Shown in pieces: positions 1 through 45,561 of a stretch of DNA of 45,561 nt (its first letter is position 1; each line of letters starts with the position of its first letter). Made by a program: the position numbers and the translations under genes. The DNA comes from Candidatus Ryanbacteria bacterium CG10_big_fil_rev_8_21_14_0_10_43_42 (GTDB lineage Bacteria; Patescibacteriota; Minisyncoccia; Ryanbacterales; 2-02-FULL-48-12). The notes beneath the pieces are model-generated. The model was not told where the DNA came from. It did not search any database and saw only the letters and a list, made by a program, of their open reading frames with translations. The DNA lies in NCBI GenBank assembly GCA_002793915.1, contig PFEF01000006.1:161368-206928 (forward strand). Direction: 5' to 3'.

Positions 1-81
1 TGAAAAAGGAGTCTTTGAACGGTAAAACTCAAATCAGTATGCCATTGTTAGTGGTATGCTTTTTATTTACCATCCTCTCCA

Positions 82-90
82 TGTTATACT
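82..90 (+). promoter_or_regulatory. Extended -10 promoter element
   Basis: TG-T-TATACT matches an extended -10 box (TGnTATAAT). I see no good -35 at the right distance, as is usual for extended -10 promoters. Transcription would start near 97 and leave a leader of about 43 bases before the ATG at 140. An upstream in-frame ATG at 56 lies ahead of this box and is therefore an unlikely start. Confidence 0.4.
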
Positions 91-139
91 CCACAACATA
101 TCCGCTAAGTCATACACCCTAACATCTAAGAATTATTCT

Positions 140-1402
140 ATGGCTGATATTCATACAGATTATCTTATTATTGGTGGCGGTATTGCCGGTACTACGGCGG
201 CCGAAACTATTCGTGAGCATGATGGGGAGGGTCTTATTGCTATCCTTACGAAAGAGGACCAAGTGCTTTATTCGCGCGTAATGCTTCCGGAGTACATCGA
301 AGGACGCATTCATCGTGAAAACGTTTTTCTCCGAACAGCGGAAGATTATGCGAAAAATCGTATAAATCTTTTTGTGAGTGACGAGGCTATTGTTATTGAT
401 GTGGTGCGTAAAATAGTGGAAACGCAAAAAGGGAAGATTATTTATTTTAAAAAACTTCTACTGGCAAGTGGCGGTACCCCAAAGCCATGGCATGTTCCGG
501 GGAGCGATTCTTTGCCAATAATTCGTTTTCAGACTATAAATGATGCCGATGCATTTCGAAAACAGATATCCTATGCGCCCTTAAAGGAGGCGGTTGTTGT
601 GGGCGGCGGGTTTATAGGGCTTGAATATATTAACACTCTTTTGCCTCACGGATTTACCGTACACTGTTTTTTACAGGAAAGCGGATATTGGCACCCTTAT
701 ATGGACGAAACAGGCTCGCAGTTTATCGAGCGTTATTTGATGGAACGTGGAGTTATATTTCATCATGAACGTGAAATCATATCGCTTGCCGGGAATGAAG
801 ACGGGACTATAAACGTACAAGCGCGTGGAGAGCAGGCATTTATTACCGGACTTGTTGCCGTAGGAATTGGTATTATGCGCGACCTTACATTATTCACCGG
901 TTTGGGCATTGAAGTTAATCGCGGTATAAAAACAAACAGCTATCTTGAAGCGTCGGTGCCGGATATCTGGGTAGCCGGGGATATTGCCGAGTACTACGAC
1001 GGTATTCTTGAAAAGTATATGCTTATTGGAAATTGGAATAATGCATTTATGCAAGGATATGTAGCGGGTATAAATATGGCGGCATCTCTTACGGGTACGG
1101 AGAAGAAAAAAGAATTTCGGCACGTGGCATCTTACGCTATTGATATTCAAAAAATGCATGTGACATTTTTGGGTGATATTGATGATGAAGCGCATGAAAA
1201 AGAGATTATTACGCGAACAGACGACAAAACATACTATGAACGGTTTTTTATAAAGAATGATTTTTTGACAGGAGCGATTATGATAAATAAATTTGAAGAT
1301 AAAACGGTTCTCGAACGCCTTATCCGGGATAAGGTATCCGTAACGCCCTACCGTCCGTACCTTACAAATCCGCGCGCATCGCTCAAGGAAAGTATCGGTT
1401 AA
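140..1402 (+). CDS. FAD/NAD(P)-dependent pyridine nucleotide-disulfide oxidoreductase
   Basis: A two-dinucleotide-fold flavoprotein of the Pyr_redox_2 type, closest in layout to rubredoxin reductases and the FAD half of NirB. Visible motifs are the N-terminal FAD-binding GGGIAG (residues 12-17), the NAD(P)-binding GGGFIG (about 155-160) and the flavin-binding VAGD (about 278-281), followed by a roughly 115-residue C-terminal domain. No CxxC redox pair is present, so it is not a thioredoxin-reductase-like disulfide enzyme. Electrons probably pass from NAD(P)H to a small carrier, perhaps the ferredoxin at 17271, but that partner is a guess. I start at 140 because the fold begins there; the upstream ATG at 56 would add 28 residues with no match to the fold and overlap the promoter. 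The protein is 420 residues and should be cytoplasmic. Confidence 0.82.
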   Translation: MADIHTDYLIIGGGIAGTTAAETIREHDGEGLIAILTKEDQVLYSRVMLPEYIEGRIHRENVFLRTAEDYAKNRINLFVSDEAIVIDVVRKIVETQKGKIIYFKKLLLASGGTPKPWHVPGSDSLPIIRFQTINDADAFRKQISYAPLKEAVVVGGGFIGLEYINTLLPHGFTVHCFLQESGYWHPYMDETGSQFIERYLMERGVIFHHEREIISLAGNEDGTINVQARGEQAFITGLVAVGIGIMRDLTLFTGLGIEVNRGIKTNSYLEASVPDIWVAGDIAEYYDGILEKYMLIGNWNNAFMQGYVAGINMAASLTGTEKKKEFRHVASYAIDIQKMHVTFLGDIDDEAHEKEIITRTDDKTYYERFFIKNDFLTGAIMINKFEDKTVLERLIRDKVSVTPYRPYLTNPRASLKESIG

Positions 1403-1413
1403 TATATAATAGT

Positions 1414-2598
1414 ATGATCGGAAAGCCACTACATTATGTTTTTTTCTTGACGGTTATCCCGGGTATAGGCGCTTTTATGGCGTTTAGTTTTTGGAATAAT
1501 ATAGACGCGGTACCCGCCAGCACATATTATGCGAAGGAAGTGGCAGATCCCTTAACGGCACAGTTGTCAGTTTCCGAACAAAAAGATTCACTACCGCCAA
1601 AACCTCCGCCGCCAAAACATCTGCACACCCCCGTACCGCTTAAGGGAGTTTATATGACAAGTTGGGTTGCCGGCACGCCGTCGTTTCGGGATACACTCAT
1701 AACATTCATGCGAACATCTGAAATTAACGCGGTTGTTATCGATGTAAAAGATTATAGCGGGCAAATTTCGTTTGATACGGATGACGATTTGATTAATGAA
1801 TTGGGATCGGAAGATATTCGTGTGCCGGACATGAAAAATCTTATTGATCGCCTGCATGCAGAGGGTGTGTATGTCATAGCTCGCATTAGCGTATTTCAGG
1901 ACCCCATTTTTTCAGCCGCATATCCTCATCTGGCGGTTCAGACAAAAGCAGGTGAAATATGGAAAGATCGAAAGGGGCTTTCATGGGTGGATCCGGCATC
2001 AACCGAAATGTGGAATTACATAGCGCGCGTTGCCGAAGCTACGGAACAGGTTGGGTTTGATGAACTTAACTTTGATTATATTCGGTTTCCGTCGGATGGA
2101 AACATGCAGGATATTTCATTTCCCGTATGGGATGAGGTGACGCCGCGATCGGATATTCTGGAGACATTTTTTGCTTACATGGACAAACGTCTTGAACACT
2201 TAGGCATACCTATCTCGCTTGATATATTTGGCATGACGACGGTGAATTATGATGATTTGAATATTGGGCAAGTGCTAGAAAAAGCGGCTCCGCATGCGGA
2301 TTATATATCTCCCATGGTATATCCTTCGCATTATCCCACCGGCTTTCAGGGTTTAGTAAACCCGGCAGATCATCCATATGCGGTTATTAATGATGCTATG
2401 GCACAGGCCTCCCATAGATTACGTCTTATAGGGGAAGATCCTAAAAAACTACGTCCGTGGCTACAGGATTTTGATTTGGGAGCCATATACACAGAAGACA
2501 TGATTCTTCAGCAAAAACAGGCCGTATATGATGCCGGCCTCGATTCGTGGATATTTTGGGATCCACGGAATATATACACCAAAGAAGCCTTTCGTTAA
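1414..2598 (+). CDS. Exported DUF4015 putative glycoside hydrolase
   Basis: A 394-residue protein with one N-terminal membrane segment (about residues 8-27), a proline-rich linker (PPKPPPPKH near residue 63) and a TIM-barrel-like DUF4015 domain filling the rest. The motifs TSWVAG, VIDVKDYSG and FDYIRFP are typical of this family, which is distantly related to glycoside hydrolases; the acidic residues of VIDVKD and NFDYIRFP are plausible catalytic positions. Substrate and reaction are not established for the family, though a role in cell-wall or surface glycan processing outside the membrane is plausible. The gene starts 11 bases after the oxidoreductase, so the two may be cotranscribed. The stop is followed at once by the foldback element at 2601. 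Confidence 0.75.
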   Translation: MIGKPLHYVFFLTVIPGIGAFMAFSFWNNIDAVPASTYYAKEVADPLTAQLSVSEQKDSLPPKPPPPKHLHTPVPLKGVYMTSWVAGTPSFRDTLITFMRTSEINAVVIDVKDYSGQISFDTDDDLINELGSEDIRVPDMKNLIDRLHAEGVYVIARISVFQDPIFSAAYPHLAVQTKAGEIWKDRKGLSWVDPASTEMWNYIARVAEATEQVGFDELNFDYIRFPSDGNMQDISFPVWDEVTPRSDILETFFAYMDKRLEHLGIPISLDIFGMTTVNYDDLNIGQVLEKAAPHADYISPMVYPSHYPTGFQGLVNPADHPYAVINDAMAQASHRLRLIGEDPKKLRPWLQDFDLGAIYTEDMILQQKQAVYDAGLDSWIFWDPRNIYTKEAFR

Positions 2599-2600
2599 GC

Positions 2601-2720
2601 GAACTTCCATATTTGGCGCATTTCTTCGTTACAAGCAAAAGTTCTTATTCACGGTATGCCCGATACCGCTCATTTCAAACTTTCACTTGTGCCTCGAACT
2701 GCACTCAAATCTGGAAGTTC
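2601..2720. repeat. Symmetric 120-bp foldback (imperfect inverted repeat)
   Basis: The outer arms 2601-2615 and 2706-2720 pair at 14 of 15 positions (GAACTTCCATATTTG against CAAATCTGGAAGTTC). The inner arms ACAAG/CTTGT (2631-2635 and 2686-2690) and CGGTAT/ATACCG (2652-2657 and 2663-2668) share the same centre near 2660, so the whole unit folds on itself. It lies directly after the DUF4015 stop and ends at the -35 of the next promoter. It may be a MITE-like or REP-like element, or an RNA hairpin in the 3' end of the upstream mRNA. I see no second copy in the window. Confidence 0.6.
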
Positions 2721-2749
2721 TTACCGACGTGTTCTAATGATGATACAAT
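2721..2749 (+). promoter_or_regulatory. Promoter for a candidate small RNA
   Basis: TTACCG at 2721-2726, a 17-base spacer, then TACAAT at 2744-2749 preceded by TG at 2741-2742 (extended -10). The predicted start is near 2756. No coding gene follows before two terminators, so the promoter should drive a non-coding transcript. Confidence 0.55.
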
Positions 2750-2755
2750 GCAACC

Positions 2756-2996
2756 GGTAGTTTTTTATTGTTAATTCACAAGCATGGAGTTAATAATAAA
2801 ATTGAGTTATGTCCTTAAATGTACGGATGTGCCACAGTCCACGACCGGACTTAAAGTTGGTCTGAACACTCCCGGCACATAAGCTTAATCTGTACGAAAG
2901 ATAATTTTTTTAGCTAAGCTTGCTAAAGATGAAATACTGGGGTGGGATCTTGGTATAGGACGAACTCCCAAAAAACCGCCGTTAGGCGATTTTTGG
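2756..2996 (+). ncRNA. Candidate structured non-coding RNA, about 240 nt, family unknown
   Basis: The region lies between a promoter and a terminator and has no credible reading frame. Visible pairings in order: 2767-2774 with 2790-2797 (8 bp, one G-U); 2827-2833 with 2874-2880 (7 bp, ATGTGCC/GGCACAT) enclosing AGTCC/GGACT (2836-2840 and 2847-2851); hairpin TTTAGC/GCTAAA (2909-2914 and 2922-2927). The 7-base loop of that last hairpin, TAAGCTT at 2915-2921, is the exact complement of AAGCTTA at 2881-2887, so a pseudoknot is possible. A terminator closes the transcript. I could not match it to RNase P RNA, tmRNA, SRP RNA, 6S RNA or a riboswitch I know. It could be a lineage-specific RNA or a very diverged housekeeping RNA. 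Confidence 0.5.
2968..2996 (+). terminator. Intrinsic terminator of the candidate RNA
   Basis: Arms 2971-2980 and 2985-2994 (AAAAACCGCC/GGCGATTTTT) pair with one C-A mismatch around a GTTA loop; CC/GG extend the stem past a one-base bulge. The right arm supplies the T-run. Confidence 0.65.
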
Positions 2997-3000
2997 TTTC

Positions 3001-3034
3001 AAAAGAATCCTTGCATTAATGCAAGGATTCTTTT
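3001..3034. terminator. Perfect 34-bp palindrome, probable second terminator
   Basis: Bases 3001-3017 are the exact reverse complement of 3018-3034; the centre is CATTAATG and the 3' side ends in TTTT. It sits 5 bases after the preceding terminator and 4 bases before the -35 of trxB. A bidirectional terminator is the simplest reading; a repressor operator for trxB is the alternative. Confidence 0.6.
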
Positions 3035-3037
3035 GAT

Positions 3038-3067
3038 TTGCATACTACCGCATACATACGGCATAAT
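3038..3067 (+). promoter_or_regulatory. trxB promoter, predicted leaderless
   Basis: TTGCAT (3038-3043), an 18-base spacer, CATAAT (3062-3067), then only 6 bases to the ATG at 3074. Transcription would start at or beside the start codon. Confidence 0.55.
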
Positions 3068-3073
3068 GTATAT

Positions 3074-4000
3074 ATGATTTATGACGTTATAATAATTGGT
3101 GGAGGGCCGGCAGCAATAGCAGCCGCTGTATATACGGCTCGAAAAAAACTAAAAACACTCCTTATAACAGAATCTTTCGGTGGACAATCCATTGTTTCTG
3201 CCGAAATTTATAACTGGATTGGCACAAAAACGATTTCCGGCATCCAGCTAGCAAAGAATTTGGAGGATCATGTGCGTAATTTTCCGGACGATGTAACTAT
3301 TACCATGCCGGAACTTGCTACGGGCATTGTAAAAGAAGGCGGTGTCTTTACCGTTACAACCGATAAAGATGGATCTTATCAAGCAAAAACAATTGTTGTC
3401 GCATCAGGGGCTGCAAGAAAAAAACTAGGTATTCCCGGCGAAAAAGAATTTGACGGCAAAGGCGTGGTATATTGCTCTACGTGTGACGCCCCCATTTTTA
3501 GCGGCCAAGACGTAGCGGTAGTGGGTGGCGGAAACGCAGGATTGGAGGCGGTTGTCGATCTTCTTCCGTACGCTAAAACGATTTACCTGCTTGAATATTC
3601 CGATTCGGTAAAGGGAGACCCTTCAACGCAGGAAAAAATAGCTCAGAAAGACAATGTGATGTTGCTCTTAAACGCAGAGACAAAAAAAGTGACGGGAGAG
3701 CAGTTTGTAACGGGTCTCGTGTATCACGATACAAAAAGCGGCGAAGAAAAAACACTTTCGGTAGGTGGAGTATTTGTAGAGGTAGGATCCGTCCCTAATT
3801 CTGGTTTCGTGAAAGATTTGGTAGAATTGAACGAGCATGGTGAAATTGTTATCGACCACAAAACGGCGGGAACGTCCCTGCCGGGCATCTATGCGGCGGG
3901 AGATGTGACGGATGAGATGTATAAACAAAACAATATTTCAGCCGGAGACGGCGTAAAGGCGGCACTTTCAGCTTATCAGTACATTTTAAACAATACATAA
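3074..4000 (+). CDS. trxB: Thioredoxin reductase (NADPH)
   Basis: Low-molecular-weight thioredoxin reductase, which reduces thioredoxin or a similar disulfide carrier with NADPH in the cytoplasm. Motifs in order: FAD-binding GGGPAA (residues 9-14), the redox-active pair CSTC (Cys134 and Cys137, in CSTCDAP), NADPH-binding GGGNAG (151-156), and a C-terminal AAGDVTDE flavin motif. The length of 308 matches the family. I start at 3074 rather than the in-frame ATG at 3038, because the longer form would begin inside the promoter and the dinucleotide fold starts right after Met-Ile-Tyr-Asp. It is followed 1 base later by gap, so it probably heads an operon with gap and rpiB. No thioredoxin gene is in the window. 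Confidence 0.9.
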   Translation: MIYDVIIIGGGPAAIAAAVYTARKKLKTLLITESFGGQSIVSAEIYNWIGTKTISGIQLAKNLEDHVRNFPDDVTITMPELATGIVKEGGVFTVTTDKDGSYQAKTIVVASGAARKKLGIPGEKEFDGKGVVYCSTCDAPIFSGQDVAVVGGGNAGLEAVVDLLPYAKTIYLLEYSDSVKGDPSTQEKIAQKDNVMLLLNAETKKVTGEQFVTGLVYHDTKSGEEKTLSVGGVFVEVGSVPNSGFVKDLVELNEHGEIVIDHKTAGTSLPGIYAAGDVTDEMYKQNNISAGDGVKAALSAYQYILNNT

Positions 4001-4001
4001 T

Positions 4002-5003
4002 ATGAGAATTGCAATAAATGGATTTGGTCGTATCGGGCGTGTATTTTTTCGGCAAGCGTTTGGTACGGAAGATATTGATATTGTTGCCATTAACGACCTG
4101 GGAGATGAGGAAAACCTTGCGTATCTTTTGCGTTATGACACCACCTATCGCGGATACCATAAATCAGTAAAAGCAGAGAAGGGGAAATTGGTTGTGGATG
4201 GGAAAGACGTTGCTTTTTTTCAGGAAAAGGATCCGGCACATCTTCCCTGGAAAGATTTGGATATTGATGTGGTTGTGGAATCGACGGGATTTTTTACCAC
4301 AACGGAGAAGGCGATGGGACATATCACCGCCGGAGCGGGACGTGTGGTTATTTCAGCGCCGGCAAAGGATGAGGAAACTCCTACCGCTACCCCCAATGTC
4401 GGCATTGATACTCTTGTTGAGGGGCGTATTACCTCAAACGCATCGTGTACAACAAACGCAACTACGCCGGTGGTAGCGATTATGATGAAAGAGCCGGGTA
4501 TTGAGAAAGCGCTTCTTTCCACTATACACGGCTATACATCTACACAATCATTGGTAGATGGACCGGAAGCAAAAGATTATCGCCGTGGCCGCGCGGCGGC
4601 GCAAAATATTGTACCGTCATCTACAGGAGCGGCTAAAGCGGTAGAACGGGCAATCCCATTTTTTAAGGAAAAGTTTGATGGTATAGCCGTGCGCGTTCCG
4701 ATAATAAGCGGATCCATTATCGATTTTACTTTTTTAGCAAAGCGTGATACGTCAGCCGAAGAAATTAATGATATTTTTCGTGCCTCTGCTGGCATGCCGC
4801 AATGGCAGGGGATTCTTCGCGTATTAGAGGACCCTGTTGTATCGAGTGATATTATCGGAGAGCCCTATGGTTCTCTTGTAGATACGACGCTTACTCGTGT
4901 TGTAGATGGTAATTTGGTAAAAATAATGAGCTGGTATGATAATGAATGGGGATATGCCGCCATGCTTCTTAAGCATGTTCACCAGCTAAAAAATCTTCTG
5001 TAA
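4002..5003 (+). CDS. gap: Glyceraldehyde-3-phosphate dehydrogenase, type I
   Basis: Converts glyceraldehyde 3-phosphate, NAD+ and phosphate to 1,3-bisphosphoglycerate in lower glycolysis. The N-terminal NAD-binding GFGRIGR, the catalytic SNASCTTN with Cys149 and the partner His176 in STIHGYT keep the canonical numbering; the C-terminal SWYDNEWGYA is intact. The length of 333 is typical. The gene starts 1 base after the trxB stop and ends 1 base before rpiB, so the three are almost surely one transcript. There is no Shine-Dalgarno sequence, and translation probably depends on coupling. I cannot judge NAD versus NADP preference with certainty. Confidence 0.95.
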   Translation: MRIAINGFGRIGRVFFRQAFGTEDIDIVAINDLGDEENLAYLLRYDTTYRGYHKSVKAEKGKLVVDGKDVAFFQEKDPAHLPWKDLDIDVVVESTGFFTTTEKAMGHITAGAGRVVISAPAKDEETPTATPNVGIDTLVEGRITSNASCTTNATTPVVAIMMKEPGIEKALLSTIHGYTSTQSLVDGPEAKDYRRGRAAAQNIVPSSTGAAKAVERAIPFFKEKFDGIAVRVPIISGSIIDFTFLAKRDTSAEEINDIFRASAGMPQWQGILRVLEDPVVSSDIIGEPYGSLVDTTLTRVVDGNLVKIMSWYDNEWGYAAMLLKHVHQLKNLL

Positions 5004-5004
5004 T

Positions 5005-5472
5005 ATGAATCAGCACTCGGACATAAAAATTTATTTGGGCGCTGATCATGCCGGTTTTCCGCTTAAAGAACGTATACGGCAGTTTTTGGTCTCCGAAGGA
5101 TATGCTACCGCTGACATGGGCGCAAATCGTCTTACGCCGGGGGATGATTATCCGGACTATATAGCGCCGGTTGCTAAAAAAGTTTCCGAAGATCCCATCC
5201 ATGCAAGAGGCATTATCTTGGGAGCTTCCGGTCAGGGAGAAGCCATGATGGCAAATCGGTTTCCTCATGTGCGTGCCGCTGTGTGGTACGGAAAAAACGA
5301 ACGCATTATCACGCTTTCTCGTGAACATAATGATGCGAATATATTATCTCTTGGCGCACTTTTTGTGCATGACGATGAAGCCGTGCGCGCGGTGGAATTA
5401 TGGCTCGAAACACCTTTTAGCGGAGACGAACGCCATAAGCGTCGTATTGACAAAATTGATAATATATTATAA
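5005..5472 (+). CDS. rpiB: Ribose-5-phosphate isomerase B (RpiB/LacAB family)
   Basis: Interconverts ribose 5-phosphate and ribulose 5-phosphate. The N-terminal LGADHAGFPLKE (Asp14, His15) is the family signature. In enzymes of the E. coli type the proton is moved by a cysteine in CGTGIG; here the equivalent stretch reads GASGQGE, with no cysteine and Glu79 after the glycine loop. This resembles the mycobacterial subgroup, in which a glutamate in GSGNGE is the base. The length is 155. It follows gap with a 1-base gap. Together with rpe (6021) and transketolase (9012, 9908) it completes most of the non-oxidative pentose-phosphate route. Confidence 0.88.
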   Translation: MNQHSDIKIYLGADHAGFPLKERIRQFLVSEGYATADMGANRLTPGDDYPDYIAPVAKKVSEDPIHARGIILGASGQGEAMMANRFPHVRAAVWYGKNERIITLSREHNDANILSLGALFVHDDEAVRAVELWLETPFSGDERHKRRIDKIDNIL

Positions 5473-5506
5473 AATAAACCCAGAAATCAACAAAAGGAGT
5501 GTGCTT

Positions 5507-5704
5507 ATGGGTGTTAGACTTCCAATAATTCTTTTGTTTTTGTTCGGATGTCTTGGAGGCGTTCTCGCGTACAACATAGCCGGATTTTTCGATTTTGGAA
5601 GGATGGTTACTGTAATACTCACCTTTTTGGGAGTTTTTTACACCACCATTTTTACCGGTATTTTCATATCTCTCTCTCAAAAAGAGACAGGTAACTTCCG
5701 GTAA
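5507..5704 (+). CDS. Small two-helix membrane protein, function unknown
   Basis: A 65-residue protein made almost wholly of two hydrophobic helices (about residues 5-25 and 33-56) joined by a short FFDFGR turn. The start is fixed by AAAGGAG at 5493-5499, 7 bases before the ATG; this is one of the few clear Shine-Dalgarno sequences in the window. The layout resembles small DUF1049/LapA-like or phage-type two-helix proteins, but I see no motif that decides. It follows rpiB after 34 bases and precedes another tiny gene with an even stronger ribosome binding site. Confidence 0.6.
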   Translation: MGVRLPIILLFLFGCLGGVLAYNIAGFFDFGRMVTVILTFLGVFYTTIFTGIFISLSQKETGNFR

Positions 5705-5749
5705 AATCTAGCTAGAATGATGCTTTCTAAAAAATATATAGGAGGAGTT

Positions 5750-5953
5750 ATGCCTAATATGCCTAAAGAAAAAACAGAAGGATGTTTTTGGGCCTCGGAC
5801 GCTTCTTCGTGCAATAAGCCCTGTGGTATCGGCAACTTATGGTGTGAGGAGCACGGAGCAATGATTTATGAAGAACGTGTTCGTCGTGGTATGCCGCGTG
5901 GACAAGAAAGGGAGGAAGATGATCCTTTGGACGGCGAAAGCTGGCGAAACTAA
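5750..5953 (+). CDS. Small Cys-rich, possibly zinc-binding protein
   Basis: A 67-residue hydrophilic protein. Four cysteines and a histidine cluster in the first half: a Cys in GCFW, then SSCNKPC, then LWCEEH. The C-terminal half is charged (RRGMPRGQEREEDD). The spacing suggests one structural zinc site, but I do not recognise the family. AGGAGGAG at 5740-5747 is a full Shine-Dalgarno sequence just before the ATG at 5750. A second Met at 5759 is possible but lies far from the core. It may be cotranscribed with the two-helix gene 45 bases upstream, and is closed by the terminator at 5952. Confidence 0.55.
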   Translation: MPNMPKEKTEGCFWASDASSCNKPCGIGNLWCEEHGAMIYEERVRRGMPRGQEREEDDPLDGESWRN

Positions 5954-5979
5954 GAAGCAATAACACTGCTTCTTTTTTA
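5952..5979 (+). terminator. Intrinsic terminator
   Basis: AAGAAGCA (5952-5959) pairs perfectly with TGCTTCTT (5967-5974) around a 7-base loop and is followed by a T-run. It overlaps the stop codon of the small Cys-rich gene and separates it from rpe. Confidence 0.8.
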
Positions 5980-6008
5980 TTTCCTTTTTCTTTTTGTATG
6001 ACATTCCT

Positions 6009-6014
6009 TATACT
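6009..6014 (+). promoter_or_regulatory. rpe -10 box, predicted leaderless
   Basis: TATACT ends 6 bases before the ATG at 6021. The -35 region is T-rich without a clear hexamer. Together with the terminator just upstream, this fixes the rpe start at 6021. Confidence 0.5.
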
Positions 6015-6020
6015 AAGCAT

Positions 6021-6650
6021 ATGATAGAGATCATACCGGCAATTAATGCCGAGAATTTTCGTGATGTAACAGAGAAGATAAAACGGGTAGAGCCCTATGT
6101 ACGGTGGGTACATATTGATGTTGCCGACGGCACATTTACGAAAAATATATTGTGGCACAATGCAAAAGATCTTCTTATGCTTAAAACGCCTCTTTTTATC
6201 GAAGTACACCTTATGGTTACTGACATTGAAAAAAAGATATCCTCATGGCTTTTGCCCAACGTTCGTCGCGTTATTTTTCATGTGGAAACTGCAAAAGACC
6301 CCCGAAGTATTGTGCGTGTATGTCATGCCGCCGATATAGAAGCGGGTATTGCCGTTCATCCGGATACGTCATGGGAGCAATTATTGCCGTATGTAAAAGA
6401 GGCAGACATAATACAAACACTTGCTGTTGTTCCGGGGCATGCCGGACAAGTGTTCCAAAAGAAGATTATCAAAAAAATTGAAGGATTACGTCGAATGTGT
6501 TCAACATGCCTCATTGAAGTGGATGGTGGTATGAATAAAGAAACCGCCGGACGTGCCATACAGGCGGGAGCTACGCATATTGTAGCGGCTTCAGCAATTT
6601 TTAACGGGGGGGATATAGAAAAAAATATCAAAGATCTGCAAAATATATAA
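6021..6650 (+). CDS. rpe: Ribulose-phosphate 3-epimerase
   Basis: Interconverts ribulose 5-phosphate and xylulose 5-phosphate, feeding transketolase. A 209-residue TIM barrel with the family's metal and acid-base residues in place: His31 and Asp33 in VHIDVADG, His63 in EVHLMV, Asp168 in EVDGGMN; VVPGHAGQ forms the phosphate-binding loop. An in-frame ATG at 5994 would add 9 residues but lies upstream of the -10 box. The envelope gene at 6653 starts 2 bases after the stop, so the two are probably cotranscribed. Somewhat diverged from characterised epimerases, but the active site is complete. Confidence 0.88.
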   Translation: MIEIIPAINAENFRDVTEKIKRVEPYVRWVHIDVADGTFTKNILWHNAKDLLMLKTPLFIEVHLMVTDIEKKISSWLLPNVRRVIFHVETAKDPRSIVRVCHAADIEAGIAVHPDTSWEQLLPYVKEADIIQTLAVVPGHAGQVFQKKIIKKIEGLRRMCSTCLIEVDGGMNKETAGRAIQAGATHIVAASAIFNGGDIEKNIKDLQNI

Positions 6651-6652
6651 AC

Positions 6653-8986
6653 ATGTATATACGGACATACATACTATGGAGCATGGGCGTTCTTATATTA
6701 GGCGCTGGCATTGCGGCACTTCCCGTAATAGGTATTCAATATGTTGTAAAACCGGCTTCAGTGCTTTTTGATGCCGAAGCGCATGACGATACCGGCGTAG
6801 CTTCTTCGAAAGAAGATATCATCAAAATAGCCGATATATCTTTTATGGATGATCGGTCACAAAATACATACGCAACACGCACGCTTGATCCAACTCTCCT
6901 TGTGCCGCCGTCTGCGGGGCGGGCCGTTGTTGCCGATCTTTCCGAAATGATGATACGTGTTTTTGAAGACGGAACCGCCATACACGAATATCCCATTCGT
7001 TCAAAAGGACGTCCGGGCTCATTATGGGAAACACCCACCGGCGCATATACTATTAAAACAAAGGAGGAAAATCACTACTCTACAATAGGAAATGTTTGGA
7101 TGCCGCACAGTATGCAGTTTTTCGGCAATTTTTTCATTCACGGTTGGCCGGAGTACGCGAATGGTTCTCCGGTGCCGGAAGGGTTTTCCGGCGGATGTAT
7201 CCGTCTCTCGAAAGAAGATGCTGAAGCGTTGTTCAAAGAGATGGACATAGGCGTTCCGGTGCTTGTTATAAGCGGTACCGGCACTGGCATAGCGCCTGAT
7301 CATAATGAGAACACAAATACCGTTTTTTCCTATACCGGAACGGATTCATTTATGCCGCCGCCGTTTCTTTCCGCGCGCTCGGCTTTTGTTGCCGATCTTG
7401 AAAATGATTTTGTATTTTTTGAAAAAAATCCGGATGAGGTTCGCGCTATTGCTTCTTTATCCAAACTAATGACGGCACTTGTTTCGCTTGAGGCAATAAA
7501 CCAATTTAAAACGGTAACCATAACCAATGAAGATGTTGAAATTTATGGTGCCGCCGGAGGACTTAGTGAAGGAGATATATTCGAGGCAGGAGAGTTGTTG
7601 TGGCCTCTTTTACTGGCATCGTCTAACGATGCTTCCTACGCCATTGCGCGCACTATGGGGGAACATTGGTTTGTAAGTCTTATGAACGAAAAAGCAAAGA
7701 GTCTGGGTCTTACTCATACATCGTTTGAAGAGCCGTCCGGACTAAGTCCCGAAAACACATCAACGGTTATTGATCTGTTTCGCCTGACAAAGCATTTGTG
7801 GGAAGATAAACGATCTCTTCTTATTATGACCCAAGAAAGAAACCACGGTGCATGGCGCAATATTCATCCGTTTGCTTCAAAGGATTCATTTCTTGGGGGT
7901 AAAACGGGATATATTCCCGAGGCAAAACGAACAATCATAGCCACATTTTTAATTCCTTTTGGCGAATTTGAAGAACGTCCGGTAGCGGTTGTTCTTCTGG
8001 GATCGGACGATATTCGGTCTGACGTTGAACGACTTCGTTTATGGGTTAAAAACAATTTTTCTTATTCATACGAAAATGATACGCAGGATAATCAATTTGT
8101 TTTATATACGCCCGTAGATGACACACATAATAACGAATCCCTTTCTCTTCTCTTCGGCGGTGATGTTATGTTGGACAGAGGCATTGAAAATATTATAGAA
8201 GATCAAAGATATAACTGGATGTATCCTTTTGAACAGGTGGTTCAGGAAACACAACGTGCCGATCTTGCATTTGTAAATTTGGAAGGTCCGGTATCTGACG
8301 CGGGACAGGATAGAAAAAATCTGTATTCATTTCGTATGAATCCGGCAAGCATGAATGCTCTTTTAGGTGCGGGTATTGATGTTGTATCTCTTGCAAATAA
8401 TCACATAGGTGATTTTGGAAGAGAGGCACTGGAAGACACTATGCGTCGTCTGCATAGGGCTCAAATTGCATATACGGGAGCCGCATGGAACAGTACTGAA
8501 CTGCTTGAACCAACGATACGCATGGTGAAGGGGAGACGCATTGGTTTTCTGGCGTTTACTGATGTAGGTCCCGATTGGCTTTCTGCGGATGACGCTCTTT
8601 CTGGTATTGCCATTGCTTCGGCGACATATGTGGAAGATACCGTTCGACAAGCAAGTAAAAAGGTTGATATACTAGTGGTATCGTTCCATTTTGGAAATGA
8701 ATACGAAGCACGACCAACAAAAAGACAGCAGTTACTTGCTCGAACAGCCATTGATGCGGGAGCACGTATTATTATAGGGCATCATCCTCATACGGTTCAG
8801 TCCATTGAAGAATATCGAAATGGCGTTATCGCATACAGTTTGGGAAACTTTATATTCGATCAAAATTTTTCGGAAGAGACATCAGAAGGACTTCTACTTA
8901 ATGTAGAGCTTACTGGCAATGAAATTACAGCCGTAGTTCCGATACCTATCGGATTTTCGGATACCTTCCAGCCTTTTATTCGATAG
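6653..8986 (+). CDS. Three-domain envelope enzyme: L,D-transpeptidase + D,D-carboxypeptidase + CapA
   Basis: A single 777-residue frame carrying three enzyme domains outside the membrane. Residues 8-30 form an N-terminal anchor. Residues 90-207 are a YkuD L,D-transpeptidase with His163 and the SGGCIR motif (Cys182), which makes 3-3 peptidoglycan cross-links or attaches proteins. Residues 237-470 are a serine D-Ala-D-Ala carboxypeptidase (peptidase S11) with S268xxK271, S323-S-N and K417-T-G all present. Residues 496-777 are a CapA/PgsA metallophosphatase-like domain with GGDVML, NLEGP, ANNHIGD and HHPHTV. Each catalytic set looks intact. The carboxypeptidase makes the tetrapeptide on which L,D-transpeptidases act, so the first two may work in sequence. 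CapA proteins help make or attach poly-gamma-glutamate; its role here is unknown. It starts 2 bases after rpe. Confidence 0.85.
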   Translation: MYIRTYILWSMGVLILGAGIAALPVIGIQYVVKPASVLFDAEAHDDTGVASSKEDIIKIADISFMDDRSQNTYATRTLDPTLLVPPSAGRAVVADLSEMMIRVFEDGTAIHEYPIRSKGRPGSLWETPTGAYTIKTKEENHYSTIGNVWMPHSMQFFGNFFIHGWPEYANGSPVPEGFSGGCIRLSKEDAEALFKEMDIGVPVLVISGTGTGIAPDHNENTNTVFSYTGTDSFMPPPFLSARSAFVADLENDFVFFEKNPDEVRAIASLSKLMTALVSLEAINQFKTVTITNEDVEIYGAAGGLSEGDIFEAGELLWPLLLASSNDASYAIARTMGEHWFVSLMNEKAKSLGLTHTSFEEPSGLSPENTSTVIDLFRLTKHLWEDKRSLLIMTQERNHGAWRNIHPFASKDSFLGGKTGYIPEAKRTIIATFLIPFGEFEERPVAVVLLGSDDIRSDVERLRLWVKNNFSYSYENDTQDNQFVLYTPVDDTHNNESLSLLFGGDVMLDRGIENIIEDQRYNWMYPFEQVVQETQRADLAFVNLEGPVSDAGQDRKNLYSFRMNPASMNALLGAGIDVVSLANNHIGDFGREALEDTMRRLHRAQIAYTGAAWNSTELLEPTIRMVKGRRIGFLAFTDVGPDWLSADDALSGIAIASATYVEDTVRQASKKVDILVVSFHFGNEYEARPTKRQQLLARTAIDAGARIIIGHHPHTVQSIEEYRNGVIAYSLGNFIFDQNFSEETSEGLLLNVELTGNEITAVVPIPIGFSDTFQPFIR

Positions 8987-9011
8987 TGTTACCGTTTCTT
9001 AATATTTTCCC

Positions 9012-9896
9012 ATGCATATATCCGATGATAAAATTCGAGACCTTGAAATAACGGCGAACATGATTCGTCAGTCTGTAATTGAAATGCTAATATGTGCGGA
9101 AAGCGGTCATACGGCAGGGCCTTTAGGTATGGCCGATATTTTTACGGCATTATATTTTCATATTCTACGCCATGATCCTAAAAATCCCGATAAGGAGGAT
9201 CGCGATATTCTCGTGCTTTCCAACGGTCATATTTGTCCCGTGTATTATGCCACGTTGGCACATGCCGGTTATTTTCCAAAAGAGGAGCTGATGACACTTC
9301 GGAAAATCGGCACGCGCTTGCAGGGACATCCTCATCGGGGAACATTGCCGGGTATTGAAACCACATCCGGACCGTTAGGGTCGGGACTTTCACAGGCCAT
9401 TGGTATCGCCTTGGCGCTTAAGATGGATAATAAGCAAAATCAAGTATACTGTCTGCTTGGTGACGGTGAACAGCAGGAAGGGAATGTATGGGAAGCTCTT
9501 ATGCTTGCCGGAAAACTTCACCTGGATAACCTTACAGCTATTACTGACAGAAATAACATTCAGATAGATGGTATGACGGAAGACATAATGCCCATGGAAC
9601 CGCTTAGGGAAAAATATGAAGCATTTAATTGGCATGTTCTTGATATTGATGGACATAATTTTCCCGCTATTGTGGGCAGTGTAGAAGAAGCGCGTGCCAT
9701 TTATGAGCGTCCCGTTATGATTATCGCGCATACTATTCCCGGACGCGGTATTCCGGAAATTGAATTTGATTATCGCTGGCACGGTAATCCTCCCGGAAAA
9801 GGACCGGATGATATTATCCCAAAGGAAGATCAGGGAAAACGATTTTTAGAAGAACTTCGTACGCTGGGAGGTAAAATAAAAAGTGAACACGAATAA
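9012..9896 (+). CDS. tktA: Transketolase, N-terminal (thiamine diphosphate) subunit
   Basis: First half of a split transketolase that moves two-carbon units between pentose and triose/hexose phosphates. The thiamine-diphosphate motif runs from GDGE (residues 150-153) to the paired Asn181-Asn182; SGHTAGPLGMAD and GHPHRG, and the glycine-rich TSGPLGSGLSQAIG, are typical. The 294 residues match the N-terminal subunit of split enzymes. The partner begins 11 bases after the stop. A TAATAT six bases before the ATG could be a -10 box, but the -35 is weak. Confidence 0.92.
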   Translation: MHISDDKIRDLEITANMIRQSVIEMLICAESGHTAGPLGMADIFTALYFHILRHDPKNPDKEDRDILVLSNGHICPVYYATLAHAGYFPKEELMTLRKIGTRLQGHPHRGTLPGIETTSGPLGSGLSQAIGIALALKMDNKQNQVYCLLGDGEQQEGNVWEALMLAGKLHLDNLTAITDRNNIQIDGMTEDIMPMEPLREKYEAFNWHVLDIDGHNFPAIVGSVEEARAIYERPVMIIAHTIPGRGIPEIEFDYRWHGNPPGKGPDDIIPKEDQGKRFLEELRTLGGKIKSEHE

Positions 9897-9907
9897 TATT
9901 ATTTCTT

Positions 9908-10909
9908 ATGCCCCTTAATACAGCCGTACAATTAGCTCCCAATATACTTGATCCCAAAAAAGTTGAACGCATACCGCTCCGTGCCGGATTTGGTGAAGGA
10001 CTTATTCAGATAGCAGATGAAAACCCTCACGTGGTTGGTTTATGTGCCGATCTTACTGGATCTACTAAAATGGATGCATTTGCCAAAAAGTATCCGGAGC
10101 GTTTTATTCAAATAGGTGTTGCGGAACAAAATTTGGCAACGGTAGCATCCGGACTCGCAAAAATGGGAAAAATTCCTTATTTTTCTTCATATGCCATGTT
10201 TTCTCCCGGACGTAATTGGGAGCAAATTCGTACTACTATTTGCTACAATGATGTTCATGCCATTTTAGTGGGTTCTCATGCCGGCATATCGGTAGGCCCT
10301 GACGGCGCTACGCACCAGGCCATTGAAGATATCGCCATTACTCGTGTTATTCCCAATATGTCTGTTATTGTACCTGCTGATGCCCATGAGGCACGAAAAG
10401 CTACTATGGCGGTGGCCGGGCTTTCGGGTGGTGTGTACCTTCGTCTTGCTCGTGAAAAAACACCGATAATGACTATGCCGGAAACGGCATTCGAAATCGG
10501 GAAAGCATATTATATATGGCAGTCGGCAAAAGAAAAACCGGATGTAGCCCTTATTGCCGCCGGCCCCCTTCTCCATAATGCTCTTTTAGTGGCACAAGAG
10601 TTGGAGCAGAAAGGAATCGGTGTTACGGTAGTTAATAATCATACAGTCAAACCTCTTGATAATGATACTATAATAGAAGCCGCAAAAAATGCCGGCGCAG
10701 TGGTTACCATAGAAGAACATCAAATAGCGGGAGGAATGGGAGGAGCTGTAGCGGAATGTTTAGCGGCGCATTATCCGGTTCCTATGGAGTTTATCGGTGT
10801 TCGTGATCGATTTGGAGAATCGGGAGAACCGGATGAACTATTAGAGCATTTTGGTATGGGAACGCATGATATCATAAAAGCCGTTAAAAAAGTCCTTAAA
10901 CGCAAATAA
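9908..10909 (+). CDS. tktB: Transketolase, C-terminal (pyrimidine-binding) subunit
   Basis: Second half of the split transketolase: the pyrimidine-binding domain with the catalytic glutamate Glu73 in IGVAEQNLATVASG, which activates the thiamine ring, followed by the C-terminal Rossmann-like domain (about residues 200-333). SHAGISVGPDGATHQ is a family signature. The active site forms only when paired with the product of the gene just upstream, so the two should be cotranslated in equal amounts. The length of 333 is normal. No Shine-Dalgarno sequence is seen. Confidence 0.92.
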   Translation: MPLNTAVQLAPNILDPKKVERIPLRAGFGEGLIQIADENPHVVGLCADLTGSTKMDAFAKKYPERFIQIGVAEQNLATVASGLAKMGKIPYFSSYAMFSPGRNWEQIRTTICYNDVHAILVGSHAGISVGPDGATHQAIEDIAITRVIPNMSVIVPADAHEARKATMAVAGLSGGVYLRLAREKTPIMTMPETAFEIGKAYYIWQSAKEKPDVALIAAGPLLHNALLVAQELEQKGIGVTVVNNHTVKPLDNDTIIEAAKNAGAVVTIEEHQIAGGMGGAVAECLAAHYPVPMEFIGVRDRFGESGEPDELLEHFGMGTHDIIKAVKKVLKRK

Positions 10910-10931
10910 TAAAGAGTTGTCACACAATCAT

Positions 10932-11579
10932 ATGCGTACTTTCTTTCTCATTGCTTTTTTAATCGTAGCACTGGCATCCGTTGTTCCGATTTTATCAAAT
11001 AATTCAGCATCATCGGCGTCGGTGCTTATCGGTATCCAGGAAGAAATTTCCATCATACTCAAGAAAATTTTTCAATTGCAAAAAGATTTAGATTTTCTGA
11101 AAGCTCAAAAACCCGAAGTGGAAGTATATGTAGCTCCACCTGCTGATATTGAAGAACCTGCGGTGAATGTGCGTACAGACTATATACCTCTTGTCAGTCA
11201 TAATCTTCAAGAGGGACTTGTTGTTTTGTATAAATTCAGTGTTACTGCCGGGCCGGACCGCCCGGAAGTAATTGATACGTTTACCTTTGTTATAGAAAAA
11301 CAGGATATTTCCCTAAAACGTCTCGAGTTATATGCCTTTGCCGACAGTGAATTTACGACAAGCGCATTTACTACAAATCCTGCCGGAAAATATACGGCGT
11401 CCCTTGACGATGAACGAAAGACTGTTCGTATTACGATAACAAACGGCGAAGGTACACCGGCAAAAATTCCGGCGGGAGAAACATACTATTTTGAACTGCG
11501 CGGTATATCTGCCGGTAAAAATATTTCCGCAAGAATCACCACTATCCTTGAAGGATTTGCCGCGGAAATTCTAGAATAA
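10932..11579 (+). CDS. Exported protein of unknown function
   Basis: A 215-residue protein with a hydrophobic signal or anchor (about residues 2-20), a short coiled-coil-like stretch (residues about 35-63, rich in Ile/Leu/Lys), a Pro-rich linker, then a beta-rich domain (about 85-210) that looks like a small immunoglobulin-like or pseudopilin-associated fold. I do not recognise the family. The start at 10932 gives the N-terminus MRTFFLIAF; an upstream TTG at 10917 is less likely. It lies between transketolase and the sugar kinase, but its sequence gives no link to metabolism. Confidence 0.6.
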   Translation: MRTFFLIAFLIVALASVVPILSNNSASSASVLIGIQEEISIILKKIFQLQKDLDFLKAQKPEVEVYVAPPADIEEPAVNVRTDYIPLVSHNLQEGLVVLYKFSVTAGPDRPEVIDTFTFVIEKQDISLKRLELYAFADSEFTTSAFTTNPAGKYTASLDDERKTVRITITNGEGTPAKIPAGETYYFELRGISAGKNISARITTILEGFAAEILE

Positions 11580-11596
11580 CAGCTTATATTTTATTC

Positions 11597-12580
11597 ATGG
11601 AGCAATTTGATTTTATAGCCATAGGAGACGTTGTGACAGATGCATTTATTAAATTGGAAGATGCGGGAGCTTCCGTTGATGAGGAGCGCAATCTTCTCTG
11701 CATGAAATTTAAGGATAAAATACCGTATCATGACGTAACGATTGTACCAGCCGTGGGAAATGCCGCTAATGCCGCTGTTTCGGCGGCTCGTTTAGGACTT
11801 AAAACCGCTTTTATTTCTGATGTGGGAGCTGATGATTGGGGAAGAGAATGTCTTGATACTTTGAAAAAGAATAAGGTTGATACGCAATTTGTGGCATCGC
11901 ATGAAGGAGAAAAAACAAACTATCATTATGTTTTGTGGTATGGCGATGAACGTACTATTTTGGTAAAGCATGAAAAATACGACTACGTGCTTCCTGGTTT
12001 TGGTGAACCGAAATGGGTATATTTTTCCTCCATGAGCGAAAATGCCCTTCCTTTTCATGATGCTTTAGTGGAGTATTTAAACATACATCCCAATGTAAAA
12101 CTCGCATTCCAGCCCGGTACCTATCAAATGAAATTTGGAAAGGATCGTTTGTCGGAAATATACAAGCGTTCTGATTTTTTTGTCTGCAATAAGGAGGAGG
12201 CGGAACGCATTTTGGAAACGGAAGAGCGTGATATAAAAAAACTGTTGGAGATGATGCATAAAGTGGGCCCGCGGCTTGTTGTTATCACTGATGGAAAAAA
12301 TGGTGCTTATACATATGACGGAGCGGAGATGTGGAGTATGCCGCTCTACCCGGATCCCAAGCCTCCGGTAGACCGCACGGGAGCCGGGGACGCATTTTCG
12401 TCCACTTTGGCGGCATTTCTTGCTACGGGGATGAGTACCGATGAAGCGCTTCGGCGCGCACCTATTAATTCCATGTCGGTGGTGCAATATGTCGGTGCCC
12501 AGGAAGGACTTCTTTCAAAGGAGCGTTTGGAAGAGTTTCTTGCAAATGCTCCTCGTGATTATGTACCGAAACAATTATAG
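11597..12580 (+). CDS. PfkB-family sugar kinase
   Basis: A ribokinase-like kinase of 327 residues with the N-terminal GD/GNAANAA substrate-binding motif (about residues 54-61) and the C-terminal DRTGAGDAFSS motif, where Asp265 is the catalytic base and GAGD forms the anion hole. Family members phosphorylate ribose, fructose, fructose 6-phosphate, nucleosides and others; sequence alone does not decide. Its place one gene before a class II aldolase makes a phosphofructokinase-like role attractive, but this is inference. TATATT ends 6 bases before the ATG and may be a -10 box, without a clear -35. Confidence 0.8.
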   Translation: MEQFDFIAIGDVVTDAFIKLEDAGASVDEERNLLCMKFKDKIPYHDVTIVPAVGNAANAAVSAARLGLKTAFISDVGADDWGRECLDTLKKNKVDTQFVASHEGEKTNYHYVLWYGDERTILVKHEKYDYVLPGFGEPKWVYFSSMSENALPFHDALVEYLNIHPNVKLAFQPGTYQMKFGKDRLSEIYKRSDFFVCNKEEAERILETEERDIKKLLEMMHKVGPRLVVITDGKNGAYTYDGAEMWSMPLYPDPKPPVDRTGAGDAFSSTLAAFLATGMSTDEALRRAPINSMSVVQYVGAQEGLLSKERLEEFLANAPRDYVPKQL

Positions 12581-12613
12581 TATTTGATAACGTTTTTATT
12601 CTTTATTTTTACC

Positions 12614-13477
12614 ATGCTTACACTACAGGAAATTTTACGTCATACGCGAACGGAACAACACGCTATTGGCCACTTTAACATTTCAAATTTAGATATGTTC
12701 CGCGGCATTATGGAAGGAGCGAAGGCGGTAAATGCATCTGCTGTCATGATTGGAACATCAGAAGGGGAGGCCGCATTTATCGGGCGTCGGCAGGCGTTGG
12801 CACTCACGGAAAGTATGCGAGACGAGTACGGTATTATAATATATCTGAATGCGGACCATCATAAAAGTGTGGCGGCCGCAAAAGAAGCGATTGATGCCGG
12901 GTATACTTCCATACATATAGATCTTTCAAAAGAACCATATGAAAAAAATCTTGCCGGTGTAAAGGAAGTTGTTGATTACGCCAAATCGAAAAATCCGGCT
13001 ATATCTGTAGAGGGTGAATTGGGATATTTACCAACGGATTCTTCAAAAATATATGACGAAACAGTTTCTATTCCGGAAGGAAGTTTGACACAACCGGAAG
13101 AAGCCGCTGTTTTCGTAAAAGAAACAGGTATCGATCGCTTTGCCGCCGCTATAGGAAATCTGCATGGCATTGCCGCTAATGAACCGCAACTTGATTTTGA
13201 ACGCATTAAAGCCATTAAAGATGCGTTGCCGGAAGACGTAGCGCTTGTTCTGCATGGCGGATCCGGTATACCGCTTGGACATATTAAAGAAGCCATTGCG
13301 CTCGGTATGAATAATGTGCATGTTTCCACAGAGCTTCGTGTGGCATATATAACAACACTTAGGAAAGCCTTTGCGGAAAATGAAGAAGAAACAACACCTT
13401 ATAAATTATTTCCTCCCGGCATAGAGGCGATAAAGAATATAGTAAAAGAAAAAATTACCCTGTTTACGGGAAAATAG
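12614..13477 (+). CDS. fba: Class II fructose-bisphosphate aldolase family protein
   Basis: Zinc-dependent ketose-bisphosphate aldolase, splitting fructose 1,6-bisphosphate (or a related ketose phosphate) into two trioses. Visible active-site elements are Asp81 with His82/His83 in NADHHKS, the EGELGYL strand (Glu133/135), His184 in IGNLHG and His214 in VLHGGSG. The length of 287 is typical. The start at 12614 is chosen because the barrel begins there; the upstream in-frame TTG at 12584 would add a hydrophobic run foreign to the family. Tagatose-bisphosphate specificity cannot be excluded. It follows the PfkB kinase by 33 bases. Confidence 0.88.
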   Translation: MLTLQEILRHTRTEQHAIGHFNISNLDMFRGIMEGAKAVNASAVMIGTSEGEAAFIGRRQALALTESMRDEYGIIIYLNADHHKSVAAAKEAIDAGYTSIHIDLSKEPYEKNLAGVKEVVDYAKSKNPAISVEGELGYLPTDSSKIYDETVSIPEGSLTQPEEAAVFVKETGIDRFAAAIGNLHGIAANEPQLDFERIKAIKDALPEDVALVLHGGSGIPLGHIKEAIALGMNNVHVSTELRVAYITTLRKAFAENEEETTPYKLFPPGIEAIKNIVKEKITLFTGK

Positions 13478-13482
13478 GATAC

Positions 13483-13511
13483 TTGCCGCGCATTGCGCAT
13501 TGTGCTACAAT
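13483..13511 (+). promoter_or_regulatory. rplY promoter, predicted leaderless
   Basis: TTGCCG (13483-13488), a 17-base spacer, TACAAT (13506-13511) with TG at 13503-13504 (extended -10). Only 7 bases separate it from the ATG at 13519. Confidence 0.65.
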
Positions 13512-13518
13512 ATTCCTC

Positions 13519-14184
13519 ATGGCTGAACTCATAGCAACATCTCGAAAAGAATTAGGAAAAAAATCATGTCGTGTACGCGCGGCAGGGTTTGTTCCTGCTG
13601 TTTTATATGGATATGGTACCAAACCACAGCCTCTTTCCGTAGAAAGTCATGTATTTGAAAAGACATGGCGCCGGGAGGGTGAATCTTCCGTTATTACCCT
13701 TGTGATAGAGGGCGACAAATCTTATAACGTACTTATCCAAGATGTGGCACTTCACCCTATACACGACAACCCCATTCATATAGACTTCTATGCCGTTCAA
13801 ATGAATAAACCTATTGACGCCATGGTGGCACTCTCTTTTACGGGTGAGTCAGATGCCTTAAAAACATTGGGAGGTGTCCTAGTGCGTGTAATTCAGGAAG
13901 TGGAGGTACGTGCTTTACCTAAAGACTTACCTCACGAAATAGAAATTCCTCTCAAATCACTCCGCACATTCGAAGATCAGATACTTATTAAAGATATACC
14001 GATGCCTTCAGGTGTTGAAATCCTTACCGACGGCGAACAAGTTGTTGCTCTGGTAGAAGCACCGCGTTCTGACGAAGATCTTGCGGCGCTTGATGAAATG
14101 CCGGCCGGTACATCCGTTGAAGATATCGAAGTTACCGGTAAAAAACCGGAAGAGTCTTCTGAAGAAGATACGGAGAATAAATAA
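13519..14184 (+). CDS. rplY: Large-subunit ribosomal protein bL25 (Ctc form)
   Basis: A 221-residue bL25 of the long Ctc/TL5 type: an N-terminal 5S-rRNA-binding domain (residues 1 to about 95) followed by the beta-rich TL5 C-terminal domain and a very acidic tail (EESSEEDTENK). The N-terminal GYGTKPQPLSV and FYAVQMNKPI stretches are typical. Start 13519 is fixed by the promoter directly in front; an in-frame codon upstream at 13483 lies inside the -35 box. It stands alone, with its own promoter and a strong terminator. Confidence 0.9.
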   Translation: MAELIATSRKELGKKSCRVRAAGFVPAVLYGYGTKPQPLSVESHVFEKTWRREGESSVITLVIEGDKSYNVLIQDVALHPIHDNPIHIDFYAVQMNKPIDAMVALSFTGESDALKTLGGVLVRVIQEVEVRALPKDLPHEIEIPLKSLRTFEDQILIKDIPMPSGVEILTDGEQVVALVEAPRSDEDLAALDEMPAGTSVEDIEVTGKKPEESSEEDTENK

Positions 14185-14197
14185 TAATACAATAAAT

Positions 14198-14235
14198 GCA
14201 CAAAAAAACTCCCCTTAAGGGAAGTTTTTTTGTGC
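14198..14235. terminator. Bidirectional terminator between convergent genes
   Basis: GCACAAAAAAACT (14198-14210) pairs perfectly with AGTTTTTTTGTGC (14223-14235); CCC/GGG continue the stem past a single bulged A. It has T-runs in both orientations and lies between rplY and the minus-strand transglycosylase. Confidence 0.85.
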
Positions 14236-15575
14236 TAGCGAGTAAGACTATTTAGAATATCTATTTGATCTTGATATGTTTCTACTTTGGCAAGTACTTG
14301 ATTGGCATACGATCGCCCTAAATAAGAATCCCAATTACCTCCCGCAAAATAACGGGCAGCCGCTTTAAATTCATTTGAAACCGCGCCATTATCGCGAAGA
14401 AGAAGAGCGGATGCCGTAAAGGCATCCTTGGGATTCCAAGGATTTGCGGGTGTGTTTCCGGTAATACGAGATACGGCATCTTTGTATAATACCCAAGTAG
14501 ATGGAATAAATTGAGCCGGTCCCATAGCGCCTCCCCAACCAACACGATTTCCGCTTGAATCACGCATAGGACAGGAAACAGGCATTTGATTAGGATCAAG
14601 TCCCAGTTCGTTTATAACCTGTAAAAACGGTCCGTCGTCTCGTCCGGGTTTCATGACGTTTTGCCATTTGTATTTCGGTGGATCATCGACTAAATTACAC
14701 TGCCCAATATTTCTTCCCAGTTCTGATTCTTGTGCAATAATTCCCAGGATAAATGCGGCTCGCACACCAGTACCGACAGATGCCGCTTCTGCATGAGCAA
14801 GTGCCTGCTCAAAGGGAATAGCGGGAGACCCTTGCAGTAAAAATAGCTGACTGCGAATATCCGCGGCACGACGTTTCTTTTCATCAGCGAGTTTCTGATA
14901 ATTTGACTGCTCACCCCGCGTTACAGTAAGGATATTTTGTTTTTCTTGCTCTTTTTGCTGTTGTATGCGCTTTTCAATTTCCTGTAACGCACGAAGTTCC
15001 GTTTGCTCTTGTTTTTCTCCCAGCAAATCTTCTTTTACCTGTTCTTCCGTAATAATATTCGTTCGCAGTTCGTGAAAGGATGTTTGAATAGCAAACTGTA
15101 AAGAATCAATAGTATCAAGTTCCACAAAAAAATCGGAAAGTTCATCATATCCTAACAGCATTTCCACCACCGATGTATCATCATACTCATACAACGTACG
15201 CATGGCCTCCTTAAGGGAATCTCGTTCCGCATTTATTTTACGTCCCATTTCTTCTATGGAACGATTTTTTTCCTCTATGGTTGAAGAGATTTCCCCGATA
15301 GCCAAATCACGCCTACGTACCTCAAGTTGTGCTTTTTTGACTTGAGCATCAATAATGGCTATATCTCTTTCCAAAGAAGCCGCTTCACTTCGTTTTCCGT
15401 CAATAAGGATATTAAACCCGTTAATCTGACTTTCTAATGCATTAAGTTCTGTTTTGAGAGCGTTTCGCTGTGCCTCAACAAGCTCGCTCGCAGGTTGCGC
15501 CAGAAGTCTTATCGGAAAGGATCCCAAAATACTTAATCCCAGAGTAATATATAATAATCGAAATATAATATTCAT
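14235..15575 (-). CDS. Lytic murein transglycosylase with N-terminal coiled coil
   Basis: A 446-residue exported protein. A signal sequence (about residues 5-26, ending near LLAQP) precedes a long coiled coil (about 30-245, heptad-rich Glu/Lys/Gln, resembling the EnvC/PcsB regulators of septal hydrolases) and a C-terminal lysozyme-like lytic transglycosylase domain. The catalytic glutamate is Glu283 in IAQESELG; GGAMGPAQFIPSTW is the signature of the MltB/Slt group. The enzyme should cut glycan strands to form anhydromuramic ends. The coiled coil may place or gate the enzyme at the division site, as EnvC/PcsB do, but that is inference. It is the first of only two minus-strand protein genes; a TATACT about 10 bases upstream of its ATG may be its -10 box. 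Confidence 0.82.
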   Translation of the reverse strand: MNIIFRLLYITLGLSILGSFPIRLLAQPASELVEAQRNALKTELNALESQINGFNILIDGKRSEAASLERDIAIIDAQVKKAQLEVRRRDLAIGEISSTIEEKNRSIEEMGRKINAERDSLKEAMRTLYEYDDTSVVEMLLGYDELSDFFVELDTIDSLQFAIQTSFHELRTNIITEEQVKEDLLGEKQEQTELRALQEIEKRIQQQKEQEKQNILTVTRGEQSNYQKLADEKKRRAADIRSQLFLLQGSPAIPFEQALAHAEAASVGTGVRAAFILGIIAQESELGRNIGQCNLVDDPPKYKWQNVMKPGRDDGPFLQVINELGLDPNQMPVSCPMRDSSGNRVGWGGAMGPAQFIPSTWVLYKDAVSRITGNTPANPWNPKDAFTASALLLRDNGAVSNEFKAAARYFAGGNWDSYLGRSYANQVLAKVETYQDQIDILNSLTR

Positions 15576-15690
15576 ATGTTCCTTAAGTATACCGAATTTA
15601 TAATTTTTTCACTATCCACACATGATAAGATGCTTGACGACTTTAGTCTGATGAATGGGAATTGGGGGAGGATGCAGTAAAATGGGAACA

Positions 15691-15718
15691 TTGACTTATT
15701 TTCTCATATCCGTATCAT
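15691..15718 (+). promoter_or_regulatory. arsR-nifS promoter
   Basis: TTGACT (15691-15696), a 16-base spacer, TATCAT (15713-15718). The -10 lies inside the left arm of the palindrome that follows, so a protein bound there would block RNA polymerase. Confidence 0.5.
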
Positions 15719-15748
15719 ATAGATACTAATCTATATGATACGGATATG
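15705..15748. promoter_or_regulatory. 20-bp palindromic operator of the ArsR-type regulator
   Basis: Arms 15705-15724 and 15729-15748 are perfect reverse complements around the 4-base spacer ACTA. The left arm covers the -10 box and the right arm ends in the ATG of the regulator gene. ArsR/SmtB proteins bind such dyads and usually repress their own promoter, so autoregulation is expected. Confidence 0.75.
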
Positions 15749-16027
15749 AACTCTGTTAAAAAATCATGCGTATCGTGTTTTAAAACTCTTGCGGAACGAA
15801 CACGCCTTCGTATTCTTAAGGAATTACAAGAACATGGGGCGCGTAATGTAACGGAACTCACTCGCATGCTCGGAATAACACAACCAACGGTGTCACATCA
15901 TTTGGATGTCTTGTTTAAAAACAGCATAGTCGAGAAAAAACAGGAAGGGAAACACATCTACTATACGTATAATAATAATTATCCTTGCCGAAGTTGCGGT
16001 ATTTTTTCGGCGTCCATACGAATATAA
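15746..16027 (+). CDS. ArsR/SmtB-type regulator with two CxxC pairs
   Basis: A 93-residue winged-helix regulator. The recognition helix region reads TQPTVSHHLDVL (about residues 45-56), followed by the beta-hairpin wing KKQEGKHIYYTY. Cysteines form two pairs: Cys8/Cys11 at the N-terminus and Cys81/Cys84 at the C-terminus. This differs from the ELCVCDL metal site of ArsR and suggests a zinc or Fe-S site formed by both termini. The ATG is part of its own operator. The next gene, 13 bases on, is a cysteine desulfurase, so regulation of Fe-S or sulfur supply is plausible, in the way SufR or IscR control such genes; this is inference from neighbours. Confidence 0.8.
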   Translation: MNSVKKSCVSCFKTLAERTRLRILKELQEHGARNVTELTRMLGITQPTVSHHLDVLFKNSIVEKKQEGKHIYYTYNNNYPCRSCGIFSASIRI

Positions 16028-16040
16028 ACAATGAAGTATT

Positions 16041-17246
16041 ATGAAAAAAAGGAGAATCTATCTTGATTATGCCGCCGCAACACCGCTTAATCCCTCGACC
16101 TTAAGATCAATGTTGCCATTCTTAAAAAATGCATATGGAAATCCATCTTCTATTCATGAGGAAGGACGCATTGCAAAAAAGGCCATCATGAAAGCGCGGG
16201 CAGATGTTGCCCGCATATTGCATGTGCATGATGATGAGATCATATTCACCGGATCAGGTACGGAATCGGTCGCTCTTGCTATACACGGTATTCTTACGCT
16301 GTTCCCCAAAAAACATATCATAACAAGTACTATAGAACACCCCGCCGCTTTGGAGAATATTCGTATGTTTGAACAAAAAAACTATCCTGTTTCTTATGTT
16401 TCCGTAAGCAAAGAAGGAACGATACATATGGAAGATATTAAAAAAAGTATACGTCCCGAAACTGTTTTTATATCCATAATGTATGCTAATAACGAAATTG
16501 GCAGTGTTCAACCCATAAAAGACATCGCAAAAATAGTAAAAAACGAACGTATGCGCCGGCTTAATAACAATGAAACACTCCCCGTATGGCTTCATACCGA
16601 CGCTTGTCAGGCCGCAGGATATCTCGATATAAATATACTGCGCTTGCATACCGATCTTTTTACTCTTAACGGATCAAAGATATACGGACCGAAGGGTGTT
16701 GGTGTTTTATATAAAAGCAGGGAAGTGTCATTTAATCCGTTCTGGAAGGGTGGCGGACAAGAAAACACCTTGCGAAGCGGAACTGAAAACGTAGCCGGCA
16801 TTGTCGGTATTGCTCATGCTCTTACGGAGATTGAAAAAAATAAGGAAAAAGAGGTACGCCGTCTTTCCATACTTCAAGATTATTTTATAAAAACAATTAC
16901 ACAAAAAATCCCCGAGGCACGCATAACGCTGTCTTCTATAGAAAAAGGGGGGAAATTGCCGCACATAGTGCATGTAATGTTTCCGAATAGAAACGGGGAA
17001 ATATTGGCTATATATCTTGATAATGAAGGAATTGCCGTATCTTCTCAGTCAGCATGTGCTACTACCACAGACCATCCGTCTCATGTTATGATTGGGTTAG
17101 GAAGATCAGAAAAAGAGGCACGGGAAAGTATTCGCTTTTCTTTTGGAAAATATACCACAAAAAAAGATATAGACTGCGTGCTACGCGCTCTTTCTCGTAT
17201 TCTTGTTTTGCTTGAGAAAATGCCGTCCGATACGCTTGTCAAATAA
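16041..17246 (+). CDS. Cysteine desulfurase (NifS/IscS family)
   Basis: A PLP enzyme that takes sulfur from cysteine to form a protein persulfide for Fe-S clusters or thiolated tRNA. Key residues are visible: His100 stacking on PLP in TIEHPA, Asp187 in HTDACQ, Lys213 (Schiff base) in NGSKIYGPKG, and Cys339 (persulfide carrier) in SSQSACATTTDHPSHV. The 401 residues match the IscS/NifS group rather than SufS. No scaffold (IscU/SufBCD) gene is nearby. A second use could be sulfur donation to MnmA (26840), which needs persulfide for tRNA 2-thiouridine. It is probably cotranscribed with the regulator. Confidence 0.9.
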   Translation: MKKRRIYLDYAAATPLNPSTLRSMLPFLKNAYGNPSSIHEEGRIAKKAIMKARADVARILHVHDDEIIFTGSGTESVALAIHGILTLFPKKHIITSTIEHPAALENIRMFEQKNYPVSYVSVSKEGTIHMEDIKKSIRPETVFISIMYANNEIGSVQPIKDIAKIVKNERMRRLNNNETLPVWLHTDACQAAGYLDINILRLHTDLFTLNGSKIYGPKGVGVLYKSREVSFNPFWKGGGQENTLRSGTENVAGIVGIAHALTEIEKNKEKEVRRLSILQDYFIKTITQKIPEARITLSSIEKGGKLPHIVHVMFPNRNGEILAIYLDNEGIAVSSQSACATTTDHPSHVMIGLGRSEKEARESIRFSFGKYTTKKDIDCVLRALSRILVLLEKMPSDTLVK

Positions 17247-17270
17247 AAAATAATTCAGCAATAATATTAA

Positions 17271-17501
17271 ATGAATCCCGAAAAAAAAATAGGTAAATTG
17301 TTTGTTGATCGCGCGCTTTGCATCGGAGCCGCGAGTTGTGTGGCAGTGGCGCCGGACGTATTTGAACTTGACGAAGAGAATAAGGCGGTAGTAAAGAACG
17401 CCAAGGGTGCCGATACCGAAACCATTATTTTGGCGGCAAAATCATGCCCTACGCGTGCCATATTTGTATACGATGAAAATGGAGAACAAATATATCCTTA
17501 A
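17271..17501 (+). CDS. Small single-cluster ferredoxin
   Basis: A 76-residue ferredoxin of the Fer4_13/Fer4_15 type. The cluster motif reads C17-I-G-A-A-S-C23, with alanine where a four-iron protein has the second cysteine, and ends with Cys-Pro near residue 58. Three visible cysteine ligands fit a [3Fe-4S] cluster, or a [4Fe-4S] cluster with a non-cysteine ligand. It should carry single electrons in the cytoplasm. Its position 24 bases after the cysteine desulfurase suggests coexpression. Possible partners are the flavoprotein at 140 or thioredoxin-type reductases; no partner is proved. Confidence 0.85.
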   Translation: MNPEKKIGKLFVDRALCIGAASCVAVAPDVFELDEENKAVVKNAKGADTETIILAAKSCPTRAIFVYDENGEQIYP

Positions 17502-17550
17502 ATTACAGCCTCTATAACTATTTACCGCTTATACATTAACTTATAGTACT

Positions 17551-18135
17551 ATGAGAGAAGTAAAACCGCTTGCTTACAAAGAATTAGACGGCATATCCGA
17601 AAAACAACTCGCGGAACATCATAATGTTTTATATGCCGGTTATGTAAAGAAAACGACTGAAATTGAAGAGAAAATAAAAACAGCCGATACATCAGCGGCG
17701 AATGGCGTATATAGTGAGTTTGGGGAACTGAAACGAGAAGAAACTTTTGCCGTAAATGGCGTTAAATTACATGAGGGGTATTTCGATAATATGATACCAA
17801 ATGGGTCAAATATATCGGGACCCATAAAAACGCTTATTGAAAGAGATTTTGGATCATATGATGCATGGGAAAAAGAATTTAAAGCAACTGGCATAGCCGG
17901 ACGCGGTTGGGCAGTTCTCGGATATGATCTTGATGAAAAAAAACTTCGTACCGTTCTCTGCGATGCTCATAATCATGGGGGGGTCTGGAATATGGTAGCT
18001 CTTCTGATTATGGATATTTACGAGCATGCTTACTTTATCGACTACGGTACGGCTCGAAAAACATATATTGAATCATTCTTCAAAAATATTAACTGGGAAC
18101 ATGTAAACGGCCTTTTGGAGAAATACGGCATATAA
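17551..18135 (+). CDS. sodB: Superoxide dismutase, Fe/Mn type
   Basis: Converts superoxide to oxygen and hydrogen peroxide. The four metal ligands can be assigned: the His23/His24 region in AEHHNVLYAGYV, His74 in KLHEGYFDN, Asp155 and His159 in DIYEHAYFIDY. The length of 194 is normal for this family, and there is no signal peptide, so it is cytoplasmic. Iron versus manganese cannot be decided by eye. No catalase or peroxidase is seen in the window, so peroxide must be handled elsewhere. It lies downstream of the ferredoxin by 49 bases. Confidence 0.92.
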   Translation: MREVKPLAYKELDGISEKQLAEHHNVLYAGYVKKTTEIEEKIKTADTSAANGVYSEFGELKREETFAVNGVKLHEGYFDNMIPNGSNISGPIKTLIERDFGSYDAWEKEFKATGIAGRGWAVLGYDLDEKKLRTVLCDAHNHGGVWNMVALLIMDIYEHAYFIDYGTARKTYIESFFKNINWEHVNGLLEKYGI

Positions 18136-18165
18136 ACCGATAGGACTATAAAAAGAAAAATAGTA

Positions 18166-18194
18166 TTGACATAATTAATAAACATCAGTAAAAT
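18166..18194 (+). promoter_or_regulatory. htrA promoter
   Basis: TTGACA (18166-18171), a 17-base spacer, TAAAAT (18189-18194): a near-perfect sigma-70-type promoter. The predicted start near 18201 gives a leader of about 39 bases before the ATG at 18240. Confidence 0.75.
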
Positions 18195-18239
18195 AAAACA
18201 TATCAATGCGCGTATTACCGCATGTCACATTAGGCTTAT

Positions 18240-19466
18240 ATGGAAGATTTAACTAAAGCACAACTTATCTGGCTTGTCCTTTTGGTAAGCTTTGTAACAT
18301 CTTTAAGCACGGTAACAGTTACAGTGTCTCTTCTTGAGGCTATGCCTTCGAAACCCTCTTCGCAAACAATTCTTCAACGTGTTGTGGATCGAGTTACAAC
18401 ACCCACCCAACATACCGACGCTTCTTCCGAAAAAGATACCATAGTCGTAGTTTCCGAAGAGGATCGTGTAGTAGCTGTGGTGGAGGAAGCGTCTCCCGCC
18501 GTCGTAAGCATTATAGCTACACGTGATCTTCCAAGCTTTGAGCATGTTTTAATAGATCCGTTTAGCGATTTATTTTCAAATTTTAATCCGGAAATAAAAG
18601 AACAAGAAATAGGTCGTGGATCAGGGTTTATTACATCTTCCGATGGCACCATTATTACCAACCGGCACGTTGTCGCCGATACGGAAGCAGCTTATACGGT
18701 AATTCTCAACAACGGAGCATCTTATCATGCTACCGTCATGGCACGTGACCCAATCCATGATATCGCCATTCTTAACATAGACGCTCAAAATCTTCCGTTT
18801 ATTTCTTTGGGAAATTCTTCCGATATAAAAATTGGGCAAAGCATTATTGCGATTGGTAATGCGTTGGGGCAATTCCAAAATACCGTATCAGTAGGTGTTA
18901 TTTCCGGCACCGGACGAACCGTAACCGCTAATGGCGGCATTAACGGTCCTTCCGATCTTCAGCGTGTTATTCAGACGGATGCGGCCATAAATCCGGGAAA
19001 TTCCGGCGGCCCCCTCCTCAATCTCCGCGGAGAAGTAATCGGTATTAACACTGCTATTATTACAGGGGCCGAAAATATAAGTTTCGCCGTGCCATCAAAT
19101 CTCATCACGCGTGATATTGCACAAGTAGAAAAATATGGTCGTATTACCTATGCATTTCTCGGTATCCGTTATCGTATTGTAACGGATGCTCTTGCGGAAG
19201 AACAAAACTTACCGGCAACGGAGGGCGCACTCATTATATCGGGAAATACATCTGAACCAGCTATTGTTTCCGGATCTCCCGCGGCGGATGCCGGTCTTCG
19301 GGAGGGAGATATTATTACGGAAATTAACGGTATTGCGCTTACTCAAGCTCACCATTTAGCTGAACGCATCCAGGAAAGCACCGTAGGAGAAACTATAACG
19401 CTTTCAGTATTAAGGGGAACTCAAAATCTTCAATTTTCCGTAACGCTTGATGAATTACCCGACTAA
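18240..19466 (+). CDS. htrA: HtrA/DegP-type serine protease with PDZ domain
   Basis: A membrane-anchored protease for damaged extracytoplasmic proteins. One N-terminal membrane segment (residues 9-31) is followed by a low-complexity linker, a trypsin-like domain (about 75-300) with the triad His143 (TNRHVV), Asp174 (HDIAIL) and Ser255 (GNSGGP), and one PDZ domain (about 310-405; LREGDIITEINGIAL). The length of 408 with a single PDZ fits the DegS/HtrA type. It has its own strong promoter and is followed 26 bases later by clpB, pairing envelope and cytoplasmic protein-quality functions. Confidence 0.92.
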   Translation: MEDLTKAQLIWLVLLVSFVTSLSTVTVTVSLLEAMPSKPSSQTILQRVVDRVTTPTQHTDASSEKDTIVVVSEEDRVVAVVEEASPAVVSIIATRDLPSFEHVLIDPFSDLFSNFNPEIKEQEIGRGSGFITSSDGTIITNRHVVADTEAAYTVILNNGASYHATVMARDPIHDIAILNIDAQNLPFISLGNSSDIKIGQSIIAIGNALGQFQNTVSVGVISGTGRTVTANGGINGPSDLQRVIQTDAAINPGNSGGPLLNLRGEVIGINTAIITGAENISFAVPSNLITRDIAQVEKYGRITYAFLGIRYRIVTDALAEEQNLPATEGALIISGNTSEPAIVSGSPAADAGLREGDIITEINGIALTQAHHLAERIQESTVGETITLSVLRGTQNLQFSVTLDELPD

Positions 19467-19492
19467 CCATATTGATAACATAATCATACACC

Positions 19493-22177
19493 ATGACTCC
19501 ATTTCATAATTTCACCGTAAAAGCACAGGAAGCATTAAAGCGGGCTCACGAACTCGCTATTGAACGTGGACATAACCAAATTGATGCGCTCCATCTTCTA
19601 ACAGCTCTTCTTCTTCAGGAAGAGGGTATTGTTATGTCTATGCTGGATCGTATGGAAATTGACGTTCAACTTCTTCTTGATTCCGTGTTTGATAAATTAA
19701 ACGGTAATATGCGTGCTGAAGTACTCGCGCCAACGCCTCAAATCTATCTGACACAGGATTTGGCACGCATATTGGAAGAATCACACAAACTGGCGGCCAG
19801 CCTGAAGGATGAATTTATATCAACAGAGCATTTGTTTTTGGCTCTTATCGAAGTTCCATCACGTGCTCACGATGTTCTTGCCAAGTTTCGCATCGAAAAG
19901 GATGCCGTTATGCATATTCTTACCGAAATACGCGGATCACAAACAATAACGGACATGGAACCGGAAGCGAAATACCAGGCGCTTGAAAAATATGCCCGCA
20001 ACTTAACGCGCCTTGCACGCGAAGAAAAACTTGATCCGGTAATTGGGCGAGAAGAAGAGATTCGGCGCGTTATGCAGATTTTGTCGCGCCGCACAAAGAA
20101 CAACCCGGTACTTATCGGTGAGCCCGGTGTCGGAAAAACAGCCATCGTAGAAGGACTTGCTGAACGTATTGTTGCGGGAGATGTTCCGGAAAGTCTAAAG
20201 GATAAGGAACTTATATCGCTTGATTTAGGGGCTCTTGTTGCCGGAACAAAATATCGCGGTGAATTCGAAGAACGTCTTAAGGCGGTCCTGAAAGAAATTG
20301 ATCGGGCGGCGGGAAATATCCTTTTGTTTATCGATGAGCTTCACACTATTGTCGGTGCCGGTGCCGCTGAAGGCGCCATTGATGCATCTAATATGCTAAA
20401 ACCGGCCCTTGCACGAGGGGAACTGCATGCCGTTGGTGCTACTACCATTAAGGAGTATCAAAAATATATTGAAAAAGATGCCGCTTTAGCACGCCGCTTT
20501 CAACCGGTGTATGTAGAAGAACCTTCCGTAGAAGATGCCGTTGCTATTATGCGTGGTCTTAAAGAAAAATACGAACTTCATCACGGTGTACGTATTTCGG
20601 ACGACTCCCTTATTGCCGCCGTACAGCTTTCAGCGCGTTATCTTAGCGACCGTTTTCTACCCGATAAAGCTATCGACCTGGTGGATGAGGCAGCTTCTTC
20701 ATTGCGGCTTGAAATCGATTCGATGCCGAAGGATCTTGATCGTTCTCGTAGAGAAATTATGCGGCTTGAAATCGAAAAAGAAGCATTACATCGCGAAACA
20801 GAGGGGAATAATCGGCAAAAAGTCCGTAAAATTCAAAAACAGATTGAGGATGTACGGGAAAAAACCGAAGGTCTTGAGCTTGCATGGAAAAATGAAAAAG
20901 ATGCTATTTCGAATATCCGCGGTATGAAAAAAAATCTGGACAATCTTCGACAGGAATCGGATATGGCGGAACGGGAAGGAAATTTAGCACATGTTGCTGA
21001 AATCCGCTACGGCCGCATACCGGCTCTTGAGAAAAATATCAAACAAGAAGAAATAAAACTTCGTAAATTACAATCCTCCCGTAAAATTCTTAAAGAGCGT
21101 GTTGACGAAGAAGACATCGCCGAAGTTATTTCTCGCTGGACCGGCATTCCGGTAACACGCATGCTCGAAGAGGAAGCGCAAAAGCTTCTTAAAATGGAAA
21201 GTGTTCTTAAAAATCGTGTAGTGGGACAAGATGATGCCATTATAAAAGTAGCTCAGGCCATCCGCCGTTCCCGAGCGGGTATTGCAGAAGAAGATCGTCC
21301 GGTGGGATCTTTTATGTTCTTAGGTCCTACCGGAGTGGGGAAAACAGAGCTCGCACGCACTCTTGCCGGATTTATGTTTAACGATGAACGCGCACTTATT
21401 CGAGTGGATATGTCGGAATACATGGAACGCCATACGGTTTCCAAATTTATCGGCTCTCCCCCCGGTTATGTGGGTCATGAAGAGGGTGGACAGCTTACGG
21501 AACTCATTCGTCATAGGCCTTATTCCGTCGTTTTATTCGATGAAATTGAAAAGGCGCATCCGGAAGTATTTAACATCATGCTTCAAATTTTGGACAACGG
21601 CCGTCTTACCGATGCCAAGGGGCGTCATGTAAATTTCAAAAATACCGTTATCATTATGACATCAAACATCGGATCAGAGTTTGTACGGGAAATGGAGCGC
21701 TTGGGATTCTCCGCTGACGGAGAAGATACCAACGAACGCAGGGAAGATGACCTAAAAGGAAAAATCCGAGAATCTCTGGAACGTAATTTTCGTCCGGAAT
21801 TTCTTAATCGTCTGGATGAAATTATCATCTTTGACAGTTTATCCCAGGATGTTCTAAGTGAAATTGTAAAAATTCAGTTAATCCGTGTCGTAAAACGATT
21901 GGAAGACAAGCAGATTGCATTAAAGGTAAGTACGGAAGCGCGCAAATTCTTGGCTCGAGAGGGATATGATCCAAATTACGGAGCGCGTCCCTTAAAGCGA
22001 CTGATTGAGAGTCAGATACTAAATCCGCTCGCCGAACTTATTGTGGCGCGAAAAGTGGAAAAGGGATCAACTATCCATGTGGACGTAAAAGACAATAAGC
22101 TCATACTTGAATCAACGGTAAAGCCAAAAAAACGATCCCGTGTGACAACTAAGAAATCCCTTTCCGCTTCAGCGTAG
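19493..22177 (+). CDS. clpB: ClpB disaggregase (HSP100)
   Basis: An ATP-driven hexameric ring that pulls proteins out of aggregates together with DnaK/DnaJ/GrpE, all encoded at 37.7-42.3 kb. It has an N-terminal Clp repeat domain (1 to about 145), a first AAA+ module with GEPGVGKT (209-216) and FIDELH, a long coiled-coil middle domain (about 405-530), and a second AAA+ module with GPTGVGKT (from about 611) and LFDEIEK. The long middle domain marks ClpB rather than ClpC or ClpA. The 894 residues include a short basic C-terminal tail ([12 protein letters not shown]) beyond the usual end. No CIRCE site is seen in front of it. Confidence 0.94.
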
Positions 22178-22198
22178 CAAAGTCGTTATTTTTACCGA

Positions 22199-22239
22199 AC
22201 ACAAAAATCCCGCCCTATACACCGGCGGGATTTTTGTGT
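22199..22239 (+). terminator. Strong intrinsic terminator after clpB
   Basis: A perfect stem of 15-16 bp (22199-22214 with 22224-22239) with a GC-rich top (CCCGCC/GGCGGG) and A/T-rich base, so it can work in both directions. Confidence 0.9.
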
Positions 22240-22262
22240 ACAATATACTCACGTTAAAAATC

Positions 22263-22293
22263 AACATAGCCCTATATTACAATTAGCTATGTT
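22263..22293. repeat. Short inverted repeat upstream of the tRNA cluster
   Basis: AACATAGC (22263-22270) pairs perfectly with GCTATGTT (22286-22293) around a 15-base loop. It lies between the clpB terminator and the broken tRNA-Tyr copy. Its role is unknown. Confidence 0.4.
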
Positions 22294-22319
22294 GTATACG
22301 GCAATATATAAGTTATCAT

Positions 22320-22396
22320 GGGTCGGTGGCGGAGCGGTCAATGCCTAGCCGTTCGACATGCTCCCGGCATGTCTTACTCTAGCGGTATTGCCTACG
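22320..22396 (+). pseudogene. Degenerate partial copy of tRNA-Tyr
   Basis: The first 23 bases (22320-22342) are identical to the 5' end of the intact tRNA-Tyr at 22416. The stretch 22378-22396 again matches its anticodon 3' stem and variable arm, with small gaps. The anticodon loop between the two CTAG half-stems is replaced by about 30 bases that contain the hairpin GACATGC/GCATGTC. The T arm and the 3' acceptor strand are absent, and no GTA anticodon is present. It cannot make a normal tRNA. It probably arose by tandem duplication followed by rearrangement. Confidence 0.7.
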
Positions 22397-22415
22397 AAGT
22401 ATCTCATAATAAATT

Positions 22416-22499
22416 GGGTCGGTGGCGGAGCGGTCAATCGCACTAGACTGTAAATCTAGCGGCTATATGCCTACGCAGGTTCGAATCCTGCCCGGCCCA
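22416..22499 (+). tRNA. tRNA-Tyr (GTA)
   Basis: Class II tRNA. Acceptor GGGTCGG pairs with CCGGCCC (one G-T pair), the anticodon stem is CTAGA/TCTAG with loop CTGTAAA, the anticodon GTA is at 22450-22452, a long variable arm (GGC/GCC stem) follows, and the T arm is GCAGG-TTCGAAT-CCTGC. CCA is not encoded. Confidence 0.95.
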
Positions 22500-22507
22500 C
22501 ACAATAC

Positions 22508-22583
22508 GCCGTCGTAGCTCAGTTGGTAGAGCGTCGCCATGGTAAGGCGAAGGTCATCGGTTCAATCCCGATCGACGGCTCCA
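22508..22583 (+). tRNA. tRNA-Thr (GGT)
   Basis: Acceptor GCCGTCG/CGACGGC, D arm GCTC/GAGC, anticodon stem TCGCC/GGCGA with loop ATGGTAA giving anticodon GGT, T arm ATCGG-TTCAATC-CCGAT. The 3' CCA is encoded, unlike in the neighbouring tRNAs. Confidence 0.95.
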
Positions 22584-22644
22584 GAGAGATATTGTAAAAG
22601 TATTATATCTGTGTTATAAATCGTCCACAAACTAACACATCACT

Positions 22645-22803
22645 ATGCCACAGCCAAATCTTATCAAACTTCAATGCACAACGTGCAAACGAATCAACTA
22701 CTGGACTCGCAAAAATAAGAAAAAGGTAGAGCGAAAACTTGATCTTTCGAAATTTTGCAAATGGGATCGCGCACGCACACCTCACAAAGAAATTAAGAAA
22801 TAA
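22645..22803 (+). CDS. rpmG: Large-subunit ribosomal protein bL33
   Basis: A 52-residue protein, Met-Pro-Gln-Pro-Asn then LIKLQCTTCKRINYW, a clear bL33. The first zinc pair is intact (Cys11, Cys14). The second pair is incomplete: Cys38 is followed by Lys-Trp-Asp where most zinc-type bL33 have Cys-x-x-Cys. His47 could replace the missing ligand. It lies between tRNA-Thr and tRNA-Trp, the order seen in many bacteria. The terminator stem overlaps its stop codon. Confidence 0.93.
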   Translation: MPQPNLIKLQCTTCKRINYWTRKNKKKVERKLDLSKFCKWDRARTPHKEIKK

Positions 22804-22838
22804 TTTTAAAGGGAGCATACCTGCTCCCTTTAAAATTA
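22801..22838 (+). terminator. Intrinsic terminator after rpmG
   Basis: The 17 bases 22801-22817 pair perfectly with 22822-22838 around the loop TACC; the centre is GGGAGCA/TGCTCCC with A/T-rich bases on both sides. The stem begins at the stop codon. Confidence 0.88.
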
Positions 22839-22883
22839 CAAAAATTCCTATATACTTTATATAGTAACGTAGCTTAATGTAAT

Positions 22884-22954
22884 GGGGGTATAGTTCAATG
22901 GCAGAATTCTGGTCTCCAAAACCAGCGATCTTGGTTCGAATCCAAGTACCCCCG
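22884..22954 (+). tRNA. tRNA-Trp (CCA)
   Basis: Acceptor GGGGGTA/TACCCCC, anticodon stem CTGGT/ACCAG with loop CTCCAAA giving anticodon CCA (22916-22918), T arm CTTGG-TTCGAAT-CCAAG, discriminator G. The 3' CCA is not encoded. Confidence 0.95.
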
Positions 22955-23029
22955 CACAAAGACGTGCAATTCTTATATTGACTTTTCTTTTAATTTAGCT
23001 TACGGTGCATTCGATACAACCTTTAAAAA

Positions 23030-23037
23030 GGGAGGTG
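23030..23037 (+). promoter_or_regulatory. Strong Shine-Dalgarno sequence of the deacetylase gene
   Basis: GGGAGGTG ends 5 bases before the ATG at 23043 and decides that start. Such a strong site is rare in this window. A possible promoter lies upstream (TTGACT at 22978-22983, weak TACGGT at 23001-23006). Confidence 0.7.
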
Positions 23038-23042
23038 TTCTT

Positions 23043-23972
23043 ATGCAATTGCCGGAAAATAAAGATTTCGTTTTTACGATTTTTGATGATCCCGACAATC
23101 AAACACTGGAACATAAAGATGTATATACATTTCTCACTGACATAGGCATGCGAACCACTAAAGGTATCTGGCCTCTTAGTGCTGATGATGCTGAAATACA
23201 GACTCGGTGGGGAAGCAGTTGTCAAAATACCGCGTATCTTAATCACGCCCTTCAACTTCAAAATGAGGGATTTGAAATTGCTCTTCACAACGTTGCGTGC
23301 GTATCATCTCTTCGTGAAAAGGTAATTCGTGGACTTGAAGAATTTCATTCCCTGTTTGGTCACTATCCGTATAGTATGGCTAATCACAGCGGGTGTCGGG
23401 ATTCTCTGTATTGGGGAGATGCCCGCATTGCAGGCATGCGTAAGATTATTTACCGACTTCTCACATTAAACAAAAATCATCGCAAATTTCAGGGTCACAT
23501 GAATATGAGTCCTTACTTTTGGGGTGATTATTGCTATGAAAAAATAACGTATGTGCGAAGCTTTGTGTTTTCCAGTATTAATCTCGCAAGTGTATGCCGA
23601 AAAATTCCCTATAAAGATCCTCTAAGGACAAGTATACCGTATTGGTTTCCGTCATCAGAGGGCGCAAATGTTAACTCATTTAACAAAATGATAAGTGAAG
23701 CCAATCAAGATCGTTTAGCGGAAGAACGCGGTGTATGTATCATGTATACGCATTTTGCGGGCGGTTTTATGGAAAACGGAAAATTACATGCGCAGTTTAA
23801 GAAACGCATGACGCGTCTTTCAAAAATGAACGGGTGGTTTGTGCCGGTACATGAACTACTCGACCATCTTCTGGCACAACAGCCTGTTTCCATAATAACA
23901 CCAAAAGAACAAAGAAAAATGGAATGGGTATGGTTGCTCGATAAAATACTTCGTACCCGCGGGACAAGTTAA
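23043..23972 (+). CDS. Divergent polysaccharide deacetylase-like protein
   Basis: A 309-residue protein with a NodB-like layout: an acidic pair in FTIFDDPDN (Asp15, Asp16), a strand with EIALHNVAC (His82), YSMANHSGC, and a late YTHFAGGF near residue 240. The usual HxxxH zinc motif is incomplete, since the second histidine is not seen, so metal binding may differ or activity may be lost. No signal peptide is visible; it could act on a cytoplasmic or lipid-linked sugar. The gene has its own strong Shine-Dalgarno sequence and is followed 22 bases later by a FemAB-like transferase, which suggests joint modification of a surface glycan. Confidence 0.6.
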   Translation: MQLPENKDFVFTIFDDPDNQTLEHKDVYTFLTDIGMRTTKGIWPLSADDAEIQTRWGSSCQNTAYLNHALQLQNEGFEIALHNVACVSSLREKVIRGLEEFHSLFGHYPYSMANHSGCRDSLYWGDARIAGMRKIIYRLLTLNKNHRKFQGHMNMSPYFWGDYCYEKITYVRSFVFSSINLASVCRKIPYKDPLRTSIPYWFPSSEGANVNSFNKMISEANQDRLAEERGVCIMYTHFAGGFMENGKLHAQFKKRMTRLSKMNGWFVPVHELLDHLLAQQPVSIITPKEQRKMEWVWLLDKILRTRGTS

Positions 23973-23994
23973 CGAGATTATGGGGAGATGTCTA

Positions 23995-24990
23995 ATGATC
24001 ACATGTGAACGGGTGAGTGAGGTTAACGAGGCATTCAGAGAGTATTTAACATTATTTCAAACACCGGTGTGGCTGAAATTCATAAAAAATACTCAAGGAG
24101 CAGATCCCGTTATAATCGCTCTTATGCAGGACGGGTGCATTGCCGGATACTTTATAGGGTGTATGGTAAAAAAATTTGGCATACGTATTCTTGGAAGTCC
24201 TTTTCCGGGCTGGACAACCGGTTATATGGGATTTTGCCTATCAAATGCCATATCGCCGGAAAAAGCTCTATTTGCTGTTACGGATTATGCATTCCATAAA
24301 CTTGGGTGTATGCATATAGAGATTATGGACAAGGACATAAACCTCTCGCAATTTTACGCTATTTCCAAAAAGTATCCTTTATCTCACAGGATATTTGGGA
24401 CGTTTGAGATCGACCTTACTCAATCGCCGGATATTCTTCTTGGAAAAATGAATCAGAATCGCCGGCGCAACTTGAAAGCGGCTAAAAAAAACGGCATAAC
24501 CATAGAAGAAGCACCTATGGACACGAGTTTTGTCCGGGATTATCACGATAACCTTATAGCTGTTTTCAAAAAACAGCACAGCACCCCCACATACGATGAA
24601 AAGCGTGTTAAAGCCTTGATTGATACTCTAGGTAGTTTCGAATTACTTCTATTGCTTAGGATATATAATAGGGATAGGGTATGTATTGCAACCGGTATAT
24701 TTCCGGCATGGAATTCCATTGCATACTTTTGGGGTGGCGCCAGTATTCCCGCATATAATTATCTACGGCCAAATGAATCCATGCATTGGTACGCTATGAT
24801 GTACTGGAAGACGCACGGCATGCGAATTTATAATATGGGTGGTGGCGGTGAATATAAGAAAAAGTACGGAGGGACGACAATTGAAACACCGTGGGTAAGA
24901 ATTTCACGCTATAAACCCATATTGTTTCTTCGTACGTACGCGGAGAAGCTTCATAAATCGTTATTAAAAATACCATACATCGCCGCGTAA
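23995..24990 (+). CDS. FemAB-like / GNAT acyltransferase
   Basis: A 331-residue protein of the Acetyltransf_6 group (FemAB, BioF2-like, CelD-like). The MNQNRRRNLKAAKKNG stretch near residues 145-160 and FWGGAS with the C-terminal YNMGGGGEYKKKYGG are typical of this double-GNAT fold. Relatives move amino-acyl or acyl groups onto peptidoglycan precursors or exopolysaccharide. I start at 23995 because GGGGAG at 23982-23987 lies 7 bases before it; the upstream ATG at 23980 overlaps that site. Together with the deacetylase it forms a two-gene unit closed by its own terminator. Confidence 0.72.
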   Translation: MITCERVSEVNEAFREYLTLFQTPVWLKFIKNTQGADPVIIALMQDGCIAGYFIGCMVKKFGIRILGSPFPGWTTGYMGFCLSNAISPEKALFAVTDYAFHKLGCMHIEIMDKDINLSQFYAISKKYPLSHRIFGTFEIDLTQSPDILLGKMNQNRRRNLKAAKKNGITIEEAPMDTSFVRDYHDNLIAVFKKQHSTPTYDEKRVKALIDTLGSFELLLLLRIYNRDRVCIATGIFPAWNSIAYFWGGASIPAYNYLRPNESMHWYAMMYWKTHGMRIYNMGGGGEYKKKYGGTTIETPWVRISRYKPILFLRTYAEKLHKSLLKIPYIAA

Positions 24991-25016
24991 TTATTATGCG
25001 CGGTGATTTTTATTTT
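24979..25016 (+). terminator. Intrinsic terminator of the deacetylase-GNAT unit
   Basis: ATCGCCGCG (24979-24987) pairs with CGCGGTGAT (24999-25007) with one G-T pair; TTTTATTTTA follows. The stem begins just before the stop codon. Confidence 0.75.
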
Positions 25017-25041
25017 ACATATATAATGGAAATATACGACA

Positions 25042-25072
25042 ATAACCATATGGAAAACAATATGGTTATAAT
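25042..25072. promoter_or_regulatory. 10-bp inverted repeat over the -10 box of the pcm-mltG fusion
   Basis: ATAACCATAT (25042-25051) and ATATGGTTAT (25060-25069) are perfect reverse complements 8 bases apart. TATAAT at 25067-25072 overlaps the right arm and would start transcription about 13 bases before the ATG at 25092. This may be an operator; no cognate regulator is adjacent. Confidence 0.45.
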
Positions 25073-25091
25073 GTAGTATGTATATTATCCC

Positions 25092-26786
25092 ATGCAACTT
25101 GCCGATGATCTTATAGAAAAAGGTGTTTTAAAAACACCTCGTATTATCGATGCATTCCGTACCATAAAACGGCGGGATTTTATGCCGAATGATTTGCGTC
25201 CTCTTGCCGGTATAGATGAAGCTTTTCCCATAGGAAATGATCAAACCATCTCACAACCCTATACCGTAACTCTCATGCTTGAACTTTTAGACCCAAGACC
25301 CGGTGAAATTATCATGGATGTGGGGTACGGTTCCGGATGGCAAACAGCGCTTCTTGCTCATTGTGTGGGAAAGGAGGGGAAGGTACACGCTATTGAACGC
25401 ATAAAAAATCTTTGCATATTCGGCAAAAAAAATCTGGAAAATTATTCTTCTCATTGGGGAAAACAGACCGTACATCTGCACTGCAGAGATGCAAAAGACG
25501 GACTTCCTCTGGAGGCAAAACGATACGGCGGATTTGATAAAATCATCGCCGCCGCCGCCGCTCCTTCCGTTCCGCATAACTGGGAAAAACAACTCGCCGT
25601 TGGAGGAAAAATCGTCATGCCCATTGATCATTCTCTTTGGGTATTTACAAAAAAGAAAGACGGATCATTTAAAAAGGAGGAATATCCCGGATTTGCATTC
25701 GTTCCTCTCGTAACAGAAAAAACCATTCGCACATTACCTACGGGAAATATATTTTTAAACACAATCGCCGCTCTTCTTATGGCAGTGCTTGTCTTATTCG
25801 TGTATGGTATTTCTCCTCCCTCCGCCCCCTATCCGCAAGAAATTACCATCCCCGGTGGTTCTACCGCCCGTCAGGTTTCGCGCATACTGACAGAAAAGCA
25901 TATCGTGCGTTTCGAAAACGTATTCCTCTTGCATCTTTTCTTCCGGGGGGATTTGAGCCGTATTCAGGCGGGCGTGTATCTTTTCGAAAAACCACGGTCT
26001 TCATTGTCGGTTTCCCGTGTGCTGGTAAGTCCTCCGTTTCGGCGTATTTTAACCGTACGTGTCCCGGAAAGCTCCACACTGCGCGGTATTGCTCTTAGCT
26101 TGGAGGAAGCCGGTTTGTTTTCCCGGGAAGAATTTTGGCGCACGGCAGGCAGACCACCGGAAGATAACATGCTGGCGGATACCTATACTTCTCTTTCGCA
26201 TGTTTCCGATCTTGTAAAGCAGTTTTCCTTTTTGAACACAAAACCCCTGCAAGCAACTCTTGAAGGATATTTATTTCCCGATACGTACGATTTTTTTGAT
26301 GATGCCACACCACCGGAAATAACATTTAAAATGCTTCAAAATTTTGAAACACGTCTCCGCGAAGAAGGTTTATTTGAAGAGATAGAAGCACAAGGACGCA
26401 CGCTTCATGAGGTTCTTACGTTCGCATCTCTTCTTGAAAAAGAAGCCATTACCTATGAAGACAAACGCATTATTGCGGGAATCATTAACAACCGCTTACA
26501 GGCAAATATTCCGCTTCAGCTTGATGCATCCCTCATGTACGTTACCGGAAGAGGGAGCAGTCTTCTTACAAAAGACGATCTTGCCCTTAAATCTCCCTAT
26601 AATACCTATGTAATAAAAGGTCTTCCGGCAGGTCCCATAGCAAATCCGGGCATCGCCTCCATTAAAGCCGCTCTACACCCTGAAGAAACACCTTATTTTT
26701 ACTACCTTTCGGACAACAATCTTACCATACATTACAGTCGAACTTTTGAGGAACATAAACAAAAAAAAGCTTTATATATTCCCTGA
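25092..26786 (+). CDS. Fusion of protein-isoaspartate methyltransferase and MltG transglycosylase
   Basis: One 564-residue frame with two unrelated enzymes. Residues 1-212 are a PCMT-type methyltransferase that repairs isoaspartate in aged proteins using SAM: NDQTISQPYTV (49-59) and the SAM loop MDVGYGSGW (75-83) are clear. Residues 219-241 form a membrane helix. Residues 245-564 are the endolytic transglycosylase MltG (YceG), with GYLFPDTYDF and the catalytic Glu449 in ASLLEKEA. MltG cuts new glycan strands and sets their length. The predicted topology puts the methyltransferase inside and MltG outside. Both halves look intact. Ordinary MltG has only a short cytoplasmic tail, so the methyltransferase replaces that tail. 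mnmA follows 53 bases on. Confidence 0.87.
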   Translation: MQLADDLIEKGVLKTPRIIDAFRTIKRRDFMPNDLRPLAGIDEAFPIGNDQTISQPYTVTLMLELLDPRPGEIIMDVGYGSGWQTALLAHCVGKEGKVHAIERIKNLCIFGKKNLENYSSHWGKQTVHLHCRDAKDGLPLEAKRYGGFDKIIAAAAAPSVPHNWEKQLAVGGKIVMPIDHSLWVFTKKKDGSFKKEEYPGFAFVPLVTEKTIRTLPTGNIFLNTIAALLMAVLVLFVYGISPPSAPYPQEITIPGGSTARQVSRILTEKHIVRFENVFLLHLFFRGDLSRIQAGVYLFEKPRSSLSVSRVLVSPPFRRILTVRVPESSTLRGIALSLEEAGLFSREEFWRTAGRPPEDNMLADTYTSLSHVSDLVKQFSFLNTKPLQATLEGYLFPDTYDFFDDATPPEITFKMLQNFETRLREEGLFEEIEAQGRTLHEVLTFASLLEKEAITYEDKRIIAGIINNRLQANIPLQLDASLMYVTGRGSSLLTKDDLALKSPYNTYVIKGLPAGPIANPGIASIKAALHPEETPYFYYLSDNNLTIHYSRTFEEHKQKKALYIP

Positions 26787-26803
26787 TTCTCAAGTATCCC
26801 TCC

Positions 26804-26832
26804 TTGGAAATATATTTCTCACGTGATAGACT
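26804..26832 (+). promoter_or_regulatory. mnmA promoter, predicted leaderless
   Basis: TTGGAA (26804-26809), a 17-base spacer, TAGACT (26827-26832) with TG at 26824-26825. The gap to the ATG at 26840 is 7 bases. Confidence 0.6.
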
Positions 26833-26839
26833 GTCGACG

Positions 26840-27970
26840 ATGCATTATGGTAAAAAATCAAAAAAAGTATATGTAGCCATGAGCGGCGGCGTTGATTCTT
26901 CCGTAGCGGCTTTACTGCTTAAAAAGCAAGGATACGATGTCTACGGAGTATTCATGAAAGAATGGATACCACCCGATATAGTCTGTACATCCGCCGATGA
27001 TCGCATTATGGCATCCCGCGTAGCGGCTTTTTTAGGCATACCCTTTACCGTATGGGATTTTAGCGATGCGTATGAAAAAAAGGTGGCGCATTATATGCTT
27101 CTCGAATATAAAAAAGGACGCACGCCAAACCCTGATATTATGTGCAATAAAGAGATAAAATTTAAAATGTTTCTTAATCGCGCCCTTAAAGAAGGGGCGG
27201 ATTTCATAGCAACCGGACATTACATTAAAAAACGGAGAACAGAGGATAAAGAATTACAAAATTCCATCTATAGTCTTTTTGAAGCGGAGGATAAAAATAA
27301 AGATCAAACATATTTCCTCTGGACTCTTACGCAAAAAGAACTTATGCATAGTCTTTTTCCTATTGGGGAATACACGAAAAACACCGTACGCGCACTGGCG
27401 AAAAAAGCAAAATTGCCTTCATGGGACAAAAAAGATTCCCAAGGCGTATGTTTTGTAGGACAATTTGATTTCGCGGAATTTTTACGCATGCGTATACCGC
27501 AAAAACAAGGAGATGTGTTAAATGAAACCGGAAATATTATTGGCACGCATGACGGTACTGCGTTTTATACCATCGGTCAAAGACATGGTTTTAATATTTC
27601 AGTCGAAGAAGGAGGCATGGATAAAAAACCATTATATGTTTCGACAAAAGATATGAAACGCAACACCATAACCGTCGTTGAAAACCATAATTCATTGCTT
27701 GCAAAAAAAGAACTTACCGTATCCAATATAAACTGGATAACGGAAAAGCATCCCAAACTTCCGCTTTCATGTCTTGCGCGTATTCGCTACCGGCAACCCT
27801 TGCAGGACGCAACTCTACAAGTATTACATAAAGATAATACGGGGCAGAAAATTGAAAGCTATTATGTAACATTTAAAAAACCGCAAAAAGCCGTAACTCC
27901 CGGTCAATCAATCGTATTCTACGCAAACGGAGGAGAGATGATTGGTGGCGGTATTATTGCCGGCCTGTAA
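26840..27970 (+). CDS. mnmA: tRNA-specific 2-thiouridylase
   Basis: Adds sulfur to uridine 34 of the Lys, Glu and Gln tRNAs; the tRNA-Lys (TTT) at 42420 is a likely substrate. The ATP PP-loop is AMSGGVDSS (residues 13-21). The two catalytic cysteines are Cys102 in DIMCNKEIKF and Cys204 in SQGVCFVG. The 376 residues match the family. The start at 26840 is set by the promoter; an in-frame TTG at 26804 is part of the -35 box. Sulfur may come from the cysteine desulfurase at 16041. Confidence 0.93.
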   Translation: MHYGKKSKKVYVAMSGGVDSSVAALLLKKQGYDVYGVFMKEWIPPDIVCTSADDRIMASRVAAFLGIPFTVWDFSDAYEKKVAHYMLLEYKKGRTPNPDIMCNKEIKFKMFLNRALKEGADFIATGHYIKKRRTEDKELQNSIYSLFEAEDKNKDQTYFLWTLTQKELMHSLFPIGEYTKNTVRALAKKAKLPSWDKKDSQGVCFVGQFDFAEFLRMRIPQKQGDVLNETGNIIGTHDGTAFYTIGQRHGFNISVEEGGMDKKPLYVSTKDMKRNTITVVENHNSLLAKKELTVSNINWITEKHPKLPLSCLARIRYRQPLQDATLQVLHKDNTGQKIESYYVTFKKPQKAVTPGQSIVFYANGGEMIGGGIIAGL

Positions 27971-27974
27971 ACAC

Positions 27975-28003
27975 TTTATACTTAAAACATTATACCGTAT
28001 ACT
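27975..28003 (+). promoter_or_regulatory. alaS promoter, predicted leaderless
   Basis: TTTATA (27975-27980), a 17-base spacer, TATACT (27998-28003), then 6 bases to the ATG at 28010. The -35 is imperfect. Confidence 0.55.
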
Positions 28004-28009
28004 GTTTTT

Positions 28010-29800
28010 ATGACTTCCGATGAAATTCGAAAACGGTTCTTGGACTTTTTTGAGAAACGAGGACACACTATTGTGCCGTCGGCGCCTTTAGTGCCGGAAA
28101 ATGATCCTTCCGTTCTTTTTAATACCGCCGGTATGCAACCACTCGTGCCATACCTTATGGGATTACCGCATCCTACCGGCAGTAGAAGAATTGCCAATAC
28201 GCAAAAATGTATCCGTACCGTTGATATTGAAGAAGTGGGTGATAATACCCATCTTACATTTTTTGAGATGCTCGGTAATTGGTCGCTAGGGGATTATTTT
28301 AAAAAAGAAGCGATTGAATGGAGTTATGAATTTCTGACATCCAAAGATGACGGCCTGGCACTTGATCCAAAACGTCTCTATGTAACCGTTTTTGAGGGAA
28401 ACGAGACAGCACCCGCAGACACAGAAGCATATGCTATATGGGAAAATATTTTTGAACGAGAAAATCTTGACCCCAAAAAAAGAATATTTTATATGGACGC
28501 AAAATCAAATTGGTGGAGTCCGGGAGAACAAGGCCCGTGTGGTCCGGATAGTGAAATGTTCTATGATCTTACAGGAAATCTTACCGGGGGTCTTTCCAAA
28601 AAAGAATTTATTGCCGCTGATGCAAAGCAAGAATTAGTGGAGATATGGAATGACGTATTTATGGAGTATGAAAAAAAGGATGGCGCTATCGTTGGCAAAT
28701 TAAAAAATAAAAATGTTGATACCGGATCCGGATTTGAGCGCGTTGTTGCTGTGGTACAGAAAAAACACCATGTGTACGATACTGATCTGTTTCTACCCGT
28801 CATTACGCACATAAAAAACCATGCTCTTCATTCCGATACGACACATGAACGTATTATCGCAGACCACATGCGAGCAAGCGTTTTTATCATGGGAGACGGA
28901 GTTGCGCCCTCAAATACCGACAGAGGATACATCTTAAGACGGCTTTTGCGGCGCAGTATTCGCCGTGCCGACATACTGGGCATACCTCCATATACTCTTT
29001 CTTCCCTTATTCCGGTAATTCTACAAAAATATAATGATGCATATCCTGCCTTGAAGATGAAAGAACACGACATAGAAAAGGGAGTGCGGGAAGAAGAAAC
29101 AAAATTTAGGCAGACATTGGAAAGAGGCCTGAAGGAATTTGAAAAATATAAAAAGCATACCATATCGGGATCGGACGCATTCACCTTGTTTTCCACGTAT
29201 GGATTTCCCCTGGAACTTATTGAGGAAATAGCAAAGGAAAAAGAAATTACGGTTGATAAAAAAGGATTTTATGAAGAAATGAAACATCATCAGCATATCT
29301 CCCGTACAAGTTCAACCGGTAAATTTAAGGGAGGACTTGCCAATATGAATGAGAAAACAACCATGCTTCATACGGCAACTCATCTTATGCTTGCGGCACT
29401 CCGCGCCTACTTAGGGCCGGACGTTCATCAGGCAGGATCAAATATCAATGAAGAACGCGCACGATTTGATTTTACATATCCGAAAAAGGTAGAACGCGAT
29501 ATTCTTGATAAGGTGGAAGACTACGTTAATTCCGCCATACAAAAAAAATGTCCCATGACAACAAAAATAGTTCCGAAAGAAGAAGCTCGGCAAACCGGTG
29601 TCGAAGGAAGTTTTTGGGAAAAATATCCTGACGATGTAACGGTATACAGCATCATATGTAGCGACGACACCGTATACTCCAAAGAGTTATGCGGCGGCCC
29701 TCATGTAAAAAACACCGGAGACATTATTGGTGTGTTCAAAATTAAAAAGGAAGAAGCATCATCCGCCGGAATACGCAGAATTCGCGCTGTGTTAGAATAA
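28010..29800 (+). CDS. alaS: Alanyl-tRNA synthetase, short form
   Basis: Charges tRNA-Ala. The class II catalytic core (1 to about 240) has the RKRFLDFFEKRGH start, NTAGMQP and GNWSLGDYFK. The tRNA-recognition region follows, then the editing domain with HTATH (His454, His458) and CGGPH (Cys561, His565), which removes mischarged serine and glycine. The protein ends about 30 residues after that. The DHHA1/C-Ala domain that brings typical enzymes to about 870 residues is missing, a form known from reduced genomes. The frame is open and ends cleanly, so this is not a recent truncation. Confidence 0.95.
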   Translation: MTSDEIRKRFLDFFEKRGHTIVPSAPLVPENDPSVLFNTAGMQPLVPYLMGLPHPTGSRRIANTQKCIRTVDIEEVGDNTHLTFFEMLGNWSLGDYFKKEAIEWSYEFLTSKDDGLALDPKRLYVTVFEGNETAPADTEAYAIWENIFERENLDPKKRIFYMDAKSNWWSPGEQGPCGPDSEMFYDLTGNLTGGLSKKEFIAADAKQELVEIWNDVFMEYEKKDGAIVGKLKNKNVDTGSGFERVVAVVQKKHHVYDTDLFLPVITHIKNHALHSDTTHERIIADHMRASVFIMGDGVAPSNTDRGYILRRLLRRSIRRADILGIPPYTLSSLIPVILQKYNDAYPALKMKEHDIEKGVREEETKFRQTLERGLKEFEKYKKHTISGSDAFTLFSTYGFPLELIEEIAKEKEITVDKKGFYEEMKHHQHISRTSSTGKFKGGLANMNEKTTMLHTATHLMLAALRAYLGPDVHQAGSNINEERARFDFTYPKKVERDILDKVEDYVNSAIQKKCPMTTKIVPKEEARQTGVEGSFWEKYPDDVTVYSIICSDDTVYSKELCGGPHVKNTGDIIGVFKIKKEEASSAGIRRIRAVLE

Positions 29801-29826
29801 AATTCACACGATACATACTATAAATA

Positions 29827-29855
29827 TTGGAGAGGCAAAGGCGACATGATATACT
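29827..29855 (+). promoter_or_regulatory. Promoter of the actin-like ATPase gene, predicted leaderless
   Basis: TTGGAG (29827-29832), a 17-base spacer, TATACT (29850-29855) with TG at 29847-29848. Six bases separate it from the ATG at 29862. Confidence 0.65.
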
Positions 29856-29861
29856 AAAAAC

Positions 29862-31037
29862 ATGTTTTCTTTAGGGAAAAAAGAAATTATGGGACTTGCC
29901 GTTGATATTGGAACATCGTCCATTACCGCGGTCGTGTTTACTGCGCCGAATTGTCTTCCGACATCAAAGCCCTGCATAAAAAATGTATATCGTGCGTCCC
30001 TTGATATGCCCCGAAAACCGCGAGCAGAAACATTGGAGCGCCAGATCACAACGCAATTACGGGACCTTCTTAAAACAATTCGGGCATCTTTGAAAAAAAA
30101 TCCTGACTTTGCGTACGTTGGTCTTTCCGCTCCCTTTTATATTTCCCGTCTTATAACACTCACATCAACGCGACCCAAGGCGTCGGCTCCTATTACAAAA
30201 GAAGAGATTCTCACTCTTATTAAAAAAGGGGAGAAATCCTTCACAGAGGAATACATATCCCCAAAAGAAAACCTTAAATTACATTTGTTCGGAAGTACCC
30301 TTTTAAAAACAATAATCAATGGCTATCGAATACCCGAAATAGTCGGTGCCACGGGAAAAACCCTTACATTATTTGTACGATACGAAACGACGGCAAAAAA
30401 ATATATTAATGAACTATATGATCTTTTTGCGCCTCTTGTTTCGGAGAAAAAATTACATATAACATCTCTTCCTACCGCATGTTTTTATGCCATAGGATCC
30501 GCTATTCCTTTCAAGGAAGGATTGGTGCATGTGGATATCGGGGGTGAAATATCTGAAATATCAATCATTTACGATGACGTTCTTGAAAAAATTATTACAA
30601 TTCCTCTTGGAAATGCTTCATTAGCACGGAAAGTAAGCGAATATTTTAATGTTTCATTCAAAGAAGGGGAGTCTCTTTTACGGCAATTTTCTAAAGAAGT
30701 TCTTGATTCCAAAAAAAGCGAAAACATAGCCGCTATAACTAATCATCATGTACGCGAATGGTGCGTGGCACTTTCCGCGGCCCTGACAACGTATGCAAAG
30801 GAAAATGATATTCCTTCAAATATCGTTCTTTCCGGCGGTGGCGCATTTTTAAAAGCGTATAGACAATCTTTTTCGTCTGAACTGTTACATAAAACGCATA
30901 CATCTGAAACACCTCATATTACCATTGCCGATCCAAAACTTTTTCAAAATGAGTTCAGTGCAATGAGCACACTTACCGGTCCGCGTGATTTTGGCGTAAC
31001 TTGTCTTGCGTTGCTTTGTTCACGAAATATTTTATAA
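29862..31037 (+). CDS. FtsA/PilM-like actin-family ATPase
   Basis: A 391-residue protein with the actin-fold phosphate loops: GLAVDIGTSSI (from residue 11), VHVDIGGEISEISI (about 224-237) and the adenosine-binding VLSGGGAFL (about 325-333). This set is shared by FtsA (division) and PilM (type IV pilus inner ring). Its C-terminus shows no clear FtsA membrane-binding amphipathic helix. The next gene, 22 bases on, codes for a bitopic membrane protein with a long cytoplasmic tail, which recalls PilM-PilN pairing more than FtsA. The exact role is not determined. Confidence 0.75.
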   Translation: MFSLGKKEIMGLAVDIGTSSITAVVFTAPNCLPTSKPCIKNVYRASLDMPRKPRAETLERQITTQLRDLLKTIRASLKKNPDFAYVGLSAPFYISRLITLTSTRPKASAPITKEEILTLIKKGEKSFTEEYISPKENLKLHLFGSTLLKTIINGYRIPEIVGATGKTLTLFVRYETTAKKYINELYDLFAPLVSEKKLHITSLPTACFYAIGSAIPFKEGLVHVDIGGEISEISIIYDDVLEKIITIPLGNASLARKVSEYFNVSFKEGESLLRQFSKEVLDSKKSENIAAITNHHVREWCVALSAALTTYAKENDIPSNIVLSGGGAFLKAYRQSFSSELLHKTHTSETPHITIADPKLFQNEFSAMSTLTGPRDFGVTCLALLCSRNIL

Positions 31038-31059
31038 CATAGAGATATGATTAACAGAT

Positions 31060-32571
31060 ATGTTTATGGGTGATGTATTTAAAAACCATCCCGGGGAAGG
31101 CACATATCCGGAAGGAACACCTTCCGCCATTCCGCGCGATCCCTCTTCGGGGCGTTTTATTGTGGCCGATATTTTACCACCTCGCAAGCCGGACGTACGC
31201 CTTACCGCCATGCCGGAACAAATAAAAAAAAGGGCCGTAAAAAAACCCTCTGCTAAAAAATCATCTGCTAAAAAAGTCTCTGCGGAAACGCCTTCCGAAA
31301 AAAATCCCTTTTTATCTTCTACAAAAAAGGAATCTCTTGATATGTGGTTTCAGAAACGTAAAAAATCATTCGATGTTCCCGCACCGCCTCCTTCCGACCA
31401 AACTGTATTCCGACAGACACCTTCCTCATGGAAACGCGTACTTGGCATTGTTTTTATCCTTACTGCTCTTACCGGTGGTGGCATCTACGCATTTGGCCAA
31501 ACATTTGCCAAAATGCACATAACACTGGGACTTAAATCAGAAACGCATGTCGTGCAAAAAGAAATCATTATCGCAACTGATGGCCGGGAAGGAAGCATCT
31601 CCGGTGAAGTAATAACCATATCTCATCCAAAACAAGAATCATTTCCCGCTACCGGACATGATACCGTTGAAACAAAAGCTCACGGCACCATAACGATTTA
31701 TAATGCATTTAGTTCGCAAGAACAGGTTCTTGTGGCAAATACGCGCTTCGAAGCTCCCGATGGAAAAATTTATCGTATTCAAAAACCCATAACAGTTCCC
31801 GGAGCCGGTATTAAAGATGGAAAAATTGTTCCTAATTCCATCGATGTAACGGTATACGCCGATACAAGCGGGGAAGAATATAACAAAGATTCCGCCGATT
31901 TCACCATACCGGGATTTAAAGGATCTCCTCGCTTTGAAGGATTTTATGCTCGCACCAAAACATCTCTTACCGGCGGATTCATCGGGGAAACCAATATTAT
32001 TACGGAAAAAGATCGGGATGCCGCCGAGGAGCTTTTAAAAAATATGGCGCGAGAAGAGGCGTATAACAACCTAAAAGAGGCTGTTCCTGAAGAGTTTATA
32101 CTGCTTGATGACGCATATGAAATCCTTACCGAAGAAAACACATTCTCTCCCGAAGCCGGAGACCCGGCGGAACAGTTTACCGGATCAGTTGTCATGGAAG
32201 GACGAGCCCTTATTTTTCGAACGGAAGATCTTGGTGCCTATTTAGCAAATGCATTAGGTCTACCGTCCGATCGTGTTCATCTCGCCAACACCGACGATAT
32301 TTCCTTATCGGTAGTGAGACGAAGTCTTGATGCCGGAACATTGGTATTGGAAGTTACAGGCCCCGTTCAATTTCTTTGGAATTTTTCGGAGGATGCTCTT
32401 GTAACTGATGTTCTTGGCGCGCCTTCGCCTGATGTATTGCATGATATTTTTGCAACCTACGCCGCTATCGATCATGCCGAAGTTCGCTTTTCGCCAAAGT
32501 GGGTTCGATTAATACCGCCGGACAGGAAAAATATTGTTCTAACAAAGGAAATTACGGATACACAGCTATAA
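31060..32571 (+). CDS. Bitopic 'baseplate J'-like membrane protein
   Basis: A 503-residue protein with a basic, low-complexity cytoplasmic tail (residues 1-124, with repeated Ser-Ala-Lys-Lys units at about 60-75), one membrane helix (about 126-147) and a large outer region (150-503). The outer part holds beta-rich segments (GTITIYNAFSSQEQ, VANTRFEAPDGKIYRI) that resemble the baseplate J/gp47-like proteins often annotated in CPR genomes, here without other phage genes. Pairing with an actin-like ATPase suggests a trans-envelope assembly: ATPase inside, the tail as contact, the outer domain in the periplasm or at the surface. Function unknown. Confidence 0.65.
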   Translation: MFMGDVFKNHPGEGTYPEGTPSAIPRDPSSGRFIVADILPPRKPDVRLTAMPEQIKKRAVKKPSAKKSSAKKVSAETPSEKNPFLSSTKKESLDMWFQKRKKSFDVPAPPPSDQTVFRQTPSSWKRVLGIVFILTALTGGGIYAFGQTFAKMHITLGLKSETHVVQKEIIIATDGREGSISGEVITISHPKQESFPATGHDTVETKAHGTITIYNAFSSQEQVLVANTRFEAPDGKIYRIQKPITVPGAGIKDGKIVPNSIDVTVYADTSGEEYNKDSADFTIPGFKGSPRFEGFYARTKTSLTGGFIGETNIITEKDRDAAEELLKNMAREEAYNNLKEAVPEEFILLDDAYEILTEENTFSPEAGDPAEQFTGSVVMEGRALIFRTEDLGAYLANALGLPSDRVHLANTDDISLSVVRRSLDAGTLVLEVTGPVQFLWNFSEDALVTDVLGAPSPDVLHDIFATYAAIDHAEVRFSPKWVRLIPPDRKNIVLTKEITDTQL

Positions 32572-32594
32572 CACCTGTTTTCTCCCATAAATCC

Positions 32595-32623
32595 TTGACT
32601 TTGCATATCCTGTACGGTATGAT
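32595..32623 (+). promoter_or_regulatory. Promoter of the infA-led ribosomal operon
   Basis: TTGACT (32595-32600), a 17-base spacer, TATGAT (32618-32623). The predicted start near 32630 gives an unusually long leader of about 170 bases before infA, unlike the leaderless genes. Confidence 0.7.
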
Positions 32624-32678
32624 TCTTCTACAAAGTATGCTTCTTAAAAACCCTGTATTTAGCTAAAAGGGGTACAAG

Positions 32679-32726
32679 ATGGCTCTGGAGTTTGCTAAAA
32701 AACCACTTTTTAGGGAATTTCCTTAG
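32679..32726 (+). CDS. Candidate 15-residue leader peptide ahead of infA
   Basis: An ATG at 32679 with AAAAGGGG (32665-32672) 6 bases upstream opens a 15-codon frame ([15 protein letters not shown]) that ends at TAG 32724-32726. It lies inside the infA leader and is followed by repeated TTAGGGAA units and a terminator-like hairpin. The Shine-Dalgarno sequence is better than that of any ribosomal gene behind it. It may be a regulatory uORF. So short a frame can also arise by chance. Confidence 0.4.
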
Positions 32727-32775
32727 GGAAATACTCTTAAAAAAGACATCCCTGTTTTTGAAGACATTCTCCATA

Positions 32776-32802
32776 CCGCAGAAATGCGGGTTTTATATTT
32801 TT
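32776..32802 (+). promoter_or_regulatory. Terminator-like hairpin directly before infA
   Basis: CCGCA (32776-32780) pairs with TGCGG (32785-32789) across a GAAA tetraloop and is followed by a T-rich run up to the ATG at 32803. It looks like an attenuator or a structure limiting infA translation. The stem is short, so full termination is doubtful. Confidence 0.45.
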
Positions 32803-33021
32803 ATGGCACATAATTCCGATAAGATCATAAAAGAGGGTTCTGTTACAGAAACCTTGCCAAATACAACGTTTCGCGTTACGTTAGACGATGGTGGGGAGAT
32901 TCTTGCCCATCTGGGGGGTAAAATGAGACTTCATTATATTCGCGTTTTACTCGGCGATCGCGTGCGTATAGAAATGAGCCCCTATGATATGTCTAAAGGA
33001 CGCATTGTGCATAGACTATAA
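32803..33021 (+). CDS. infA: Translation initiation factor IF-1
   Basis: A 72-residue OB-fold protein that binds the A site of the 30S subunit during initiation. The N-terminus [12 protein letters not shown], then [17 protein letters not shown] and the ending [10 protein letters not shown] are typical. The reading frame extends upstream to 32692, but the extra 37 residues are not part of IF-1 and lie in the structured leader, so 32803 is the start. It heads the alpha-operon-type cluster. Confidence 0.93.
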
Positions 33022-33061
33022 ATACACGCCATAGTCATATTATCACTCCTTAATGTGTTAC

Positions 33062-33175
33062 ATGAAAGTTCGAGCTTCGGTGAAAAAGATCTGTAATAAA
33101 TGTAAAATAATCCGTCGCAAGGGACGGCTCTATGTTACGTGCACCGTTCCGAAGCATAAACAGCGTCAGGGATAG
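33062..33175 (+). CDS. rpmJ: Large-subunit ribosomal protein bL36
   Basis: A 37-residue protein beginning [15 protein letters not shown]. The zinc ligands Cys11, Cys14, Cys27 and His32 are all present, so this is the zinc-binding form. It sits between infA and rpsM, its classical place. Confidence 0.95.
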
Positions 33176-33201
33176 ATTAATAACAGGTATGCAACTTGCA
33201 A

Positions 33202-33230
33202 CATATAACACAAACAGGGTGTGTTATATG
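33202..33230 (+). promoter_or_regulatory. Hairpin between rpmJ and rpsM
   Basis: CATATAACACA (33202-33212) pairs perfectly with TGTGTTATATG (33220-33230) around a 7-base loop. No T-run follows, so it is not a typical terminator. It could be an mRNA processing or protein-binding site; autoregulation of this operon by uS4 is known in E. coli, but no match to that site is claimed. Confidence 0.4.
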
Positions 33231-33283
33231 CCACAGGCTGTATATCCGGAATAATCTTTATTAATATTCAGTAAAAATTTAGA

Positions 33284-33670
33284 ATGGCACGTATTTCAGG
33301 CATTGATATACCGGACAATAAGAAAATTGATATTGCTCTTACCTATGTGTATGGCATCGGTCGGCAATCCGCAAACGGTATTCTTTCATCTGCAAAAGTT
33401 GATCCCGCAAAAAGAACTTCCGACCTTTCTCCACAGGAATTATCCCGCATCCGCGAGATAATAGAGAAAAGCCATAAAGTGGAGGGGGATTTGCGGCGTG
33501 AAATTGCGGGAAATATAAAACGTCTCCGTGATATTAATTCTTATCGAGGCACGCGCCACTTACGCGGACTACCCTCCCATGGACAGCGCACCAAAACGAA
33601 TTCCCGCACGCGTCGTGGAAATACGCGCAAAACAATGGGGAGCGGACGGCGGTCGGTAGATAAGAAATAG
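33284..33670 (+). CDS. rpsM: Small-subunit ribosomal protein uS13
   Basis: A 128-residue head protein of the 30S subunit, contacting 23S rRNA and P-site t[18 protein letters not shown] at the start, [31 protein letters not shown] and the basic tail are signatures. There is no Shine-Dalgarno sequence; the leader is A/T-rich. Confidence 0.96.
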
Positions 33671-33707
33671 TATGAATGGCATAATTATAATTTTTTAATG
33701 TTCTGGC

Positions 33708-34142
33708 ATGGGTAAGAAACGCATAATTAAAAAAGGAGATACAACTTCGTCAGAACATTTGACGATCGCCGCTTTGAAGAAAAAAATTAAGCGACGCATT
33801 TCCGCAGGGCACGTATATATTAATTCCACATACAATAACACCATCATCACATTCACTGATGAACACGGCGCTGTTATTTTTTGGGGAAGTGCCGGATCAC
33901 TTGGATTTTCGGGTGCCAAGAAAAGCACTCCCTATGCCGCTTCTAAAGTTGCAACACTACTAACGGAACGCGCAAAAGCAATTGGTCTTGAAAATGTTAA
34001 TATTTTTGTACGCGGTGTTGGTGCCGGACGTGAGTCTGCCATTCGATCAATCGCATCGGGAGGACTTGCCATTACATTTATAAAAGACATGACTCCCGTC
34101 CCCTTTAATGGTCCTCGAGCACGAAAAGTTCGCCACCCATAG
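33708..34142 (+). CDS. rpsK: Small-subunit ribosomal protein uS11
   Basis: A 144-residue platform protein of the 30S subunit. HVYINSTYNNTIITFTDEHG, GAKKSTPYAAS and GVGAGRESAIR are conserved. Compared with most bacteria the N-terminus has an extra basic stretch (about 20 residues), and the C-terminus reads PFNGPRARKVRHP in place of the usual HNGCRPPKKRRV-type end, so the rRNA-binding tail is altered. Confidence 0.95.
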   Translation: MGKKRIIKKGDTTSSEHLTIAALKKKIKRRISAGHVYINSTYNNTIITFTDEHGAVIFWGSAGSLGFSGAKKSTPYAASKVATLLTERAKAIGLENVNIFVRGVGAGRESAIRSIASGGLAITFIKDMTPVPFNGPRARKVRHP

Positions 34143-34172
34143 CATAGTAAAAAGATTTGAAATATTAAAACT

Positions 34173-34799
34173 ATGAAAGATCCAAAATGTAAAACATGTC
34201 GCCGTGCCGGAGAAAAACTCTTCCTAAAAGGGGAGCGTTGTTTTACTTCCAAATGTGCTATCGTACGAAAGCCCTACGCCCCCGGCATACAAGGCGGTAA
34301 GACAACGCGTCGCCGGAGAAATATTTCAGAATACGGCACACAATTGCGTGAAAAACAAAAAGTTCGTCATATGCATCACATAGACGAAACCCAGTTCGGC
34401 AACTATGTTCGGCATGCCATGACGATAAAAGGAGCTGATGCGGGTGAAAAACTTATGGAAACACTTACGCGGCGTCTTGATACCGTAGTGTTTATGTCGG
34501 GGTTTACCGTATCACGCAGTATTGCCCGTCAGCTTATCAGTCATGGTCATATTCGGATAAATGATAAAAAAGCCAGTATTTCATCCACCATTATAAAACC
34601 GGGTGATGTCATATCGCTCTCTTCCCGCATTAAAGAAAGCGCGTTTAAAGAAATAATCGAACAATCCATCAAGGACAGCAAACCGCCGTTATGGATAACG
34701 ATGGATGCGGAAAAACTTCAAGCAACGGTAACAAAAATGCCTGATGCAGAACCTTCTTCGCACAACACGAAACTTATTATTGAGTACTATGCTCGTTAA
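34173..34799 (+). CDS. rpsD: Small-subunit ribosomal protein uS4
   Basis: A 208-residue primary 16S-rRNA-binding protein. The zinc form is seen: Cys6, Cys9, Cys23 and Cys28. The S4 RNA-binding domain follows (RRLDTVVFMSGFTVSRSIARQ and GHIRINDKK). In many bacteria uS4 represses its own operon, which could explain the operon's structured leaders, but this is not shown by sequence. Confidence 0.96.
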   Translation: MKDPKCKTCRRAGEKLFLKGERCFTSKCAIVRKPYAPGIQGGKTTRRRRNISEYGTQLREKQKVRHMHHIDETQFGNYVRHAMTIKGADAGEKLMETLTRRLDTVVFMSGFTVSRSIARQLISHGHIRINDKKASISSTIIKPGDVISLSSRIKESAFKEIIEQSIKDSKPPLWITMDAEKLQATVTKMPDAEPSSHNTKLIIEYYAR

Positions 34800-34833
34800 T
34801 ATGGTTTATTCCAAAAAAAATTCATTATTGGGG

Positions 34834-34839
34834 TATAAT
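34834..34839 (+). promoter_or_regulatory. Possible internal -10 box before rpoA
   Basis: A consensus TATAAT ends 12 bases before the rpoA ATG at 34852. No good -35 is seen. It could give rpoA extra transcription independent of the ribosomal genes upstream. Confidence 0.4.
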
Positions 34840-34851
34840 GCATAGACATTT

Positions 34852-35835
34852 ATGAAACACGATATTATTTTGCCATCAAAGCCAAAAACAATCTCGGAAG
34901 AGGGGAATGCCGGGATTTTTGAGATAGACGGCTTTTATCCGGGCTACGGCATCACGGTGGGTAATGTTATCCGCCGTATTCTTCTTTCCTCCTTGCCCGG
35001 CGCCGCTATTACTCAAGTAAAAATTGATGGCGTGCAACACGAATTTTCAACTATTGATGGCGTGCAAGAAGATGTTATAACCATTCTTCTTAACCTTAAA
35101 AAACTCCGGTTTATCATGCAGGGTGACGAATCTCAAACGGTTGAAGTATCTATAAAAGGGGTTAAAACACTCACCGGCAAAGATATAAAAACACCTTCAA
35201 CTATTGAAATTATTAACCCCGATGCGCATATTATGACGGTAACTGATAAAAATACGTCCATTACGATGGAATTTACCGTGGAAAAAGGATTAGGATACGC
35301 CACGCGCGCCTCACTTCATAAAGATAAGGTTGATGTTGGCATGATGACATTGGATGCATTATTTAGCCCCATTCAAAAGGCAACGCACGAAGTCGAAGAC
35401 ATGCGTGTAGGAGATCGCACCGATTATAATCGTCTTCGTCTCCACATTGAAACTGACGGTACTATTACGCCCCGAGAAGCCCTCATGCGCGCTATAGCAA
35501 TCGCTCTTGAGCAATTTACGGCACTTGCGGGAGCCATTAGCGACACACCCGTGGAAGAAAGCACACCGGCGGAACTTTCTCTGATAGCAGGGGAGTTAAG
35601 CACTATAGAAGATACCGACTCCGATGATGATGGCGTTGACGTAAATAAAGTAAAGATAGAAGACTTACACTTACCGTCACGTACCATCAATGCACTGCAT
35701 GAAAACGGCATTCGCACCATCGGCGGCCTTCTTCGAAAAGATACCGAAACATTATCCGAAATTCCCGGCATTGGAGATAAGGCCATCCAGGAAATAAGAC
35801 GCGCAATTGGAAGTATGGGACTAACGCTTAAATAA
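34852..35835 (+). CDS. rpoA: RNA polymerase alpha subunit
   Basis: A 327-residue subunit that starts polymerase assembly and contacts promoter UP elements and activators. The N-terminal dimerisation domain (1 to about 230) has YPGYGITVGNVIRRILLSSLPGAAIT. An acidic linker (EDTDSDDDGVD) leads to the C-terminal domain (about 265-327) with the helix-hairpin-helix LSEIPGIGDKAIQEI. The length is normal. It ends 1 base before rplQ. Confidence 0.97.
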   Translation: MKHDIILPSKPKTISEEGNAGIFEIDGFYPGYGITVGNVIRRILLSSLPGAAITQVKIDGVQHEFSTIDGVQEDVITILLNLKKLRFIMQGDESQTVEVSIKGVKTLTGKDIKTPSTIEIINPDAHIMTVTDKNTSITMEFTVEKGLGYATRASLHKDKVDVGMMTLDALFSPIQKATHEVEDMRVGDRTDYNRLRLHIETDGTITPREALMRAIAIALEQFTALAGAISDTPVEESTPAELSLIAGELSTIEDTDSDDDGVDVNKVKIEDLHLPSRTINALHENGIRTIGGLLRKDTETLSEIPGIGDKAIQEIRRAIGSMGLTLK

Positions 35836-35836
35836 T

Positions 35837-36184
35837 ATGTCATACACCGTACAAGGGAAAAAACTGAAACGCAACCGAAATCAGCGACGCGCACTCTTAA
35901 AGAGTCTGGCGGCTAATTTAATAACGCATAAAAAAATAAAAACAACGCTTTCCAAGGCGAAGAATGTACGTCCCTTTGTAGAACGGCTAATTTCTATTGC
36001 TCGAAAAGATACCGTAGCTTCACGAAGATATGTAGCACGATATCTGCCAAAAGAGGTCGTAAAGACTCTAACGGAACTGGTACCGGAATATAAGGAACGC
36101 CCCGGCGGCTACACGCGCATCACAAAAGCGGGGCTTCGCAAGCATGATGCCAGTAAAATAGCCTTTATTGAATTTGTAAAATAG
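35837..36184 (+). CDS. rplQ: Large-subunit ribosomal protein bL17
   Basis: A 115-residue protein near the exit tunnel. The family motif QRRALLKSLAANLITHKKIKTT (two adjoining parts) and the C-terminal GYTRITKAGLRKHDASKIAFIEF are clear. Translation is probably coupled to rpoA. Confidence 0.95.
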   Translation: MSYTVQGKKLKRNRNQRRALLKSLAANLITHKKIKTTLSKAKNVRPFVERLISIARKDTVASRRYVARYLPKEVVKTLTELVPEYKERPGGYTRITKAGLRKHDASKIAFIEFVK

Positions 36185-36195
36185 GTACGTTTACT

Positions 36196-36567
36196 ATGAA
36201 TACGGTAACAAAAAAAGTACATACAATTGATGCATCGGGCAAGGTGCTTGGGCGTGTGGCGACAGAGGCCGCTCACTTTTTACGCGGAAAAGCGAGTCCT
36301 TCATTTCGCCCCCACGAAAAACCGGAAGATTGCGTTGTAATAGTAAATGCTAAAAAAATAACATTAAGCGGCAATAAAGAAGAGGTAAAAACATATAAAC
36401 GATACTCCGGCTATCCAAGTGGTCTTAATTATACCCCTTACAAAAAAGCATTTGATCGTGATCCGGGATGGGTTATCAAAAAAGCTATTATGGGCATGCT
36501 TCCCAAAAATAAACTGCGAAAACACATGATTAGTAATTTAACTATCCACAATGGCAACAGCAACTAA
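36196..36567 (+). CDS. rplM: Large-subunit ribosomal protein uL13
   Basis: A 123-residue early assembly protein. IDASGKVLGRVATEAAHFLRGK, VIVNAKKITLSGNK, YKRYSGYPSGL and MLPKNKLRK are typical; the sequence is short at the C-terminus compared with the E. coli protein (142). Its last 17 bases overlap the start of rpsI, as expected for this gene pair. Confidence 0.95.
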   Translation: MNTVTKKVHTIDASGKVLGRVATEAAHFLRGKASPSFRPHEKPEDCVVIVNAKKITLSGNKEEVKTYKRYSGYPSGLNYTPYKKAFDRDPGWVIKKAIMGMLPKNKLRKHMISNLTIHNGNSN

Positions 36568-36970
36568 AAAACAATCTTCCACGGAACCATACACGGAAGG
36601 CATAGGAAGACGGAAAACATCTGTTGCCCGGGTGCGTATCTACGAAAGGGGAACCGGTATTACGGTAAATGATAAAGATTATCATGATTATTTTCCCGGA
36701 GCATCTCTGCATCATATTGTAGAGGAAGCATTGAAAAAAACAGACTTACATCAGCAGAAGAAGGTTTCCGTGCACGTCTCCGGTGGCGGACTTTACGCCC
36801 AAGCGGAAGCCATACGTCATGGCTTGGCACGGGCATTGGTATTACTGCATGAAGATTTAAAAAAACCCTTGCGTGACCTTGGATTTCTTACACGTGATTC
36901 CCGTATGAAAGAACGAAAGAAATTCGGCCTTCGCAGTGCTCGCCGTGCCCCACAATGGAGTAAACGATAA
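36551..36970 (+). CDS. rpsI: Small-subunit ribosomal protein uS9
   Basis: A 139-residue 30S head protein whose C-terminal tail reaches the P-site tRNA. GIGRRKTSVARVRI, GGGLYAQAEAIRHGLARALV and the ending KFGLRSARRAPQWSKR are conserved, with the final Ser-Lys-Arg that contacts tRNA. It starts inside rplM in another frame, which supports translational coupling. Confidence 0.95.
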   Translation: MATATKKQSSTEPYTEGIGRRKTSVARVRIYERGTGITVNDKDYHDYFPGASLHHIVEEALKKTDLHQQKKVSVHVSGGGLYAQAEAIRHGLARALVLLHEDLKKPLRDLGFLTRDSRMKERKKFGLRSARRAPQWSKR

Positions 36971-37030
36971 ATCACATAGGAACAAAAGTGGGTATTAAAT
37001 CGGGAAAATAAACCTTTTTATGTATAAAAA

Positions 37031-37057
37031 TTAGCAATCTTGACAAGAGAGTGCTAA
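37031..37057. promoter_or_regulatory. CIRCE operator (HrcA binding site)
   Basis: TTAGCAATC, 9 bases, GAGTGCTAA: 17 of 18 arm positions match the CIRCE consensus TTAGCACTC-N9-GAGTGCTAA. The spacer carries the -35 hexamer of hrcA. HrcA bound here would block the promoter until heat frees it. No other CIRCE site was found in the window. Confidence 0.93.
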
Positions 37058-37069
37058 TTTTTTTATACT
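37040..37069 (+). promoter_or_regulatory. hrcA promoter, predicted leaderless
   Basis: Consensus TTGACA (37040-37045), an 18-base spacer, TATACT (37064-37069), then 6 bases to the ATG at 37076. The -35 lies in the centre of the CIRCE element. Confidence 0.85.
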
Positions 37070-37075
37070 GGCACT

Positions 37076-37729
37076 ATGGACACGCTCACCGATAAGGAAC
37101 AATCTGTATTGGAAGCGATTGTGCGTGCGTATATAGCGGAGGCGTCTCCCATAGCATCCTCTCATATTCAAAGCCATGTAAGTTCCGCTACCATCCGCAT
37201 AATCATGAATACTCTCGAACAAAAAGAGTATCTGCGCCAACCACACACATCAGCGGGGCGCATACCAACCGGAAAGGCGTATCGCTTTTTTGTGGATAAT
37301 TGTATTCAAAAACATTTTGTGCCGGAATCACTTAAACGGCGTCTTAGGAACATACGTCAGTGGCACACTCTTCTTCAGACAATTTCAGAAGCGACGCAAC
37401 TCCTAACCATCGCAACATATGGAGATCCTCCCACCATCCTTTATTTCGGTATGGGGGGAGTATTGGAAGCTCCCGAATTTAATGATCCATATTTAACCCG
37501 TAAATTAGGCTACCTCATGGATTCCTTTTTATACAATCGTACCGCATACCAAACATATACATCCAATCGTACCGCATATCCCTTGGTCTTTATCGAAGAA
37601 GAAAATCCATTACCGGAAGCTCAATTTGCAAGTATTGTCTCCCGATCGGTTAACAATGGCACCATTCTCACCATCGGACCCACGCGTATGAATTATGAAG
37701 CCACCGTTGCTATTTTACGAGCACTATAA
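37076..37729 (+). CDS. hrcA: Heat-shock repressor HrcA, short form
   Basis: Represses the chaperone genes through CIRCE. The N-terminal winged helix (MDTLTDKEQSVLEAIVRAYI, SSATIRIIMNTLEQKEYL and the wing TSAGRIPTGKAYRFFVD) is well kept. At 217 residues it lacks about 120 residues of the usual protein (about 340), mainly the inserted dimerisation domain and part of the GAF-like domain. The adjacent CIRCE site strongly supports the call. Its coding sequence has a near-exact 15-base direct repeat (CAATCGTACCGCATA at 37534 and 37564), giving two NRTAY units. Confidence 0.88.
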   Translation: MDTLTDKEQSVLEAIVRAYIAEASPIASSHIQSHVSSATIRIIMNTLEQKEYLRQPHTSAGRIPTGKAYRFFVDNCIQKHFVPESLKRRLRNIRQWHTLLQTISEATQLLTIATYGDPPTILYFGMGGVLEAPEFNDPYLTRKLGYLMDSFLYNRTAYQTYTSNRTAYPLVFIEEENPLPEAQFASIVSRSVNNGTILTIGPTRMNYEATVAILRAL

Positions 37730-37738
37730 TAATTTTTT

Positions 37739-38245
37739 ATGAAAAAAAATACTCCCGGGGAAGAGGTTCCCAAAAAACGATCCTCCTCAAAGGATTGTGA
37801 GAATTATAAAAAAATGGCTGATGAATATCTTGCCGGATGGAAACGATGTCAGGCGGATGCCGCAAATGCAAAAAAAGATGATGATCGCAAAAGGACCGAA
37901 TATATCCTTTTCGCCGAAGAAGGCATTATCCGCGAACTGCTTCCTATTGTTGATATATTTGACCGCGCATTTGCCGGACAAGATATTCAAAATCCTTATG
38001 TACAGGGATTTCGCCACATTCATACGGGACTCATGCATCTTCTTACGACGCACGGTGTGACGCCCATTGAAGCTGAAGGACTGCCCCTGGACGTCTCTCG
38101 TCATGAAGCGATAGAATCCGTTCCGGTGAATGACGAACAAAAGGATAACATTATCACGGAAGAGCTTTCAAAAGGATACATGCTTCGGGATAAAGTTATT
38201 CAGGCAAGTAAGGTAAAGGTGGGTATTTATAAAAAATCTTCTTAA
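37739..38245 (+). CDS. grpE: Nucleotide exchange factor GrpE
   Basis: A 168-residue GrpE that releases ADP from DnaK. An N-terminal helix (about residues 20-75) is followed by the RELLPIVDIFDRAF region, GFRHIHTGLMHLLTTHGVTPIEAEG and the beta domain with the HEAIESVP motif. The order hrcA-grpE-dnaK is the classical CIRCE operon. It starts 9 bases after hrcA. Confidence 0.93.
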   Translation: MKKNTPGEEVPKKRSSSKDCENYKKMADEYLAGWKRCQADAANAKKDDDRKRTEYILFAEEGIIRELLPIVDIFDRAFAGQDIQNPYVQGFRHIHTGLMHLLTTHGVTPIEAEGLPLDVSRHEAIESVPVNDEQKDNIITEELSKGYMLRDKVIQASKVKVGIYKKSS

Positions 38246-38312
38246 ATACACATATTTCATTTCGTTATACACGACATATCATGATACACTTATAACATAA
38301 CATTATATTACC

Positions 38313-40214
38313 ATGGCAAAAATACTCGGCATCGACCTCGGCACCACAAATTCCGCTATGGCGGTTGTAGAAGCCGGTCAACCCAAAATTATAGAAAATA
38401 AAGAAGGAAATCGCACCATGCCCTCTATGGTTGCTGTTTCCAAAACAAACGAGCGCTTAGTAGGCCTTTTAGCAAAACGTCAGGCGGTTACGAATCCTAA
38501 AAATACCATTTTTTCTGCAAAGCGTCTCATTGGACGTACGTATTCGGATGAAGAAATAGTACGTGATAAAAAACTTCTCCCGTATGCCATACAAGAATCA
38601 AAAAATAATGGCATTGAAATTACCATGGGCGAAAAACAATACCGTCCGGAAGAGATTTCCGCCATGGTCCTGCAAAAATTAAAACAGGATGCTGAAGAGC
38701 AACTGGGAGAAAAAATAACCGAGGCAATTATCACCGTACCCGCATATTTTGATGACGCCCAGCGTCAAGCCACCAAGCATGCCGGAGAAATTGCCGGCCT
38801 GGACGTAAAGCGTATCATAAACGAACCGACGGCGGCCGCTTTAGCATATGGGTTTGAGAAAAAGAAGGACGAACAAATTGCTGTATATGATTTTGGCGGC
38901 GGTACATTCGACGTATCGGTACTGGAAGTTTCAAACGATACCATAGAAGTACGTTCCACCGGCGGAGACACGCACTTGGGCGGAGACGATTTCGATCAGC
39001 GCATTATGGACTGGCTCGTAAACGAGTTTAAAAAGGTATCCGGCATCGATATAGGGAACGATCATCTTGCACTCCAACGCCTAAAGGAAGCGGCTGAAAA
39101 GGCAAAGCATGAACTTTCCACAACCATGGAAACAGAGGTTAATATTCCGTTCATCACGTCCGGCGCCGAAGGTCCCCAACACTTGCTTATAAAGCTCTCA
39201 CGCGCAAAACTGGAGTCCCTTGTGGAAGATCTCATAAAAAAATCTATTGAAACCACAAAACAGGTTGTTACTGATTCCAAGTTTGCCCTCTCTGACATTG
39301 ATGAGGTCATTCTTGTCGGTGGACAGACACGTATGCCTGCCATTATAAAAGCGGTAAAAGAACTATTCGGGAAAGAACCGAATAAATCCATCAATCCCGA
39401 TGAAGTAGTTGCTTTGGGAGCTGCCATCCAGGGAGGTATTATGCAGGGAGATGTAAAGGACGTTCTTCTTCTTGACGTAACACCGCTTTCATTCGGGATT
39501 GAAACATTAGGCGGCGTATTTACGCGCCTTATCGAAAAAAATACGACAGTCCCGACATCGCATAGTCAGGTATTTTCAACTGCGGCGGACAATCAGACAT
39601 CCGTTGAAGTACACGTACTTCAGGGAGAGCGTGAACTTGCGAAGGACAATAAAACACTCGGTCATTTTATGCTTGATGGCATTCCGCCGGCATCACGCGG
39701 CATGCCGCAAATAGAAGTATCATTTGATATTGATGCAAATGGTATTCTAAACGTAAAAGCAAAAGATAAAACGAGCGGCAAAGAACAATCTATCCGCATT
39801 GAGGCATCATCGGGTCTTTCAACCGAAGAAATCGAACGCATGAAACGTGATGCCGAAACACACGCCGAAGAAGATAAAAAAATCAAAGAATTAATCGAAG
39901 AAAAAAATACGGCGGACACACTTATCCATACCGCAGAAAAAGCGCTTGCCGACGGAGGAGAAAAAGTACCGGCGGATATCAAAACAGACGTCGAGTCCCG
40001 CATCGCCGATCTTAAAAAAGCAAAAGATGGAAATGATAAACCCGCAATAGAAACTGCCGCAAAAGCATTATCTGCGGCAATGCAAAAAATAGGAGAACAT
40101 CTCTCGTCACAACAAACAAATACGGAACAATCACAGACAACGAAACCCTCACCGGAAGAACCCGTACAAGATGCCGATTATAAAGATGTATCAAACGAAG
40201 AAAAGAAAGAATAA
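38313..40214 (+). CDS. dnaK: Chaperone DnaK (HSP70)
   Basis: ATP-dependent folding chaperone of 633 residues. The nucleotide-binding domain (1 to about 380) has [39 protein letters not shown] and [10 protein letters not shown]. The substrate-binding domain (about 390-500) and helical lid follow, ending in a Gln/Thr-rich linker and acidic tail ([19 protein letters not shown]). It works with DnaJ, GrpE and ClpB, all present here. A 67-base gap precedes it, with no separate CIRCE site; it is probably read through from hrcA. Confidence 0.97.
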
Positions 40215-41174
40215 ATGTCCTCACCGCATACAAAATCACTCGGTACCGGCATACTCGCTGTTATGTTCTCGGTACCGTTCTGGTTCTTCTACAAACAAGG
40301 TATCGATTTCGGGTCTCTCGACGGCACGCCGACACTTTACGCGCTGGGGTTTCTTATACTCTATTTTGTAAGTATAAGCATTCTTTTTCTATTCAATGAT
40401 TACTGGCGCGTATTTATGGGGACCATCCTATTCAGCACTGTTCCATTTTTCTTTTTCTTCGGCACAACCGCGCTTACCGGAGGATCAGCGTTTATATTTT
40501 TTCTGGGGTCCATGCATGCTCTTACGCGCGTACAGCAAGAACGGCGCAATCGCCTTACATTCAAGGTGCCTATTCTCCTTCACCAGGGACTTCCGCTATT
40601 CCTTACACTCTTTGCGTTTATTCTCGCAACGGCATATTTTATCGAGACAAAAAATGCCCCCTCGGAAATTACGTTCAAAGATATCATTCCGAAAAAAACA
40701 TTTACGCGTCTTTTACGCACAACACAGCCTTATATTGGTGAAAATATTCTCCCCGGATTCAATCAAAACCTTATGGTGGACGAATATATTATGGAAAATC
40801 TTAAATCGTCAGGTATTAATATCTCGGCACTTACCGACGATGAATCCCAATCTCTTCTCATTGAAGCGCGCAGACAACTTATAAGTCGTGTGGGTCTTCC
40901 GGAAAATTCACCTCCATTATCGGGACAGGAAACATTAGGAGACACTCTTTATATTATCATCACGGAAAAAAGCACTGCATTGTTTGAGCCATACCGTCAA
41001 TTTCTTCCTCTTGCATTTGCCATAGGATTTTTTCTTTTCCTTAGAACCATCGCTCTTCCTTTTGGTTGGTTAGTGTCCTTCATCGCCCTCCTTATCGTAA
41101 CGTTCTTTAAGTCGCACGCCATTATTGCACATGAGGATGTTCAGGCGACAAAAGAGATCGTTCGTTGGAGCTGA
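40215..41174 (+). CDS. Multi-pass membrane protein between dnaK and dnaJ, unknown function
   Basis: The ATG directly follows the dnaK stop (no gap), so it is cotranscribed and coupled. The 319 residues hold four or five N-terminal membrane helices (about 8-26, 37-60, 65-103 and 124-143), a soluble region of about 120 residues (145-265, containing LPENSPPLSGQETLGD) and one or two C-terminal helices (about 266-303). I recognise no family motif. Its position inside the chaperone operon suggests a stress-linked membrane function; nothing in the sequence says what it does. Confidence 0.7.
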   Translation: MSSPHTKSLGTGILAVMFSVPFWFFYKQGIDFGSLDGTPTLYALGFLILYFVSISILFLFNDYWRVFMGTILFSTVPFFFFFGTTALTGGSAFIFFLGSMHALTRVQQERRNRLTFKVPILLHQGLPLFLTLFAFILATAYFIETKNAPSEITFKDIIPKKTFTRLLRTTQPYIGENILPGFNQNLMVDEYIMENLKSSGINISALTDDESQSLLIEARRQLISRVGLPENSPPLSGQETLGDTLYIIITEKSTALFEPYRQFLPLAFAIGFFLFLRTIALPFGWLVSFIALLIVTFFKSHAIIAHEDVQATKEIVRWS

Positions 41175-41215
41175 TAATATAACTTTGTTGCCGATAAAAC
41201 AGGTAATTCCTCTGC

Positions 41216-41244
41216 TTGATGTGTCGCACGATGTGTTGTATAAT
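41216..41244 (+). promoter_or_regulatory. dnaJ promoter
   Basis: TTGATG (41216-41221), a 17-base spacer, consensus TATAAT (41239-41244). It predicts a start near 41251 and a leader of about 44 bases. No CIRCE element is present, so dnaJ may be partly free of HrcA control. Confidence 0.65.
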
Positions 41245-41294
41245 CATTCTGTCCTGCAATTATATTGCTTACACGCTCTATATTATATTCAACC

Positions 41295-42344
41295 ATGAAA
41301 GATTATTATGATGTCCTTGGTATCGCCCGTAACGCTTCTGCGGAAGATATAAAAAAGGCATACCGAAAACTTGCCCACCAACATCACCCCGATAAAAGCG
41401 GCGGCGATGATGTTCGTTTTAAGGAAATTAACGAAGCATACCAGGTACTGGGAGACGAGCAAAAACGCGCCCAATATGACCGCTTTGGAAATGCTGGTTT
41501 TAACCCTTCAGGTGGAGGCGGCTGGGACGGCGGAAACGCTTACGCAAATGGATTTGAAGGTGTCGATTTGGGAGATATTTTCGGAGATATTTTTGGCTTT
41601 AACACAGGAAAAACACGAACTCCACGCGGACGAGATATATCAATAGACATTGAACTTTCCTTTAAGGAAGCGGTATTTGGTACCGAACGTTCCGTCTTGC
41701 TTCAAAAAATATCCGCATGTTCCGTATGTTCCGGTGGAGGAAATGAACCGGGAACACCTCTTAAGACATGCTCCAGCTGTAATGGCTCCGGGCAAGTTCA
41801 CGAAACACGCCGATCCGTATTCGGCACGTTTACAACAAAACGTGCTTGTACAGCATGTCATGGATCGGGGCAAGTGCCGGAAAAAATATGCAAAGAATGC
41901 CGAGGAGAAGGCATAAAACAGGGGTCGGAAGAGGTAACAATTTCTATTCCTTCCGGTATTGATAACGGAGAGATGATAAAACTCGTAGGCAAAGGGGAGG
42001 CCGTACAAAAAGGTATTGCGGGAGATTTGTATGTAAAAATTCACATAGCTCCTCATAAGAAATTCTCCCGAACAGGAAACGACATAACCTTATCCCTTGA
42101 TGTCCCATTTACCGATGTAGCACTGGGAACAACGGAAACAATCGAAACACTAGACGGCACCGTGCAAGTCCAGATACCGGCCGGAACCGATTCCGGAACC
42201 GTCCTTCGCATTCGAGGAAAAGGCGTTCCTCGAGCAAGAAGTAGTAGGGGAGATCTTCTTATTAAGGTAATTGCAAAAACACCCAAAAAGCTTTCCCGTA
42301 AAGCAAAAAACCTCCTCGAAGAACTGAAAGAAGAAGGACTATAA
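41295..42344 (+). CDS. dnaJ: Co-chaperone DnaJ (HSP40)
   Basis: A 349-residue type A J protein that loads clients on DnaK and triggers its ATPase. The J domain (1 to about 65) carries the HPD motif; a Gly/Phe-rich region follows. The zinc centre has four CxxCxGxG-type repeats (CSVCSGGG, CSSCNGSG, CTACHGSG, CKECRGEG), all complete. The C-terminal substrate domains follow. I start at 41295 (MKDYYDVLGI); the in-frame TTG at 41265 adds 10 residues foreign to the family. Confidence 0.96.
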   Translation: MKDYYDVLGIARNASAEDIKKAYRKLAHQHHPDKSGGDDVRFKEINEAYQVLGDEQKRAQYDRFGNAGFNPSGGGGWDGGNAYANGFEGVDLGDIFGDIFGFNTGKTRTPRGRDISIDIELSFKEAVFGTERSVLLQKISACSVCSGGGNEPGTPLKTCSSCNGSGQVHETRRSVFGTFTTKRACTACHGSGQVPEKICKECRGEGIKQGSEEVTISIPSGIDNGEMIKLVGKGEAVQKGIAGDLYVKIHIAPHKKFSRTGNDITLSLDVPFTDVALGTTETIETLDGTVQVQIPAGTDSGTVLRIRGKGVPRARSSRGDLLIKVIAKTPKKLSRKAKNLLEELKEEGL

Positions 42345-42348
42345 TATT

Positions 42349-42386
42349 AAAAAACTGATTATATCCAAGAATATAATCAGTTTTTT
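42349..42386 (+). terminator. Intrinsic terminator after dnaJ
   Basis: A perfect 16-bp stem (42349-42364 with 42371-42386) around a 6-base loop; the right arm ends in TTTTTT. The A-run on the left lets it act on the other strand as well. Confidence 0.9.
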
Positions 42387-42408
42387 AGTGGAATAACTTT
42401 TACTGCAT

Positions 42409-42508
42409 GTTTTGAACTATGTCCGCCCGGGAGGGCTCGAACCTCCGACCGTCGGCTTAAAAGGCCGCTGCTCTACCAACTGAGCTACAGGCGGACGTAG
42501 TTCAAAAC
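42409..42508. repeat. 11-bp inverted repeat flanking tRNA-Lys
   Basis: GTTTTGAACTA (42409-42419) is the exact reverse complement of TAGTTCAAAAC (42498-42508). The arms lie directly outside the two acceptor strands, so the precursor RNA could form an acceptor stem more than 18 bp long, apart from one unpaired position on each side. Confidence 0.6.
42420..42496 (-). tRNA. tRNA-Lys (TTT)
   Basis: Read on the minus strand: acceptor GTCCGCC/GGCGGAC, D arm GCTC/GAGC, anticodon stem GCGGC/GCCGT-type with loop CTTTTAA giving anticodon TTT, T arm GGAGG-TTCGAGC-CCTCC, discriminator A. CCA is not encoded. Its U34 is a substrate of MnmA. Confidence 0.94.
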
Positions 42509-42608
42509 TATATATTATTGTAAAAAACCATTAAAAACAAATGTTTTTACTTTTAACTCCGTACAACCAGACTAGGGATGGACAGTAAAACGCATTACAT
42601 CGCACTGC

Positions 42609-43130
42609 CTAATCTCCCAACCGCTTGCGGGTTATAAGCATTCCGACGAGTGGCACGGAAAGCCATATAAGAAATGCCATATCAGTTCTAAATAGCGTAT
42701 GTGTAAGGGGGGAGATATATATTCCGTATTCGGATGGTACCAAACGTACCACGAAACTAACGAAAAGTCCAACACCAAATACCCCCAAAATAAGAGCATG
42801 CCACCATTCTTCCCCGATACGCCTCTGTCCTTTAAAGAGGGAACGTAATAACAGAAGCGAAACCAAAAATAAAAAAGTAATAAAAACACCAACAGAAACA
42901 CCAAACCTTATACGTACATCCTCAAACACGGGAAAAAACGCCATACCGATAATATAAGGATGAATAAGGATAGAAATATAAAGTCCTAAAAGAGATGCCA
43001 AAAGACGTAGTCGCCCGATAAGAATACCGTAAAAAAAACCTGCCGTAATCAAGAAAAAAACAATCAGAACATCCCATGAGGGGATCCGATTTTGCACCAA
43101 TGAAAGAAACTCGCCAATACGCGAAACCAT
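42609..43130 (-). CDS. Four- to five-helix membrane protein, CvpA-like
   Basis: A 173-residue hydrophobic protein with helices at about residues 18-38, 43-66, 74-97, 110-130 and 148-166. The first two helices and their small-residue turns (LITAGFFYGILIGRLRLLASLLGLYISILI in two parts) recall the CvpA family, whose members are linked to colicin V export and envelope stability. The match is by pattern only. It is one of two minus-strand protein genes, and lies convergent to dnaJ with tRNA-Lys between. Confidence 0.55.
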   Translation of the reverse strand: MVSRIGEFLSLVQNRIPSWDVLIVFFLITAGFFYGILIGRLRLLASLLGLYISILIHPYIIGMAFFPVFEDVRIRFGVSVGVFITFLFLVSLLLLRSLFKGQRRIGEEWWHALILGVFGVGLFVSFVVRLVPSEYGIYISPLTHTLFRTDMAFLIWLSVPLVGMLITRKRLGD

Positions 43131-43256
43131 ATCCCCATGCTACACGGCATAGAAGGTAAACATCAAGCATTCTTATCCCCAATTACGCCTATGTTCGTAA
43201 TTCCTCAAAAAGCCTACAATAAACACACATAGTTCTATAAAGAATTCCCATAGTTT

Positions 43257-44726
43257 ATGCTTTATAATTCATATCTAAACTTAACCTTTTTTGCATTATC
43301 TGTAAGTGCTCTTACGTTGTTATTTGCTTTTCAGGCTTCCGCTTCGGTGATAATCCGCCCCATCCACAACCAAGGCCTCGTCGGCTATTGGTCCATGGAC
43401 GAAGGGGGAGGACTTACCGCGTATGATCGAAGCGGCAACCTCAACCACGGTACGCTCACCAATATGGATGCGGATACCGATTGGACAGACGGCCAACTCG
43501 GCGGCGCGCTGGACTTTGACGGGAGTAATGATTATATAACGGCACCGGATTCAGGAGTATATTCAGGATTAAGAGCTATTACCGTATCACATTGGGTCAA
43601 TTGGGAAAGTTTTGGTGGTGGTAGTAATCATAAATTTACTGTCGGAAAAAGCAACTGGTCTTCTCAAAGAGAATGGCGAATAAGGGTGGAGGATGGGACA
43701 AACCTTGTATGGCATATCAGTAATGATGGAAATGATCCGGATACTGCAGAAATACGGTATGCGGTATCTAATCTTACATTACGCAAATGGCACCATATCG
43801 TAGGAACATATGATACCGATAATAATAATCTTTTAGAGCTTTACGTGGATGGGAATTTGGTAAGTACGGCGACAGGAGAGACAGGGCCAATACTTAATGG
43901 CACAGCGGGTATAGGTATAGGTAGCAGTTCTGATGATGGAGCCGGAAGTGAAATCGATAATCACGACGGGCTCATAGACGAAGTTCGCATCTATAATCGG
44001 GCGCTTACGCCCATAGAAATCCGGCGGCTGTACCAAATGACAGGACCGAAGATAGCAACACCCGCCCTCTCCGATGGCCTCGTCGGCTATTGGAACTTTG
44101 ACGAAGGGGGAGGACTTACCGCGTATGATCGAAGCGGCAACCTCAACCACGGTACGCTCACCAATATGGATGCGGATACTGATTGGACAGACGGCCAACT
44201 CGGCGGCGCGCTAGACTTTGACGGGAGTAACGATTATGTGGAGGTTGGAGATACAAATGTTCTTGATATATCCTCGTCTTTTTCTATTTCGGTGTGGATA
44301 CTGAAAGGATCAAACACGGGTTATGACATGATTCTTATGAAAACACCAGACCAGAATAATGCAAATTATTACATTACAACAACTAGTGATGAAATAGCCA
44401 TGGGTTTTACCGATGTACCAGCCAATTGGAACGAGTGTGCGACATCTGCTACTAATATTGTTACCTCCGCATGGTATCACTTGGTAGGTGTTTTTGATGA
44501 TGATGGTAATACACAAACAATATATGTAAACAGTCTATCTCAAGCTGTGACGGGAACATGTGCACCTGCTGTGTCTCCACAAACAAATGCGGGTAGTATT
44601 TATGTCGGAGAATCACAATTGAGCGGCGGAGGTGAATGGTTCGATGGTATTATAGACGATGTCCGAATATACAACCGAGCCCTTACTCCTACCGAGGTTC
44701 GACGGCTGTATAATATGGGACGATAA
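43257..44726 (+). CDS. Exported protein with two LamG domains
   Basis: A 489-residue surface or secreted protein. A signal peptide (about 1-31, ending FAFQASAS) precedes two LamG/concanavalin-like modules, about 40-260 and 275-487. Each opens with LVGYW, has GALDFDGSNDY, and closes with DVRIYNRALTP-type residues and RRLY. LamG domains bind glycans or proteins, so adhesion to a host cell or particle is likely. The starts of the two modules are almost identical in DNA (see the repeat pair). No C-terminal anchor is visible, so it may be released or held by another protein. Confidence 0.8.
   Translation: MLYNSYLNLTFFALSVSALTLLFAFQASASVIIRPIHNQGLVGYWSMDEGGGLTAYDRSGNLNHGTLTNMDADTDWTDGQLGGALDFDGSNDYITAPDSGVYSGLRAITVSHWVNWESFGGGSNHKFTVGKSNWSSQREWRIRVEDGTNLVWHISNDGNDPDTAEIRYAVSNLTLRKWHHIVGTYDTDNNNLLELYVDGNLVSTATGETGPILNGTAGIGIGSSSDDGAGSEIDNHDGLIDEVRIYNRALTPIEIRRLYQMTGPKIATPALSDGLVGYWNFDEGGGLTAYDRSGNLNHGTLTNMDADTDWTDGQLGGALDFDGSNDYVEVGDTNVLDISSSFSISVWILKGSNTGYDMILMKTPDQNNANYYITTTSDEIAMGFTDVPANWNECATSATNIVTSAWYHLVGVFDDDGNTQTIYVNSLSQAVTGTCAPAVSPQTNAGSIYVGESQLSGGGEWFDGIIDDVRIYNRALTPTEVRRLYNMGR
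43374..43535 (+). repeat. Intragenic direct repeat, copy 1 (162 bp)
   Basis: Encodes the start of the first LamG module. It matches 44076-44237 over the same length with about 7 differences (about 96% identity); four of them sit in the codons for Ser-Met versus Asn-Phe. Flanking LamG sequence is far more diverged, which points to recent duplication or gene conversion. Confidence 0.9.
44076..44237 (+). repeat. Intragenic direct repeat, copy 2 (162 bp)
   Basis: Encodes the start of the second LamG module; partner of copy 1 at 43374-43535, 702 bases upstream. Recombination between the copies would remove or add exactly one module in frame (702 is a multiple of 3). Confidence 0.9.
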
Positions 44727-44782
44727 TCATTATCCCCACCTACCACATATTCTCACATCTCCATAAAAAAGACACTGTACCT

Positions 44783-45561
44783 ATGCCAAATTCTAAACTC
44801 AAAATTTTCTATTCCTGTGTATTTACAATACTTATCTTTCTTGCCGCAGGCACTGCTTCTGCTCAAGATATTACATCCGGCCTCGTTGGTCACTGGACAT
44901 TCGACGAAGGATCGGGAACGGTAGCAGGAGATTCAAGCGGGTTGGGCAACACCGGAACACTTACGAATGGTCCTGTATGGGGGGTAGGGAAGGTAGGGGG
45001 TGCGCTAAGTTTTGATGGATCAAACGATTATATAGATGCAGGGTCAAATGCAATACTTGATGATATGTCAGTTTTTTCGTTTTCTGCATGGATTAATCCT
45101 GGAACGGGAGCCTACGGTCCGCAAGGAACTATCGTGCAAAAAGGACATGGTGATATTCAACTTACGTATGAAGGCTGGATTTTGGCGTTTTACCCTAATG
45201 CACCTACCCAGCTTACATTTCGTGCTGTTCATCAAACAAATCACTTACTCATACAAGCCCCACCAAATGTGTTCACTATGAACGAATGGCAACACGTGGT
45301 AGTAACGTGGGATGGCTCGCCCAATGCTTCAGGTGTAAAAATTTTTCGTAATGGCGTAGAAGTTTCTTACTCTACTCAACAAAATGGTTCCGGACCTAAA
45401 GTATCGGATGTTGCGCGAAATTTTCTGATAGGGATAAACTCATATGTGAATACGCCATTCAAAGGATCTCTCGACGACGTCCGTATCTATAACAGGGCTC
45501 TTTCCTCTACTGATATCCAAGCTCTCTATGCCTTAGGATCCGGTCCTCCGCCGTCAGATAC
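44783..45561 (+). CDS. Exported LamG-domain protein, cut by the window end
   Basis: The ATG at 44783 opens a frame that stays open to the last base (259 codons seen). A signal peptide (MPNSKLKIFYSCVF then ILIFLAAGTASAQ) is followed by one LamG module (about 32-250) with LVGHWTFDEGSG, GALSFDGSNDYID, EWQHVVVTWDG and DDVRIYNRALSS. The visible end begins a Gly-Pro-Pro-Pro linker, so more domains probably follow. It lies 56 bases after the two-LamG gene, and the pair forms an adhesin locus. The LamG module is related to, but clearly different from, the neighbour's. Confidence 0.85.
   Translation, partial: MPNSKLKIFYSCVFTILIFLAAGTASAQDITSGLVGHWTFDEGSGTVAGDSSGLGNTGTLTNGPVWGVGKVGGALSFDGSNDYIDAGSNAILDDMSVFSFSAWINPGTGAYGPQGTIVQKGHGDIQLTYEGWILAFYPNAPTQLTFRAVHQTNHLLIQAPPNVFTMNEWQHVVVTWDGSPNASGVKIFRNGVEVSYSTQQNGSGPKVSDVARNFLIGINSYVNTPFKGSLDDVRIYNRALSSTDIQALYALGSGPPPSD

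Follow-up and report, generated by a model that had tools for sequence, protein, structure and literature searches.

We find that the genes for a PCMT-type methyltransferase (pcm) and for the transglycosylase MltG (mltG) are kept together as a conserved pair of closely spaced genes in a class of the Patescibacteria, and that in a number of these microorganisms the two genes are joined into a single reading frame. This recurring PCMT-MltG architecture is real. We consider it probable that, through the repeated fusion of a compact operon, an isoaspartate repair methyltransferase of the ordinary type has become tethered to an MltG that is likewise ordinary. No mention of the PCMT-MltG pair or of its fusion was found in the literature that we searched.

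Domain Architecture and Conserved Residues of the Fused Protein

The window analyzed here is a stretch of 45,561 nucleotides from Candidatus Ryanbacteria bacterium CG10_big_fil_rev_8_21_14_0_10_43_42. One of its open reading frames, uninterrupted over 564 codons, is laid out as follows:

25092..26786 (+), fused pcm-mltG gene, one open reading frame of 564 amino acids, predicted bitopic membrane protein
25095..25718 (+), PCMT domain, residues 2-209, cytoplasmic by predicted topology (Pfam; Foldseek match to 4o29)
25719..25748 (+), linker of about 10 amino acids, the TEKTIRTLPTGN region, with low pLDDT and net positive charge; no ATG, GTG or TTG codon
25749..25811 (+), membrane helix, residues 220-240, the anchor typical of MltG proteins (helix in the model; hydropathy 2.53)
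25842..26768 (+), MltG/YceG endolytic transglycosylase domain, residues 251-559, expected outside the membrane (Pfam; alignment to 4iiw and 2r1f)

In the Pfam search, residues 2-209 matched PF01135 (E 3.8e-45; 154.7 bits against a curated cut-off of 20.3 bits), covering positions 5-208 of the 210 in the PCMT model, and residues 251-559 matched PF02618 (YceG; E 8.3e-70; 235.8 against 32.4 bits). Among the NCBIfam models, that for the endolytic transglycosylase MltG (TIGR00247) was passed with 186.9 against 103.4 bits, and the PCMT equivalog cut-offs were missed (PRK00312.1, 154.2 against 188; pimt, 144.2 against 159.05). Since such cut-offs name close orthologues, we file the N-terminal half as a PCMT-domain protein, whose orthology to pcm and whose substrate identity are unproven at these scores.

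The AlphaFold model (mean pLDDT 85.6) displays a PCMT fold, a helix at residues 220-240 and an MltG fold; residues 204-221 are disordered, and a pTM of 0.55 renders the placement of the two halves relative to each other uncertain. Foldseek aligned the PCMT half with 4o29 (TM 0.89 on the target), 1jg1 and the E. coli structure 3lbf, and the MltG half with 4iiw (the MltG-like Lmo1499), 2r1f, 8yoa and 8yq7. Lys and Arg residues flank the helix solely on its PCMT side, and a topology with PCMT inside and MltG outside is expected from sequence and model. An earlier note, made from the DNA letters, had described a complete PCMT domain and a complete MltG domain in frame around a membrane helix with this same topology; Pfam, AlphaFold and Foldseek agree with that description, and the motifs QTISQPY and MDVGYGSGW that it quoted are both present.

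With known PCMT/PIMT enzymes (PF01135; E. coli Pcm 3lbf, P. furiosus 1jg1, P. aerophilum 4o29) the window protein shares the full-length match, the fold, and the QTISQP and SAM motifs. However, the known PCMTs are soluble, whereas this protein is fused to a membrane anchor and scores under the NCBI equivalog cut-offs. With MltG/YceG proteins (PF02618, TIGR00247; E. coli 2r1f, Listeria Lmo1499 4iiw) it has in common the full-length match, a single N-terminal anchor, and the EKE and C-terminal motifs, but it bears a 210-residue enzyme where a short cytoplasmic tail normally sits.

The PCMT half possesses the QTISQP motif with a catalytic-type Ser54 and the SAM motif DVGYGSGW. Residues T52, I53, S54, Q55 and P56, as well as G78, G80, S81 and G82, are invariant in all 12 fused proteins, and Ser54 is also kept in 159 of the 160 other PCMTs. 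Ser54 of the TISQP segment is presumably equivalent to human Ser60; Ser60 and His118 were the only PIMT active-site residues that could be mapped from the literature. A loss of activity has been reported for midge PIMTs in which Ser60 is replaced by Ala (PMC7565475). The residues of the PCMT active site are thus ordinary and give no sign of a new substrate, a possibility that the earlier note had raised. This conservation suggests that the PCMT half functions as PCMT enzymes normally do, although it does not prove the substrate.

In the MltG half, the motif SLLEKEA holds both Glu449 and Glu451 (EKE at 449-451), and the catalytic ExE motif is hence present. The earlier note had probably misassigned the catalytic glutamate to position 449: Glu451 is invariant in 140 of 140 collected MltG domains, whereas Glu449 is replaced by Gln in five of them, and in an alignment the solved protein 8yoa has Gln at the first motif position and Glu at the second. 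On this basis, Glu451 is more likely to be the catalytic residue. The E. coli MltG protein is inactivated by the E218Q substitution, and endolytic activity has been demonstrated for the E. coli and B. subtilis proteins (PMC8135044). The second motif glutamate would correspond to E. coli E218 if the 270-residue chain in 2r1f ends at the C-terminus of the 340-residue protein.

The two halves are conserved to different degrees. Within the family, identity amounts to 62-65% for the PCMT half versus 56-59% for the MltG half; beyond the family, the values are 48-55% versus 35-43%. The linker and helix are merely 8-26% identical between fused proteins. Conserved halves next to a variable linker and helix indicate selection on both enzymes and none on the joint between them.

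Recurrence of the Fusion and Conservation of the Gene Pair

The PCMT-YceG architecture, which the earlier note had proposed to look for in other Patescibacteria, is present in two other genera of the same family (L002, L003; 57% overall identity) and in nine further genomes of the class (G008, G010, G026, G058, G078, G210, G241, G257, G292). In the contig scan, matches were obtained with an alignment of fusions as the query, and none with a single protein. Named records among the relatives belong to the Patescibacteria, including Nealson-, Niyogi-, Moran-, Yonath- and Kaiserbacteria, and from these names we infer that the class is Paceibacteria. Since the fusion recurs in independent genomes, it reflects neither chance nor misassembly.

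To place the fusion in context, we took a census of both genes in 143 genomes of the class, nearly all of which are at least 90% complete. MltG was found in 134 of them (135 by an alternative tally). A complete PCMT is present in 74, each of which also has MltG. Counting as adjacent those genes with less than 700 bases between the end of the PCMT domain and the start of the MltG domain, we find the PCMT gene immediately before that of MltG in 47 of the 74 genomes with both, and seven of these 47 pairs are fused. In the remaining both-gene genomes, the two reside farther apart on the same contig (4) or on different contigs (23). Unfused adjacent pairs have the same strand and PCMT first, and they often overlap or are separated by a few bases. 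Elsewhere in the phylum, both genes were found in 27 genomes; they are adjacent in only 2 of these and fused in none (Fisher p ~3e-7 for 47/74 versus 2/27 adjacency); the census and this test rule out chance adjacency of pcm and mltG. Of the 134 class genomes carrying MltG, 60 have no PCMT, and in G003, a member of the same family as the window protein, the two genes are unlinked. Fused, adjacent, unlinked and PCMT-less states all occur among close relatives.

Two other candidates were rejected. Stop readthrough in adjacent pairs found no support, as pcm and mltG share the same frame in only 17 of 75 pairs, a proportion not above one third. The long open frames that precede MltG in G059, G073, G079, G121 and G546 were set aside as non-domain extensions or neighbouring genes.

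The best PCMT tree requires five to six changes of the fusion label, two of which are forced by strongly supported branches alone, and the best MltG tree requires ten. In the MltG tree, the G003 protein branches as the sister of the family's fused clade, and the PCMT of G003 groups elsewhere in the PCMT tree. Since the details differ between the two trees and many branches are weak, it is safe to say "more than once" but not to give an exact number; the fusion probably arose repeatedly, and fissions are also possible. In the PCMT tree, the PCMTs of Campylobacterota (L060-L085, e.g., L068, L072, L076; Sulfurovum, Sulfurospirillum and relatives) nest inside those of the Patescibacteria, a placement that may stem from horizontal transfer or from a binning error.

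Changing Neighbours and Alternative Fusion Partners

The following features bear on the surroundings of the pair and on fusions with other partners:

26804..27970 (+), window, mnmA (tRNA 2-thiouridylase), downstream neighbour of the fused gene (Pfam PF03054)
L159 1070-2725 (+) and L157 1817-3481 (-), phosphoribosyltransferase-MltG fusions (G120, G234), 67% mutual identity
L154 1847-3010 (+), PCMT-DJ-1/PfpI fusion (G342), which unites two enzymes of protein-repair type

An mnmA gene also adjoins MltG in G003 and in other families (L214; L229, L043; recognised by reading). Otherwise, the flanks vary by lineage: def upstream together with rplJ-rplL downstream, lon upstream, UPF0047/YjbQ upstream, or mnmA downstream (deformylase, UPF0047 and the MnmA of the window were identified by Pfam, the others by reading). 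Although the flanking genes change between lineages, the pcm-mltG pair persists, and this persistence may point to a functional link closer than co-expression; as an argument it is limited, the persistence of other gene pairs providing no yardstick here. The gene directly upstream of the fused frame (23980-24990, +) yields Acetyltransf_6/FemAB-type matches; FemAB proteins can attach amino acids to wall precursors.

In G120 and G234, the MltG anchor is preceded in the same reading frame by a phosphoribosyltransferase domain (PF00156), and the fused gene follows a Lon-like gene. These proteins of the same class resemble the window protein in joining a cytoplasmic enzyme to MltG, but the enzyme differs, and G120 is without a full-length PCMT match. 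The PCMT-MltG fusion of G292 is likewise located behind a Lon-like gene, and the cytoplasmic partner has therefore apparently been swapped. The presence of a phosphoribosyltransferase in the equivalent place suggests that the cytoplasmic tail of MltG tolerates any upstream gene. In G085, a DJ-1/PfpI gene adjoins the pcm-mltG pair. Taken with the PCMT-DJ-1/PfpI protein of G342, the parallel fusions in G120 and G234 indicate a general joining of operon neighbours; such neighbours seem to fuse readily, with the short cytoplasmic end of MltG as a natural acceptor.

Possible Roles of the Tethered Methyltransferase

According to the explanation that we favour, the stop codon between pcm and mltG would have been lost in several lineages, giving rise to a single-pass membrane protein. 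Its N-terminal PCMT would bind SAM in the cytoplasm and, like free PCMT, most likely methylate L-isoaspartyl residues of damaged proteins, as its conserved site implies. The signal anchor of MltG itself would hold the PCMT at the membrane, and the C-terminal MltG would cleave nascent glycan strands outside. Methylation and strand cutting probably run independently; selection would maintain the pairing, for the sake of co-expression and perhaps of a constant 1:1 ratio or a position close to the membrane, and not a signal passing through the helix. In the source genome, the sole PCMT and the sole MltG are those of the fused protein. The tethered domain must therefore perform any repair that is done with PCMT, and it is not a specialised extra copy that exists alongside a free PCMT.

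The earlier note had suggested that strand release at the wall is coupled to a cytoplasmic signal and that the methyltransferase has a new acceptor. We found support for neither proposal. All 12 fused proteins have an unremarkable PCMT site, in many relatives the genes are unfused or unlinked or PCMT is missing, and the phosphoribosyltransferase-MltG fusions weigh against both a cross-membrane signal and a new methyl acceptor.

The best surviving alternative, which we nevertheless hold to be unlikely, is that the PCMT half serves the wall by methylating the carboxyl groups of wall-synthesis proteins or of a precursor with an iso-linked residue, thereby coupling methylation to strand cutting. 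As a conjecture, the substrate could be the free alpha-carboxyl of D-isoglutamate in lipid II, a group that is amidated elsewhere by MurT/GatD. A wall is presumably made, since the source genome encodes two FtsW/RodA-type proteins. The MurT family was not found in this genome, in keeping with such a substrate, but MurT is missing from most control genomes too. That every PCMT-bearing genome of the 143-genome sample also carries MltG would fit a wall role; however, MltG is near-universal in the class anyway, and 60 of its 134 carriers do without PCMT. Pairing despite changing flanks in 47 of 74 genomes and the repeated fusion speak for a closer tie, against which stand the ordinary PCMT site, the unlinked genes of G003 and the phosphoribosyltransferase in the equivalent place in G120 and G234. 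That carboxyl methylation is functionally tied to wall growth, with PCMT targeting a wall-synthesis protein or the D-isoglutamate of lipid II and MltG acting at the same site, appears to us distinctly doubtful.

It is also improbable that PCMT and MltG end up as separate proteins through translation or proteolysis, which would make the fused frame functionally meaningless. The linker is short, variable and poorly predicted, and those of some fused relatives contain in-frame GTG or TTG codons. In the window protein, however, we found no ATG, GTG or TTG codon between the end of the PCMT domain and the helix, nor in the first half of the helix, and a start within the helix would cut away part of the anchor. 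An internal start producing a separate MltG, which the earlier note had named as counter-evidence to a fusion, is therefore unlikely.

Very little speaks for a catalytically silent PCMT domain that acts as a scaffold for binding partners. Foldseek did reveal PCMT-fold chains in large complexes, namely in the respiratory complex I structure 8qby and in the CRL5-PCMTD1 ligase 9oma, but each of the 12 fused proteins retains every SAM-loop and substrate-side residue that was examined, and the PCMT domain evolves more slowly than MltG. An assembly or frameshift artefact that merged two genes can practically be dismissed: separate genes with an intervening stop, which had been put forward as a sign of such an artefact, are indeed frequent in related genomes, yet the same architecture occurs in independent genomes of several families, including the 57% identical versions in two genera.

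The pcm-mltG pair is retained in almost two thirds of those class genomes that possess both genes and has fused several times; it offers a lead on how protein repair and wall growth are organised in tiny, mostly uncultured bacteria. If the link is functional, it would constitute a new use of isoaspartate-type methylation; if it is not, the case illustrates clearly how genes within an operon fuse in genomes of reduced size.

Two further loci in the window were noted. Another unusual wall-related fusion (6653-8986, +; 777 amino acids) combines a YkuD L,D-transpeptidase, a Peptidase_S11 D,D-carboxypeptidase and a capsule-synthesis-type PGA_cap domain. A few kilobases upstream of the fused pcm-mltG gene, the segment 18240-22177 (+) encodes an HtrA-type trypsin-like protease with PDZ followed by a Clp-type AAA+ ATPase, both of which are genes of protein quality control.
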